This document shows positions 1 through 64,000 of a stretch of DNA of 64,000 nt, in pieces. The stretch is from Desulfobulbaceae bacterium. Lineage in GTDB: Bacteria; Desulfobacterota; Desulfobulbia; Desulfobulbales; Desulfocapsaceae. The position numbers and the translations under genes were made by a program. Below the pieces are notes generated by a model. It had not been told where the DNA came from. It ran no database searches and was given only the letters and a program-made list of their open reading frames with translations. Location: positions 62,001 through 126,000 of the forward strand of contig JAGXHG010000032.1 of NCBI GenBank assembly GCA_024636345.1, in the 5' to 3' direction. Within the stretch, counting starts at the first letter, position 1; every line of letters starts with the position of its first letter.

Positions 1-1210
1 TCAACATGGTCTTCTGCAGCTTGATTCCCTTGCCGATCCCAGGCACCTTGTTCAGCATCTCAATCTCCACCCCCTCATCTGGCTGAAGACGAATCACCAG
101 CTTGTTGGGTGGCAGATCCCTGTAACTATCTTTGAAGATGTTATGAGGCAATTGTTTGAAAAAGATAACGACCTCTGAACGTTTGGTGGTCATCCGTTTT
201 CCGGTTCGCAGATAAAAAGGGACGCCTGCCCAGCGCCAGTTATCGATATCCACCTTAATGGCCACAAAGCTTTCAGTAGTGGATCTGGGATTCCCGCCCT
301 CTTCCTGCAGATAGCCGACAACCGGATTACCTTTGATAAAACCGCCAGCATACTGGCCGCGCACAGTTTTATCGTCCACATTGTCAACGGTAATTGGACG
401 CAGGGCCTTGAGCACCTTAAGTTTCTCGTTGCGGATGGAGTCTCCATCCATATTCGCCGGCGGCTCCATGGCCACCAAAGTGAGGATCTGTATTAAATGA
501 TTCTGCACCATATCCCGCAACTGGCCGGATTTATCGAAATAGCCCCACCGCCCCTCAATGCCGACCTCTTCCGCCACGGTGATCTGGACATGGTCAATAG
601 TATCATGGTCCCAATTGGTAGTGAAAATGGAGTTGGCAAAACGCAGGGCCAGCAGATTCATGACTGTTTCCTTGCCCAGATAGTGATCAATCCGATAAAC
701 TTGACTCTCAGCAAAGACTCTGGCCACCACATCATTGATCTCCTGGGACGAGGCCAGATCCCGGCCAATCGGTTTTTCGAGTACCACCCTGGTTTCCGGC
801 ATGATAATGCCGGCGTGATCAAGCCCTTGGCAGATATCCTCATAGAGATTGGGAGCAACGGAAAAATAATTGACCAGCACCCGCCTGCCCTGATCGGTTG
901 CTGCCAGCAGCTTTTTATAATCCTCGGGTTGGTCAATATTAATCAGGACATAACTCAGACGGGCCAGCAGACGCTCCACCACCTCTTCATCTAGACCATT
1001 TTTAACAAAGATTTCAAGCGCCACCCGCATTTTCCCGACAAAATCAACATGACTGAGATCATGGCGGGCAATACCAATAATCCGGGTTTCCGGATGCAGC
1101 AATCCCTCTCGATCCAACTGGTAGAGTGAAGGGATGAGTTTGCGACGGGACAGATCACCAAGAACTCCAAAAATGGCAAAGTCACACGCTATATTCTTCT
1201 GTTCCGGCAT
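1..1210 (-). CDS. zwf: glucose-6-phosphate 1-dehydrogenase, C-terminus beyond the window edge
   Basis: Minus-strand reading from ATG at 1210 gives MPEQKNIACDFAIFGVLGDLSRRKLIPSLYQLDREGLLHPETRIIG...RIDHYLGKETVMNLLALRFAN...; open to position 1, so absent from the ORF track. Confidence 0.93.
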   Translation of the reverse strand, partial: MPEQKNIACDFAIFGVLGDLSRRKLIPSLYQLDREGLLHPETRIIGIARHDLSHVDFVGKMRVALEIFVKNGLDEEVVERLLARLSYVLINIDQPEDYKKLLAATDQGRRVLVNYFSVAPNLYEDICQGLDHAGIIMPETRVVLEKPIGRDLASSQEINDVVARVFAESQVYRIDHYLGKETVMNLLALRFANSIFTTNWDHDTIDHVQITVAEEVGIEGRWGYFDKSGQLRDMVQNHLIQILTLVAMEPPANMDGDSIRNEKLKVLKALRPITVDNVDDKTVRGQYAGGFIKGNPVVGYLQEEGGNPRSTTESFVAIKVDIDNWRWAGVPFYLRTGKRMTTKRSEVVIFFKQLPHNIFKDSYRDLPPNKLVIRLQPDEGVEIEMLNKVPGIGKGIKLQKTML

Positions 1211-1329
1211 ACTGCGACCTCTCTTAGCTATGATTAAATGACTGCTCAACAAAAGACACTTAATCCTATCAGTGCTCTCCCTTGAATGCAACTATTCGCA
1301 CACTTTTAGTGCAAGATACCTTTACAATC

Positions 1330-1857
1330 TGGAGACAAGCTGCTGAATGCCTTGCTGGCCGGTTTCATTCTGGAGGGCAGGAACCAATACTTTGCTTACG
1401 ATCATCCGGGCCGCTAGGTGGTACAAATGTCCTCTCAGTGATGCTCCTCCAGAGATTGTCCATCAATATTGGCAATACCATTTTGACTGTGAACGCCATG
1501 GTTTTAGTTTTGCTATCAATATATTATTGAAGCAGTACGTTATACTCTTATAGTTCTTTTTGTCAGTTTGAAGGTTATTCATCTCGTGGTCACTGGACTC
1601 AGCCAGAAGGACGGCCGTCTTTATCATTTCCTCAGAATGGGAAATTATATCACAAGAGATTTAAAAAGATATATGACGTGGAGTCACTATTATCAATAGG
1701 TGTGAAACGGGATATGCCAGTAATGAGGAGCATATTTAGTATGCCGTGGTTCCGCTAACCGAGGTTGGCCACCTTAAAAGATTCGTGCAAGAGATTGATC
1801 CTGCTGCTTTTGTGGTAGTAAATGACACGTTGGAGGTAGGAATTTACAAGATCTAGA
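1330..1857 (+). pseudogene. decayed YitT/DUF2179-family membrane protein
   Basis: Fragments in shifting frames: SGPLGGTNVLSVMLLQRLSINIGNTILTVNAMVLV; EAVRYTLIVLFVSLKVIHLVVTGLSQKDGRLYHFL; VVPLTEVGHLKRFVQEIDPAAFVVVNDTLEVGIYKI*. Confidence 0.6.
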
Positions 1858-1960
1858 ACTAGCCACACTGGCAATAGGTACCTTGGAAAACATTAAGCAT
1901 GTGTACAATATTACATCATAAAATAACAATAATTATCACTAGCTATAGACAAGTTAATCC

Positions 1961-2425
1961 CTAAAAACCCCACACCAGTGACTTTTTGATCCACCCTTCC
2001 AGCCCTGATTCATGCTTTACCTTGTACCACCCTTTTTTCTCTTTCTCTTTTGCAATGACGACGCCGTAATAAGCCTGACCTACGATATCGTATTTCAGTC
2101 CAGGGCCACTGCGTATGTTGATTTTTTTATTTTTCCCTTTGTTCGCTGTAACAATTATGTGAGATTCCTTGTTAAGCAATGAAGAGTATATCCAGCCGCG
2201 GTCCTTTTCAAAGTCTTGAACCTTTACCCATTTTCCTTTTCGGGAGATAATCTTTACCGGAAAGCCATCATCATACACCCACTTCACACTATATTTTTCA
2301 CCTGGTCCTGCCCGCAGATTAACCTTGTCACCACTAATGCTTCTCATTTCCGCAAATGCGGATGGAGATAAAGCGAGAAAGAGAATGCTTGCCGCGAGAC
2401 AAATAGCTTTTATTTTTGTTAACAT
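1961..2425 (-). CDS. exported protein with two bacterial SH3-like domains
   Basis: Signal peptide; VNLRAGPGEKYSVKW and INIRSGPGLKYDIVG repeats. Confidence 0.85.
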   Translation of the reverse strand: MLTKIKAICLAASILFLALSPSAFAEMRSISGDKVNLRAGPGEKYSVKWVYDDGFPVKIISRKGKWVKVQDFEKDRGWIYSSLLNKESHIIVTANKGKNKKINIRSGPGLKYDIVGQAYYGVVIAKEKEKKGWYKVKHESGLEGWIKKSLVWGF

Positions 2426-2740
2426 TCTTATGTTACCTCAAAAAAAATCATAGAACATTTTTCATATTTATTTATGTGACTCTTAAGAATTCTCAGCTCA
2501 ATTTTCTGAATAACCCCACAGGCACGGGAAGAATCAGTGAAATCAGTCTCCTGATCAGGACCCAGTGTCAATCACGCCGAGAACAGCACGACCACAACAC
2601 ACGTGGTTGAAAATTGTTAAGGGCCATGATTCAATATAATGCCCCTTCATTCTGCAGATCTTGCCATTCGGCCATTGACCGGCGACGAGGCGACTCCCTG
2701 ATGATCCGGAAGTCGTCCCGTCGCGGTAAAAGGTAAAGAA

Positions 2741-2893
2741 TCAACAGCCCTCGATGGCCGGGGCCTTTTTTACGGCCTGGTCAGCAACGGGTACAGTGTC
2801 CGATGCCGGAGTGTCGGTTTGTTTTGCCTCCTGAGCGCAGCCCCACAGCATCAGGCCAGCAACTATTGCAATAAGACAGAGTTTCTTGTTCAT
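2741..2893 (-). CDS. 50-aa lipoprotein related to the cytochrome lipoprotein at 5487-6164
   Basis: MNKKLCLIAIVAGLMLWGCAQEAKQTDTPASDTVPVADQAVKKAPAIEGC*; lipobox LMLWGC; not in ORF track because of length. Confidence 0.6.
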   Translation of the reverse strand: MNKKLCLIAIVAGLMLWGCAQEAKQTDTPASDTVPVADQAVKKAPAIEGC

Positions 2894-3006
2894 GGTTTTC
2901 TCCTTTAGTAATAGGAATGGAAAGGGGACGGGAATACATTTTCTTTCATCCCGCCAGAGTACTCAGAACCTTTTTTAAAAACTACCTCTGTGGCCGATCT
3001 GCCTCT

Positions 3007-3978
3007 TCACGATCTCGATTCCTTGCCTACCGAGGTACGAAAATTAGACAGGCCTGCAGAGAGGTTTCTCGGATAGAGTGTAGCATAAGGGCGCACCCGA
3101 TTGGCCACCAGCGTGCGTACCAGAGACTTTATGATTCCTGGACTGTCGTTCACGCCGGCCAGTAGCACCGCCTGATTCCCCAGGGAAATACCGGCATCAG
3201 CCAGAAGACGCAGCGCCCGCCTGGAGGAGGTGGTAATCTCCCGCGGGTGATTAAAGTGTGTATTGATCCAGACAGGGTGGTGTTTTTTCAACATCTTCAC
3301 CAACTCGGGGGTAATGCGGCAGGGAAGCACAACCGGCATGCGGGTACCGATGCGGATAACCTGCACATGCTCAATCTGGCGCAACTCAGTGAGGATCCAG
3401 TGCAGGTACTTGTCCGAAAGCATCAATGGGTCTCCCCCGGAAAGCTCGACATCCAGGACTCCCGGCCTATTGCGGATGTATTCCAGCCCTTTGTGAATGT
3501 CATTGCTGGCGGGGACGGTGTCGGTATCACTCGTCTTGGGCTTTCGGGTGCAGTGACGGCAGGACATGGAACAGATGTTGCTCACATGAAAAAGGACCCG
3601 GTCCGGATCTAGATGGATGATCCCCGGAACCGGACTGCCCTTGTCCTCACACTGCAGCTCAGCCATATCGAACTTTTCTATTTCCAGCTCCTGGGAAGAG
3701 GGGAAGGCCTGTTTGAAAACCGGGTCGTTGCCGTAATCTTCGGCAGCAATCAGGGAAAGGTAGTAAGGGGTAATCGAGAGGGGAAACGTATCAAGGGCCT
3801 GCTTCACTTTTTGCCGTTTGTCTTCTTCGAGCTGGATCCCCAAGATGGATTCCACCATCGAAATTTTTTTGATCGCGTGTTTTAACTGCCAGCGCCAGTC
3901 TCTCCAGTGGGCAAGATCGACGTTTTTGTTGGTAATTTTTTTGGCTATGTTTTGCTGGTTGGCTGTATAGATGGTCAT
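3007..3978 (-). pseudogene. KamA-family (lysine 2,3-aminomutase-like) radical SAM protein, apparent C-terminal frameshift/truncation
   Basis: [11 protein letters not shown] radical SAM motif, [25 protein letters not shown]; ends [11 protein letters not shown] while the other frame continues [14 protein letters not shown]. Confidence 0.7.
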
Positions 3979-4287
3979 GAAACTCCTTTGTGGGTAAGCG
4001 TTTGTCCATAGACAAACGCTTACATGTCTTGAGCAGCGCTTTCTCTCAACATTCAGGGACGATGCTCCTCCCCCTGCCGGTCAGGTTCTTGCCAACATCT
4101 CCAGCGGGACCGTTTTCTTGTTTTGCTCCCCCTGACGTTGCTAAGAACGCTTTATTGTGGCTTGTAACCATATAGCCCTGAGCGTTATCGATCGGAACAG
4201 AATCCGAGCCGGTTCTGCTCCGCTTATAATAACAAGCCTCTATCGAGGGGTGGACCGGGAATGGAGCAGAGAGACTTGATGCAGCGG

Positions 4288-4890
4288 TCAGAAGGCTTCG
4301 GAAGGGGTGGTACCGTTGCCGGTCCGAGGCGAGATGGGGCCGATCTCAAGAACCGGAGATGCTTCAATCTTTCGGGCCTCCATCATGTCCACTATCTTTT
4401 CCAAGGCCAGGGTAATGGAAACGTGTTCCAGCTCAGGAAGGGTTTTTAAGGACTCGGCGAGGGTTTCCTGCAGAGGGGAGGGGGCCCTGGCGATCAGCGT
4501 TTCACCTCCCTCTGTCACACAGACCTGTACCTGGCGCCGGTCCTTGCTGCCCCGCTGTCGGACCGCCAGCCCCTTGTCTGCCAGGCGGTCAACTATTCCC
4601 ACAATCGTACTAGGGCTCAGGTAGACCCTGCTGGCCAACTGGGTAATTGTCAATGGCCCGCCCTTGGCAAGAGCCAGCAAACAAGCCAACTGCGGCCCGG
4701 TTATCTCGTACCCTTGAACCAATTTATGAGAATGGATTTCGACAGCCCGGATGATGCGCCGAATGGATTGAAGAATACGCAGTTCATAGCTGTTCTTCGG
4801 AACCAGTGGAGTGAATCCAGGCCCTAACAGAATCTCTCCGCCCCCTTCTGCAACAGATCTTTCGTCTTTTTCCGGTAATAAATTGTTCAT
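4288..4890 (-). CDS. MarR-family transcriptional regulator
   Basis: LACLLALAKGGPLTITQLASRVYLSPSTIVGIVDRLADKGLAVRQRGSKDRRQVQVCVTEGG winged helix; start MNNLLPEKD with SD GGGAG. Confidence 0.88.
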   Translation of the reverse strand: MNNLLPEKDERSVAEGGGEILLGPGFTPLVPKNSYELRILQSIRRIIRAVEIHSHKLVQGYEITGPQLACLLALAKGGPLTITQLASRVYLSPSTIVGIVDRLADKGLAVRQRGSKDRRQVQVCVTEGGETLIARAPSPLQETLAESLKTLPELEHVSITLALEKIVDMMEARKIEASPVLEIGPISPRTGNGTTPSEAF

Positions 4891-5486
4891 CAACTCCCTG
4901 CCATTCTTGTTTCGATTCAAATAATTCGCACACGAACAATCAGAACACAAACAAACACCGTTGTCAAGCCGGTGTCAAGATCTGGGCAGAGAGCAAATAA
5001 ACTGTCTGGAGTTACAGCAGATAAGCCGAACAGAGTTATGTACAATAGAGTCGAAAGGCATAATTGGAGGAAGGGAAAGAAAATTTACAGGCTGATCGTT
5101 TGACGCAGGCGAAACCAACACTAGTCTACTCGGTACGGGCAAACGCACTATTCTCCGCTGAAGAAGAGGGGTTGGATGCTTAGGGGGAGATCGGGGTGTG
5201 CCATAGCAGGGTTCAGGGGACACCATAGCTAAGTACCTCTAAATTCCATGCATTCTTCTGCCATGACCATTTTCCTATTTTCTCTAAAGAGTACGGAGAG
5301 ATCATTATCTCCTCCCCGTACTTCCTCTTCTAAAAACAAAAGCCGCACAACCCTCCTGGAAAAAGAGGTCTTTAATGATGAGTTCAAGAACCGCTCACTG
5401 CGGAGAATGGTCCGCTTCTCTCATTAAGAAGGAATCAGTTCAGAGGGCGACCCTGAAGTCCCCCCATCGCAGAAACAAGGACAGAA

Positions 5487-6164
5487 TCAACAGCCCTCGA
5501 CAGCCTTGACCTTTTTCTGATGGCACTTGGTGCAGCTGGTGGGACCAGCCTTTTTTTCCTTATGACAGCCCTGGCAGAGGGCGTGGGCCTTCTTTTTTCC
5601 CAACTCGTACGGACCAGGCTGCTGGTCGCCATGACAGACAACACAGCCAAAAGCCTCAGCATGTTTCTTGTGCAGCAAAACAACCTTGCCATTCTTGTTA
5701 TCAATAACAACGCTTTCCACCTTAGTTGTAACCGCCTGTCCGCTCACCTCCACCACGGACGCGGTTTGTTGCTCCATCTTCTCGGCGACCTCAACCTTTT
5801 CTTCCTGAACTGCCACTGCAGCCTGATGTTCAGCATTTATTTCAATCTTTTTTTCAACCGCTTCAACTACCTCTTTGGCCGCATCTGAAACCGCATCGGC
5901 CGCCTCTGCGACCTTCTCTTCCTCCACAGTGATTGCTTTTTCAACCACTGCATCCGCCGCGTTAATCGCTTCTGCAGCCTTCTGGGTCGTTTCTTCAAGT
6001 TTTTCTTTAGCCGCCTCGGTCTCTCCTACAGCCTTATCCATGGCCTGCTGCTCGGTAGTGGGTATCGTTTCCGACACCGGAGCCTCGGCTTTTTTTTCAT
6101 CCGAGGTGCAGCCCCACAACATCAGGACAGCCATCATCGCAATAACACTAAATTTCAGTTTCAT
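5487..6164 (-). CDS. lipoprotein with helical spacer and three c-type heme sites (cytochrome c3/c7-like)
   Basis: MKLKFSVIAMMAVLMLWGC lipobox; CVVCH, CQGCH, CTKCH; Ala/Glu/Val-rich central helix. Confidence 0.82.
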   Translation of the reverse strand: MKLKFSVIAMMAVLMLWGCTSDEKKAEAPVSETIPTTEQQAMDKAVGETEAAKEKLEETTQKAAEAINAADAVVEKAITVEEEKVAEAADAVSDAAKEVVEAVEKKIEINAEHQAAVAVQEEKVEVAEKMEQQTASVVEVSGQAVTTKVESVVIDNKNGKVVLLHKKHAEAFGCVVCHGDQQPGPYELGKKKAHALCQGCHKEKKAGPTSCTKCHQKKVKAVEGC

Positions 6165-6261
6165 AGTTTTTTTACTTGGACGTTGGAAGTAAAAAGGAGA
6201 CGGATTCAATCAGCGCCTCCCACTGCATACCATCTTTTTTAGCAGATCGGAGCCTACTCTT

Positions 6262-6417
6262 TTACCGCATATGAAAACCACTCCCTCCAAACAATCCAAT
6301 CAATCCGATAATGATCAAATATATGGCAACGATGTAGTTCAACAGACGCGGAGCAACCAGAATAAGAATACCGGCGATCAGTGATACCAGAGGGGCAAGG
6401 CTTAAATTCATGTTCAT
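6262..6417 (-). CDS. 51-aa membrane protein, DUF3096-like
   Basis: MNMNLSLAPLVSLIAGILILVAPRLLNYIVAIYLIIIGLIGLFGGSGFHMR*; read directly from sequence. Confidence 0.7.
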   Translation of the reverse strand: MNMNLSLAPLVSLIAGILILVAPRLLNYIVAIYLIIIGLIGLFGGSGFHMR

Positions 6418-6574
6418 GTTTTTATCTCCTTGGTCATTAGCTGTTTAGTTTTCGTTCGAAAGAGTATGGGGTCTACCGCACGTATTGGGTGTGCCAAGGG
6501 TATAGTAGTTCCTAATTTCCGGCAAGGTAGAAAAGACAGGCCAGAACTCATCCGGCCTGTCACGACCCAGCCTC

Positions 6575-7042
6575 TTACTTGACCATATAGTCAAAGAGGA
6601 ACTGCCGTTTTTCGCCGTTACCAAGCTTGGTACCCACCTCAAAAACGTACTTTCCCTTCTCACTTAAGGCCACATCAGCACCAAAACTTCCTTCCATAGC
6701 CATCATCTTTACCGCCTCCGTTTTTTTGCCGGTAGGATCGACGACCTTTACCGCAACCACCCCTGAGTCCAGGGCCTTGCCGGTGACGGTATCCGTAAAG
6801 GTGATCATGAGATGATTGGTCGTGCTCATGCCTGCCGCGGCCATGGCCTTACTGGTATCCAGCAGGTGGGCCATGGCCTTGACCCCGTCCACCGTTACTT
6901 CCGGCAGCATGATCTCATCGCCACCCATCTCCATGCCCCCCATATCCATACCGGCCATTGCTCCATGATCCGCTGCCTGAACTCCGACGGCCAAGACCAG
7001 AAAAAACAGGGCGCTTATCAGTTGCATCAGCTTCTTTTTCAT
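6575..7042 (-). CDS. exported Met-rich YtkA/FixH-like protein linked to metal efflux operon
   Basis: Signal peptide MKKKLMQLISALFFLVLAVGVQA; MAGMDMGGMEMGGDEIM; YtkA-like beta fold pattern. Confidence 0.7.
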   Translation of the reverse strand: MKKKLMQLISALFFLVLAVGVQAADHGAMAGMDMGGMEMGGDEIMLPEVTVDGVKAMAHLLDTSKAMAAAGMSTTNHLMITFTDTVTGKALDSGVVAVKVVDPTGKKTEAVKMMAMEGSFGADVALSEKGKYVFEVGTKLGNGEKRQFLFDYMVK

Positions 7043-7112
7043 TGTTTTTCTCCTCTTGAGATTATTTTGTAAAGAACGGATTATTCCGCATGAGAACAAA
7101 GTTTGTGCTGAG

Positions 7113-10100
7113 CTATGACCCTTCCACCTCGTCTGTGGCGGTGGCAATCATGCTTTTTTCCAGATTCCAGCCGCGCCAGAGAAAGAAGATGACCGGATAG
7201 ACCATCAGCTCCATGACACCGGAGGTCACCACCCCGCCTACCATGGGGGCAGCGATCCGCTTCATCACATCAGCGCCGGCACCATGGCTCCACATGATGG
7301 GAAGTAAACCGGCGATGATAACCGAGATGGTCATGATCTTGGGCCGGATGCGCTTGACCGCCCCATGATGGATGGCCTGGACCAGATCGCCCCGGGTGCG
7401 CATCCGGTCGGCATCTCCCCAAAGTTTGTGAGAGATATCGAGGTAGAGCAGCATCACCACCCCGGTCTCGGCATCAAGCCCAGCCAGGGCGATAATCCCG
7501 ACCCAAACCGCCACCGAGGTGTGGTAGCCGAGGAGATAGAGAAACCAGAAGGCGCCCACCAGGGAAAAGGGCACGGCCAGGAAGACGATGGCGGTTTTCA
7601 CCAGCGACTTGGTGTTTAAGTAGATGATCACGAAAATGAGCAGGATGGTCAGGGGGATGATCACTACCAGCCGCTCCTTGGCCGACTGCATGTATTCGAA
7701 CTGGCCGCTCCAGACGATGGAATAACCGGGGGGGAGCTTGATTTTGGCGGCCACCGCCGCCTGTGCCTGTTTCACATAGGTACCGATATCAATACCGGTA
7801 ATGTCCACATAGACCCAGGCGGTACGGCGGGCATTTTCGCTCTTGATAGCCGGCGGCCCCTTGTGCATGGTGATGGTGGCCACTTGGGAAATGGGAATAT
7901 GGGTGCCGTCACGCAGTGGTACCAGAATGCGGTGCAGGGCCGGCAGGTCGTTGCGATAGTCGCGCTGATAGCGGATGTTTACCGGATAGCGCTCCAACCC
8001 TTCAACCGTCTGGGTAATATTCAGGCCGCCAATGGCCGACTGGATGATGTCCTGCACCTCGCCGACCGTGAGACCATAACGGGCAGCGGCAGTGCGGTCC
8101 ACCGTAAAATCGAGATAGTTACCGCCCACTACCCTTTCAGAATAGGCACTCAGGGTACCGGGTAGGGTACCGATCAACGCCTCGATCTCCTCACCGATGC
8201 GGCTGAGCTCATTCAGATCGTTGCCCATGACCTTGATGCCCACCGGCGTCTTGATGCCGGTGGAGAGCATGTCGATTCGGGTCTTGATCGGCATGGTCCA
8301 GGCGTTAGTCAGACCGGGAAACTGGATGGCATTATTGAGCCGTTCAATGAGCTGTTCCGGCGTTATAACCTTTTGCTCAGGCCAAATCAGACGTAACGGC
8401 CGTTGCAGCCATTCCGGCCAGGGGCTGTAGAAGCGGCTGACCTTCACCTTGCGCCACTGCTCCTCTGGTTTAAGCATGATGGTTGTTTCCAGCATGGAAA
8501 GGGGGGCTGGATCGGTGGCGGTCTCTGCCCTGCCTATCTTCCCGAAGACGTGTTCAACCTCGGGAAAGGCCGCGATGATGCGGTCGGTCTGCTGCAGTAG
8601 TTCCTTGGCCTTGGTGATGGAGACCCCCGGCATGGTGGTGGGCATGTAGAGCAGGTCGCCTTCATAGAGGGGCGGCATAAACTCGGAACCCATCCGGCTG
8701 ATGGGCCAGGCAATGGAGGCGATCAGAAGCAGGGCCACCAGGATGGTACCTGTACGCCATTTGAGGACAAAATCAACCACCGGATGGTAGATCCGGATCA
8801 GCAGACGGTTGATAGGGTTGGCATGTTCCGGCTTGATGTTACCGCGGATGAACCAGCCCATAAGCACCGGCACCAGAGTGATGGAAAGCAGAGCGGCTGC
8901 ACCCATGGCATAGGTCTTGGTAAAGGCCAGGGGCTTGAAGAGTCGACCGGACTGCTCCTGCAGGGTGAAGACCGGCAGGAAGGAGACAGTGATGACCAGC
9001 AGGGAGTAGAAGAGGGTAGGGCCCACCTCTTTGGCCGAGTCCATGATAATCTCCCAGTGCGGCTTTTTCCCCCGGTCCCGCTCAAGATGTTTATGGGCAT
9101 TTTCAATCATGATGATGGCAGCGTCAATCATGGCCCCGATGGCGATGGCGATACCGCCCAGACTCATGATATTGGCGTTGATCCCCTGGGCATGCATGAC
9201 GATGAAGGCCATAAGAATCGCCACCGGCAGGGTGAGGATGGCGACAAAGGCACTGGGCAGATGAAAGAGAAAGAGCGCTGTCACCAGGGCGACCACGATA
9301 CTCTCCTCGAGGAGTTTTTCTTTTAAGTTATCCACCGCCCGCTCGATCAGGCCGGAGCGATCATAGACTGCCTTGACTCGGACGCCTTCGGGAAGCCCTG
9401 CCTGAAGCGATTCGAGTTTCTTCTTGACCTTCTCGATCACAGTCAGGGCATTTTCACCGTAACGCATTACGACAATACCGCCCACGGTCTCACCCTTGCC
9501 ATCGAGTTCCGTTGCCCCGCGCCGCAGTTCCGGCCCGATTCCTACCTCGGCCAGATCTTTGACCAGGATCGGGGTACCGGCACGGTCGGTGGAAACCACC
9601 ACCTGCTCAATGTCGGCCACCGACTTGATGTAACCCAGGCCCCGCACCATGAACTCGGTCTCGCCCATCTCCAGCAGGCGGCCGCCGACATCGTTATTGC
9701 TCTGTTGGATAGCGTGGCGGATCTGCGGAATAGTGACATGGTAGGCAAGCAAGCGGTTGGGATCCACCGCCACCTGGTACTGCTTCACATAGCCGCCGAT
9801 GCTCGCCACCTCGGAGACCCCTTCCACCGCCGCTAGCTCGTAGCGCAAGTACCAGTCCTGAATAGAGCGGAGCTGCTGCAGGTCATGATGGTCACTTTCC
9901 AGCACATATTCATAGACCCAGCCGACTCCGGTGGCGTCCGGCCCAAGACTTGGGGTGACCCCCTTCGGCAGCTTGCCGGAGGCATAGTTGAGATACTCAA
10001 GTACCCGGGACCGAGCCCAGTAGATGTCGGTGCCGTCGTCAAAGATCACATAGACAAAGGAAAAACCGAAAAAGGAGTAGCCCCGCACCACTTTAGCATG

Positions 10101-10331
10101 GGGGACAGCCAGCATCTGAGTGGTCAAGGGATAGGTGACCTGATCCTCCACCACCTGGGGTGCCTGCCCGGCATACTCTGTGAAGATGATCACCTGAACG
10201 TCCGAGAGATCCGGAATGGCGTCAATGGGCGTATTTTTCAGGGCATAGCCGCCGCCCACGATCAAAATGGCGGTGAGGAGAATGACCATGAATTTATTGT
10301 TGATGGACCACTCAATTATCTTGGTTAGCAT
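7113..10331 (-). CDS. cusA: CusA/CzcA heavy-metal efflux RND permease
   Basis: 1072 aa; MLTKIIEWSINNKFMVILLTAILIVGGGYALKNTPIDAIPDLSDVQVI; MSLGGIAIAIGAMIDAAIIMIENAHKHLE. Confidence 0.95.
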   Translation of the reverse strand: MLTKIIEWSINNKFMVILLTAILIVGGGYALKNTPIDAIPDLSDVQVIIFTEYAGQAPQVVEDQVTYPLTTQMLAVPHAKVVRGYSFFGFSFVYVIFDDGTDIYWARSRVLEYLNYASGKLPKGVTPSLGPDATGVGWVYEYVLESDHHDLQQLRSIQDWYLRYELAAVEGVSEVASIGGYVKQYQVAVDPNRLLAYHVTIPQIRHAIQQSNNDVGGRLLEMGETEFMVRGLGYIKSVADIEQVVVSTDRAGTPILVKDLAEVGIGPELRRGATELDGKGETVGGIVVMRYGENALTVIEKVKKKLESLQAGLPEGVRVKAVYDRSGLIERAVDNLKEKLLEESIVVALVTALFLFHLPSAFVAILTLPVAILMAFIVMHAQGINANIMSLGGIAIAIGAMIDAAIIMIENAHKHLERDRGKKPHWEIIMDSAKEVGPTLFYSLLVITVSFLPVFTLQEQSGRLFKPLAFTKTYAMGAAALLSITLVPVLMGWFIRGNIKPEHANPINRLLIRIYHPVVDFVLKWRTGTILVALLLIASIAWPISRMGSEFMPPLYEGDLLYMPTTMPGVSITKAKELLQQTDRIIAAFPEVEHVFGKIGRAETATDPAPLSMLETTIMLKPEEQWRKVKVSRFYSPWPEWLQRPLRLIWPEQKVITPEQLIERLNNAIQFPGLTNAWTMPIKTRIDMLSTGIKTPVGIKVMGNDLNELSRIGEEIEALIGTLPGTLSAYSERVVGGNYLDFTVDRTAAARYGLTVGEVQDIIQSAIGGLNITQTVEGLERYPVNIRYQRDYRNDLPALHRILVPLRDGTHIPISQVATITMHKGPPAIKSENARRTAWVYVDITGIDIGTYVKQAQAAVAAKIKLPPGYSIVWSGQFEYMQSAKERLVVIIPLTILLIFVIIYLNTKSLVKTAIVFLAVPFSLVGAFWFLYLLGYHTSVAVWVGIIALAGLDAETGVVMLLYLDISHKLWGDADRMRTRGDLVQAIHHGAVKRIRPKIMTISVIIAGLLPIMWSHGAGADVMKRIAAPMVGGVVTSGVMELMVYPVIFFLWRGWNLEKSMIATATDEVEGS

Positions 10332-10339
10332 GGGCGCGC

Positions 10340-11710
10340 CTATTTCTCAAAGAGAGAATCAAGGGATTCTTCGGCCTTGGGACCGACTGCTTTCCCGGCG
10401 GGGGGATGCTCTTTTTCAGGTTCCGTCATTTTCTGCACTGCCGCCCGCAGGGTGCTTTCCGAATCGAGCATGAACTGGGCAGAAACTACGATGCTCTGGT
10501 TTTCAGCAAGCCCCTGTACCACCTGAACAAAGCCACCCTCACTCTGCAGCCCCAGTTGCACCAACCGCGGTTCAAATTTTCCGTTTCCAAGAGAAACGAA
10601 AACGCGCTGGTGTTCCCCGGAATTGAGTACTGCCTCCATGGGGATGGTGAGCACATTCTTGACAGCCTGCGTCTCAATGCGGACATTCACATACATGTTG
10701 GGCTTGAGTTCGAAGTCGGGGTTGTCCAGGTCAATCCTGGCCTTGACGGTCCTGGTTTTCGTCTCCACATAGGGGTAAATAGTGCTGATCCTCCCCTGCA
10801 CCGGCTCTTGCTGGTAGGGTAGCTGGATGCTTGCAGTCTGCCCTACTTTGAGCCAGGGCAGCTCATACTCATAGATGTCGGCATAAACCCAGACCTTGGA
10901 GATATCAGCGATCTGGAACAGCTCCATCCCCGCCTTGATAAACATGCCCTCATTGACCTTCTTCTGGGTCAGCACCCCGTCATACTGGGAATAGAGGGTG
11001 AGGCTCTTTTGGACCGTTCCTGTTTTCTCGAGGTTCTTGATCTGTGCCTCACTAATATCCCAGTAGCGCAAGCGTTTGTGAGATGATTCCAGCAGGCGTC
11101 CGGCGCCGGCAGAGATTTCCGGGACCTCGCTCTTGGCGAGAGCCGCCTTATTGCGCAGGGCAAGGAGAAACTCTTCCTGGGCCGTGACCAGTTCAGGGCT
11201 GTAGATTTCGAGCAGGGGCTGGCCTTTTTTGACATGGCTGCCGGTCTCATTGACATGAAGTTGTTCTATCCAGCCCTCGATCTTGGAGTTGATGGAATAT
11301 TGTCGCGCTTCCTCGTAGCCGACCACCCCGACGGTGCGTATAGTTCGGCTCATATCCCGGCGACTAACGGTGGAGAGACGCACTCCCATATTCTGCTGGG
11401 TCACCGGATCGATGGTGATGATCGCACCGGAGGAATCTTGCTCTCTGGATTGTGCCCCCTGGCCGGAACCCGCGTTCTTTATCGGGGTAAGGGTCATACC
11501 GCAGATAGGACAATTGCCCGGTTCATCCCGGATAATAAAGGGATGCATGCTGCAGGTGTATTGCTGGATCTCGGCCCTAGCTTCATCAGGACCTGCCGAA
11601 AGATGCAGGTGGGCATGTTCACCATCAGACAGAGAAAACGCAATCGGGCCGGTAAATAGCAGCAGGAGAGCGAGAGAGACGGTTAGGAAAAATTTGATTG
11701 TCCGCAGCAT
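10340..11710 (-). CDS. cusB: CusB-type periplasmic adaptor with N-terminal heavy-metal-binding domain
   Basis: YTCSMHPFIIRDEPGNCPICGMTLTPI; membrane fusion protein features. Confidence 0.92.
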   Translation of the reverse strand: MLRTIKFFLTVSLALLLLFTGPIAFSLSDGEHAHLHLSAGPDEARAEIQQYTCSMHPFIIRDEPGNCPICGMTLTPIKNAGSGQGAQSREQDSSGAIITIDPVTQQNMGVRLSTVSRRDMSRTIRTVGVVGYEEARQYSINSKIEGWIEQLHVNETGSHVKKGQPLLEIYSPELVTAQEEFLLALRNKAALAKSEVPEISAGAGRLLESSHKRLRYWDISEAQIKNLEKTGTVQKSLTLYSQYDGVLTQKKVNEGMFIKAGMELFQIADISKVWVYADIYEYELPWLKVGQTASIQLPYQQEPVQGRISTIYPYVETKTRTVKARIDLDNPDFELKPNMYVNVRIETQAVKNVLTIPMEAVLNSGEHQRVFVSLGNGKFEPRLVQLGLQSEGGFVQVVQGLAENQSIVVSAQFMLDSESTLRAAVQKMTEPEKEHPPAGKAVGPKAEESLDSLFEK

Positions 11711-11712
11711 GG

Positions 11713-13041
11713 TTATTCCTGCTCCTTGCCATGTCCTGGCATCTGACTGGCATTATGTTTTACCGGGGTGTTAAACCGCCCGGACTCCGCTTCCAGACGA
11801 GCTAGGCTGCGTTGCCCGTCGCTTACTGCCTTCTCGTACTGCAGCTCAAAGTTGTAGAGGGTCATCAGGTTGTCCAGAAGGCCAAAAAAGGGGACTTTGC
11901 CTACCTGATAACCATTGATCGCCGACTCCAGGGCCTGACCGGCCTGGGGAATGATACCATTCTTGTAGAGGGAGGCCTGATCATGGCTGGTCTGCACCTG
12001 ACTGTAGGCATCCTGAATGTTAAAGAGCACCTGGTTGCGGAAGTCGTCGTACTGGGCCAGGGACATGCGCACCCCCTCCTCGGCCTCGGATACGGCAGCA
12101 CTGCGTTTGTCCCGAAAGATCGGCAGGTTGACCGCCACCTCAATTCCTGCAAAGTCGGTACCGCTATCGGCCCGGTTCGGTTCCCGGAAGACGTAGGCCA
12201 GGCCGACCTTGAAGTCCGGCTTGTAGTCGAGCTGGGCCAGCTTGTGCTGGGCCTGATAGCGATCTATCAGGGAGCGGTAGGCCGCATACATGGGACGCAG
12301 GGTTTCGGACTTTTTCTGGAGATCCGCAAGGGGGATGTTGATGGCGGCAGGGGTCGGATCGGATACCTCATCAACCGCTGTGGCCAAGGGGCGGTTCACC
12401 AAGCGGTTGAGGGCAGCCAGACTGGTAACACGCTGCTGGCGGAGGCTGTAGAGGCGATCAAGCAGCTTGGCCCGCTCCACCTGCGCCTTGAGCACGTCCT
12501 GTTGCTGGCCTTTGCCCACCTCGTAGTTGGTCTCGGTCAAGCGGATAAAATCATCCAGCAGCTTCATGTTTTTCTCGGTGATGGCAACGGCCCGGCCGGC
12601 ATAGACCAAAGAGTAGTACGCCTCCTTGATCTGGCGGGTAAGTTGTAGTTGCTGCTCATCAAGAAGGGCTTGATACCACTTGGCCTGCAATTCGGCCACC
12701 TCGGTGCGGGCCGCGAGTTTTCCGGGAAAAGGGAGATCCTGAGAGAGCTTGACTACCTTGCCGCTCATGGCGTATTCGTTGCCGGCAAAGGTGTCCACCG
12801 GATAGTTGCTCAAGGACAAGGAGAGGGAGGGGTCGTTCAGGGAACCGGCCGGGATGATCTTGTTTTCATAGAGGTGCAGGCGGGATTCGGCCGCTTTCAG
12901 TTCGGGATTAGCGGAAAGGGCCGTGGCAATCAGCTCCTCCAGGACCGAGGAGGGAGGGTTATTTTCCTGCGCCGCAAGTACATACCCGGACATGGAGATG
13001 AAAAGAAGCAGAGCCATCAAAAAACGTATGGGCATATTCAT
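11713..13041 (-). CDS. TolC-family outer membrane efflux protein (CusC-like)
   Basis: 442 aa; ALSANPELKAAESRLHLYENKIIPAGSLNDPSLSLSLSNYP; adjacent to cusBA. Confidence 0.9.
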   Translation of the reverse strand: MNMPIRFLMALLLFISMSGYVLAAQENNPPSSVLEELIATALSANPELKAAESRLHLYENKIIPAGSLNDPSLSLSLSNYPVDTFAGNEYAMSGKVVKLSQDLPFPGKLAARTEVAELQAKWYQALLDEQQLQLTRQIKEAYYSLVYAGRAVAITEKNMKLLDDFIRLTETNYEVGKGQQQDVLKAQVERAKLLDRLYSLRQQRVTSLAALNRLVNRPLATAVDEVSDPTPAAINIPLADLQKKSETLRPMYAAYRSLIDRYQAQHKLAQLDYKPDFKVGLAYVFREPNRADSGTDFAGIEVAVNLPIFRDKRSAAVSEAEEGVRMSLAQYDDFRNQVLFNIQDAYSQVQTSHDQASLYKNGIIPQAGQALESAINGYQVGKVPFFGLLDNLMTLYNFELQYEKAVSDGQRSLARLEAESGRFNTPVKHNASQMPGHGKEQE

Positions 13042-13750
13042 TTCTATCTCCTTAAAAAGCCATGCTGTTCAGGTCAGAAAGTACGAAAAAAACATGCCTC
13101 GCATTTCAGTTCTATATATCAGTAAGTTATATGCTTATTTCCCATCTACAAATTTGTTAAGTGTAGAATTTTCTATAACAAAGAATATCTCCCAACATTC
13201 AATCCGTCAATGATAGGGGCAATCTTTTATTTAGAATTATCTAATGCTGACTATCTGAGGATTGATATCTTTTTTGCCTGCTCCAGCAGGATTTGAGCAC
13301 CAGGGATCATTCCATCCGTAGAGAGATACAACTCAGCATAAGAGAATGAGCACCCGACGAAATGGACCAAATCGATATAGACGATAAAAGAATTACCGGA
13401 ACACAGGCCCGCAAATAATTTGTAGTTATTCAGGATTGATCTGACATAATTTGGGAGAAAGATCCTAGCTAATCTGACACCTTGTTTATTTGATAATCAG
13501 GAAGAAGGTTAAGTTACCCGGTATTACTCGAAGTTAAATCTTGCCAAGGGACATCTTACTCCGCTGAAATTCTGTTTGAGTGAAAATCCATAGGAGGTAT
13601 ACGTTGACTTTTGGAAAATGAGATTTGCCGTTGGATATTTATCTGGATTCAAACGTCAGGAACTTAACAAATCAAGGTCACTTGCGCCGGCAAGATACTT
13701 GCCAGTAAAATCGCATTTTTTTGGCATTAAGTGTATCCAGCATAATCCAG

Positions 13751-14920
13751 TCATTCTATTTTCTCTGCAAGTTCCGGGTAATAGTTTTTAACGCATTTAT
13801 CGCAGATACCATGGCTGAATTGAGCGTCGGAATGACCAGCAATGTATTCTTCAAGTTGATGCCAGGAACCCTTATCGTCTCGAATCTCCTTACAGTGCAT
13901 ACATATAGGTATAATGCCTTTTAATGTTTTGATTTCTGCTAAAGCCTCTTGAATCTTTTGGTTTGAACTGTTCAATTCTAAGGTACGTTTTTCTACCATC
14001 TCTTCCAGGTGGTCCAATTGATAGCGGAGTTTGCTGGACATTGTGTTGAATGCAGAAGCCAATTCTCCAAACTCACGGCTGAGAGGTAAGGAGATTTCTT
14101 CCCCGAGGAGTGCTTCATCCTCGCTGATACTGAGAGCTTTGTCCTTCAGTTTTGTTATTGGCCCTAAAACAAAAAACCTGTAAATGAAATATTGGACAGC
14201 AAACATAATCATCAGGACGATTATGAATATCATAGATAGATGATTGGAAAATTGATCAGCCTTTGCATAAGCAGCAGACAATGGCACCCTGATTGAAATG
14301 GCAGAGATGACATCACCCATACTTCGGCTGAAGCTCCGCTCTGAGCCATAGACATCAACAAGATTTTTCGGTGCCTTATCCGGTGTACTATGGCATCGGA
14401 GGCATGTCTCACCCATAGCCTCTCCACGGCGCAAAGTGACATAATAATATATGTCATCCAGCTTGCGAACTAATGAACGGTATGTGAGCTCTGGATTTGT
14501 ATTCAATTCTTTAATAAATGCTTTTTCAAACTCATCTGCCTCATTTTCAGGGCTGCGAGCATTAATTGCGGCTTCCTTATAGTAATAGTCTTCATTATCC
14601 AAGGATTTAAAGTTTTTATCGATTTCTCTCACGGCAAAAGTAGATGACATCCAGGCTGGCTCAAAATAGCTTTTAGGCCGAAAGGGATCGGTAAGCTCAA
14701 AGACTTTGGGCTTAAGAGTGTGAGAAAAATAGGTATGAGTTGCTAGATTATGGTCTAAGATAAGTTGGGCCTTGGCCTCTGCCTCCAAAAGCGCCTGAGC
14801 TCTTTCCTGTGTTTTTACCTCATTGACTAGATAAATAGCTGCACTGGCAAAAACAATAACAAGACCCAAATTTAGATAAATTCCGACCCCCAGGATCTGT
14901 CGTTTTGTTGTTTTTGTCAT
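13751..14920 (-). CDS. DUF3365-HAMP sensor with one c-type heme motif and C-terminal Cys-rich module
   Basis: GEAMGETCLRCHSTPDKAPKNLVDVYGSERSFSRSMGDVISAISIRVPL; HAMP; IPICMHCKEIRDDKGSWHQLEEYIAGHSDAQFSHGICDKCV. Confidence 0.8.
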   Translation of the reverse strand: MTKTTKRQILGVGIYLNLGLVIVFASAAIYLVNEVKTQERAQALLEAEAKAQLILDHNLATHTYFSHTLKPKVFELTDPFRPKSYFEPAWMSSTFAVREIDKNFKSLDNEDYYYKEAAINARSPENEADEFEKAFIKELNTNPELTYRSLVRKLDDIYYYVTLRRGEAMGETCLRCHSTPDKAPKNLVDVYGSERSFSRSMGDVISAISIRVPLSAAYAKADQFSNHLSMIFIIVLMIMFAVQYFIYRFFVLGPITKLKDKALSISEDEALLGEEISLPLSREFGELASAFNTMSSKLRYQLDHLEEMVEKRTLELNSSNQKIQEALAEIKTLKGIIPICMHCKEIRDDKGSWHQLEEYIAGHSDAQFSHGICDKCVKNYYPELAEKIE

Positions 14921-15127
14921 AGTTTAAATTAGTTACTTGATAAGGAAACATGAGTTTTAAGATGAAATGATACGGTTACAACCAAATCTAATCATATGAA
15001 TGATCTTATAGTCTTGCTCTACCAGAGTCAATATCTTCCAAACATGTTGACTCTGGTTCTGACTCACAAAATTAAGATTGCCATATCGAATATCTGATTT
15101 TAACCAACTGCTCTCGGGTTGAGATGT

Positions 15128-15193
15128 CTACTGTGAATGTCAGGTTAGTGAGGGGCTTTCGCTCTATCTGTCAGATCCGACCTAAGCTTCTGC
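15128..15193 (-). repeat. dispersed repeat, copy A, immediately downstream of modC
   Basis: Reverse complement gcagaagcttaggtcggatctgacagatagagcgaaagcccctcactaacctgacattcacagtag aligns with 54454-54523. Confidence 0.75.
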
Positions 15194-15199
15194 AAAAAA

Positions 15200-15967
15200 T
15201 TATTCAGCCAGGGCCTGCTCCTGTTCCCATTTTGCCCGCCAACAAACCTTCTGACGCCAGGTATTTGCCAGTGCAGGTTCAGGCTGCTGTTTTCTCCGGT
15301 CGACCTCCTTGACCCCCCCATTTTCAAAGACCACAAGGGTATCGGCAAAGACCTCCACGTCGGCAGGATCGTGGGTGATGACCACCAGGGGCACAGCAAA
15401 TTTCTGACGGATCTCAAGGAGTTCCATACGCATCCGGTGGCGGAGCATGGAATCGAGGGCAGAGAAGGGCTCGTCCAGCAGGAGAATGGAAGGTTTCTTG
15501 ATGAGAGCCCGGGCCAGGGCCACCCGCTGCCTCTGCCCCCCGGACAGCTCGCTCGGAAAGCTTTCGGCCAGGTGGGTAATCTCAAAGGCCGCCATTATTT
15601 CTTCGACTTCGTGGTGCTGCCCAGGCAACAAGGCGAAATACCACGTCTTCTTCAGGGGATAGGCGATGTTCTCCCGGACGGTCAGATGCGGGAACAGGGC
15701 ATAATCCTGAAAGAGATAGCCGATATTGCGTTCCCTGGTCGGCAGATCAATCCCTTGGCTGTTATCAAACAAGACCTCGCCTCCCACCACAATCCTGCCG
15801 CTGTCAGGCCTGACCAAGCCGGCAATGGCCTGAATAGTGAGACTTTTACCCGAACCGGAGGCCCCGAAGATCACGGTCAGGTCATCCTGAGAGGAGAATG
15901 ATGCCTCCAGTTCAAAGCGCCTGGCACCAGAGCGCAGTGTTTTGCGGATATCAACCTCAAGCCTCAT
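15200..15967 (-). CDS. modC: molybdate ABC transporter ATP-binding protein
   Basis: FGASGSGKS Walker A, LSGGQRQRVALARALIKKPSILLLDEPFSALD; operon with modB/modA. Confidence 0.92.
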   Translation of the reverse strand: MRLEVDIRKTLRSGARRFELEASFSSQDDLTVIFGASGSGKSLTIQAIAGLVRPDSGRIVVGGEVLFDNSQGIDLPTRERNIGYLFQDYALFPHLTVRENIAYPLKKTWYFALLPGQHHEVEEIMAAFEITHLAESFPSELSGGQRQRVALARALIKKPSILLLDEPFSALDSMLRHRMRMELLEIRQKFAVPLVVITHDPADVEVFADTLVVFENGGVKEVDRRKQQPEPALANTWRQKVCWRAKWEQEQALAE

Positions 15968-16638
15968 TGCCTTGTCCCTCCTTGCCGCCTTGCCGCCAGC
16001 TTATTGGTCATAACCAGGATGGTGACGCAGACCACGGACATGATAGCCACCAGTGTGTTCGCCAGTCTATAATCCCCGACCTGCACGGCGTCAAAGACTG
16101 CCATGGCTGCAGTCTGAGTCCGGCCCTGAATATTACCCGCCACCATCAGGGTCGCCCCGAAATCACCCATGGCCCGGGCAAAGGCAAGCATGGTTCCCGC
16201 CACCAGACCGCGGGCAGCCAGCGGCAGCGTTATCCTGAAAAATACCTGCATCTCATTATCACCCAGGATACGGGCGGCCTTTTCATATTCAGTATCAACC
16301 CCTTCAAAGGCGGCCCGCGCCGACTTGAAGAGCAAGGGGAAGGCCACCACCGTGGCGGCCAGGACTGCTCCCTGCCAGGTAAACATCAGAGTGATGCCCA
16401 GATGCTCATTCAGCCAGCCGCCCAACCACCCATTACGGCCCCAGACCACTATGAGATAGTAACCCAGGACGGTGGGCGGCATGACCAAAGGCAAGGTGAG
16501 GATGGCATCGAGCAGATCCCGGCCCCAAAAGCTAAAGCGGGCTGTGATCCAGGCAAAGGCCACGGCAAAGCCAAAGGCGAACAGAGTCGCAAAACAGGCA
16601 ATGCGCAGGGTGAGCCATAAGGGGGAAAGATCGGGCAT
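15964..16638 (-). CDS. modB: molybdate ABC transporter permease
   Basis: 224 aa; FARAMGDFGATLMVAGNIQGRTQTAAMAVFDAV EAA-loop. Confidence 0.93.
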   Translation of the reverse strand: MPDLSPLWLTLRIACFATLFAFGFAVAFAWITARFSFWGRDLLDAILTLPLVMPPTVLGYYLIVVWGRNGWLGGWLNEHLGITLMFTWQGAVLAATVVAFPLLFKSARAAFEGVDTEYEKAARILGDNEMQVFFRITLPLAARGLVAGTMLAFARAMGDFGATLMVAGNIQGRTQTAAMAVFDAVQVGDYRLANTLVAIMSVVCVTILVMTNKLAARRQGGTRQ

Positions 16639-16685
16639 GATTGATTAGATGAAAAAAGTTTTTAAACTGCTTACGGCTGTGTGAG

Positions 16686-17447
16686 TTATATTTTTTTAAA
16701 ACTATATTTTACAAAAATGGCCTGTGCCTCTGCACCTTGCAGATAGTCGATAAAGGCCAGGGCCCCTTCCTGCTTCATGCTTCCCGTAACAACGGCCACC
16801 GGATAGACAATGGATGTGACAGTTGGGATTTCGGTCACAACCCGTACCCTCTCTTTTGCAACCGCAGCATCGCTTCCAAAAACAAAAGCCGCCTCAACCT
16901 CTCCCCGCATTACATACTCAAGGGCCTGTTTCACCGAGATCCCCATCACGCATTTGGGAGCAAGCGCCCCCCAAACTCCCTGCTTTTCAAGGGCTGCCTT
17001 TGTGTATCTGCCGGCTGGCACTGATGAAGGATTGCCCATACTTATTTTTTGAACCTGGGCGGACTGCAGATCAGCAAGTCCTTTCACCCCTTTCATATTC
17101 TCCGGAGTGATTAGCACTAAGGAGTTCCCGACAAAATTGGTTCTACTTACCGGCAGGACAAAACTACCTTTTTCCGCTTTATCCATGGATTGTTGATCGG
17201 CAGAGGCAAAGATATCTACAGGGGCCCCCTGCTCTATCTGTTGCAGAAGCGAACCGGTGGCGGCAAAGTTGAAGCGGACCGTTACACCCGGATTTTTTTC
17301 CTCATACACCTTCCCAATCTCCTTGAATGAATCAGTAAGACTGCTGGCCGCAGAAACGAGAAGCTCAATTTCGGCGATGGCACAACCTGGCCTCAAGAAA
17401 AGGGCTGTCAATGACACCAACAACCCCATAAAGATTTTCACAGGCAT
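16686..17447 (-). CDS. modA: molybdate ABC transporter substrate-binding protein
   Basis: IELLVSAASSLTDSFKEIGKVYEEKNPGVTVRFNFAATGSLLQQIEQGAPVDIFASADQ; start MPVKIFMG with GGAGG. Confidence 0.94.
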   Translation of the reverse strand: MPVKIFMGLLVSLTALFLRPGCAIAEIELLVSAASSLTDSFKEIGKVYEEKNPGVTVRFNFAATGSLLQQIEQGAPVDIFASADQQSMDKAEKGSFVLPVSRTNFVGNSLVLITPENMKGVKGLADLQSAQVQKISMGNPSSVPAGRYTKAALEKQGVWGALAPKCVMGISVKQALEYVMRGEVEAAFVFGSDAAVAKERVRVVTEIPTVTSIVYPVAVVTGSMKQEGALAFIDYLQGAEAQAIFVKYSFKKI

Positions 17448-17469
17448 TGTATTTCCTCCCTTTTTGAAA

Positions 17470-17868
17470 TTATAAACAGAAAATATTTTCTTCACTTAAA
17501 GTCTCCTCAAGTTGTACGGTCATCTCCTGCAAAATCTCCTGAAAGCGCCCATGATAGTGCCAAAAGATAGCAATAGCCTTCTCCCCTGCCGGCGTGAGCG
17601 TGGCCCCGCCGCCACTCTTGCCGCCTCGGGTGGTTTCCACCAGCCTGCATCCCGCCTGGCGATTCATGGAGCCAAGAAGATCCCAGGCATGTTTGTAGGA
17701 CATCTCCATGGACTTGGCCGCCTGAGAGAGAGAGCCGTGCTCTTTGATTCGTTCCAGCAAGACTACCCGGCCATGGCCAAGAAAGGTGCCATCAGGCCCC
17801 TCCAGCCAGATCCTGCCCCGCCACTGCAGGCCAGATTTCACCTTATTTTGTGTCATATTTTTTTTCAT
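17470..17868 (-). CDS. modE: ModE-type molybdate regulator, DNA-binding domain only
   Basis: LERIKEHGSLSQAAKSMEMSYKHAWDLLGSMNRQAGCRLVETTRGGKSGGGATLT. Confidence 0.88.
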   Translation of the reverse strand: MKKNMTQNKVKSGLQWRGRIWLEGPDGTFLGHGRVVLLERIKEHGSLSQAAKSMEMSYKHAWDLLGSMNRQAGCRLVETTRGGKSGGGATLTPAGEKAIAIFWHYHGRFQEILQEMTVQLEETLSEENIFCL

Positions 17869-17870
17869 TT

Positions 17871-17894
17871 CGTTATATTTACCAAAATATAACG
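17871..17894. promoter_or_regulatory. ModE box upstream of modE
   Basis: CGTTATATTT-ACCA-AAATATAACG, perfect 10-bp inverted repeat; matches the E. coli ModE pattern (TCGNTATATA...TATATAACGA). Confidence 0.85.
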
Positions 17895-17916
17895 GTTACG
17901 CAAGACCTTTTTTGCA

Positions 17917-17965
17917 TAAAAAAAGCCCGTCTATCTTAAGCGGGAAGAAAACAAGACAGACGGGC
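17917..17965 (-). terminator. intrinsic terminator of the porin gene
   Basis: Minus-strand GCCCGTCTGTCTT-loop-AAGATAGACGGGC followed by TTTTTTT. Confidence 0.85.
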
Positions 17966-17997
17966 CGAACAGGGGAAAGATTGGGGAAACGCCCCTG

Positions 17998-18789
17998 TTA
18001 AAACGCCATGCTCACGGACACCCCGCCATAGATAAAGTTGTCGTCATTCCCATCCTTGCTGCTTGCCTTCATGAGGTCTTGGGCATCATTGCTCAGGGCA
18101 AAGATATAGCTGAGCTTCGGATTGATGGTGATGTAAGTGCTCACCGGTACGGTGGCACCCACCGACAACACTCCGTCATGGAAATTGCTGTAGGCATCAT
18201 TAGCGTCATTTGGGTCGGCATAGGTTGAGGCATCATCCGCGGTGAGGTAACTCACTTGAGCGCCTAAATCCAGGGTGATATCTCCCTGCACAGGAATAGA
18301 ATGGGAAATCCCGAGGGTCGTATACCAGCCCTGATAGGAATCAACGTCACGATACACGGTCAGGGTCGGCGTCAAGAGGGTGTTCAGGCCAGCGCTTGCG
18401 AAAAATTCCTGAGAATCATCAACCCCATCAAGGGCGTAGTAAATATAGCCAACGGAAAAGGCTGCGGGACCCATTTCCCAACCGTAGGCCAGGGTCATAT
18501 CGGTCTCATTCCAATTGTTAGACTCATCCGTTGTGGAGGAGTACGGATCGGTATCGAGATTTCCCCAAAGGTTTGCAGAAAAACCCTTATAGGCAACGGT
18601 CATGGACGGCTGCAGCACAATACTGTCCTTGCTCAACTCAAATCCACGCCAGATATACTGACTGTATGCCCCAACGGTCAGATCCGCCGTGGGTTTGTCT
18701 TCCTCGGCATAGGCCATCCCCGAAAACATGGAAAGACATACCCCAGTAGCTGCAACCCCGGCCAATAACTTTCTCGCAACTTCACTCAT
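17998..18789 (-). CDS. TorF-like putative outer-membrane beta-barrel porin
   Basis: Signal peptide; ADLTVGAYSQYIWRGFELSKDSIVLQPSMTVAYKGFSANLWGNLDTD; C-terminal aromatic (VSMAF). Confidence 0.75.
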   Translation of the reverse strand: MSEVARKLLAGVAATGVCLSMFSGMAYAEEDKPTADLTVGAYSQYIWRGFELSKDSIVLQPSMTVAYKGFSANLWGNLDTDPYSSTTDESNNWNETDMTLAYGWEMGPAAFSVGYIYYALDGVDDSQEFFASAGLNTLLTPTLTVYRDVDSYQGWYTTLGISHSIPVQGDITLDLGAQVSYLTADDASTYADPNDANDAYSNFHDGVLSVGATVPVSTYITINPKLSYIFALSNDAQDLMKASSKDGNDDNFIYGGVSVSMAF

Positions 18790-18865
18790 CTCCTCTCTCC
18801 TTTTCTATAAAATTATGCAATTATCTGCAAAGGCCAAAAGGCCTTCTTCTGTATACTTCAGTATG

Positions 18866-18881
18866 AGCAAATTTCATGCCA
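18866..18881 (-). promoter_or_regulatory. sigma54 -24/-12 promoter upstream of the porin gene
   Basis: Minus strand TGGCAT-GAAAT-TTGCT. Confidence 0.7.
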
Positions 18882-19454
18882 ACAATAAAAAAACTACACA
18901 CGCAGCATAACGTATTAAAATTACGTGAATAAACAAGATCAGTCGCCATTGTTAATAATTACATTTTTGTACTTATTAACGAAAGTTAAATAACAAAGTT
19001 GTCAAATGACACGCCCCCGCCGAGTGACGAGTTTTCATTTTTTTACTGACAACCAGCACCAGACCTAACGCGTACACCCTGGCACAAAATTTTAAGCCTG
19101 AACGCACTGACCGACAAACTCATTTCTCATTTTATTGAGAGCGAGGATCTCAAGGATTTCCTCATGGGCCAGGGAGTAATTGTACGTACCAATATCACAG
19201 ATCCACTGCAGGGCATCACGGATATCCCCAGCTTAGCACGGAGGAGGCCGTGCATGAGGCATATTCACAGCCAAATCGCCGCAACTCCCGCGATAGTCAA
19301 TGATCACTTCTTAATAGCTGCTGGAAAAAATCTCGGAAGTGAAGCTTTTTACGCCTCATAGCAGCAATCGCTGCGCAGGAGAGGAGAGGTGCTTCTCGCC
19401 ACCTTTGGGATAGTGGCGCCAATCGGTTATCATCTTGGAGTATGATAACTTTCC

Positions 19455-19498
19455 TTACAAAAAAGACAAGCTGACGGTAGTAGTACGCCGTCAGCTTG
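19455..19498 (-). terminator. intrinsic terminator at the end of the nif operon
   Basis: Minus strand CAAGCTGACGG-N10-CCGTCAGCTTG then TCTTTTTTG. Confidence 0.85.
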
Positions 19499-19505
19499 CA
19501 CATTA

Positions 19506-19748
19506 CTACTCCTTAGGACTATATGTCCTGATCGTTTCGATGCTGCTCCAATCATAATAGGTGTTGATGTTTGTGCCGTCCGAGCCCCCTTCCGATATGC
19601 GAACAAATTCTCCCAAAAAGATCACGGCAGACTCATACATCTTTCCCTCGTTGATCTGCAGGGTAACTCCCTTGCGTAGTTTCCTCGATAGTGTTCCATG
19701 GACCGGCATTGAGGCATATTCAAATATCTTTTCCCAAGTCTGTTTCAT
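19506..19748 (-). CDS. uncharacterized 80-aa protein, last gene of the nif operon
   Basis: MKQTWEKIFEYASMPVHGTLSRKLRKGVTLQINEGKMYESAVIFLGEFVRISEGGSDGTNINTYYDWSSIETIRTYSPKE. Confidence 0.65.
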   Translation of the reverse strand: MKQTWEKIFEYASMPVHGTLSRKLRKGVTLQINEGKMYESAVIFLGEFVRISEGGSDGTNINTYYDWSSIETIRTYSPKE

Positions 19749-19789
19749 CCTTCGATTCTCCTTTTGTTGTAGTGTTTCAATTGATTATC

Positions 19790-20251
19790 TCATTGCCGCA
19801 TAGAGGTCCGCAGACAGATGAGCTCCGTAGTCTGCCAACCCAGGCTCCGATAGAAGTCAAGGGCCGGGGTATTGTTGCGGTCGGCCAGGAGTTGCAGGCG
19901 CGACACCTTCTCTACCTTGGCCCAGTCGCTGATCGCTTCCATCAGCAGGTGGCCCACGCCGCGCCCGCGCCATTGTTCGTGGACAACCACATCTTCAACT
20001 AGCAGGGACAGGCCGCCCACAGCCGTGGAGACAAGCAACTGACCGGAACACATACCGACCACCTGGCCTTCAGCCTCGGCAACCAGGACACAGCCTCGTT
20101 CGTTATCAAGCATCAGGGCAAGGCCCCGCCGCTGTCTCGACTCATCGAAAATGAAATCCTCTTCGATTGCAAAAAGTGCTGCCAGTAAATAAATCAGGCT
20201 GTCAAGGTCAGCAGGTTCTGCGGTGCGTATGCTCGCCTTTACGTCGTACAT
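19790..20251 (-). CDS. GNAT-family acetyltransferase
   Basis: LVEDVVVHEQWRGRGVGHLLMEAISDWAKVEKVSRLQLLADRNNTPALDFYRSLGW. Confidence 0.9.
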   Translation of the reverse strand: MYDVKASIRTAEPADLDSLIYLLAALFAIEEDFIFDESRQRRGLALMLDNERGCVLVAEAEGQVVGMCSGQLLVSTAVGGLSLLVEDVVVHEQWRGRGVGHLLMEAISDWAKVEKVSRLQLLADRNNTPALDFYRSLGWQTTELICLRTSMRQ

Positions 20252-20303
20252 GGATCCTCTTTGCTGTTAGAATCAGGTCATGTGGCAAAATTCATAAACT
20301 AAA

Positions 20304-20609
20304 TTAGCTCGGTTGAGAAAATTCGATCCGAATATTTTCATCATCAGCCTGAGTTAACGTATACTGGCTGCCGTCGGTAAAAATCATTGCATGGGCCACG
20401 GCAACATTTTTCAGCTTGGCAATGGAGTCTTTGATCTCACTTTCTTCAGCCTCACTGTTGGTATGGATGAGGAGCTCCTTGTCGCTGACGGTGAATTGCA
20501 GAAGAAAGGCATTATGTTCCAAAAACACCAGATCCTCATAGGCGTAGGATATGCCCATGTCGGCAGCTTCAACAATTTCCGTTACAATCCCTACGGGTTT
20601 CAGGCTCAT
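20304..20609 (-). CDS. uncharacterized 101-aa protein, translationally coupled to the HEPN-like gene
   Basis: Start overlaps upstream stop (ATGA, 20606-20609). Confidence 0.7.
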   Translation of the reverse strand: MSLKPVGIVTEIVEAADMGISYAYEDLVFLEHNAFLLQFTVSDKELLIHTNSEAEESEIKDSIAKLKNVAVAHAMIFTDGSQYTLTQADDENIRIEFSQPS

Positions 20610-21061
20610 TTTTCATTCTTCCCGTCTAAAAGTTGTTTTTCCACCAAATTCTGCAACCTGCTGGCCAGATCCAGCATGACAGGAATTTCCTCCATGGCCG
20701 GGCCGGTGATATTGAACGTATCCACGTCACAGATCTCCTGATATTGATCAAGATTCAAAAGTCCCTCCCGTATGCCCGACATGGCGCCGGGAAAGGCCTC
20801 ATCCATAGCCTCGACAAGATCTTTCATGGTGTGGTTATTGGGTAATTTCCCCTGGCACATCAAGGCTGTCATGACGAATTTTTCAATTGCCATGGCAATA
20901 ATGTTGTACAGGATCACGGTAGTGAAGGCCTTTTTTTGCTGCGCATAAGCTGAGGATGCGGTCTTGAGGAAAGCTTTCCCTTCACCCCAGAAATCTTCCC
21001 ATCCCTGGATGGGCTGGGCCTTTTTGAGGTCGGATAGTGAAAAGTTTGGGGTCGGTTCCAT
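20606..21061 (-). CDS. HEPN-domain-like helical protein
   Basis: AYAQQKKAFTTVILYNIIAMAIEKFVMTALMCQGKLPNNHTMKDLVEAMDEAFP resembles HEPN helix pattern. Confidence 0.55.
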   Translation of the reverse strand: MEPTPNFSLSDLKKAQPIQGWEDFWGEGKAFLKTASSAYAQQKKAFTTVILYNIIAMAIEKFVMTALMCQGKLPNNHTMKDLVEAMDEAFPGAMSGIREGLLNLDQYQEICDVDTFNITGPAMEEIPVMLDLASRLQNLVEKQLLDGKNEK

Positions 21062-21157
21062 GGAGGTGCTCCTCTTTTTTGGTGCGGAAAAAGGTTGAAT
21101 GGATCTACCAACACGGCCTTTTCAGTGGGCTGGGGTAACCATGGAATCCCTGACAGA

Positions 21158-21343
21158 TCACAACTCTTCAGCCTTGCTGAGAGTATAGATGTCTCGCCAT
21201 CTGGCACCACAGGTTGCACAAAACATGGAGACATGAACCTTGCCAGTCTTTATCTTTTCCAGTGGCGCACTTGCCTTAATGGCCGAGGAACCGCATTTGG
21301 GGCAATTTTCACCATTGGACTCCAGGTATGATTTAAAGGTCAT
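21158..21343 (-). CDS. 61-aa zinc-ribbon protein
   Basis: CPKCGSSAIKAS...VSMFCATCGARW; TGATG overlap with the upstream gene. Confidence 0.75.
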   Translation of the reverse strand: MTFKSYLESNGENCPKCGSSAIKASAPLEKIKTGKVHVSMFCATCGARWRDIYTLSKAEEL

Positions 21344-21690
21344 CAGTTCCCTCTTTTTTGTTCATCGCAGGACAGGGCCTGCAGGTTGGGACAGGTTACT
21401 ACATCGTTATTTCCATCCCAGTCTCCCAGATAGGGCGCAAAACGTGGATTCATGAACCCTTGAATGCTCAAGCCATCAACCTCGACAAAGGGCCTCTTGA
21501 TTAAGATGGGGTCTGCCACCATCATCTCCACCGGCGCCTTACCGGCCACAAAGGCCAGAAGCTTTTCACGATTCCAGGAATAGCTGAGGATATCTATGCA
21601 ACGCAGGCTATGGCCGGCGGCACGAAGGATGGCCTTCTGCTTTTCTCCATTAGTGCAGCCCGGTTTTTCGAAAAAAGTAATCTCCGTCAT
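21343..21690 (-). CDS. ArsC/Spx-like nitrogenase-associated protein
   Basis: MTEITFFEKPGCTNGEKQKAILRAAGHSLRCIDILSYSW...MVADPILIKRPFVEVDG. Confidence 0.8.
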   Translation of the reverse strand: MTEITFFEKPGCTNGEKQKAILRAAGHSLRCIDILSYSWNREKLLAFVAGKAPVEMMVADPILIKRPFVEVDGLSIQGFMNPRFAPYLGDWDGNNDVVTCPNLQALSCDEQKRGN

Positions 21691-21709
21691 ATCCCATTAC
21701 CCTTACGCC

Positions 21710-22015
21710 CTACGAGGAAATCAAATACTCTGCTGCGGGCTCGCCATCCTCTATGCCATCAAGAATGGTATCAATGACATCGGTGCTGCTTACCCCTTTA
21801 AACCACCAATTTTCAGGTTGTACCACCATGATTGGACCAGACTCGCACTGCTTGAGGCAGGTGGTTGCTGTGACCAGGCAGTCAAGGCCTCGATCAAGGA
21901 TTTCTTCCTCAATATACTGGAGGAATCCATCGGTCTGCTTGTGGCAGAGACCTTTTTTATCGCCCGCTACCCGAAAACTCTGGCAGACAAGGATTTGTCG
22001 TTCTGGGATTGCCAT
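21710..22015 (-). CDS. thioredoxin-like [2Fe-2S] ferredoxin (C. pasteurianum 2FeFd type)
   Basis: ILVCQSFRVAGDKKGLCHK...TTCLKQCESGPIMVVQPENWWFKGV. Confidence 0.82.
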   Translation of the reverse strand: MAIPERQILVCQSFRVAGDKKGLCHKQTDGFLQYIEEEILDRGLDCLVTATTCLKQCESGPIMVVQPENWWFKGVSSTDVIDTILDGIEDGEPAAEYLISS

Positions 22016-22083
22016 TTTTTCTCCTTTCTTACATTAAAAAAAACTCATTTGCAGACCGCTGTTCAAGCCACCAAAAAAGACCA

Positions 22084-23241
22084 TTACTTACGGCACTTTT
22101 TGCCCTTTTTTCCACCACCATACAAGACATCAACCGTCCCTTCGATGCTGCCATCTGTGATCAAAACACTGATCCCCCGGCCACCCAGTGTCTTTCTCGG
22201 GCTCTCACCGGCACTGGCCGCCAGGAGGACAAAACAGTCCTTCAAGGTATCAGCCAGGATCTCCCAGCGAGACCCGCCAGTCCCCGGCTCCGGCAAAGTC
22301 CTGGTTTCAAGAAGACAGGTAAGCCCGTCTCCCCTGGGACCATAGATCAGCGCCTTGGCGGCATGCCCAAGATGAAGATCAACCTCCATACCACCAGAAC
22401 TTACCACCGCCGCGTTGGGACGCTCAGTGCTTGGCCTCGGACCGCAGCCGCAGCCAGTCCCATCAGCCGTTTTTGCTGCTACGATTTTTTCCGGAAGCAC
22501 CACAACAGAGAGATATTTCGCCATCTGTTCACGGATCCCGGCCATCTGTTCAAAGCTTGGTCGTTCAAGCAAGACCTCCTCTCCCTCTTCCGGATCGTAG
22601 GCCGCCACAGCCATGGACTGCACTCCCAGCTCTGCCATGGACCTGGCAATTTCCACCGCATGCTCGTCATTATATCCGGGATAGATCGTGGTTCTGACAT
22701 GTACCGTGCATCCGGCCAGGACAAAGGCCTTCACAGCCCCTTGCTGTTCACTCAGGAGCAACTCTGTTGCCGTAAACAGAGGAACAGTCTTGGACCCCGG
22801 CCGAATCCAGGCATACAACTTCTGCATCACCTCCAGATCAACAGCATCCACCAGCAGGGTGACATGGCTAACCCCGGCCTCAACCAGCTGCCGAGCCGCC
22901 TTTTCACCTCCCAATCCGAGTGTTGTGATGCCTAAGGCCATTTCCGGATATCGTTTACGAACCAGAGCCAGCATTGCAAAGGTCGACTCGGAATCCGCCA
23001 GCGGATCACCGGGACCGGCAATCGTCACTCCATCCACCCTGCCCCCCTCGCTCAGGATATCAGCAAGCAGGGCCAACGCCTGTTCTGGAATCATGGCCTG
23101 CCGAGACTCACCGGTCGCTGCAAATCGGATCCGGTTATTGGCACGCGGAGCAACCGCCATCTCAAACCACCGTCCCTGCGGAGAATGTGGCTGGTCAGCG
23201 GAACAACAACATGTGGTTGTATTAAGAGATGTCATTTTCAT
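22084..23241 (-). CDS. NifB-like protein with degenerate radical-SAM motif and C-terminal NifX-like domain
   Basis: Aligns along its length with NifB at 42299-43570 (VAPRANNRIRFA vs VAPKCNIKCNYC; AGPGDP; GVSHVT; GYNDEHAVEIA vs GVNDHHVEETA; LHLGHA vs QHLGET). Confidence 0.85.
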   Translation of the reverse strand: MKMTSLNTTTCCCSADQPHSPQGRWFEMAVAPRANNRIRFAATGESRQAMIPEQALALLADILSEGGRVDGVTIAGPGDPLADSESTFAMLALVRKRYPEMALGITTLGLGGEKAARQLVEAGVSHVTLLVDAVDLEVMQKLYAWIRPGSKTVPLFTATELLLSEQQGAVKAFVLAGCTVHVRTTIYPGYNDEHAVEIARSMAELGVQSMAVAAYDPEEGEEVLLERPSFEQMAGIREQMAKYLSVVVLPEKIVAAKTADGTGCGCGPRPSTERPNAAVVSSGGMEVDLHLGHAAKALIYGPRGDGLTCLLETRTLPEPGTGGSRWEILADTLKDCFVLLAASAGESPRKTLGGRGISVLITDGSIEGTVDVLYGGGKKGKKCRK

Positions 23242-23322
23242 TCACTGGTGAAGATGATTATAATGCTGAACTTTTTTAAGTCCCCCCGAAAAACAGGAGG
23301 GATATATCATCCTTGTTCTTTC

Positions 23323-24696
23323 TTACAGGACAAGTTCAAACGTCGTCTCTGGGTCATCCCGATCCTTGCGATCCTGCAGAGCTCCAAGAATCTTTTCCAG
23401 AAGCCGTAAGGCCCCCTTGTATCCAACCGTGGGGAAATATTGATGTCCCTGACGGTCAAGGATAGGGAAACCCCAGCGCACCAGAGGGATATCCTCGTCC
23501 CGAGCGATATACTTGCAATAAGTATTACCCATAATCAAATCTACCGGTTCGTTCTTGATCCACTGATGGAGCAGGAACATATCCCCCTTGGCCTTGACAT
23601 TAACCTCAAACGGCATGTCCTTGGTAATCTCTTTGATCCGTGCTTCAAAGGCTTTGCCAGGGGTGCCGGTCACAATATGCACCGGACACATATCCATGGA
23701 AACCAGAAACTCAGTCATTGCAATGAGCTGATCGGGATCACCCACCAGCGCCACCTTTTTATGATAGAGGTACTGATGCATATCAGAGATCATGTCGACC
23801 AACTGTCCCCGTTCCATGGACAGCTCATCCGGGACCGTAACACCGCCCATAATGCGCAGGGCATCAATAAAGCGATCCGTGGCCTTCAGGCCAAACGGCA
23901 TATCCAGTACCTGACAGGGAACCTTATTTTGAGTATCCAATGTACGGGCCGCATCACCAGAACACCATTCCCCAAGGGCCAGGGTACCGATGGAATCACC
24001 TGCGGATATGAGTTCCTCCACCGTGGTGCCGCCATCCGGAAACATCTTGTATTCTCCGGACAGAGGACCGTTCAAGACACCAGAGGTATCAGGAAAGAGG
24101 ATGGTCTTCACCCCGAGCATATTGGTCAGCCGCTTGATCTCTTCCATATCCGACGGCTCTACCCAACCAGGGATAACATTCACCTTACCATTCTTTTTAC
24201 CGGTGCTCTCAGCGAGTCCGGCCATGGATTTAACCATGTTAGAAAATCCAGTAACATGCGACCCCACATAACTGGGAGTAGAGGCGCTGATCATATACTT
24301 ACCCTCGGGTATCTTGCCCTCGGTGATCGCCTTTTTCCTGATCTGCTTGAGATCATCACCAATGGTCTCGGAAAGACAGGTGGTATGGGCGGCAATAATC
24401 ACCGGATTATAGACGGCAAAGATATTTTCGATGGCCTGAAGCATATTTGCCTGGCCGCCAAAGACCGACGATCCTTCCGTAAAGGAACTGGTAGCAGCGG
24501 AGACCGGTTCTTTGTAATGCCTGGTCAAGGCGCTTCGATGATAGGCGCAGCAACCCTGAGAGCCGTGACTATGCGGCAGACAACCATGGATGCCGAGTGC
24601 GGCATACATGGCACCGATGGGCTGGCAGGTCTTGGCCGGATTGATCATCAAGGCGCTGCGCTCGGTTATTTCTTTTGGTGTGTGTCGTAATAACAT
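23323..24696 (-). CDS. nifK: nitrogenase MoFe protein beta subunit
   Basis: MLLRHTPKEITERSALMINPAKTCQPIGAMYAALGIHGCLPHSHGSQGCCAYHRSALTRHYKEP. Confidence 0.97.
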   Translation of the reverse strand: MLLRHTPKEITERSALMINPAKTCQPIGAMYAALGIHGCLPHSHGSQGCCAYHRSALTRHYKEPVSAATSSFTEGSSVFGGQANMLQAIENIFAVYNPVIIAAHTTCLSETIGDDLKQIRKKAITEGKIPEGKYMISASTPSYVGSHVTGFSNMVKSMAGLAESTGKKNGKVNVIPGWVEPSDMEEIKRLTNMLGVKTILFPDTSGVLNGPLSGEYKMFPDGGTTVEELISAGDSIGTLALGEWCSGDAARTLDTQNKVPCQVLDMPFGLKATDRFIDALRIMGGVTVPDELSMERGQLVDMISDMHQYLYHKKVALVGDPDQLIAMTEFLVSMDMCPVHIVTGTPGKAFEARIKEITKDMPFEVNVKAKGDMFLLHQWIKNEPVDLIMGNTYCKYIARDEDIPLVRWGFPILDRQGHQYFPTVGYKGALRLLEKILGALQDRKDRDDPETTFELVL

Positions 24697-24740
24697 GGTT
24701 AACCTCGATAGGTATTTAGTCTCTATTCTGTAGGTATTTT

Positions 24741-24780
24741 GTCTGTAGTCTTTTAGCTCACAGCCTAAAAGACTACAGAC
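24741..24780. other. perfect 16-bp inverted repeat between nifD and nifK
   Basis: GTCTGTAGTCTTTTAG-CTCACAGC-CTAAAAGACTACAGAC. Confidence 0.9.
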
Positions 24781-24795
24781 GATCAACCTGAATAC

Positions 24796-26433
24796 TTATT
24801 CGCATCCGTAACTGGCAGAAAGTTGGGGATTGTTCTGCCATGGGGCCTTCATGTAGCTCCAGACCTTGCTGTTCACCAGGCGGTCGATTTCATGATAAAA
24901 ATTGACCGCACCCTTAAACCCGGCATACGGACCACCCGAATCGTAGCTGTGCAGTTGTTTCATGGGCACGCCCAGCTTCTGGATGGAATATTTTTCCTTG
25001 ATTCCGGCACAGAAGATATCCGGCTTCATCAATTCCACCATTTTTTCCGCCTCGTACTGGTTCAGGTCATCAATGATCAGGGTGTCTTTATCCATATCAG
25101 GAAGCAACCCGTCATACTTTTTAAACTCGTAGCCGGCGTCTTCCAGCGCCTTGATCTCCTCTACACTCTTGCGTGGCTTGAAGCGGGTTTCATCTGCCTC
25201 AACCTCTAATTCTTCGATGTTCCGGCTGTCGGCATCCACTTTGAGATCAGGAATGACCTGACGTCCTTCATAGTCATCACGATGCGCAAACTCGTAACCG
25301 GCTGAGATGACCTTCATACCCATCTCGGCGAACAACTCCTGGTAATGATGGGCCCGGGAACCGCCCAAAAACATCATCGCGGTCTTGCCCTCGGTACGGG
25401 TCCGAACATCAGCACGAGCCTCCAAAACTTTCGGCATTTCCTCAGCGATAACCGCCTCCACCTGATCGATGAATTCCTGATCACCAAAGTACTGGGCGAT
25501 CTTGCGCAACGACTTGGCCGTGGCATCGGCACCGATAAAGTTCACCTTGATCCAGGGGATGCCATATTTTGTCTCCAGCATGTCGGCCACATAATTAATG
25601 GAGCGATGACACATAACGGCATTCAGGTCGGCTTTATGGGCCGAAGCGAACTGGTCATAGGTGGAGTTGCCGGAAAAGGTGGCAATATTAGTGATTCCGC
25701 ATTTTTTGAAGATGCGATCAATCTCAAAGCCGTCACCTCCGATGTTGTACTCGCCCAGCAGGTTTATCTTGTATTTGCCGGGTTTTTCCGCATCATTTTC
25801 GCCGACGATATGCCGGAAGACCTGGTTGTTGGCAATATGGTGGCCGGCAGACTGGGAAACACCCTTGTACCCTTCACAGGAGAAGGCATAGACATTGCAG
25901 TCACCAAATTTTTCCTTCATCCTTTTGGTCACGGTATGGATATCATCACCGATCAGACCCACCGGGCAGGTCGCAAAAACGGCTATTGACCGAGGATGAA
26001 AGAGGTCATAGGCTTCCTGGATGGCCTGGGCCAGCTTCTTCTCACCACCAAAAATAATATCTGAATCCTGCATGTCGGTACTGAAGCAGTAATTCATGTA
26101 GTTCGCACCATCCGTCCCGGCATCTGTCTGATTCCGGCGGGTCAGCCAGGCATAAAAGCTGCAGCCGATGGGACCATGGACAATATTAACGATATCCCGG
26201 GTCGGGCCCATGATAACACCCTTGCAGCCGGCATAGGTACAGCCGCGCATGGTGATGATTCCGGGTGTGGTACGAACGTTTGCCGTAATCTCTGGGGTTT
26301 CATTCTCCAGAGCCTCATTGATCATAATTTGTTTGGAGCGCTTGCGGGCGACCTTCGTCGGATACTTAGACAGCAGCTCCGCCTTGACATGAGCAGGATC
26401 CCACTGCACCATTTTTTTCTTAGTTGTTGCCAT
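24796..26433 (-). CDS. nifD: nitrogenase MoFe protein alpha subunit
   Basis: MRGCTYAGCKGVIMGPTRDIVNIVHGPIGCSFYAWLTRRNQT; 545 aa. Confidence 0.97.
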   Translation of the reverse strand: MATTKKKMVQWDPAHVKAELLSKYPTKVARKRSKQIMINEALENETPEITANVRTTPGIITMRGCTYAGCKGVIMGPTRDIVNIVHGPIGCSFYAWLTRRNQTDAGTDGANYMNYCFSTDMQDSDIIFGGEKKLAQAIQEAYDLFHPRSIAVFATCPVGLIGDDIHTVTKRMKEKFGDCNVYAFSCEGYKGVSQSAGHHIANNQVFRHIVGENDAEKPGKYKINLLGEYNIGGDGFEIDRIFKKCGITNIATFSGNSTYDQFASAHKADLNAVMCHRSINYVADMLETKYGIPWIKVNFIGADATAKSLRKIAQYFGDQEFIDQVEAVIAEEMPKVLEARADVRTRTEGKTAMMFLGGSRAHHYQELFAEMGMKVISAGYEFAHRDDYEGRQVIPDLKVDADSRNIEELEVEADETRFKPRKSVEEIKALEDAGYEFKKYDGLLPDMDKDTLIIDDLNQYEAEKMVELMKPDIFCAGIKEKYSIQKLGVPMKQLHSYDSGGPYAGFKGAVNFYHEIDRLVNSKVWSYMKAPWQNNPQLSASYGCE

Positions 26434-26467
26434 TTCACCTACTCCTTATTGATTGTATGCCAACGGC

Positions 26468-26842
26468 CTAGACGATGGACTTGAGCCCGGTTTCTCCGGT
26501 ACGAACGCGGAGAGCATCCGCCACTGGCAACACAAATATCTTGCCATCACCTGGTTTGCCGGTCTGATTGGTTTGGATGATCGCCTGCACCACATCATCG
26601 ACAAGCTCATCCTTGACCACCACCGTCACCATCCGCTTGGCATACAGTTTGCCTTTTTCGCCAAGCAGTGACGCTGCTTCCTCATAGCCTTGATTCGCCC
26701 CCTCAAGGACATGCATATTAACAAAACCCTTGCCCCGGCCATGGGCCTCATGGGCAAAAAAGGCGTCAATTCCGGCATCAGTCAGGGCCTGTTTGGTCTG
26801 ATTCATCATATTTATCCGCACGACTGCAATCACCTCTTTCAT
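26468..26842 (-). CDS. nifI2: PII-family nitrogenase regulator NifI2
   Basis: MKEVIAVVRINMMNQTKQALTDAGIDAFFAHEAHGRGKG; position nifH-nifI1-nifI2-nifD. Confidence 0.93.
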   Translation of the reverse strand: MKEVIAVVRINMMNQTKQALTDAGIDAFFAHEAHGRGKGFVNMHVLEGANQGYEEAASLLGEKGKLYAKRMVTVVVKDELVDDVVQAIIQTNQTGKPGDGKIFVLPVADALRVRTGETGLKSIV

Positions 26843-27195
26843 ACCGGTCTCCTCTCGGATTCAAATTCGGTCTCCTTAACCCCGGAGCTGATGGTGTAGG
26901 CCTCCTCCACATCACTGACGAAGATCTTCCCATCGCCAAAAGCCCCTTTGGCCCCGGACTTGGCCGTTTTCATGATGGTATCAAGGACGAAATCCTTGTC
27001 CGCCGGGTTAATCACGCTCATAAGCATGACCTTGGGGATCTCGTCATAGGTAACATCGCCAATCTTTATGCCACGCTGCTTGCCGCGGCCTGCCACCGAA
27101 TACTTGGTCACTGAAGGAAATCCCGCATCCATCAAGGCTGAAAGAATCTTGTCCGCTTTCTCTGGTCTGACAATGGCTCTGATCATGGTTAACAT
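26839..27195 (-). CDS. nifI1: PII-family nitrogenase regulator NifI1
   Basis: MLTMIRAIVRPEKADKILSALMDAGFPSVTKYSVAGRGKQRGIKIGDVTYDEIPK. Confidence 0.93.
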   Translation of the reverse strand: MLTMIRAIVRPEKADKILSALMDAGFPSVTKYSVAGRGKQRGIKIGDVTYDEIPKVMLMSVINPADKDFVLDTIMKTAKSGAKGAFGDGKIFVSDVEEAYTISSGVKETEFESERRPV

Positions 27196-27249
27196 GCTCT
27201 TTTCTCCCTACTGTATATTTTTATTATAATTTCTAATAGTTACAAACTA

Positions 27250-28209
<960 letters not shown>

Positions 28210-28292
28210 TTAAAAAATCATAGTTCCCTGATTGGCGTGGATTTTAGAAGCATTAACCGCTACGACACAACAAAAAGTCTATCAATCCATTT

Positions 28293-28308
28293 TGTTCAAA
28301 AGTTGACA
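28293..28308. promoter_or_regulatory. NifA upstream activator site
   Basis: TGT-TCAAAAGTTG-ACA (TGT-N10-ACA), about 90 bp upstream of the sigma54 element. Confidence 0.8.
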
Positions 28309-28762
28309 ATTTGAGAGGAAGGTTACAATTTGGTAGAGAAAGTGGTGACAGGCATGATAGGCTCTAAACAAGAGCGGACGACACGAAAATATTGAACCCG
28401 GTAATTTTGATTGTGGAGCGACAAAACCCGCAATGAATGGTGGAGGTGAGAGATTAAATCCTCTTTTATCGATCTGTCATCCGGAGCTGATCGGCCGCCG
28501 TGGCGACAGACACAATCCTGGCCCGCAACTTGACCGCCACTGCCAGGATACGGGCGGGTCAGGACACTGCCTTGCTGCTGCTCCATGGAAAAGCCCTCTC
28601 TCTTAAGAGAACATCGTACATTTCTGTATTTCCTAACATCAATAAATTACAAAATTGTATCATACTTGCCCGTAAACACCCCCAGCAACCCGACCTCCAT
28701 TGACCTGTTAACGTTTTGATATACATCAATATATACAATTAACTTCAGTAAAGATTAAATAT

Positions 28763-28778
28763 TGGCATAGTTGATGCT
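28763..28778 (+). promoter_or_regulatory. sigma54 promoter of glnB-amtB
   Basis: TGGCAT-AGTTG-ATGCT. Confidence 0.75.
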
Positions 28779-28791
28779 TTATAAAAATTAA

Positions 28792-29205
<414 letters not shown>

Positions 29206-29278
29206 GGATGGAATTGAGACAAACAACCGTTTCGAAGCCCAAGTGCTTCGCTAAAATTTTACTGACAGAGGCAATCCT

Positions 29279-30610
29279 ATGAAAAAAACGCTACTGGTAC
29301 TTCTAGCCCTGCTGGCTGTGCCTGCCCTATGCTGGGCAGGTGAAGAGGCGGCGCCGACAATTATGACGAATGCGGACGCGATTAAAGGTGTACAGACCAA
29401 CCTGAATTATGTATGGACCCTGGTTTGCGCCGCTTTGGTTTTCTTCATGCAGGCCGGATTTGCCTGCGTTGAGGCTGGCTTTACCCGGGCCAAGAACTCG
29501 ATCAATATCATGATGAAAAACCTGATGGACTTCTCCGTTGGCTCCCTCGCCTTCTGGGCACTCGGTTTTGGCCTGATGTTTGGCACCACCACTACCGGCT
29601 GGTTTGGCACAGACGGCTTTTTCCTCAGTGATTTTACAGTTGGTGGCGACCCCTGGATCCTTGCCTTCTGGATGTTCCAGGTTGTGTTCGCCGCCACGGC
29701 AGCCACCATCGTTTCCGGGGCTATGGCCGAGCGGACCAAGTTCGTGACCTATATTCTCTACAGCGTGGTTATCTCTGCCGTCGTCTACCCGATATTCGGC
29801 AGCTGGGCATGGGGCGGCCTCTTCCATGGCGGCGGCTGGCTGGAAAAACTTGGCTTTATCGATTTTGCCGGTTCAACTGTCGTCCACTCCATCGGCGGCT
29901 GGGCAGCGCTGGCAGGTGCCCTGGTCATCGGACCACGCATCGGGAAGTATACGAAGAGCGGTAAAGTAAAGGCTATCCCCGGGCACAATATCCCATTGGC
30001 CGCACTCGGCGTCTTTATCCTCTGGCTGGGCTGGTTCGGGTTTAATGCGGGTTCCACCACAACAGGCGATACCAGTATTGCCATGATCTTTGTCAACACC
30101 AGCCTGGCAGCCGCAGCCGGATGCGTTACCGCAATGCTGGCCTCATGGCTCATCTTCAAGAAGCCGGAGATCGGTATGAGTCTGAACGGGGCCCTGGCCG
30201 GTCTGGTTGGCATTACCGCCGGTTGCGCCAATGTCTCACCGACGAGCTCCATCATTATCGGGGCCATTGCCGGCATACTCGTGGTCTTCTCAGTCCTCTT
30301 CTTTGACCGGATCGGCATCGATGATCCAGTCGGCGCCATCTCCGTCCATGGCGTAAATGGCGCCTGGGGAACTCTGGCCGCTGCTCTCTTCAACATTGAG
30401 GGAGTGACCGCCCACCTTGTCGGTGTCCAGCTCATTGGTATCGGCGCCGCCTTCATCTGGTCCTTCGGTTGCTGCTATATCCTCTTCAGGGTTCTGAAAG
30501 CCACTGTCGGCCTGCGGGTCACCGAAGAAGAAGAGCTCGAAGGTCTCGATATTGCCGAGCACGGAGGTCATGCCTATTTCGACTTCCAGATGGGATCCAA
30601 GCAGGCTTAA
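29279..30610 (+). CDS. amtB: ammonium transporter
   Basis: 443 aa; signal peptide, FMQAGFACVEAGFTRAKNSINIMMKNLMDF, VHSIGGWAALAGALVIGPR. Confidence 0.96.
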   Translation: MKKTLLVLLALLAVPALCWAGEEAAPTIMTNADAIKGVQTNLNYVWTLVCAALVFFMQAGFACVEAGFTRAKNSINIMMKNLMDFSVGSLAFWALGFGLMFGTTTTGWFGTDGFFLSDFTVGGDPWILAFWMFQVVFAATAATIVSGAMAERTKFVTYILYSVVISAVVYPIFGSWAWGGLFHGGGWLEKLGFIDFAGSTVVHSIGGWAALAGALVIGPRIGKYTKSGKVKAIPGHNIPLAALGVFILWLGWFGFNAGSTTTGDTSIAMIFVNTSLAAAAGCVTAMLASWLIFKKPEIGMSLNGALAGLVGITAGCANVSPTSSIIIGAIAGILVVFSVLFFDRIGIDDPVGAISVHGVNGAWGTLAAALFNIEGVTAHLVGVQLIGIGAAFIWSFGCCYILFRVLKATVGLRVTEEEELEGLDIAEHGGHAYFDFQMGSKQA

Positions 30611-30630
30611 TTCCTGACACGTACATCAAC

Positions 30631-30656
30631 TCCGGGGTGACATTTGTCACCCCGGA
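30631..30656 (+). terminator. hairpin downstream of amtB (no clear U tract)
   Basis: TCCGGGGTGACA-TT-TGTCACCCCGGA perfect stem. Confidence 0.65.
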
Positions 30657-30818
30657 CAATGAGCGAGTGGCTCTCCAGCAATCGTCTTTTATGACAATCA
30701 CCGCAACAACTATCCCACAAAAATTTCTTCACTTGCCAGGACGATCTTCTCCAAAAAAGTATCTATATAATGCCTTGTAATTTTCACACCACCAGTCAGT
30801 TAGTCCACCCCAGCTCTC

Positions 30819-33083
30819 TTACTTGAACAAACCTTGCAAGCTGTTTTTTAATTGATCCTGTACCTTGGTCTTAACTTCAGTTTCAATTTTTTGTTTCGCC
30901 GCCTCACCAACCATCACACCAAAATCTAGGGTGTATTGCAAATTACTGATTGGGCCTTTGGCCCGTACCGGTACGGTGATGCCGCTGACATTGAACTGAC
31001 CGCCCTGTCCTGCCAGAGTATTAGCCAAAGTGGCCTTGGCCAGATAGTCCATGCTGTCATTGCCGATGTTAATATCACCTGATCCAGACACGCGAAGCAA
31101 AGGCGATTTTAAAAACAAGTCATCGTTGTGCGCCACCCCCTTATTCACCTTGAAGGTTGCCTTGAACTCACTAAAATCAGTTTTCTCGGCATTATTGGCG
31201 GATTGCGTCTGAGTGCTTGCACCGCCCATGCTCAATATGTTCTTCGCATCGCGCAAATGCTTGGCAATGTTGATCCCCTTAATGGCGCCATCGGTCAAGT
31301 TTACGAATATAATGCCGTTCATGCCCTTCTTCATCTCACTGACAGTATTACCCTGCATGGTCAGGTCCATATCAACATTACCCTTACCCTCCAGAGTGTC
31401 AATACTGGCTGCGTCCTTCGTCAGCGGGGCAACATTGATACCAGTCAGCTTCTGGTTGATGGAAATGCTGGGCGTGGCCTGGGCATTAATCCCCAGACTG
31501 CCGCTCATGCTTCCATCGTAAAGATTGGCAGAAAGCGGGCTGAGGGTGACCTGCCCATTCTGCGCCTTCACGTCAACCCGAACCTGCGCCAGTTTAACAT
31601 TGGCCACTTTCAGGGAGCCGACGCGCAGACGGCCGTCCAGATTAAGCTGGCGCAAGCCGGACAGATCAAGCACCTGCTCCGCCTCCTTTGACGTTGCCTT
31701 TGACACCTCGGCTGATCTCTCGGCCTTCTTCGGCAGATACAGATCGGCATCGAACTGATCGGCCTCCACATCGAACTGAATCGCCGGGCTGGCAAAACCG
31801 TTCACACCGACCTTGGCCTTGATTTGGCTCTGCAGCAGGCCACCAGCAAGGGCCAGTTGCACAGTTTCCTTAGTGGCATCCACTTGCAGACTGCCCTTCA
31901 TTTCACTGCGTACCGACTTGTTGGGCAGCTTGTCACCACTGGCGTTCATCGCCAGGCTGAGATCGGTCATCGTGAACTGCCTGGCCTGAAGGTTGCCCTC
32001 CAGAGGCGAGGTAAGCTTCACCTGAAGCGTCTGCTCGGGTTGTTCCATGTCCACATCAAGGGTGAGAGCGCTGGACTTGAACGCCTGCTGGTTTCCTTCC
32101 AATTCCAGCAGCGACAAGGCAATGGCGATCTTGCCGGAATCCCCCTCCATCTTGCCATTGACGGTCAGCTTGTCGCCTGAGAAATTATCCTTAGCCAGAC
32201 TCATGCCAGGTACCGCAAGCGTGGCCTCGAAGGTATCTTTTCCTTTGACACCTGTAGCCTGCAGAGTGAGATTCCCCACCGTGAATGTTTGACTACTCAT
32301 ATCAGCACCGGCATCGCCGCTGACCTGCAGTTTCAGGTTGCTGATATCAAGTGCCGTGCCGCTGACCTGCAGCTCCATGCCTGCAAGTTGATAGTATTTT
32401 TTATCCAGATCAAAGGTCAACGTGGTCTTGAGTTGGGTAACGATATCCATCTGAGGCTGATTGGATTGAACCGCAACCGACAGATTGATTTCAGTCGGCA
32501 GACCATTAGCAATACGCCCGGTATTAAGATTCAAGTCTTTGATGACATATTGCGCTCCAGTGGCCTCATCACGATAGGAAAAACTGGCCTTCTCAAGAGA
32601 TACAGCCGCAACATCAAAGTTAACACCCTGCGGATCTGAAACGTCCTTCGTTGCCTCCTTGCTACCCTTTCCGCCCTTTTTATCCTTGCCAAGCAGATCG
32701 TCAATATTAGTCGTCCCATCTTTATGCTTGACCAGAGTAGCCTGTAAACCGCTTACAATCACTTCATCAACCACTACTTGCCTACTCAGCAATGGCATAA
32801 GTGCTAAGGAAACGTGCACGTTTTCCACCGAGCTAAATTCGCGGTCGCTCTTGAAGTCGGAGAGTGATACCTTGCCCAGCTCAGCGCCGATCTTAGGAAA
32901 GAAGGAAAGCTTGATGTCGCCGTCAATGCTCAGCGTACGTTGCGTACTCCCCTTGACCACCTCAATGAGTTTTCCCTTGTAATCATTGGGATTGAACGTC
33001 GCCACCACATAGACCACAACCGCCAATGCCAGACCAATAATTACGCCTGCGCCAAGCAGACAAAATTTAAGAATTTTATTCAT
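30819..33083 (-). CDS. AsmA-family protein
   Basis: 754 aa; N-terminal TM, FNPNDYKGKLIEVVKGSTQRTLSIDGDIKLSFFPKIGAELGKVSLSDF. Confidence 0.9.
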   Translation of the reverse strand: MNKILKFCLLGAGVIIGLALAVVVYVVATFNPNDYKGKLIEVVKGSTQRTLSIDGDIKLSFFPKIGAELGKVSLSDFKSDREFSSVENVHVSLALMPLLSRQVVVDEVIVSGLQATLVKHKDGTTNIDDLLGKDKKGGKGSKEATKDVSDPQGVNFDVAAVSLEKASFSYRDEATGAQYVIKDLNLNTGRIANGLPTEINLSVAVQSNQPQMDIVTQLKTTLTFDLDKKYYQLAGMELQVSGTALDISNLKLQVSGDAGADMSSQTFTVGNLTLQATGVKGKDTFEATLAVPGMSLAKDNFSGDKLTVNGKMEGDSGKIAIALSLLELEGNQQAFKSSALTLDVDMEQPEQTLQVKLTSPLEGNLQARQFTMTDLSLAMNASGDKLPNKSVRSEMKGSLQVDATKETVQLALAGGLLQSQIKAKVGVNGFASPAIQFDVEADQFDADLYLPKKAERSAEVSKATSKEAEQVLDLSGLRQLNLDGRLRVGSLKVANVKLAQVRVDVKAQNGQVTLSPLSANLYDGSMSGSLGINAQATPSISINQKLTGINVAPLTKDAASIDTLEGKGNVDMDLTMQGNTVSEMKKGMNGIIFVNLTDGAIKGINIAKHLRDAKNILSMGGASTQTQSANNAEKTDFSEFKATFKVNKGVAHNDDLFLKSPLLRVSGSGDINIGNDSMDYLAKATLANTLAGQGGQFNVSGITVPVRAKGPISNLQYTLDFGVMVGEAAKQKIETEVKTKVQDQLKNSLQGLFK

Positions 33084-33194
33084 ATTGCTCCTTTCCTGTT
33101 AATCTGCATTACTCTCAAAAAAACAAGCCGTTACCGCTCTCAGCTCTTATCATAAACAAAAGTCAGTCCCTTCCGTATCACCATTCACCCATCC

Positions 33195-34025
33195 TCAACG
33201 CACCACATTGACTTGGGCCGGCCCACGCTGCACGGTACGATGATACTCCACGACCGGCCGGCCAAAGGCCATGGCATAGCCCAGCAAATGCTGCTCAGGA
33301 ATGCCGAGCCTTTCGACCAGATCGGGACAGAGGGAAAGCACCATCATGAACATGCCGTCCCAGACCGTGCCGAGGCCACGAGCATGGGCAATCATCTGGA
33401 AGGTAGTAAGAGCAATCAGGGTGTCCTGGGCAGGACAGTGTGAGTCCTTAGGGGCACTGGTGATGAGCAGATGGGGCGCACCACGGAAGATGATGTCCTT
33501 GCCCTCCTCCAGCCAGAGCTTGACAGCCCCGCCCATATACTGGCCGATAAATCCATCCGGTAGCCCACCACTCTCCTTGAGCCTCCTGAGCCGCTCCATG
33601 ACCTCCTGGCGCAGCGCATTCATGACCGCACGCTCTTTGACCACGGTAAACAGCACGTTCTCGGCATTGACTCCGGTGGGGGCATGGCCGGCAGTGTCCA
33701 GGAGCTCGTCAATCAGACCGGTGGTAACCTCCTCGTCGCGGTAACGCCGAACAGACCTGCGCCCCTTGATTAAGGCGGTCATCTGGGCAGCGGTAGGAAA
33801 AGTACCGGCCAGCGCTTGGCTCTCATCCGGATTTTTACCGAGAATCGACACGGCACCGGTGGGACAGATGGCAAGACAGTGCTGACAGCGAAAACAACCT
33901 CCCTCCTCATTGAATTTGGGTGTACCGTCCATGGTAATAACCCCGGCCGGGCAATCCGCTGCACACTCGCCACACTCAATGCAACGCTCCTTGTCAACCT
34001 GAAAATTGAACATTGACTTCTCCAT
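33195..34025 (-). CDS. nitroreductase with N-terminal 2x[4Fe-4S] ferredoxin domain
   Basis: CIECGECAADCP, CFRCQHCLAICPTGA, RRSVRRYRDEEVTTGLIDELLDTAGHAPTGVNAENV. Confidence 0.92.
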   Translation of the reverse strand: MEKSMFNFQVDKERCIECGECAADCPAGVITMDGTPKFNEEGGCFRCQHCLAICPTGAVSILGKNPDESQALAGTFPTAAQMTALIKGRRSVRRYRDEEVTTGLIDELLDTAGHAPTGVNAENVLFTVVKERAVMNALRQEVMERLRRLKESGGLPDGFIGQYMGGAVKLWLEEGKDIIFRGAPHLLITSAPKDSHCPAQDTLIALTTFQMIAHARGLGTVWDGMFMMVLSLCPDLVERLGIPEQHLLGYAMAFGRPVVEYHRTVQRGPAQVNVVR

Positions 34026-34350
34026 GGCACTACTCCTTTTCTATGAGGGGATAACTATGCCTGTTTCCATGAATACCCAATTTCTATTGAGCAACACAGT
34101 AATAAACAAAGACAGAGTCAATACCTTCCGACACTCATGCAGCCTAGCCTTTGCCTTCATCTGGTCATCTCGAGAAAGAGCTTGAGACTCTTACACAATT
34201 ACGCTGAGCACATCAGTAAGCAACTCTCTGCGTAACAGATGTAAAATTATGAACAGGAAAGATCCAATAAAGTTCATTGTAAGAATAGCATGATTGATTA
34301 GCAGAGTTCAAGGTGAGCGGACTTAAAACTTGTGCGGTATGAAGCAAAGA

Positions 34351-34388
34351 TCAAGAGTTGACACCCTGACAATGGCGATTGCGGAGCC
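34351..34388 (+). repeat. dispersed short repeat, copy 1
   Basis: tcaagagttgacaccctgacaatggcgattgcggagcc; similar to 38430-38464. Confidence 0.6.
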
Positions 34389-34533
34389 CTAGATTTCACT
34401 TCCTGTTCAACAGACAACTTGTCGTTCAGGCAATCTTGTTATTACACCAGAAATAAATATGATTGCATTTTTTAATTGACAACGTAAGTCATAAAGACTA
34501 ATTTTTGTACCAATCGGTCAGTTTGTATATTTA

Positions 34534-34831
34534 AGGGATTTCATGACAACTACGGTCAAAGGCAATATCATCCATCCAAAAAGTTTTTGACCAATGGACG
34601 GAAATATTTGAAACGCTTATGCTGAAAGCACAAGCGTCTGGGAACCTCAGTTCAAAAATTCCACCAAAATTACTGGCCTCAACCATAGTGGCAATGGTTG
34701 AGGGAGCAATTATGATGTCACGGGTCAGCAAGCGCAAACAAGATCTACGCGATTTTTTGACATCCATTAAAACCATTTTAGATATGAAGTTATACCGACT
34801 GGTCGGTATAATAATAATGAATAAAAAATAA
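34534..34831 (+). pseudogene. TetR-family regulator remnant, HTH lost
   Basis: MTTTVKGNII start then out-of-frame C-terminal domain SKAISSIQKVFDQWTEIFETLMLKAQASGNLSSKIPPKLLASTIVAMVEGAIMMSRVSKRKQDLRDFLTSIKTILD. Confidence 0.6.
34794..34811. promoter_or_regulatory. TetR-type operator
   Basis: ATACCGAC-TG-GTCGGTAT inverted repeat; related half-site ACCAATCGGTCAGT near 34509. Confidence 0.6.
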
Positions 34832-34837
34832 CAACAA

Positions 34838-35518
34838 GTGAAAAATATGAAAATTCTCGGAATATCAGGAAGTCCTCGCAAAGGGAAAACCACGGACAAA
34901 CTCGTCAAAGAAGTGCTTAGCGCTACAAACTGCGAGACAGAATTCATCTCTTTGGCAGGGAAAAAAATTGCTCCATGTAGTGCCTGCCTTGGCTGTGTTG
35001 CGGATAACCTCTGCAAAATAAATGACGACATGGTTTGGCTACGGGAAAAACTTCTGACGGCGGACGCCTATGTCTTCGGAGCTCCAAACTATTTTTCAAC
35101 ATTGAACAGCCTGACCCACTGTTTTCTCGAAAGATTTTGCCAGTTTCGGCACAGGTCAGGTTCAGCCCTGGCCGGAAAATTTGCGGCAATTGTCAGTATC
35201 GGCGGTATTGCTCCGGAAATCCCAGCGAACGTAATAGAAGCTATGCTCCCCTACTATCAGATTAAGCATGTTGGCACAGTTACAGCACAGGGGGCGGCTT
35301 CCTGCTTCACATGCGGCCATGGGGAAAACTGCTCCGCCGGGGCAGTATCAATTCTTTTGGGACCGGGACAGAAAATCACCAAGGAAAACATCCCAGACCT
35401 CTCCAGGCAACCGGAAAAAATCCTGGAAGCACACATGCTTGGGAAAAAAATTGAAGCGCGTCTACTCGCAAACGCGCCTATCAGCAAAAAAAACTGTTTT
35501 GCGCCAGATTGCCAATAA
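34838..35518 (+). CDS. iron-sulfur flavoprotein / NADPH-dependent FMN reductase
   Basis: MKILGISGSPRKGKTTDKLVKEVL, CSACLGCVADNLCKINDDM. Confidence 0.87.
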   Translation: MKNMKILGISGSPRKGKTTDKLVKEVLSATNCETEFISLAGKKIAPCSACLGCVADNLCKINDDMVWLREKLLTADAYVFGAPNYFSTLNSLTHCFLERFCQFRHRSGSALAGKFAAIVSIGGIAPEIPANVIEAMLPYYQIKHVGTVTAQGAASCFTCGHGENCSAGAVSILLGPGQKITKENIPDLSRQPEKILEAHMLGKKIEARLLANAPISKKNCFAPDCQ

Positions 35519-35565
35519 CACCAAAAAATCAAAGGAGGACTGGCCATGACACAGGGTCCGGCCTG

Positions 35566-35871
35566 ATGTGGCAAAATGAGAAAAGCCAAACAATTAAAAC
35601 TCTTGAAGAAGCACAGCGTTATATAAAAAATCTGAATATTGGCGGGTACACCGATTGGCGCTTACCTACCGTCTATGAATTATTCGATCTGAATTACAAC
35701 TTTGACATTCATCAAAATGGAGAATGCGTCCTTGATCGTAAAGGAAGATACTGGTCCGGGGAGAAGGATGGTGAAGGGAAGGTCGGATCCTGGGAAATCG
35801 CAAACCAATGCGATCCGGCACGTCAATACTTTTCCGGCACCGATGGTTATGTCCGGGCAGTAAGACCGTAA
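35566..35871 (+). CDS. DUF1566 (Lcl C-terminal domain) protein, start uncertain
   Basis: GLMWQ...LEEAQRYIKNLNIGGYTDWRLPTVYELFDL...RYWSGE...YVRAVRP. Confidence 0.7.
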   Translation: MWQNEKSQTIKTLEEAQRYIKNLNIGGYTDWRLPTVYELFDLNYNFDIHQNGECVLDRKGRYWSGEKDGEGKVGSWEIANQCDPARQYFSGTDGYVRAVRP

Positions 35872-35913
35872 ATATTTTTTTTCTATTACCATGTAAATAC
35901 AACCGGAGTCACT

Positions 35914-36903
35914 ATGGAACTTGTCAGAAAGCGGGTTCAAATAATCTTCAGCCTGCTCATGAACGCAAATTGGGCCTTCCCTTTCACCCGCTCAATTTAC
36001 CAGGGGCCATTAAAAATATTTTGCGCGCCAGGATTAAACTGCTACTCCTGCCCGGCATCAACTACCTATTGTCCAATCGGGTCACTACAAAATATCCTGG
36101 CTGGCGTCAGGCTCTCCTTGGAAAACAGTCAATATTTTTTTGGTTTATCGGTCATTGGGAGTATGGGAGTTTTAGGGGCTCTGTTCGGCAGAATGATTTG
36201 CGGTTGGGCCTGTCCTTTTGGTTTTATTCAGGAGCTTCTCCACAAAATTCCCTCACCGAAATTTATCATTCCCCGTCCATTAAATTATGGCAAATATTTC
36301 ATGCTATTTGTCGTTGTTATTCTCTTACCGCTCTTAGTGGTCGATGAGTTTGGCGGCAGCTCTCCATGGTTCTGCAAATTAATATGCCCTGCCGGCACTT
36401 TGGAAGCAGGTCTACCCATGTTACTCCTGCAACCAGACCTTACCAGTACCATCGGGCTTCTCTTCTATAACAAACTCACCATTCTGATCCTCATTCTCCT
36501 ATGGAGTATTCTCGCCAGCCGGCCCTTTTGCCGAACCATCTGCCCACTGGGGGGATTTTATGCCCTCGTGAATCGTTATCGTCTTGTGAAGCTCACGCTC
36601 GACACGAAGCGCTGCACCAATTGCAAGGCCTGCCACCACGTCTGTCCAATGGAAGTGAAATTTAACGAAAATCCGAATGATCCAGAATGCATCTCCTGCA
36701 TGGCCTGCTTACATAAGGCATGCAAATTTGAGGCGATCAGTATTGAGATCGGCGGCATACCAATGAAATCCCCGCGCAGAGCCCAAGGACACCCCACGCA
36801 GGAAACTGTCGTACCAATCAGCCAAATACCAGGAGAAGAATCATGCATTCAAAGAAAGAAAACAGGCAACACCAGATCAGAAACACCCCCTTCATTCTGC
36901 TGA
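35914..36903 (+). CDS. NapH/CcoG-like membrane 4Fe-4S polyferredoxin
   Basis: CGWACPFGFIQEL, CRTICPLGGFYALVNRY, CTNCKACHHVCPMEV, CISCMACLHKACKF. Confidence 0.88.
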   Translation: MELVRKRVQIIFSLLMNANWAFPFTRSIYQGPLKIFCAPGLNCYSCPASTTYCPIGSLQNILAGVRLSLENSQYFFGLSVIGSMGVLGALFGRMICGWACPFGFIQELLHKIPSPKFIIPRPLNYGKYFMLFVVVILLPLLVVDEFGGSSPWFCKLICPAGTLEAGLPMLLLQPDLTSTIGLLFYNKLTILILILLWSILASRPFCRTICPLGGFYALVNRYRLVKLTLDTKRCTNCKACHHVCPMEVKFNENPNDPECISCMACLHKACKFEAISIEIGGIPMKSPRRAQGHPTQETVVPISQIPGEESCIQRKKTGNTRSETPPSFC

Positions 36904-37007
36904 CTCTTTCCGTACTGCTATGGATTGCAGGTGTCGCAACCGGAGAGCCGGCCAGGGTTCTTGAGCAAGCATCTCAAGTATGCCTTAGCTGCATTGGCAT
37001 TGGCTAG
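36843..37007 (+). CDS. 54-aa membrane protein ending CLSCIGIG (CD1871A-like CXXC family)
   Basis: MHSKKENRQHQIRNTPFILLTLSVLLWIAGVATGEPARVLEQASQVCLSCIGIG*; overlaps the end of the polyferredoxin ORF. Confidence 0.7.
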   Translation: MHSKKENRQHQIRNTPFILLTLSVLLWIAGVATGEPARVLEQASQVCLSCIGIG

Positions 37008-37051
37008 CTAATGCCAGAATTTTTCAACGATAAACAAAGAGGACCTTTCCT

Positions 37052-37564
37052 ATGCAAAAAACACACGTCTTAAAATCCCTTGTCAGTCGCTCACTGTTGC
37101 TGCTCGCCGCAAGTCTTTTCTTGCACCCGGCATCAGTATGGGCGAACAAAATACTGCCTGAATTTCAACTTCAGTCGGTAAGCAATACAGAATTGATTCA
37201 AAGCCAGAGCTACCGGGGCAAGGTAATGCTGGTTAACTTCTGGGCAACCTGGTGTCCTCCCTGCCGTAAAGAAATCCCGTCACTTATTGAAATACAAAAA
37301 AATTATAAGGATCAGGGATTTACCGTGATCGGCATTTCCGTTGATCAATCCGAAGTTGAAGTGATAAAAAAATTTACCGACAAGATGGGGATCAATTACC
37401 CCGTTGCCGTGGGAACCATGGAAGTTGCCAAAGAATTCGGCTCAACATCAGGAATTCCCGCGTCTTTTCTCATTGACAGAAAAGGTACTATTAATAAAAG
37501 ATATGCCGGATATGTTACCAAGGAACAGCTTAAAAAAGACATCGAAGAAATAATAGGTCTATAA
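37052..37564 (+). CDS. TlpA/ResA-like thiol-disulfide oxidoreductase
   Basis: VMLVNFWATWCPPCRKEIPSLIEIQ. Confidence 0.93.
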   Translation: MQKTHVLKSLVSRSLLLLAASLFLHPASVWANKILPEFQLQSVSNTELIQSQSYRGKVMLVNFWATWCPPCRKEIPSLIEIQKNYKDQGFTVIGISVDQSEVEVIKKFTDKMGINYPVAVGTMEVAKEFGSTSGIPASFLIDRKGTINKRYAGYVTKEQLKKDIEEIIGL

Positions 37565-37777
37565 AAATTTTATCAGTGAAAGACAGAACAGATAGCCAGA
37601 ACCCGCCAGAAATAGATATGGCGACATTCACTTCTTATTTGTAATATTGATAATTGATTCCAAATAAGAAAATCATACAAAAGGAGGGGATGATAATTAA
37701 AAGATAAAAATATCATTGGCAGGGGTGATTGAATGAGTGATTATCTTTATTTAATTCTATTCTAGAAGGAACGACAA

Positions 37778-37870
37778 ATGACAGAGACTTTTGTAGAAGC
37801 TGACAAAAAGATGGCAGAAGCATTTTTCGTAAAAAAACATATCTATCTAACATCAGGAGAACTCATATGA
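37778..37870 (+). CDS. 30-aa small ORF overlapping the cytochrome start
   Basis: MTETFVEADKKMAEAFFVKKHIYLTSGELI*; ATGA overlap with 37867. Confidence 0.4.
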   Translation: MTETFVEADKKMAEAFFVKKHIYLTSGELI

Positions 37871-38265
37871 GACAGATGTCCGCGATATTGATGTTCCTTG
37901 TAATTCTAATTTACTCCATGCAGGCATACGCAAAGCCCGTGACCCGTTATGACGACGCCAGTAAAACATGCCGGGTACTCAGTGACGGACCGCTGGAATG
38001 GGAAAGTCAGGCTTGGGGGGAAGGAGGCAAGACATTCAAGACCAGCTGCCGGAGTTGCCATAACAGCAACAACGATAAAGGCGCGCCCTTCCTCTGGTCA
38101 GAGTCGAAAGGCCAGGATGCCTGGAACAGAGTCTTCGCAACCCGTTATCCCAAGTGCGCTCAGGATGGCTCCTGGGATGGAATCAATGATGAACAGTTAC
38201 GCAGGGTCAACGACTACCTCTGGCGCTGGGCAAACAACGTCATGGCAAACATCTGCCGTGGCTGA
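37867..38265 (+). CDS. exported monoheme c-type cytochrome
   Basis: Signal peptide; CRSCHNSNNDKGAPFLW. Confidence 0.8.
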   Translation: MRQMSAILMFLVILIYSMQAYAKPVTRYDDASKTCRVLSDGPLEWESQAWGEGGKTFKTSCRSCHNSNNDKGAPFLWSESKGQDAWNRVFATRYPKCAQDGSWDGINDEQLRRVNDYLWRWANNVMANICRG

Positions 38266-38324
38266 AACTAACTTCTGTTTCCCAGGTTGGGAAACATAGC
38301 AGGCGATACCACTCACGGCCCACA

Positions 38325-38369
38325 ACAAGACCTCCAGCCCGATTACCAATCAGGGCATGGAGGTCTTGT
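38325..38369 (+). terminator. hairpin terminator
   Basis: ACAAGACCTCCA ... TGGAGGTCTTGT then CTTTTGTG. Confidence 0.75.
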
Positions 38370-38429
38370 CTTTTGTGTCAATCTGACCCCAGTCCAGACG
38401 CGACCCACAAGGGAAAAATAGGATAACAC

Positions 38430-38464
38430 TCAAGAGTTGACCCGGTCGTTGCGATTGCGGAGCC
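38430..38464 (+). repeat. dispersed short repeat, copy 2
   Basis: tcaagagttgacccggtcgttgcgattgcggagcc. Confidence 0.6.
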
Positions 38465-38512
38465 AGAATGGCGGCAGGGAGGAGTATGCTTGCGTCCTTC
38501 CACCTTTTTTCC

Positions 38513-38962
38513 TCAGCCTTCCTGGGCGCGGATAATAAGCAGGGGACGATCCACCCGTTGCAGGAGGCCCGCAGCCACACTGCCGTAGAAAACCCGGCCC
38601 AGTCCGCTGCGTCCGTGGCTGGCAATGGCAATCAGATCAGCATTTTCCTGAGCGGCAATAGTCAAGATTGCTTCAACCGGCGGGCCTTGTATGATCGTCG
38701 TGCTTACCTTGAGGCCCTGCTGCTCCAGTTTCGTCTGTACTTCCTTGAGATACGACTTCGCGGTTTTGGTCTGTTGCGCCATGTCGTCTTCCTGCTGTCC
38801 TATGACCGAAGCTGCCATTGCCCCGGGGTCGACAAGTTTCTGCTCAATACAGGTGAGCAGAATAATCCTTGCCCCTAGTTTGTTGGCCATTTCCTCGACA
38901 TGACTTAAAATTGCTTCAGCACGTTTGGATTCATCAAGAGGTACTAATATGGTATTGTACAT
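38513..38962 (-). CDS. universal stress protein
   Basis: MYNTILVPLDESKRAEAILSHVEEMA...ADLIAIASHGRSGLGRVFYGSVAAGLLQRVDRPLLIIR. Confidence 0.93.
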   Translation of the reverse strand: MYNTILVPLDESKRAEAILSHVEEMANKLGARIILLTCIEQKLVDPGAMAASVIGQQEDDMAQQTKTAKSYLKEVQTKLEQQGLKVSTTIIQGPPVEAILTIAAQENADLIAIASHGRSGLGRVFYGSVAAGLLQRVDRPLLIIRAQEG

Positions 38963-39365
38963 GGCTGACTCCCTTTCCATTGCTTCTCGGCAATGGATGA
39001 AAAGTTGATTCTGCTGTGGCGGATTTTCTGTTGGCCCTGTTAACTTCACAACTCGCTGTTCATTTACTTCAGATTACACCTTTTTCCTGTTTTATCAAAA
39101 AAATTATTGCAAACAGTACAGCGGACTCTCCAAACCCATTTTCACAATTTTCCTGTTCGCGGTGATCTCCTATCGATCCACAACTACTCTTTCTAAAAGA
39201 GATCCCGAGGGCTCTGGCTTTTCATTGTTTCCCACAATAAAGAAAGATTCATTCCATTTTGTAAGCTTTTCTCCATTTTCAGTATATCCTTTCCTGCGTC
39301 CCCACTCGACCTATTCATACGCATATCCATCTGTAATCATACATTAATAGTCGATACTTCCCTAC

Positions 39366-39381
39366 TGGCACCCTTCTTGCT
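39366..39381 (+). promoter_or_regulatory. sigma54 promoter of nifENB
   Basis: TGGCAC-CCTTC-TTGCT. Confidence 0.88.
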
Positions 39382-39438
39382 TTTCTCTGGTTAAAGAAAG
39401 TCTGTAAACACCCCTTGGCATCAGGAAGGAGAATCGGC

Positions 39439-40821
39439 ATGGAAGCGTTACTTGAAGATCGACAGGAACAGGTTCACCGCACCGGTGAACAACCCTTTAC
39501 CCTGGTGTGCAACAAAGACAGCCTGGCCGGGGCGGTGAGCCAGAGGGCCTGCGTCTTCTGCGGATCACGGGTGGTGCTTTATCCCATTGCCGACGCACTG
39601 CATCTGGTGCATGGGCCCATAGGATGTGCGGTCTATACCTGGGATATTCGCGGCGCCCTATCCTCTGGCCCGGAGCTGCATCGGCTCTCCTTTTCCACCG
39701 ATCTCCAGGAGCGCGACGTGATCTTTGGCGGTGAGGAAAAACTATACCGGGCCCTGATCGAGCTCATTGACCGTCACAGCCCAAAAGGCGCCTTTGTGTA
39801 TTCGACTTGTATTGTCGGCATTATCGGCGACGATCTGGAAGCGGTGTGCAGGCGGGTGGAGGCTGAGAAAGGAATTCCGGTGATTCCGGTGCAGTCCGAA
39901 GGATTCAAGGGCAACAAGCGGGCTGGATATACGGCTGCCTGTAATGCAATGGCCAGGATCATCGGCACGGGTGACACCGCCGGCATCTCCCCTTATTCCA
40001 TCAATATCCTGGGGGACTTTAATCTGGCGGGCGAGATCTGGATGATCCGTGAATACTTTGAACGTATGGGGGTGCAGGTTGTTGCCAATATCACCGGCGA
40101 CGGCAGAATTGCCGATCTTGCGCGGGCGCACGGTGCGGCACTGAACGTGGTGCAGTGCTCTGGGTCCACCATGGATCTGGCCAAGATAATGGAAGAGCGG
40201 TACAGAGTTCCCTCCATCCGGGTCTCCTATTTCGGCATCGAGGATATGGCCCAGTCTCTCTATGACGTGGCTGAGCATTTTGGTGACCCGGAGATGCTGG
40301 AGAAGACCAGGAAGCTGGTCAAGGAAGAACTGGCCCGGGTTGTACCTCAGTTGCAGAAGTACAGAGAGGCCCTGGCCGGTAAAAAAGCGGCCATTTATGT
40401 CGGTGGCTCGTTCAAGGCCTTTTCCCTGGTCAACGCCTTTCGTCTTCTCGATATGCAGGTGGTGATGGTGGGTTCTCAGACCGGCACCGAACAGGAATAT
40501 CGGGAACTGGCCGAGATTACCGATCCCGGCACGATCATTGTCGATGATGCCAATCCCCTGGAGCTCACCTCCTTTCTTGAGGAAAAAGAGGTGGATATCC
40601 TGGTCGGCGGAGTCAAGGAACGACCCATTGCCTACAAACTGGGTGTGGGCTTCTGTGATCATAACCATGAACGCAAAGAGGCCCTGGCCGGTTTTCAGGG
40701 GATGCTCAACTTTGCCGAAGAGGTCTATTCCTCGGTGATGAGTCCGGTCTGGCGCTTTGCCATGCGGACCAAAGATAAGGATCTTGTGACAGAAACCAGC
40801 AAGACCATTGTCAAAGGATAA
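39439..40821 (+). CDS. nifE: FeMo-co scaffold protein NifE
   Basis: QRACVFCGSRVVLYPIADALHLVHGPIGCAVYTWDIRG. Confidence 0.94.
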   Translation: MEALLEDRQEQVHRTGEQPFTLVCNKDSLAGAVSQRACVFCGSRVVLYPIADALHLVHGPIGCAVYTWDIRGALSSGPELHRLSFSTDLQERDVIFGGEEKLYRALIELIDRHSPKGAFVYSTCIVGIIGDDLEAVCRRVEAEKGIPVIPVQSEGFKGNKRAGYTAACNAMARIIGTGDTAGISPYSINILGDFNLAGEIWMIREYFERMGVQVVANITGDGRIADLARAHGAALNVVQCSGSTMDLAKIMEERYRVPSIRVSYFGIEDMAQSLYDVAEHFGDPEMLEKTRKLVKEELARVVPQLQKYREALAGKKAAIYVGGSFKAFSLVNAFRLLDMQVVMVGSQTGTEQEYRELAEITDPGTIIVDDANPLELTSFLEEKEVDILVGGVKERPIAYKLGVGFCDHNHERKEALAGFQGMLNFAEEVYSSVMSPVWRFAMRTKDKDLVTETSKTIVKG

Positions 40822-40864
40822 GTAAAGGTTTTCCAAGAGGTTCATTAGATAAAGGAAGAGTGCC

Positions 40865-42220
40865 ATGTCAAAGAATCCTCCCAATTATATATCCACCACT
40901 AATGCATGCAAACTTTGCACCCCGCTTGGGGCCTGTCTGGCCTTCAAGGGAATCGAGGGCGCTGTCCCGTATCTGCATGGATCACAGGGCTGCGCCACCT
41001 ATATGCGCCGCTATATTATCAGCCACTATAATGAACCCATTGATATCGCCTCCTCCTCACTCTCTGAGAAGAATGCCATCTATGGGGGCGGCCCCAACCT
41101 GAAAATGGGTCTGGTCAATGTAACCCAGAAGTATCAGCCAAAGCTCATCGGCATTGCCACCACCTGTCTGACTGAGACCATTGGTGACGATGTGGGCAGG
41201 TACCTCCACGAGTTTCATCGGGAAACCGTGGGCACCATGCCGATCATGGTTCGAGTCTCCACCCCCAGCTATAACGGTACCCACATGGAGGGATTTCATG
41301 CCGCAGTGACAGCAGTGGTGGAGCAACTGGCCGAAGGCGGTGAGGCGGTTCAGGGGAAGATCAATTTGCTGCCAGGGTTTATCTCGCCTGCCGATAAGCG
41401 TTATGTCTCTGATATACTGGATGATTTTGGACTGGACGCCACGATTTTGCCAGATATCTCTGATACCATGGATGGCCCGGCTACCAGTAAGTATGACAAG
41501 ATTCAGCCCGGCGGCACACCTCTGGCTTCCATTGCCACTATGGGTCGGGCCAGCGCCACCATCGAATTTGGCCGAACCCTTCATGGGAAGACTGCAGGTG
41601 CACTCCTTGAACAAAAACATGGCGTGAAGCGCATTAGCCTTGGCGTGCCCATTGGCATTGAAGAAAGTGATCTCTTTTTTGCTTCCTTAAGCATGCTCAG
41701 TGGTCGACCCATTCCCGAGAAGCATGTTCAGGAACGGGGTCGGTTGGTGGACAGCTACATTGACTGCCACAAGTATATCTTCGGGAAAAAAGCCATCGTT
41801 TACGGTGAAGAGGATCTGGTAGTGGCCCTGACCGCCTTTCTGGCCGAGATTGGTGTCGTGCCCGTACTCTGCGCCTCCGGCGGCAAGAGCGGTAAGCTGG
41901 CCGCGGCCATCAAGGACACAACCGGAGATATTCTGGCAGAGCAGCCACTGGTCTTTGAGGGCATGGACTTCTTCGATATCAGCGAAATGGCTGAGAGCCT
42001 GGCCCCGGATCTGCTTATCGGCCATTCCAAAGGCTATCCCCTGTCCAGAAAACTGGAAATCCCTCTGATCCGGGTGGGGTTTCCCATCCATGACCGGATG
42101 GGTGGTCAGCGGATTCTTCATCTTGGTTACCGAGGAACTCAGGCCCTTTTTGATCAGGTGGTCAATGCGACCCTGGCCCGCAAGCAGAGTGATTCGTCTG
42201 TTGGCTATAGCTACATGTGA
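40865..42220 (+). CDS. nifN: FeMo-co scaffold protein NifN
   Basis: TTNACKLCTPLGACLAFKGIEGAVPYLHGSQGCATYMRRYIISHYNEP. Confidence 0.94.
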   Translation: MSKNPPNYISTTNACKLCTPLGACLAFKGIEGAVPYLHGSQGCATYMRRYIISHYNEPIDIASSSLSEKNAIYGGGPNLKMGLVNVTQKYQPKLIGIATTCLTETIGDDVGRYLHEFHRETVGTMPIMVRVSTPSYNGTHMEGFHAAVTAVVEQLAEGGEAVQGKINLLPGFISPADKRYVSDILDDFGLDATILPDISDTMDGPATSKYDKIQPGGTPLASIATMGRASATIEFGRTLHGKTAGALLEQKHGVKRISLGVPIGIEESDLFFASLSMLSGRPIPEKHVQERGRLVDSYIDCHKYIFGKKAIVYGEEDLVVALTAFLAEIGVVPVLCASGGKSGKLAAAIKDTTGDILAEQPLVFEGMDFFDISEMAESLAPDLLIGHSKGYPLSRKLEIPLIRVGFPIHDRMGGQRILHLGYRGTQALFDQVVNATLARKQSDSSVGYSYM

Positions 42221-42298
42221 CACTTAAGAAAATTAATACATAACTATCTTTAATATCTAACTTTTTACAACTACATCAACAAGCAGGAAGGAGCGTTC

Positions 42299-43570
42299 AT
42301 GACTATTGATTATAATCGGCATCCCTGTTTCAACCCTAAGGTTCAGGGCCAGTTCGGCCGGGTGCACCTGCCTGTGGCCCCCAAATGCAATATCAAGTGC
42401 AACTACTGTAACCGCAAGTATGATTGCGTCAATGAGTCACGACCGGGGGTGACCTCCACCATCCTTTCACCGGAGCAGGCCCTGGTTTATATGGGCAAGG
42501 TGCTGGAGGCGGAACCGCGCATCAGTGTTGCAGGTATTGCCGGCCCAGGTGACCCCTTTGCCAATCCGGATGAAACCCTTGGCACCATGCAGCTTCTGCG
42601 CAAGAAATATCCGGAGCTGATCCTCTGCCTGTCCACCAATGGCCTGGGCCTCTACCCATACATTGACGAGGTGGCGGATATCGGGGTCTCCCATGTAACG
42701 GTGACAGTCAATGGCATTGATCCCCAGGTTACCAAAAATATCTATGGCTGGGTACAGGATGGCAATATATCCTATCACGGTGTTCATGCGGCAGAGCTAC
42801 TTCTGGCACGACAGTTGAAGGCCATTGAAAAGCTCAAACAACGAGGAGTGATCGTCAAGGTTAACTTTATTGTGGTACCCGGGGTCAATGATCATCATGT
42901 GGAAGAGACGGCCAAGTTCATGGCCGGGATGGGCGTAGACCTCTTTAACTGTATGGCCCTGTTGCCCAATGCAGGCACGGTCTTTGCCGATGTTATCGAA
43001 CCAGATAAAGAAACGATGGCCAGGTTGCGCGGCGCCGGCGAAAAGCATCTGCCGCAGATGCGCCACTGTAAGCGTTGCCGGGCCGATGCCGTTGGACTCC
43101 TGGGTGCTGACCGCTCCGGAGAAATGGCCGGATGTTTAAACGCCTGTGCCTCAATGCCTGCCAATCCAGGGAATATACGTCCGTATGTGGCAGTGGCCAG
43201 TATGGAGGGAATGCTCGTCAATCAGCATCTGGGTGAGACCAGCCGCTTTATGATCTGGGAGCAGAATCCTGATAAGACCTTCCGGCTTGTTGAAGAGCGT
43301 CCGGCACCCATTCCAGGCAGTGGCATTGGCCGTTGGCAGGCCATGACCCGTATTCTTTATGACTGCCGGGCTGTGCTGGCTAGCGATATGGGTGAGACTC
43401 CCCGCGAGATCCTGCAAAAGCAGGGGATAGAACCGATTACCATGTCAGGATTTATTGAAATGGGTCTTAAGGCTATTTACAGCGGTGAGGGATTGTCCAA
43501 ACTGAAACGGCGGGAGAAAAAGAGTTGCGGCAGTGGACACTGCCAAGGGACGGGAACTGGTTGCGGTTGA
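42299..43570 (+). CDS. nifB: nitrogenase cofactor biosynthesis protein NifB (intact radical SAM plus NifX-like domain)
   Basis: HPCFNPKVQGQFGRVHLPVAPKCNIKCNYCNRKYDCVNESRPGVTS. Confidence 0.97.
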   Translation: MTIDYNRHPCFNPKVQGQFGRVHLPVAPKCNIKCNYCNRKYDCVNESRPGVTSTILSPEQALVYMGKVLEAEPRISVAGIAGPGDPFANPDETLGTMQLLRKKYPELILCLSTNGLGLYPYIDEVADIGVSHVTVTVNGIDPQVTKNIYGWVQDGNISYHGVHAAELLLARQLKAIEKLKQRGVIVKVNFIVVPGVNDHHVEETAKFMAGMGVDLFNCMALLPNAGTVFADVIEPDKETMARLRGAGEKHLPQMRHCKRCRADAVGLLGADRSGEMAGCLNACASMPANPGNIRPYVAVASMEGMLVNQHLGETSRFMIWEQNPDKTFRLVEERPAPIPGSGIGRWQAMTRILYDCRAVLASDMGETPREILQKQGIEPITMSGFIEMGLKAIYSGEGLSKLKRREKKSCGSGHCQGTGTGCG

Positions 43571-43593
43571 TCCCCTTTCCTTCGACCATGCCC

Positions 43594-43643
43594 GGCAACT
43601 GCATAAAGGGCAGATTTTTACCCTTACCCTTTATGCAGTTGCC
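43594..43643 (+). terminator. 17-bp perfect hairpin between nifB and nifA
   Basis: GGCAACTGCATAAAGGG ... CCCTTTATGCAGTTGCC. Confidence 0.75.
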
Positions 43644-43777
43644 GTCGAGGAACATGCCCCCCACAAGCCACTGATAAGTTCCAAAAATGTGTTTACATCT
43701 ATATAAATATTTCAAAATTGTAAAATATAAAACGCGGCAAGCACAATAACATCCTGAAGATACAGCAATTACTTTAC

Positions 43778-43793
43778 TGGTATGCTTTTTGCA
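43778..43793 (+). promoter_or_regulatory. sigma54-like promoter upstream of nifA
   Basis: TGGTAT-GCTTT-TTGCA. Confidence 0.7.
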
Positions 43794-43853
43794 TAAAATC
43801 TTCCAAGTGCCATTATGGCACGCACAGCCACTCGGCGATACTTGGGAGAAATC

Positions 43854-45509
43854 ATGAATCACCTACACACCCCGGCACCAATACCTGCTCTCGCCTCCTC
43901 CTGCTCGCTGGAGACCCTGAAAATTCGGGCCCTTTCCGAAATCTGTCAGCTCATCGGCGAGGCGGTACATCTCGACACCGCCCTGGCCAGGATCTTTCAG
44001 ATCCTTCACGAGATCCTGCACATGGACCGGGCCACCCTGGTTCTCCTCGAACCGCACAGACATAGGCTGGAGATAAAGGCCTCCTACGGCCTGACCATTG
44101 AAGAAGAACAGCGGGGGATCTACGGGCTCTCCGAGGGGATCTGCGGCCAGATCTTTCAGACCGGATCGCCCTGCATCGTCCCGGACATCAACAGCGAACC
44201 TCTGTTCCTCAATCGCACCGGTGCCAGGACAACCATCACCAAGGACAGGCTCTCTTTCATCGGCGTGCCGGTTCTCATGGCCCAGAAACCGGCGGGAGTC
44301 CTCACAGTTGACCGACTCTTCGGACCTGAAATTTCTTTCAAGGAAGACATCAGTTTTCTGAGTATTCTGGCCACGCTCATCAGCCAGTTCATCGCCCTGC
44401 ACCAAGCCATTAACCGCAAGGAAAAACGATTGGTGGAAGAAAACCGCTCACTGAAAGCTGAGCTTCACGGCCGCTTCAACCGCCATTATATCATCGGTCA
44501 GTCGCGCCCCATGCAGGAGGTCTTCGCCACCATTGAGAAAGTGGCGCCAAGCCGGGCTACGGCACTGCTTCTGGGAGAATCGGGAACCGGCAAGGAACTG
44601 GTGGCAAGGGCCATCCATGAGGCGAGCCCCAGAAGGGATAAAAACTTTATCAAGATCAACTGCGCAGCCCTCCCTGAAAACCTGCTGGAGAGCGAACTTT
44701 TCGGGCACGAGAAAGGGGCATTTACCGGTGCCACTGCCAGCCGCGCCGGACGCTTTGAGTTGGCTGACGGCGGCACCATCTTTCTCGACGAGATCGGTGA
44801 GCTGCCGCTCACCCTCCAGGCCAAACTTCTCAGGGTCCTCCAGGAGCGCCAGTTTGAACGTCTGGGTGGCACCAGGACACTGAAGGTCGATGTGCGCATC
44901 ATTGCCGCCACCAATGTGAACCTTAGCGATGCCGTGGTCAACGGTACCTTTCGTAACGACCTCTACTATCGCTTGAATGTACTGCCCTTTCATCTTCCCC
45001 CCTTACGGGAACGCAAGAGCGACATCCCGATCCTGCTCAACCACTTCCTGTGCGCCAGCAATGAACGGAATGGCATGGAGGTGGAGTTATCCCAGGAGGT
45101 TCTCGACTTCCTGATGGACTACAACTGGCCGGGAAATGTGCGGGAACTGCAAAACCTCATTGAACGCTTGGTTATTCTGACCGACAAGAGTATTATTTAT
45201 GAGAGTGATCTTCCCGAAGAGATGATGAAAACCTTGCCTAAGGATACAACACTTACTTCCCCTGCAAGGACAGCGCCCACTGATCATGCTCTTGACTCCA
45301 TCGTAGTCGGCAACCAACACCCAACCCTCCACTCCCTGGAGGATCTGGAGCGGACAGAGATCAAGGCCGCCCTGCTGAGAAATGGCTGGGTCCAGGCCCG
45401 CGCAGCCCGGGAGCTGGGTCTGACCCAGCGCCAGATTGGCTATCGAATCAAGAAATTCAAGCTCGACAGGCCGGAATTTTCCCTGAGCCCATGGAATGAA
45501 AAAGCCTAG
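43854..45509 (+). CDS. nifA: NifA, sigma54-dependent nif activator (GAF-AAA+-HTH)
   Basis: GAF region; [38 protein letters not shown]-terminal [32 protein letters not shown]. Confidence 0.93.
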
Positions 45510-45562
45510 AGGCCAGTAGGCTTGAACTCATTTCAAGATATTGAAAAAACAGGATCAACACT

Positions 45563-46873
45563 ATGAATCTCCTGAACAAGAAATCAATTTTTACGTCCAT
45601 GCTGCAGGATGGACCCTTTGCTGTGGGCGATCTACCACCCTTTGCCCATCCCTTTTCCAGAGAGGCCAAAAACTGGGTGCGTAACCTGGAAGGGGATCAA
45701 CTGCTGAAGACCAAATATCGCGCCGTTCGTTGTCAGATCTTCGACTTTCTGGGCATCAGCAACTTTGATGAGATCCTGATCCTGATCCATGACCGTAAAC
45801 TACGCCAAAAAACTACGGAACGCTCCCGTCCACTTTTAGGAAACATGTTCGGCCTGGACGGTGCCAGCCATGATATCGGCCGTTACCTCTACGACTATGC
45901 CCGCACAGCCGATGATGTGGTCAACTCCCTGCGCGCAAAGGTCCTGGCCCCCTATCGCTCTCATATTGAGACCACCAATGAGATCGAAACCACTCATGAT
46001 CCGGTGGATCTATTACTCATCATTTTTGATGATCGTTTTCACCGCAAGGCCCGCTTTGAGGCCAAGCGCAAGCTGGTACTCATGAATCTTGCCGGCTCCA
46101 TTGATCAGCGGGAACGGGAGACCGTTATCGAGACCAAGTTTTCCAATTTTCTTCGTTTCTTAAATGCCCATGTCTGGAGTCCCAGTCTCAAAATCGGTGA
46201 ACTGGAGATCAGGTATCTCCATAGCCACCACCGCCCCGACGATTTCAGTTGCCGGGAAGTGAACGTTCTCTCTGAAGAGCAGGCCCGAGCACAGACACCC
46301 ACCTCCGGAGAGAAACTGACCCTGATCAAGCGCCGCCGTTTTCGCAGCCAGGACAGAGAGGTTCCGATCTACGTCACCATCAGGAAAAAACCACCTGCTG
46401 CCAAGGTTCTGAAGTTGTTACGTAAAAACGAAAAAAACCCAGCTGTGGCCGTTGATGATGAACTGGGCCTGATGGCGGTGCTCAACTCGGTGGGTGATGT
46501 CAAATGCTTTATCCGCCACCTGACCCGCAGCGCGGTAGAGGCAGGATCGCTCATGACGCTCGAGGATATCTCCGACACCCTCACCGGTGGCCAGTACGGG
46601 AGCACGGCCATGGGAAGCTCCAACAAGACTCCGATGTTGAAATTTTTTGCCAGACTGGGGGGGATACGGGTGGAATTCATCATCCACACCAACCGCTCCT
46701 ATCTCAACTATATCTACCAGCGGGATGTTGCCCATGACGAGTATGAGGTCAAGCGGATCTTCGACACCGGCGTGGCGGATTTCCTTTTTCCCGGTGATAT
46801 CTATCGGCTGAAGATGGACGAGATTCGCACCGCCCAGATCAATTTATTCCGCAAACAGATCGAAGGAAACTAA
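45563..46873 (+). CDS. uncharacterized 436-aa protein between nifA and nifV
   Basis: Long ORF, no paralogue in window; 12-nt gap to nifV. Confidence 0.8.
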   Translation: MNLLNKKSIFTSMLQDGPFAVGDLPPFAHPFSREAKNWVRNLEGDQLLKTKYRAVRCQIFDFLGISNFDEILILIHDRKLRQKTTERSRPLLGNMFGLDGASHDIGRYLYDYARTADDVVNSLRAKVLAPYRSHIETTNEIETTHDPVDLLLIIFDDRFHRKARFEAKRKLVLMNLAGSIDQRERETVIETKFSNFLRFLNAHVWSPSLKIGELEIRYLHSHHRPDDFSCREVNVLSEEQARAQTPTSGEKLTLIKRRRFRSQDREVPIYVTIRKKPPAAKVLKLLRKNEKNPAVAVDDELGLMAVLNSVGDVKCFIRHLTRSAVEAGSLMTLEDISDTLTGGQYGSTAMGSSNKTPMLKFFARLGGIRVEFIIHTNRSYLNYIYQRDVAHDEYEVKRIFDTGVADFLFPGDIYRLKMDEIRTAQINLFRKQIEGN

Positions 46874-46884
46874 AGAGGTCTGCC

Positions 46885-48006
46885 ATGACTCCCAATTTTC
46901 ACGGTATTATTGACTCCACCCTGCGGGAAGGCGAACAGGCGCCTGGGGTGAACTTCAGCCAGGAACTGCGATACGAAATCATCAGGCAGCTCTGCCAGGT
47001 GGGAGTAGAGGAGATTGAACTGGGCGTTGCTTCCGAAAAGAACAGCCATCTTCAGGATCTTTTTACCTTTGCCAGGAAGACAAGCAAAGGAGAGCAACGG
47101 CTGGGGCTCTGGTGCCGCTGCCATGATAGGGATATCGCTTTTGCCGCAAGCTGTCATCCGGATGTCCTATCACTGTCGATTCCGGCCTCAGATCTACACA
47201 TCAGCCAGCGTCTGCAAAAAGACCGCACCTGGATTTTGCACACTCTGCGCCAGGCTGTCTGCCAAGCCAGCGCACTTGGCGTGCCTTTCATTTCTCTTGG
47301 TCTTGAAGACGCGACCCGGGCCGATCCAGAGTTCCTCTGCCTGTTGGCCAAGACCGCTGCCGAGTGCGGGGTGCAACGTTTGCGGCTGGCCGACACCGTG
47401 GGTATCGGCTCTCCTGCCACCATCACAAAAATGGTGAGAATGCTCCTGCAGCAGTCCGGGCTTCCCTGCGGGATCCACACCCATAATGATTTCGGCATGG
47501 CCACGGCCAACGCCATAGCCGCCCTTGAGGCCGGAGCATCCTGGATTGATGCCACCGTCCTCGGCCTTGGCGAACGGGCCGGCAACTGCCGTCTGGAAGA
47601 GGCCGTCGCCTTTCTCTGCTTGCGGAGGGGGATGGAGCGCTATCAGATCAACCGCCTACCAGCGCTCTGCCATACCGTCAGCAAGGCCGCAGCTATCCCC
47701 ATTGCCAGAAACCATCCTGTCATCGGTGAGGCCATCTTTACCTGCGAAACCGGCCTGCACTTGCACGGCCTGACCGTCAATCCCAACACCTATGAACCTT
47801 ATTCTCCAGAGAAGGTTGGTGCCAACCGCACCATGCGTTTTGGCCACAAAAGCGGAAAACGTGCCCTCTGCAACCATCTGCACGCCCTCGGCCATCCCAT
47901 TGATGACGACAGGGCCGAAGCACTCTCCAGAGAGCTCCGGAACCTGACAGGCCTTCCACTACAGGGCCTCAGCGATTCTGAACTGCTGCGCCTGGCAGCA
48001 CGGTAA
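46885..48006 (+). CDS. nifV: homocitrate synthase
   Basis: GIIDSTLREGEQAPGVNFSQE; GIHTHNDFGMATANAIAALEAGASWIDATVLGLGERAGN. Confidence 0.94.
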   Translation: MTPNFHGIIDSTLREGEQAPGVNFSQELRYEIIRQLCQVGVEEIELGVASEKNSHLQDLFTFARKTSKGEQRLGLWCRCHDRDIAFAASCHPDVLSLSIPASDLHISQRLQKDRTWILHTLRQAVCQASALGVPFISLGLEDATRADPEFLCLLAKTAAECGVQRLRLADTVGIGSPATITKMVRMLLQQSGLPCGIHTHNDFGMATANAIAALEAGASWIDATVLGLGERAGNCRLEEAVAFLCLRRGMERYQINRLPALCHTVSKAAAIPIARNHPVIGEAIFTCETGLHLHGLTVNPNTYEPYSPEKVGANRTMRFGHKSGKRALCNHLHALGHPIDDDRAEALSRELRNLTGLPLQGLSDSELLRLAAR

Positions 48007-48064
48007 CGACACCGCCGTGCCTCAACCGGAAAGCAGGGATCTGGCGTTCCCTCCGGGTTCGTAG

Positions 48065-50290
48065 CTACATCGTATCGATAATAGCATTGAAGGTCGGACT
48101 GGGACGCATGGCATGGGTGATCTTTTCAAGATCCGGATGGTAGTAGCCGCCGATGTCTACGGGCTGGCCCTGGGCCTGAGCCAGTTCGGTCACGATCTTA
48201 TCTTCACCTGCGGCAAGCTCTGCGGCAATCTTGCTGAACCGTGCCTGCAACCCGGCATCCTCGGACTGTGCAGCCAGGCATTGCGCCCAGTACAGAGCCA
48301 GGTAAAAGTGACTGCCGCGGGTGTCCAGTTCGTTGACCTTGCGCGAGGGTGACCGCCTGTTTTCCAGGTGCATGCCAATGGCCCGATCCAGGGTCCTGGA
48401 AAGCAGGGAAGCGGTCTTATGATTGAAGGTGACGGCTATATGCTCAAAAGAGGGAACCAAGGCGCAGAATTCACCTAAAGAATCCCAGCGCAGGTGGCCT
48501 TCTTTGAGGAGTTGCTGGACGTGTTTCGGTGCAGAGCCGCCGGCCCCGGTCTCGAACATGCCGCCGCCGTTCATCAGGGGAACGATGGAGAGCATCTTGG
48601 CGCTGGTGCCCAGCTCAAGGATCGGAAAGAGATCGGTAAGGTAATCGCGCAGGACATTGCCGGTCACCGATATCGTATGCTCCCCCTTTCTGATCCGCTC
48701 CAGTGAGAAGCCCATGGCCTCAACAGGAGTCATGATCCGGATATCCAGGCCACTGGTGTCGTGCTTGGGCAGGTAGGTCGTGACTTTGGCAATGATTTGG
48801 GCGTCGTGGCCCCGATTTTCATCGAGCCAGAAAATCGCCGGAACACCGGCTACCCGTGCCCGGGTGACAGCCAACTTGACCCAATCCTGGATCGGGGCAT
48901 CCTTGGCCTGGCAGGCCCTGAAGATATCGCCTGTTTCCACACCTTGTTCCAACAGGGTTGTGCCTGTGCTGTCAACCAGACGGATGGTACCGGTGCCCGG
49001 TGCTATAAAGGTTTTGTCGTGCGAGCCGTATTCCTCAGCCTTCTGCGCCATCAGGCCGACATTATCAACGCTACCCATGGTGGCCGGGTCAAAGGCCCCG
49101 TTCCGGTTGCAATCATCAATTACCTTCTGATAGATGCTGGCGTAGCAGCGATCAGGAATCATGGCGATGGTGTCGTGGAGTTGATCGTCTGCTCCCCACA
49201 TGCGGCCACCGTCACGAATAACCACCGGCATGGAGGCGTCAATGATCACATCGTTGGGCACATGGAGGTTGGTGATACCCTTGCTGGAGTCCACCATGGC
49301 GAGCTTGCAGCTCTTCTGGTAGACCGCCTTGATGTCTGCCTCAATTTCCGCACGTTGTGCCTCAGGCAGGTTCACGATCTTGGCCAGCAGGTCGCCGAAG
49401 CCGTTGTTGACATTCACTCCCAGCTCTTTGATGACAGCGGCGTGCTTGGTGAAGACATTCTGGTAGAAAACGGTAACGCAATGACCGAACATGACCGGGT
49501 CGGAGACCTTCATCATGGTGGCCTTGAGGTGCAGGGAGAGCAGGACGCTCTCCTTTCTTGCCGCCGCGATCTGCTCGCTATAGAAGGCGCGGAGGGCGCG
49601 GACGTTCATCACCGAGGAGTCGACAACCTCGCCTGCGAGAAGCGAAGTTTTCTCCTTGAAGACAGTGGTCGCACCATCTTCGGCCACGAATTCAATGCGA
49701 ACATCACAGGCGTCCTTGACGGTGACTGATTTTTCACTGCCGTAGAAATCGCCTTCGGTCATATGTACGACCTGCGATTTGCAATCGGCAGACCAGGGTT
49801 TCATCAGACGATGCGGATTCTTCTGGCCGAACTTCTTGACCGAGGCTGCGGCCCGCCGGTCAGAGTTGCCTTCACGCAGGACCGGATTAACGGCACTACC
49901 CAGCACCTTTGCATATCTGGCGTGTACGGTCTTCTCGGCCTCAGTTTTCGGGTTCTGGGTATAATCAGGAATGGCGTAGCCCTGTGACTGCAACTCCTTG
50001 ATCGCCTCTAACAGCTGGGGAACCGAGGCGCTGATGTTAGGCAGCTTGATGATATTAGTCTCTGGCTGTTTGGCGAGGTGACCCAGTTCCGTGAGATCAT
50101 CGGGGAGGCGTTGCTTCTCACTCAGATAGTCTGGAAAGTTGGCGATGATCCGTCCGGCCAGCGAAATATCTTTCTGCACAAGGTCAATACCTGACCCCTT
50201 GGTATAGGCCTGAAGGATGGGGAACAGGGAATAAGTCGCCATAGCTGGCGCCTCGTCGATTGCCGTATAGATGATCCGTGGTGTGGCCAT
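48065..50290 (-). CDS. icd: monomeric-type NADP-dependent isocitrate dehydrogenase
   Basis: [56 protein letters not shown]; about 741 aa. Confidence 0.95.
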
Positions 50291-50790
50291 GTGGGCTCCT
50301 TGGTTGTTTCGCAGGTGACTGCAGAATTTATAAATAGCAGCAGGTGATTGTTCAGGTTGACAGGGGGTGTCGCTTGGTTTTAAACGACGTCTCATTACTA
50401 GAAGATGCGCCTGGCCTCTGAATTCTCCTGTTGCAGAAGCGGCCGTTGTTGATAACTGCCAATGCGCCAGGAGCGCAAGATGGTGAGAAAATAGCATATC
50501 CTGGTCGGGATTGCAAATATCATCTCCGCTTAAACCCCGGCGTCAAGCAACCTGAAGCTGCTTCTTGCGAAATGTCGTTAGGGCGATTATACAACAGGAA
50601 GCTTATCTTGGATCAAGCATACACACTAAAAAAAAGCTGCCTTGCCAGATTTGGGAAAAGGCAAAGGCAACCGAGACGGCATACCCTGACGCGTAGATCT
50701 GAGCACTTACATATCTTCATTATTCAGAAAAACAGCACTGTTTGTTAGTGCAAAAAAACAATATCTTAAAAACGAATCCACGTTTTCCCC

Positions 50791-52251
50791 ATGCACATCG
50801 AATGGCTCCGACCGACCTTCTCTTACACCTTCCTTATTGTGGGCGAGATACTCTTTCTCCTCGCCCTGCTGCACATGGTGTATCAGCGTCGCACCCCAAC
50901 CAGCATGATTTCCTGGCTGCTGGCGATTATATTGCTGCCGTATCTAGCCGTTCCACTCTACTTCATCCTCGGTTCACGCAAGCGCGTTAACTCCAAGACA
51001 AAATCGATGTTCAGCCTCCGTTCGGTAAAGGATCTTCCCCTTGCAGAGGCCAATCCCATTGACCGCGTCCTGCGCGGGAACGGTATACCGGGCACCACCC
51101 GGGGAAACCGTTTTGAACTCTATGCAGATGGAGTCCAGGCCTATAACGCATTGATGCGAGAGATAGACAAGGCCCGGGAATGCATCTTCATCAGCACCTA
51201 TATTTTCAATAACGACGAGGTGACCTCCCAAATTATCAAGGCATTAATCAGGAAGGCTCAAGAAGGGATAACGGTCAACCTGCTCCTCGATTCACTCGGC
51301 TCATTTCCTCTCTACTGTTTCCAGCACCCCTTCAAAAAACTCCGCCAGGCCGGGGCCACGGTCTCTTTTTTTATGCCCATCCTGCAGATGCCGCTGCGAA
51401 ACTATATCAACCTGCGCAACCACCGGAAGATCTTCCTTTTTGACCGCCGCATTGTCCTGACCGGCGGCATGAATCTCTCAGCCGAGTACCTGGGACCACT
51501 CCCTGACCCCGGGCGCTGGAACGACCTGCTCTTTCTCATCGAAGGGCCGGCTGTCTTTCATTACCTGGACATCTTCGCCTCAGACTGGGCCTATGCCTCC
51601 AATCTCGCCAAGACGCGTAACACCTGGCCAGGTAAACGAAGAAAAGCGAAGACTCCAGCCATGGACTGTAACACCACGCCAATCACACTCGACACCGTTC
51701 CCCCGGATTATGGCGACACCGAAATCCAGGTCGTCCCTTCCGGACCTGACATTGACGGAGACGCCCTCTTTGAGGCACTGATCTGCGCCATATACAACGC
51801 CACAGAACGGATATGGATCGTCACCCCCTACTTCGTCCCTGCGACATCTTTGCAACAAGCGCTTATCATCGCCCATCACAAAGGGGTCGATGTTAAACTG
51901 ATTACCCCTTATGAATCCAATCATTTCCTGGCCAACGTGGTGCGCAGCAGTTACATGCGGGAATTAATGGAAGCCGGAGTAGAGGTCGCCTTGTACAAAG
52001 GCCCCATGCTCCACGCCAAGGCAATTCTTTTTGACGATTCAAGCGCCATGCTTGGTTCCGTCAACATTGACAATCGCAGCCTGTTGTTGAACTACGAGGT
52101 GGTCAGTTTCGCCTACTCCGATTCCATCATCTCAGCGGTGAGCGGATGGATGGAGAAACTCCTTGAGGATTCACACCATGAGATGAAACCCACAGGCACA
52201 ATGCGGCGACTAGCCGAAAACCTGATGCGGATCATCGCGCCACAGTTGTAA
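50791..52251 (+). CDS. cls: cardiolipin synthase (phospholipase D family)
   Basis: NHRKIFLFDRRIVLTGGMNLS and HAKAILFDDSSAMLGSVNID HKD motifs. Confidence 0.93.
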   Translation: MHIEWLRPTFSYTFLIVGEILFLLALLHMVYQRRTPTSMISWLLAIILLPYLAVPLYFILGSRKRVNSKTKSMFSLRSVKDLPLAEANPIDRVLRGNGIPGTTRGNRFELYADGVQAYNALMREIDKARECIFISTYIFNNDEVTSQIIKALIRKAQEGITVNLLLDSLGSFPLYCFQHPFKKLRQAGATVSFFMPILQMPLRNYINLRNHRKIFLFDRRIVLTGGMNLSAEYLGPLPDPGRWNDLLFLIEGPAVFHYLDIFASDWAYASNLAKTRNTWPGKRRKAKTPAMDCNTTPITLDTVPPDYGDTEIQVVPSGPDIDGDALFEALICAIYNATERIWIVTPYFVPATSLQQALIIAHHKGVDVKLITPYESNHFLANVVRSSYMRELMEAGVEVALYKGPMLHAKAILFDDSSAMLGSVNIDNRSLLLNYEVVSFAYSDSIISAVSGWMEKLLEDSHHEMKPTGTMRRLAENLMRIIAPQL

Positions 52252-52299
52252 AATCAGCAAGAACCGAGTAGCGTAACAAACCGTTTTTATCAAACAACC

Positions 52300-53694
52300 T
52301 TGCCATACAACATGGTGAATATATCCATCAAACAACAGACGTTTGGAGACAAGCGAATTTCCACTCAACCACCCAGCATCAGGACTCCACTATCCATCAA
52401 GATCGCCCTGCTGGTCTATCAACTGGTTTGGAACATTGCCATTCCTTTCCTCCGTCGTAATCACAGACTGTATCTCGGTTTCAGCCAACGTACCTTAGAG
52501 GAAATGCCAGCTCCTGCCGATCTGTGGATCCAGGCTGCCTCAGTTGGAGAATCATTTCTGGCAGAGGAGATTCTCAGAAAACTTGATCCGGTCAAACCAA
52601 TCCGGGTGCTTTTGACCACCTATACCAGTCAAGGCATGGAAATCCTTGAAAAGGCCAAAAATGAAGCCATGCAGCAAAGCGAAAAACTCACCATTCACAC
52701 CGCCTATTTTCCTTTTGACCATCCTGGCCTCATGACCAGAGCCGTGACCGCCATCCGGCCAAAGGTGATGCTGCTTCTTGAAAGTGAATTATGGCCCGGA
52801 CTCCTGGCAAGCTGTAGGCAGAATGGAGTAAAAGTTCTGGTGGCAAACGGCAGGATGACTGCAAAAAGTTTTAGCCGTTATCGTATCTGGCCCTCATTAT
52901 GGCGCTATCTGAGGCCAGAGAGGATTCTCGCCATATCCAGCGATGATGCCTCACGTTTTGCCACCCTCTTTGACATGGATGCAGTAGAAACCGTGCAAAA
53001 TATCAAATTTGACCGTATCAGTAATCAAAGTACTGAAACTGCTGCAAACAACCCCCTGGCCCATATTTTTCCTCCCGACACGACAGCGACAGCCAAACTG
53101 CTGGTCCTGGGTTCGGTGAGAGAAGAAGAAGAAGCAGATATCATCAAGCTGATCTGTCACATCAGGGGACAAAATAATAAAATAAGCATCGCCCTATTCC
53201 CCCGACACATGCACCGCATCAAAAACTGGGAAAAGATGCTGGAGAGCCACGAACTCCCCTGGCAATTACGATCTCGCTGCACGGGGCCAGTCTCCCACGG
53301 CAACATCATCCTCTGGGACACCATGGGCGAGATGCTCTTCGCCTATCAGCTTGCCGACGCCGCCTTTGTCGGTGGCAGCCTCGCCCCGCTGGGTGGTCAG
53401 AATTTCCTGGAGCCGCTTACCTGCGGAATCAGGCCGGTTATCGGCCCACACTGGTCCAATTTTTTATGGATAGGCCAGGATATTATTGATCAGCAACTGG
53501 TCCTCCAGGCCAAAGACTGGCAGGAGGCCGCTGACCTCCTGATGCGGAAGAGTTCGGTTCCAGCGCAACGCGAGCAGACACGTCAGGAAATTGTCACCTA
53601 TGTGAAAAACCGCCGCGGCGGAACCGATACGACATGTACAACCATCAACAATCTTCTCTTTGAGGGAAGCGTAAACCCAATTACCAATAAATAA
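52300..53694 (+). CDS. waaA: 3-deoxy-D-manno-octulosonic acid transferase
   Basis: LWIQAASVGESFLAEEILRKL, LLTTYTSQGMEI, LLLESELWPGLL, GGQNFLEPLTCGIRPVIGPHWSNF; exact start uncertain. Confidence 0.93.
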   Translation: MPYNMVNISIKQQTFGDKRISTQPPSIRTPLSIKIALLVYQLVWNIAIPFLRRNHRLYLGFSQRTLEEMPAPADLWIQAASVGESFLAEEILRKLDPVKPIRVLLTTYTSQGMEILEKAKNEAMQQSEKLTIHTAYFPFDHPGLMTRAVTAIRPKVMLLLESELWPGLLASCRQNGVKVLVANGRMTAKSFSRYRIWPSLWRYLRPERILAISSDDASRFATLFDMDAVETVQNIKFDRISNQSTETAANNPLAHIFPPDTTATAKLLVLGSVREEEEADIIKLICHIRGQNNKISIALFPRHMHRIKNWEKMLESHELPWQLRSRCTGPVSHGNIILWDTMGEMLFAYQLADAAFVGGSLAPLGGQNFLEPLTCGIRPVIGPHWSNFLWIGQDIIDQQLVLQAKDWQEAADLLMRKSSVPAQREQTRQEIVTYVKNRRGGTDTTCTTINNLLFEGSVNPITNK

Positions 53695-53701
53695 AAATAC
53701 C

Positions 53702-54445
53702 ATGAACTCGCTGCCACCATGCTACGGCATCATCCCGACCCGCTTTGCCTCTTCCCGCTTCGAGGGAAAACCCCTAGCCCTCATCCTCGGCAAACCAATG
53801 ATTCAGCATGTCTATAGCCGAGCCTGCCAATGTCCCCATTTGCAGCAGGTTGTTCTGGCAACCGATGATGAACGTATCTTTTCGGTGGCTGCGTCCCTGG
53901 CCATTCCCGTGCTCATGACCAGCCCCAATCATAGCTGCGGCACCGAAAGGGTACTCGAGGCAGCGCGTCTGCTCGCAGTGCCTGATGATGGAGTGGTTGT
54001 CAACATTCAAGGTGATGAACCGGCCCTCGAACCGGAAATGCTGACTGCCCTCATCGCCCCGTTCTGCTCTGCTGAAATCCAGGTCACCACCCTGGCCCGG
54101 AAGATAAACAGCAGTGAAGCACAGGCCACGGATCAGGTCAAGGTGGTTATGGGAAGGGACAATCGAGCCCTCTACTTCTCCCGGCTTCCCCTTCCCTTTC
54201 CTCAGGACGGAAGCGAAGGTGAGTATTACGGCCACATCGGCATCTATGCCTTCAGGATGAAGACCCTAGAGCAGTTTGTTGCTCTCGAAAAAGGAGTTCT
54301 GGAAAAAAAGGAAGCGCTTGAACAGTTGCGCCTGCTGGAAAACAATATCCCCATCCACGTAGTGATAACAAGCCATAAAAGCCATGGCGTTGATCGTCCC
54401 GGGGATATTGCCATTGTCGAGCAGATTCTTAGAAACAAGGTGTAG
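53702..54445 (+). CDS. kdsB: 3-deoxy-manno-octulosonate cytidylyltransferase
   Basis: YGIIPTRFASSRFEGKPLALILGKPMIQHVYSRA, VVNIQGDEPALEPEML. Confidence 0.95.
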   Translation: MNSLPPCYGIIPTRFASSRFEGKPLALILGKPMIQHVYSRACQCPHLQQVVLATDDERIFSVAASLAIPVLMTSPNHSCGTERVLEAARLLAVPDDGVVVNIQGDEPALEPEMLTALIAPFCSAEIQVTTLARKINSSEAQATDQVKVVMGRDNRALYFSRLPLPFPQDGSEGEYYGHIGIYAFRMKTLEQFVALEKGVLEKKEALEQLRLLENNIPIHVVITSHKSHGVDRPGDIAIVEQILRNKV

Positions 54446-54453
54446 GATTATTT

Positions 54454-54523
54454 GTAGAAGCTTATAGATCGAATCTGACAGCTAGGGCGAAAGCTGCCAC
54501 CCTTAATCTGACATTCGCAGTAG
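54454..54523 (+). repeat. dispersed repeat, copy B, immediately downstream of kdsB
   Basis: gtagaagcttatagatcgaatctgacagctagggcgaaagctgccacccttaatctgacattcgcagtag. Confidence 0.75.
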
Positions 54524-54742
54524 CAAGCTAATATTTACGACCAATGTTCAATTGGTTAAGGTTCGTTTTGGCAATCTTATTTTTGTGAGCCTGAACCAGA
54601 CTCACTATTTTGGGAATATATTGATTATTCAAAGCATCACTCTCCCACGAACTGCTTTGTAGTAAACAGGCACAGTTGGAAGATGTCGCGATGATCATGT
54701 CAGAGCAGTTGGGGCGTTTTAGTCTTTTCGCAAAATGAGGAT

Positions 54743-54779
54743 GAATTCTCTGTTTTTAGGCAGGTTAAAATTGTCTCAT
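54743..54779 (+). repeat. 37-bp direct repeat, copy 1
   Basis: gaattctctgtttttaggcaggttaaaattgtctcat, identical at 54816. Confidence 0.9.
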
Positions 54780-54815
54780 TGATAAGGGTGCCGCCAGATT
54801 ATATGATACTCTTGA

Positions 54816-54852
54816 GAATTCTCTGTTTTTAGGCAGGTTAAAATTGTCTCAT
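54816..54852 (+). repeat. 37-bp direct repeat, copy 2
   Basis: gaattctctgtttttaggcaggttaaaattgtctcat. Confidence 0.9.
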
Positions 54853-54947
54853 CCCACCACGACCTTGGCAACACCATCAAAGCTGTTCTTGATCAATAAA
54901 TCCACTACAGGATCTAATTGACTACCGCCTATACGGTAGGACATCAT
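54849..54947 (-). mobile_element. possible IS256-type transposase N-terminal fragment
   Basis: MMSYRIGGSQLDPVVDLLIKNSFDGVAKVVVG*, good SD, truncated at the repeat junction. Confidence 0.35.
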
Positions 54948-55415
54948 CTTCTCCTTCGGTTGTTTGTTGATATTGGAGTTGGCAAGAGTAAGCCTTGGCC
55001 TACTCTTGTGCAACTCTATCCAAATTTACAGAAAAAACGATACCCTGATGGTCAGTTTGTGTCTTCCATAATGCTGGGAGAGGATAGCTGGCACCATTTA
55101 TGTTTTTCTGCTCTTTGTTATCTTTCTTTGAGCGACTCAAAGCTCAACCTATTGCTCAAGTCTTCAGAATCACTTTTCCTTAAGGGAAAAATCGTCATGA
55201 GCTTCCTTCAAGGCCAGCGCACCAATCGCATGAAACATACTGAAACACAATCGTTTCGCGTGCTGTTTCAGTATTATTCCACTATTAAATCAAATAGTTG
55301 AAATACAAATGTTTCGTTTTGTTTCGAATCGTCCAACAAGAACAAGAAGTTTCGAATCGTCCACCCAGGCAATAACTACTTGATTTTATGATCACAAAAA
55401 ACATCATCATTAAAT

Positions 55416-55431
55416 TGGCACGCTAACTGCT
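55416..55431 (+). promoter_or_regulatory. sigma54 promoter upstream of the kinase-like-REC gene
   Basis: TGGCAC-GCTAA-CTGCT. Confidence 0.8.
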
Positions 55432-55496
55432 ATATGAATAATAAGTTTGTTCGCAAAAGCGGACATGCAATCTTTTTATGATTTCGGAGGTGCAAT

Positions 55497-56711
55497 ATGC
55501 CATCAATCGCCATTTTGTCCAGCTCGTTCACAAACAGCAGTGAGATTATTGACGAATTATCTGTATTGTCAGGTTGTCAAGTGGTTACTGATCAGGATGT
55601 TATCTTGAAAGCCGCAGATAAACAGGGCGCTGATCCCCAAAAATTGGAGCGTACACTTTCTGGTAAGAAATCAGTTTTTAATGAATTTACCTTGGAGCAG
55701 GAACGTTGTATCAGTTTGCTTAAGCTGACCATTGCCGGCATGTTGAAGGAGAATGACCGCAAGCTTTTTGTTGGTCTTATTACCCATCTCATTCCTTCAG
55801 AAATTACTCATGTAGTCAAGGTGTTACTTTTTGACACCAAGGCCAACCGCATTGAGAATGGAGTGGCCTCCGGCCTCTCTAAAACTGATGCCCAGAAAGA
55901 GATCAAAAAAAGTGATGTCGCCGCCTTTGGCCTGACAGATTTTCTCTTCAAAAAAGAGGCCTGGGATGCAAGTCTCTATGACGTTGTCATCCCGGTGACG
56001 ACAATGGCATCTCAGGAAGCGGTGCAGCTGATTCTGACATGCAGGCAAAAAGAAACGGTTAAAAAATCAGAGTCATCACTGCAGGCGGCTGAAGATATGG
56101 CCTTGATTGCCAAAGTAGAACTGGCCCTTCTTGAGAAAGGACACAACATTGAAGTTTACGCCCAAAACAGCAATGTCATTCTTACCGTGAACAAAAGCGT
56201 TCTCCTGTTTGATCGGCTCGTCAGTGAGTTGATCACAATTGTCAGCGAAGTGGAGAGTGTCAAAGGCGTGGAGGTTGTCAAGGGCAAGGACTACAGTACC
56301 TCCATATATTCTAAGCAAAATTTTGAGCTCCCATCAAAGGTTCTTCTTGTTGATGATGAAAAGGAGTTAGCGCAGACCATTTCCGAGAGACTGATTAACA
56401 GGGATGTAGGCACCTATGCAGTCCATGATGGCCAGCAGGCCCTCAATCTGATTACCAGCGACGACAACAAACCAGATGTGATGGTTCTCGACCTGAGAAT
56501 GCCTGGCATGGATGGCATCGAAGTGCTCCGCAAAACCAAAGAGGCGAAATCCAATATAGAAATTATCATTCTTACAGGTCACGGTACACAGAAGGATCGT
56601 GAGATCTGCATGGAGCTCGGCGCCTTTGCCTATCTTCAAAAGCCTGTTGATATCGAGGAGTTATCTGCTACCATATATGATGCTCACAAAAAAGCAGCGA
56701 CTCAGCAGTAG
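55497..56711 (+). CDS. cytidylate-kinase-like N-terminus, middle BON-like segment, C-terminal response regulator receiver
   Basis: C-terminus KVLLVDDEKELAQTISERL...VMVLDLRMPGMDGIEVLRKTKE...IIILTGHG...YLQKPVD. Confidence 0.75.
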   Translation: MPSIAILSSSFTNSSEIIDELSVLSGCQVVTDQDVILKAADKQGADPQKLERTLSGKKSVFNEFTLEQERCISLLKLTIAGMLKENDRKLFVGLITHLIPSEITHVVKVLLFDTKANRIENGVASGLSKTDAQKEIKKSDVAAFGLTDFLFKKEAWDASLYDVVIPVTTMASQEAVQLILTCRQKETVKKSESSLQAAEDMALIAKVELALLEKGHNIEVYAQNSNVILTVNKSVLLFDRLVSELITIVSEVESVKGVEVVKGKDYSTSIYSKQNFELPSKVLLVDDEKELAQTISERLINRDVGTYAVHDGQQALNLITSDDNKPDVMVLDLRMPGMDGIEVLRKTKEAKSNIEIIILTGHGTQKDREICMELGAFAYLQKPVDIEELSATIYDAHKKAATQQ

Positions 56712-56770
56712 TAAGAGCTCAGGAAAAACACAGCAGCGTTGTTTAGCGTAACATAAAAAAGGAGAAAAGA

Positions 56771-57211
56771 ATGAGCGAAGAGATGGATGCCAAGGTCCTC
56801 CTGGTGGACGACGAAGAAGAATTTTGCGATCTTCTTTCCGAACGCCTGGGGAACAGAGGAATGAAGGTGGATACGGTCAACAGTGGCGAGGATGCAGTCT
56901 CTAAGGTTGACAATGAAAGCTTTGACGCGATCATTGTTGATCTTTCCATGCCCGGCATTGATGGTCTTGAAACCTTGCGCCGTATCAAAGAAAAAAGACC
57001 TGATCTTGAAATTATTATGCTCACCGGCCATGCCACGGTTCAAAACAGCATTGAGGCAATGAAGCTTGGCGCTGAGGATCTTCTTGAAAAGCCGGTGGAT
57101 CTTAAAGCTCTGATGGAAAAGATCAAAGAGGCCAAACACAAAAGAATGGTGGTATTAGAGAAAAAAACCAGCGATGAGCTCAAAGAGATCATGAAACACA
57201 AGGCTTGGTAA
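56771..57211 (+). CDS. response regulator receiver protein
   Basis: KVLLVDDEEEFCDLLSERLGNRG...AIIVDLSMPGIDGLETLRRIKEK...IMLTGHATV...LLEKPVD. Confidence 0.92.
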   Translation: MSEEMDAKVLLVDDEEEFCDLLSERLGNRGMKVDTVNSGEDAVSKVDNESFDAIIVDLSMPGIDGLETLRRIKEKRPDLEIIMLTGHATVQNSIEAMKLGAEDLLEKPVDLKALMEKIKEAKHKRMVVLEKKTSDELKEIMKHKAW

Positions 57212-57402
57212 ACATGCCTGATTCCTAACGCTGTCCGGCGTTTACAAGCGTAATTCCTCACCCTGACACCCTTTAATTTTGACCATGAACAAATGGTACA
57301 GGTGTGGTGCGTTTAAAATTGATCATTCAAAATAATAGCTGCTGTGAACACCCCGAAGCTATCAGTCAGAGACAATATAAACAATATAACAGGAGGCTCG
57401 TT

Positions 57403-57927
57403 GTGGCTGAAAATCCCCCCCTAATAAGAGACGTTACCATTCCTCTGGAGCGCTACCCTCATCTGAATGAAAATCAGACTCTCCAGGATGCGATAACGGA
57501 AATACGCTCTTTCGCCGTTGGTGAAAAAGAACGCATCCGTTACTCCTGCCTTCTCATTGTCAACGACAGCAATCAGTTGGTGGGTAGAGTCACCCTCAAG
57601 GATCTTTTACAAGGCCTGGCGCCTCGTTTTGTCGAGGCCACCAAGGTAGAAAAGTTTGAAGGCCAGGGCTCTGAATTCCCCAATCTGGCAATCCTTATGG
57701 AGGATTCATTCTTCAGCGACTGCAAACAGCAGGGCCAGAAAAAGATCAGCGAGTTCATGAGCAAAATACCGCTTATGATCAATGCTGATTCCCCGATTTT
57801 AAGGGCCTTAGCGATTATGCTCAACACGGAAGATGCAGTCCTGCCAGTGCTTGATGGAGATAAAATCATCGGCGTTATTCGCATGGAAGAGATCTTTGCG
57901 GCAATCACTCGCCAATGCGCATTATAA
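57403..57927 (+). CDS. CBS-domain-pair protein
   Basis: GTG start after AGGAGG; LVGRVTLKDLLQGLAPR; VLPVLDGDKIIGVIRMEEIFAAI. Confidence 0.8.
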   Translation: MAENPPLIRDVTIPLERYPHLNENQTLQDAITEIRSFAVGEKERIRYSCLLIVNDSNQLVGRVTLKDLLQGLAPRFVEATKVEKFEGQGSEFPNLAILMEDSFFSDCKQQGQKKISEFMSKIPLMINADSPILRALAIMLNTEDAVLPVLDGDKIIGVIRMEEIFAAITRQCAL

Positions 57928-58015
57928 CATAAAAAAATAGTAGTCTGCGGCAGGGCTACCCCCGGTCCAGACGCCAGAGAACCATTACTTATTTTTTTGA
58001 AAGAAGGGTCCGACA

Positions 58016-59512
58016 ATGACAAATACAAGATCAGAAACCATGAATTTACCAAGCAAAGAGGAGCCATTCGACTGGAAACGGCTCTTCTTCCTGTCCCTGG
58101 GCGTGGCGCTGTTTGCCATCGTCTATTACTCACCCCTCTGGCCGGATGCCGTTGATCCACAGGGGAAAAATTTCTTACTGACCAAAGAAGGTAAGGGCGC
58201 CATAGCTGTTTTTTTACTGGCAGCAACCTGGTGGATTTTTGAGGTTCTGCCCATTGGCGTGACCAGTCTGGCCATCGGTATTCTGCAGGCTCTGTTTTTT
58301 ATCCGTCCGGCCAAGGTGGCATTCAAGGATTTCATGGACCCCTCCGTCCTCTTTATCGTTGGTTCCATCGTTATCGGCATGGTCTTCACCAAGACCGGAC
58401 TGACCAAGCGTATAGCCTACAAGATGCTCTCCATTGTCGGTGAAAAAACGAGCCGGATCTATCTGGGCTGTTTTGTCCTCACCGCAGCGCTCACCCATAT
58501 CATGGCCCATACAGCGGTGGCAGCCACCATGTTCCCGTTGCTCATGGCTATCTATGCCCTCTATACCGACGAGGAAGGCCCAACCAAATTCGGCAAGGGT
58601 CTGTTCATGGGCATGGCCTATGTAGCAGGCGCCGGCAGTATCGTTACCCTGCTTGGTGCGGCCCGCGGCGCCGTGGCCCTCGGATTTTACAAGGACATGA
58701 CTGGTATTGATGTCAGCTTCTTCCAACTCTCCTACTATATGGCCCCCATCGGCTGGGGTATGACCTTCCTGCTCTGGTTCTATTTCATGTTTGTCTGCAA
58801 ACCGGAAAAAGATTCCATTCCCGGACTCAAAGAGAAGGCCTCAAGGATGTACAAGGAATTGGGTTCCTGGAGCTCCAAAGAGATCATGGCAGCCGTGATT
58901 GTTCTTGGCGCCATCCTGATCATTGCCCTGAAATCCTTTATCCCCATGCTAGAACCCCTTGACAAGACCGGCATCCTGCTTGTCTCCACCGTCCTCTTTT
59001 TCGTCGTCAACATCCTTGATGTTAACGACCTGGAAGAGATCCCCTGGAATATCGTCCTTCTCTTTGCCGGCGCCATGTCCATCGGCTTTTGCCTGTGGGA
59101 GACCGGTGCGGCCAAATGGATGGCCGTCAACTGGCTCACCCTGTTCCAGAGCGCACCGGCCATTGTCTTCATCCTCGGCATGGCCTTCTTTGTCCTGATC
59201 ATGACCAACTTCATCATGAACGTGGCCGCCATTGCCATCTCCATGCCGGTGGCCCTGGTTATTGCCCCCTATCTCGGTGTAGCAGGCGAGGTCATCCTTT
59301 TTACCGCTCTGGTGACAGCCGGTATGCCCTTCCTACTGCTGGTCGGCGCGGCGCCCAATGCCATCGCCTACAACTCCAAGCAGTTTACCACCGGCGAGTT
59401 CTTCCTCTACGGCATTCCCGCCAGCATTATCCTTATGATTGTACTCTATCTCGCCATCCAGTTTATCTGGCCTCTCATGGGTATGTCAGTTTATTTGCCT
59501 AAAGTATTATAA
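58016..59512 (+). CDS. DASS/SLC13-family anion:Na+ symporter
   Basis: 498 aa polytopic; WWIFEVLPIGVTSLAIGILQALFFIRPAKVAFKDFMDPSVLFIVGSIVIGMVFTKTGL. Confidence 0.88.
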   Translation: MTNTRSETMNLPSKEEPFDWKRLFFLSLGVALFAIVYYSPLWPDAVDPQGKNFLLTKEGKGAIAVFLLAATWWIFEVLPIGVTSLAIGILQALFFIRPAKVAFKDFMDPSVLFIVGSIVIGMVFTKTGLTKRIAYKMLSIVGEKTSRIYLGCFVLTAALTHIMAHTAVAATMFPLLMAIYALYTDEEGPTKFGKGLFMGMAYVAGAGSIVTLLGAARGAVALGFYKDMTGIDVSFFQLSYYMAPIGWGMTFLLWFYFMFVCKPEKDSIPGLKEKASRMYKELGSWSSKEIMAAVIVLGAILIIALKSFIPMLEPLDKTGILLVSTVLFFVVNILDVNDLEEIPWNIVLLFAGAMSIGFCLWETGAAKWMAVNWLTLFQSAPAIVFILGMAFFVLIMTNFIMNVAAIAISMPVALVIAPYLGVAGEVILFTALVTAGMPFLLLVGAAPNAIAYNSKQFTTGEFFLYGIPASIILMIVLYLAIQFIWPLMGMSVYLPKVL

Positions 59513-59582
59513 GCCGCTAGAATAAAGCTGTTTATCTATTGAACAAGAACCAGTAATGTCTGGCTAATTGTATGTGTTTAGC

Positions 59583-59611
59583 TTCCCTTCCCCCTATCAG
59601 AGGGAAGGGAA
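59583..59611 (+). terminator. hairpin downstream of the DASS permease
   Basis: TTCCCTTCCC...GGGAAGGGAA; weak U tract. Confidence 0.5.
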
Positions 59612-59646
59612 ATAATTAGTTCATCTGACTGCAGCCTGCAAAAGGC

Positions 59647-61110
59647 ATGAGAGAAGAGGAGAATACCACGGTGAATACAGTACTATACATCTTAACATTT
59701 GCGGCCGGTCTGCTTCTGGGGATACCTGAAGCAGTGCTCGCCGCCACAGGGGGCCAAGTCGAGACCCTTGACCTTACGGCCCACTGGGTAGGCTACGCGG
59801 CCCTGATTATCTTTGTCGTGGCTTATCTGTTTGTTATGGGTGAAGAGTACACCCATCTTCGTAAATCAAAACCAGTGCTGCTGGCAGCCGGTCTTATCTG
59901 GGGATTGATTGCCTGGGTCTATGCCAGTCACGGCCTGAATCATGCAGCAGAGATAGCTGTCCGTCATAACCTTTTGGAATACGGTGAGCTTTTTCTCTTT
60001 CTGCTCGTTGCCATGACCTATATCAATGCCATGGAAGAACGGCAGGTATTTGAGGCCCTGCGTGCCCGCTTAGTCTCTGCCGGTTTTTCCTATCGCAAAC
60101 TCTTCTGGATCACCGGATTGCTTGCTTTTTTTATCTCCCCGGTTGCCGACAACCTCACCACCGCCCTGCTTATGTGTGCTGTGGTCATGGCTATTGGCAA
60201 GGATAATGCCAAATTTGTCATGCTTTCTTGTATCAATATTGTAGTTGCCGCCAATGCCGGTGGTGCCTTCAGTCCCTTTGGCGACATCACTACCCTTATG
60301 GTCTGGCAGAAGGGAATCGTGCCATTCTGGACTTTTTTTGCCCTTTTCGTCCCAGCGGTGGTGAACTGGGTTGTCCCGGCCCTGATCATGAGTTTTGCCG
60401 TTCCTAACATCCAGCCTACCGCCTGCACGCTGGATATCAAAATGAAACGGGGTGGATTTGTAGTTATAGGACTCTTTTTGTTGACCATCTGCACCGCAGT
60501 CTCTTTTCATAATTTTTTACACATGCCACCGGTTATAGGTATGATGACCGGTCTCTCTTTTCTGAAAATTTTTGGTTACTACCTGAAGAAAACCCATAAA
60601 AATGGTCATGGAGCTTCTGGATATGATCCGAACAAGGCAGAAGAGGAAGTGGGTGATACCGTGGCCTTTGATGTATTCAAGAATATTGCCCGGGCCGAAT
60701 GGGATACCCTGATGTTTTTTTACGGCGTGATCCTCTGCGTCGGCGGCCTCGGCTTTATCGGCTACCTGGCCATGGCCTCCCAGACCATGTACGTTGGCTG
60801 GGGCGCCACCCCTGCCAATATCATGGTGGGTGTACTCTCGGCAATCGTTGATAATATTCCGGTGATGTTTGCTGTACTCACCATGAAGCCTGATATGAGT
60901 ACAGGCCAATGGCTGCTGGTAACACTCACAGCAGGTGTCGGCGGCAGCATGCTGTCCATCGGTTCAGCCGCAGGGGTTGCCCTCATGGGCCAGGCCCGCG
61001 GCATGTACACCTTTTTCGGTCATCTCAAATGGACACCGGTTATTGCCCTTGGCTACGCGGCCAGTATCTATGTCCATTTTCTGGTCAATGCCAGATTTTT
61101 TGTTCAGTAA
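59647..61110 (+). CDS. nhaD: NhaD-type Na+/H+ antiporter
   Basis: FISPVADNLTTALLMCAVVMAIG, NIVVAANAGGAFSPFGDITTLMVWQKG, SAIVDNIPVMFAVLTM. Confidence 0.92.
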   Translation: MREEENTTVNTVLYILTFAAGLLLGIPEAVLAATGGQVETLDLTAHWVGYAALIIFVVAYLFVMGEEYTHLRKSKPVLLAAGLIWGLIAWVYASHGLNHAAEIAVRHNLLEYGELFLFLLVAMTYINAMEERQVFEALRARLVSAGFSYRKLFWITGLLAFFISPVADNLTTALLMCAVVMAIGKDNAKFVMLSCINIVVAANAGGAFSPFGDITTLMVWQKGIVPFWTFFALFVPAVVNWVVPALIMSFAVPNIQPTACTLDIKMKRGGFVVIGLFLLTICTAVSFHNFLHMPPVIGMMTGLSFLKIFGYYLKKTHKNGHGASGYDPNKAEEEVGDTVAFDVFKNIARAEWDTLMFFYGVILCVGGLGFIGYLAMASQTMYVGWGATPANIMVGVLSAIVDNIPVMFAVLTMKPDMSTGQWLLVTLTAGVGGSMLSIGSAAGVALMGQARGMYTFFGHLKWTPVIALGYAASIYVHFLVNARFFVQ

Positions 61111-61187
61111 GCCGTTGTCAAAGAAACAATTGTAACATACAGTACAGTAACCGCATAAGGAGCCGTAAAGAAATAAGTTAAAATGTA

Positions 61188-62753
61188 ATGGTTAGTTCTT
61201 TACGGCCTCCCAAGCAGTATCAGAGTGAGATTTTTCAGATAAGAAAAGGAGCCCCGGAAGTAATGGTCCCGGATACGTGGCAAAAGACTAACAATGTTCT
61301 TTGCGCTCTGCGGCTCTATGCGAGGCCAAAGGTTTATTGCACTATTGAGACCATGCCAATATCATCATCCATCTTAGTTGAACCCGAATCAATCACAGAG
61401 ATACTGAATGGTGTGCCCCTTGGCATTATTCTCCTCGACCGGTCATTATGTGTTCTCCGGATGAACCGTTTTTTTGAAGCCCTTACCGGTTATTCTGAAG
61501 AAGATTCCCTTGGTATTCCCGGGAATTTTATCGTCCGCAGCGACTTGCACAGCAAAGGCCAGATTTTTCGTCAGATACTGGAGAGTGGTGAGAGCCGTGT
61601 CCAGGAAGGCACCATCATCAACTGTCATCGGAAAAAGCTTCCTATCCTTTTTACCATCTCTCCTTTGCATGACAGTCAGGGGCAAATAGCCGGGCTTATC
61701 ATTGTCCTTGAAGATCTGTCCTCACTACAGCGTGCTGAACGAAATGCAGGCGGAGCTGATGGTATGGGTAAAATCCTGGGGCATAGTCCCAAAATGCAGG
61801 AAGTTTTTGAACTCATACCTGTCCTGGCGCGAACCGACGCCTCACTTCTTATTACCGGGGAAACGGGCACAGGAAAGGATATGATAGCCGAAGTCATTCA
61901 TCAGACCTCGAAAAGAGCACGGCAGCCTTTTATCAAGATAAACTGCGGAGCTCTGCCGGAGGCCCTTCTCGAGTCCGAGCTCTTTGGTCATGTCCGCGGT
62001 GCTTTTACAGGCGCTGTCACGGACAAACCCGGTATGTTCCGTCTTGCCCAGGATGGCACTATCTTTCTCACAGAAATAGGAGACCTGCCTTTATCCCTCC
62101 AGGTGAAACTTCTCACTGTGCTTGATGACAGGGAATTCTATCCGGTGGGGGGGAGTAAAAAAGTAAAGGTGAACGTCAGGGTGATTGCCGCCACCCATCG
62201 TTCCTTGCGGGAGCAGGTAAGGGAGAGGTTGTTCCGGGAGGATCTTTTTTACCGCCTAAATGTGTTACGGATTCATCTTCCTCCTTTGCGGGAAAGAGAA
62301 GGCGATATCCGCCTTCTTCTTGACTATTTCCTCCGGGACTTTGTCTCCCAGCTCGGGAGCCATATTAAAGGATTTTCCAAGAGCTGCCTTGAACTGCTCC
62401 TTGCCTATGGCTTTTCAGGTAATGTCCGAGAACTCCGTAATATTGTCGAATATGCAGTCAATATCTGTCCCGGGGAACAGATAACACCTGAACATTTACC
62501 CAAATATCTTTTCGCTCCGGAAAGCCACCAGAAAAGTGTTGTTCCGGGCCAACCGGCCTCTGTCTTGTCCAGAGAAGAACAACCACATCAGACTACTAAT
62601 AAAACAGAAACACATTCTTCGGGAAACTGGAATGAAACGGAAAGGGAAATGATCCTGGATGCCATGAAAAAAACCGGCGGCAACCGCACCAAGGCTGCCG
62701 AACTTCTGGGCTGGGGTCGAACAACCCTTTGGCGTAAACTTAAGGCACTTTAA
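61188..62753 (+). CDS. PAS-domain sigma54-dependent Fis-family activator
   Basis: PAS-like N-terminus; [57 protein letters not shown]; Fis HTH GGNRTKAAELLGWGRTTLWRKLK; exact start uncertain. Confidence 0.93.
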   Translation: MVSSLRPPKQYQSEIFQIRKGAPEVMVPDTWQKTNNVLCALRLYARPKVYCTIETMPISSSILVEPESITEILNGVPLGIILLDRSLCVLRMNRFFEALTGYSEEDSLGIPGNFIVRSDLHSKGQIFRQILESGESRVQEGTIINCHRKKLPILFTISPLHDSQGQIAGLIIVLEDLSSLQRAERNAGGADGMGKILGHSPKMQEVFELIPVLARTDASLLITGETGTGKDMIAEVIHQTSKRARQPFIKINCGALPEALLESELFGHVRGAFTGAVTDKPGMFRLAQDGTIFLTEIGDLPLSLQVKLLTVLDDREFYPVGGSKKVKVNVRVIAATHRSLREQVRERLFREDLFYRLNVLRIHLPPLREREGDIRLLLDYFLRDFVSQLGSHIKGFSKSCLELLLAYGFSGNVRELRNIVEYAVNICPGEQITPEHLPKYLFAPESHQKSVVPGQPASVLSREEQPHQTTNKTETHSSGNWNETEREMILDAMKKTGGNRTKAAELLGWGRTTLWRKLKAL

Positions 62754-62780
62754 GGGAATTGGAATTTTTATTCTGTTGAT

Positions 62781-63131
62781 ATGAAAATACTGATCACCAT
62801 ATCCGGCGATAATGTAGCCCCTCGATTTGACATGGTCTCCGAGCTCTTAATTGCAAGTTACAATCCCCAGGGGCTCACGGGAAAACCTCGTACCATACTC
62901 ATGGCAGGACCTTCTCCTGAAGAGCTCTGCAGCCTTATTCTCAAAGAGGATATAAACATAGTCATTTGCGGAGGGATTGAAGAACGCCACTATAAATATC
63001 TTGCCTGGAAAAAAGTAGAGGTCTTTGATTCTGTTATCGGTCCCTTTAATGAAGTCCTTGATCTGGCAATGAAGAACAAGTTGCGGGCCGGTACGATTTT
63101 GCTCTCTGCAAGAAATGTGAGGAACAACTGA
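62781..63131 (+). CDS. NifX/NifB C-terminal-type domain protein
   Basis: MKILITISGDNVAPRFDMVSELLIASYN...INIVICGGIEERHYKYLAWKKVEVFDSVIGPFNEVLDL. Confidence 0.82.
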   Translation: MKILITISGDNVAPRFDMVSELLIASYNPQGLTGKPRTILMAGPSPEELCSLILKEDINIVICGGIEERHYKYLAWKKVEVFDSVIGPFNEVLDLAMKNKLRAGTILLSARNVRNN

Positions 63132-64000
63132 TGAATATCATTCAACGAGTCATTACCTCTATTCTTCCGGCGGATCCGGAACGTGTCACCGAAGAACTCT
63201 TCCGTAAAAAACGTTATAAACGTTTTCGCTACTCTCTTTTCTGGGCCATGAATCTCATTGGTTTGATCCCCATGCTGCTCACTGCGAGCCTTGGTTTTTT
63301 TCAATATCGAGATCTGTTACAGAGAGACGAGCTTGATCAGCTACAATGGAACATGGAGGGGGCCCAGAAGACAATTGAGGCCTTTGTCCACGAACTGCAG
63401 GCCGTGGTCAATTTTGTCGCCCACGAGGATCGCTACCATGAGCTTCTTGACCAGCAAAATCTCCAGATTCTTTTTGACCGTCTTCATAAACAATATCCGG
63501 GTTTTGTTGACCTTGGCGTCATTGATTCAAAGGGTATTCAACAAGCCTATGTTGGCCCCTACAATTTGCAGGGAAAAGACTACAGTCATCAAGAATGGTT
63601 TTCGGAAGTTTTTGCCAAAAAGGTATTCATCAGCAATGTTGTCATGGGCTTTCGTCAGACCCCTCATTTTGCCATCAAGGTTGTAAAAAAAATCCCGGGA
63701 ACCAATGAACATTGGGTCCTACGGGCCACAATCAATGCGGAAACCCTCTATCATTTTATTGAAACCATTAACACTCAGGCCTCTGATGATATTTTCATTG
63801 TCAACCATGACGGTATTCTGCAGACACCATCCCTTTTTTACGGGAAGATTCTTACCCCATATCCGCTGACTGCGCAGCCACCGCCTAACGGTCAGATCAG
63901 ACAGATGATCGACAGTTTCGGTAAACTCATCCATCAGGCCAGCGTACCCCTGAAAAATACACCCTGGGTCTTGGTTCTCACTAATAAGGGATATAGCTAT
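63131..64000 (+). CDS. membrane sensor (dCache-type), probable sensor histidine kinase, open at right edge
   Basis: MNIIQRVITSILPADPERVTEELFRKKRYKRFRYSLFWAMNLIGLIPMLLTASLGFF...; TGATG overlap; kinase domain lies outside the window. Confidence 0.7.
   Translation, partial: MNIIQRVITSILPADPERVTEELFRKKRYKRFRYSLFWAMNLIGLIPMLLTASLGFFQYRDLLQRDELDQLQWNMEGAQKTIEAFVHELQAVVNFVAHEDRYHELLDQQNLQILFDRLHKQYPGFVDLGVIDSKGIQQAYVGPYNLQGKDYSHQEWFSEVFAKKVFISNVVMGFRQTPHFAIKVVKKIPGTNEHWVLRATINAETLYHFIETINTQASDDIFIVNHDGILQTPSLFYGKILTPYPLTAQPPPNGQIRQMIDSFGKLIHQASVPLKNTPWVLVLTNKGYSY

Follow-up and report, generated by a model that had tools for sequence, protein, structure and literature searches.

A full-length homologue of NifB in which all three [4Fe-4S] sites are gone or broken is encoded directly after nifK in the window, the 64,000-nucleotide stretch of DNA from a Desulfobulbaceae bacterium that was analysed. 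To judge by its residues, radical-SAM chemistry of the NifB kind is beyond this protein, here called pseudo-NifB. It is somewhat probable, from its sequence and by analogy with NafY, that pseudo-NifB serves apo-NifDK as a non-catalytic carrier or insertase of cofactor, derived from NifB through the stepwise loss of catalysis in a nifB duplicate.

Gene and neighbourhood

The initial annotation placed a full-length, two-domain NifB homologue at 22084-23241, directly after nifK. These coordinates are right and both domains are found by Pfam; the gene is on the minus strand and reads from 23241 down to 22084. The window genome is in 41 contigs and is 83% complete. The nearest named relative is a Desulfocapsa sp. 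MAG, whose version of the protein is 95% identical. The nif features of the window are:

21710..22015, minus: thioredoxin-like 2Fe-2S ferredoxin (61.8 bits to NF041612; resembles PDB 1f37 and 5abr), immediately after pseudo-NifB
22084..23241, minus: pseudo-NifB open reading frame, 385 aa (radical-SAM-fold barrel and NifX-like domain, SAM-cluster motif absent)
23323..24786, minus: nifK, directly upstream of pseudo-NifB
24796..26433, minus: nifD
26468-26842, minus: nifI2
26839-27195, minus: nifI1, after nifH
27250..28182, minus: nifH open reading frame, the true start probably being inside it
39415-40821, plus: nifE
40865-42220, plus: nifN
42299..43570, plus: intact catalytic NifB with all motifs present, the comparison protein

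The order on the minus strand is nifH, nifI1, nifI2, nifD, nifK, pseudo-NifB, the 2Fe-2S ferredoxin and a TIGR01616-like (nitrogenase-associated, ArsC-like) protein, with 81 bp between nifK and pseudo-NifB. The plus strand carries nifE, nifN, the intact nifB and nifA. The window holds two separate clusters, and pseudo-NifB is with nifHDK, apart from nifENB.

A GC-rich hairpin is present around the gap between nifK and pseudo-NifB (23230-23340, minus; z -2.1, 5 of 200 shuffles as good) and is possibly an attenuator or processing site. Two small conserved proteins, of 151 aa (20606-21061, minus) and 101 aa (20304-20609, minus), recur in many nif loci of the order downstream of pseudo-NifB and its ferredoxin neighbour. 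Pfam gives no match for the 151-aa protein and, for the 101-aa one, only a weak match to mSLOG, below the cut-off. A GNAT acetyltransferase (19790-20251) is a third regular neighbour.

Domain layout and predicted fold

The window protein matches the Pfam families Radical_SAM (31 bits) and Nitro_FeMo-Co (29.1 bits), both above the gathering score. At 131.5 bits it misses the cut-off of 343.65 for the nifB equivalog TIGR01290, and TIGR02663 (NifX) is absent from its NCBIfam matches, as it is from those of the window genome. The two domains are:

22507..23160, minus: radical-SAM-type barrel, aa 28-245; a high-confidence prediction, with NifB as its closest solved fold
22111..22425, minus: NifX-like (Nitro_FeMo-Co) domain, aa 273-377; here conservation within the family is highest

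The AlphaFold2 model of pseudo-NifB (50 sequences) has a mean pLDDT of 85.8, with low confidence at residues 1-18, residues 253-265 and the C-terminus, and retains the NifB fold. Its best solved matches are NifB structures (6y1x, E 6.5e-20; apo-NifB 7jma, TMt 0.92, 1.9 A), and 7bi7 is also among the fold matches. Since these are the best matches, the barrel is predicted to fold as it does in NifB but to hold none of the clusters. A viral fold library gave generic radical-SAM matches only.

Layout and fold are thus common to pseudo-NifB and the two-domain bacterial form of NifB, the radical SAM NifB-co synthase, as are the GPGDP, YxW, Q166, N191, HLG and DC motifs. Pseudo-NifB differs from NifB in being without CxxxCxxC, the NESRP segment and the K2 CxxC, in its place after nifK, and in a shift of conservation to the NifX domain. 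The architecture of a NifB-type barrel followed by a NifX-like domain is found both by Pfam and by fold matching. The N-terminal part, predicted to be a radical-SAM-type barrel, is not the helical domain of the NafY type. A search with PF16844 (the NafY N-domain) matched 0 of 58 genomes, but the control was likewise unmatched, so this negative carries no weight.

Loss of the cluster sites

In the NifB of Methanosarcina acetivorans, the ligands of the SAM cluster are C50, C54 and C57, those of K1 are C30, C63, C129 and H43, and those of K2 are C264, C274 and C277 (PMC7145814; PMC6053413). These were transferred to the window NifB by motif and the aligned columns were read, leaving out C264, for which the window NifB has no clear counterpart. 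The site of the lost SAM motif is:

23119..23154, minus: aa 30-41, APRANNRIRFA against APKCNIKCNYC in NifB, where CxxxCxxC has been lost

The cysteines of CxxxCxxC are replaced by A, I and A, rather than by A, R and A as first annotated. Also lost are HPC, the K1 histidine, the third K1 cysteine, the C-terminal CxxC and the NESRP segment; what had been described as a shortened DCVNESRPGV segment is missing. The three motifs used as a NifB filter in PMC5715403, which are HPC, ExRP and Cx2CRxDAxG, are all absent from the window protein.

The losses extend to the orthologues. Cysteines at the first and second SAM positions (NifB C30 and C34) are present in 0 of 81, and a lone third-position cysteine is present in 12. 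The segment with the K1 cysteine (C43) of DCxNESRP is missing in all 81. The K2 CxxC is never intact, its first cysteine being found in none of the 81 and its second in 5. All the tested ligand positions are intact in the comparison set of 25 NifB sequences. With no cysteine at C30 or C34 and no C43 segment in any orthologue, neither a SAM cluster nor NifB catalysis is to be expected. The proposal of a non-catalytic homologue is therefore borne out across the family: CxxxCxxC is intact in 0 of 81, and relatives that retain the cysteines are not found among them.

The TCCCS N-terminus and the GTGCGCG linker, to which the initial annotation drew attention, are traits of near relatives and not of the family. 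A C-x(0-2)-C near the N-terminus is present in 32 of the 81 orthologues only, which rules out the N-terminal cysteine cluster as a family-wide, NifE-like cluster-binding arm.

A published survey discarded 28% of putative NifB entries, most of them without Cx3Cx2C, and judged these to be NifX (PMC5715403). Members of the pseudo-NifB family may be among the discarded entries, though they are full-length and NifB-like. Homology-based counts of 'NifB' in such genomes would include a protein unable to make NifB-co. In the open-access literature searched, neither a description of the family nor a characterised family already covering this architecture was found.

Distribution and operon position

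A total of 33 orthologues were found among 58 relatives. In the GTDB collection there are 146 related stretches, of which the best 80 all belong, to judge by their titles, to Desulfobacterota. For the order, 109 genomes were surveyed (at least 95% complete, plus the window genome), and the two proteins were separated by E-value, with orthologues at or below 1e-105 and NifB at about 1e-72 to 1e-85. By this split, 78 genomes have both proteins, 5 have NifB only (G040, G260, G045, G046 and G461), 1 has pseudo-NifB only (G497) and 25 have neither. Pseudo-NifB is present, that is, in 78 of 83 genomes with nifB and in 1 of 26 without. One of the NifB-only genomes, G045, has a second, weak match (G045:C105:10487-11350, 1.7e-20) that contains an in-frame TAA and may be a decayed copy. 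In a maximum-likelihood tree pseudo-NifB forms one clade apart from NifB, with 100/100 support.

In 77 of 80 loci the gene directly before it is nifK, on the same strand and at a distance of 32-302 bp. The exceptions are L096, which has intervening genes, L061, which starts at the gene, and L111, a contig without nifK. In L096, from Candidatus Electrothrix gigas, nifK and an intact pseudo-NifB gene are separated by unrelated genes that span about 5 kb (4868-9803). Divergent members from two further families of the phylum (L122 14668-15693 and L124 3497-4723) are also located between nifK and the ferredoxin, and have barrels without the SAM motif.

A 2Fe-2S ferredoxin gene is directly downstream in 76 of 80 loci, and both it and pseudo-NifB are present in G415 (4.0 Mb, 2 contigs). 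It could be that pseudo-NifB works with this ferredoxin, protecting the MoFe protein or feeding electrons to it, and has no cofactor role. The adjacency would fit this, as would the resemblance of the ferredoxin to 2Fe-2S ferredoxins of nitrogen fixers. However, Nitratidesulfovibrio vulgaris and L125 have the ferredoxin gene right after nifK, with no pseudo-NifB between them, so the ferredoxin does not need pseudo-NifB, and an invariant cofactor-type histidine would be left unexplained. This reading is very unlikely. The direct joining of nifK and fdx at these two loci makes insertion of a nifB copy between them the simplest history.

Selection and conserved residues

It is hardly credible that pseudo-NifB is a nifB copy in decay or a product of assembly error. 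Decay would fit a barrel that is without the catalytic residues and changes faster than that of NifB, but the frame is open, and at least 11 families of the order, one-contig genomes and named isolates included, show the same losses in a gene at the same position. Such recurrence across genomes, families and isolates rules out a strain-specific loss, a frameshift or an assembly error. By the Nei-Gojobori method, the comparison with the nearest relative gives a dN/dS of 0.15, and other pairs give 0.10-0.25, values that are rough because dS is near 1 in several pairs; for nifK it is mostly 0.04-0.09. Rows for NifB from loci without a nearby nifB were cross-hits to pseudo-NifB and were left out. 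Relaxed decay is ruled out by dN/dS well below 1 together with an NifX domain that is more conserved than NifB's own. The suggestion that the gene is under selection thus stands, with constraint still evident (dN/dS about 0.1-0.25) and retention in most nifB-containing genomes.

The domains were compared in the 19 loci having both proteins, window included (171 pairs). Mean pairwise identity in pseudo-NifB is 0.42 for the barrel and 0.66 for the NifX-like domain, against 0.69 and 0.60 for the same parts of NifB. The NifX domain is more conserved than the barrel in 171 of 171 pairs for pseudo-NifB and in 3 of 171 for NifB. Conservation is inverted relative to NifB, the barrel being relaxed and the NifX-like domain conserved. 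The conserved residues of this domain include:

22372..22374, minus: His290 of DLHLG, in the alignment column of NifB's cofactor-binding-type His; HxG motif as for NafY H121; 81 of 81
22315..22317, minus: Cys309 in the family-specific YGPREDGLxCLLETR motif; 74 of 81
22234..22236, minus: Cys336 (DCF), common to NifB; 81 of 81

Of the motifs first noted as conserved, PGDP is part of a family-wide GPGDPLA, while GVSHVT is not a family-wide motif.

The motif histidine of NafY, H121, is the key ligand of FeMo-co, and H35 of NifX coordinates NifB-co (PMC8496260, PMC13128457). The H-x-G ligand of NafY and NifX is present in pseudo-NifB as H290, which suggests that cofactor could be bound there. NifY and NafX are without the motif histidine and have been proposed as placeholders or antagonists (PMC13128457). 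A regulatory reading would make pseudo-NifB a pseudoenzyme, either partner or decoy, that by pairing with NifB or NifEN adjusts the supply of NifB-co. A paralogue of the same fold could compete for partners, and pseudo-NifB occurs almost only alongside NifB. Yet the barrel, which a mimic of NifB would need, is the relaxed part, and the histidine missing from the proposed placeholders is invariant here. No positive evidence for a regulatory decoy was found, and the reading is quite improbable.

Stepwise loss and origin

Remnants of the cluster sites persist in the Desulfovibrionaceae. Five members of this family retain HPC and the K1 histidine, and they are the only ones among the 81 orthologues to keep HPC. 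The third K1 cysteine (C110) is kept by four of these five, and all five keep one cysteine near the former CxxC. GRxH is kept in early-branching Desulfovibrionaceae members, and G093 also retains HPC and GRIH. In the NifB-rooted tree, L090 branches first, followed by the Pseudodesulfovibrio group and then all others (97/90, 97/90, 100/100); L090 retains STNG, as NifB does. With a partial K1 site retained in the first-branching Desulfovibrionaceae, the loss appears to have been stepwise. The order read from the sequences would be the SAM cluster and NESRP first, with the K1 and K2 remnants lost later. Horizontal transfer between groups, combined with a loss at a later date, is a possible alternative.

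Proposed function

In the reading that we favour, the ancestral operon would have been nifHI1I2DK-fdx, and a nifB duplicate would have entered it between nifK and fdx. The catalysis of this duplicate would have been lost stepwise, through the SAM cluster and NESRP segment and later the remaining K1 and K2 ligands, and the copy would have turned into a dedicated non-catalytic nitrogenase-cofactor protein. The NifX-like C-terminal domain would bind NifB-co or FeMo-co via the invariant His290, perhaps aided by Cys336 or Cys309. The emptied barrel would be a docking body, most likely on apo-NifDK. Pseudo-NifB would then hold the cofactor site open and deliver FeMo-co, which in Azotobacter is the job of NafY with its unrelated N-terminal domain. 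Cofactor binding, partner and direction of transfer are here what we infer.

Pseudo-NifB resembles NafY and NifY, the gamma-type proteins of the MoFe protein, in having two domains with the NifX-like one at the C-terminus, in a gene near nifHDK and, as in NafY, in the HxG cofactor histidine. The gene order nifHDKTY likewise has nifY near nifHDK. It differs in that its N-terminal part is a NifB barrel, not NafY's helical domain, and it is not a sequence member of the NafY/NifY family. The N-domain of NafY binds apo-NifDK and its NifX-like domain takes up FeMo-co; while apo-NifDK awaits its cofactor, it is capped by NafY or NifY (PMC8496260; PMC6016461). AnfO is likewise a two-domain assembly factor that binds apo-nitrogenase and cofactor, although its N-domain is the NifX-like one, its C-domain binds the cofactor, and it is without a NifB barrel (PMC11938142).

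An NafY-like insertase with a docking dead barrel is proposed because of the NifX-like domain recognised by sequence and the position and co-inheritance with nifDK. A role as carrier or chaperone would fit the invariant histidine, the shift of conservation and the slot after nifK. This slot and the co-variation with NifD could, however, come from operon linkage alone. Distances of pseudo-NifB track those of NifD (r 0.65) more than those of NifB (0.46), NifE or NifN, in a mirror-tree comparison that is weak and confounded by that linkage. The fast evolution of the barrel is odd for a docking surface on the highly conserved NifDK. It is possible but doubtful that the emptied barrel itself receives or cradles the cluster, which the NifX-like domain then hands to apo-NifDK in a FeMo-co route independent of NafY. 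The K1-site cysteine and histidine ligands still kept in the barrel by early-branching relatives bear on this.

The NifX-like domain resembles NifB-co carriers too, and an earlier step in the cofactor path is possible. The main rival, which is unlikely, is a NifX-like shuttle that takes NifB-co from NifB, the relative of the barrel, to NifEN. NifX and VnfX share with pseudo-NifB a NifX-like domain with a cluster-binding histidine; they are small, single-domain proteins, whereas pseudo-NifB carries the whole NifB barrel and adjoins nifK. A shuttle would agree with the NifB fold, the invariant NifB-co-type histidine and the K1-site residues of early-branching members (HPC, GRxH and, in four of five, C110). 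It would also agree with the lack, in 118 genomes of the order, of any NifX that passes the curated cut-off. This lack fits the favoured reading as well, as does the result for the window genome, where the PF02579 matches include no standalone NifX or NafY beside nif. Yet at least 12 genomes with pseudo-NifB also carry a short, weak NifX-like ORF, which weakens the idea of a simple NifX replacement. The location with nifHDK and not nifENB, even where the clusters lie apart as in the window, and the closer tracking of NifD also argue against a shuttle.

What is known of how FeMo-co reaches nitrogenase from NifEN comes almost entirely from Azotobacter and Klebsiella. That an order of anaerobic diazotrophs conserves a catalytically dead NifB in its structural operon suggests that a factor for handling the cofactor evolved there independently. 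This order includes cable bacteria and probably sulfur disproportionators, and many sulfur-metabolising bacteria keep pseudo-NifB beside their nitrogenase genes. It would be a pseudoenzyme derived from a radical-SAM enzyme with sequence intermediates still visible, and could be of use as a part in nitrogenase engineering.

Away from the nif genes, the window also encodes a 116-aa NifX-family protein (62781-63131, plus) with a PF02579 match just below the cut-off. Its gene directly follows that of a sigma-54-type regulator (61188-62753).
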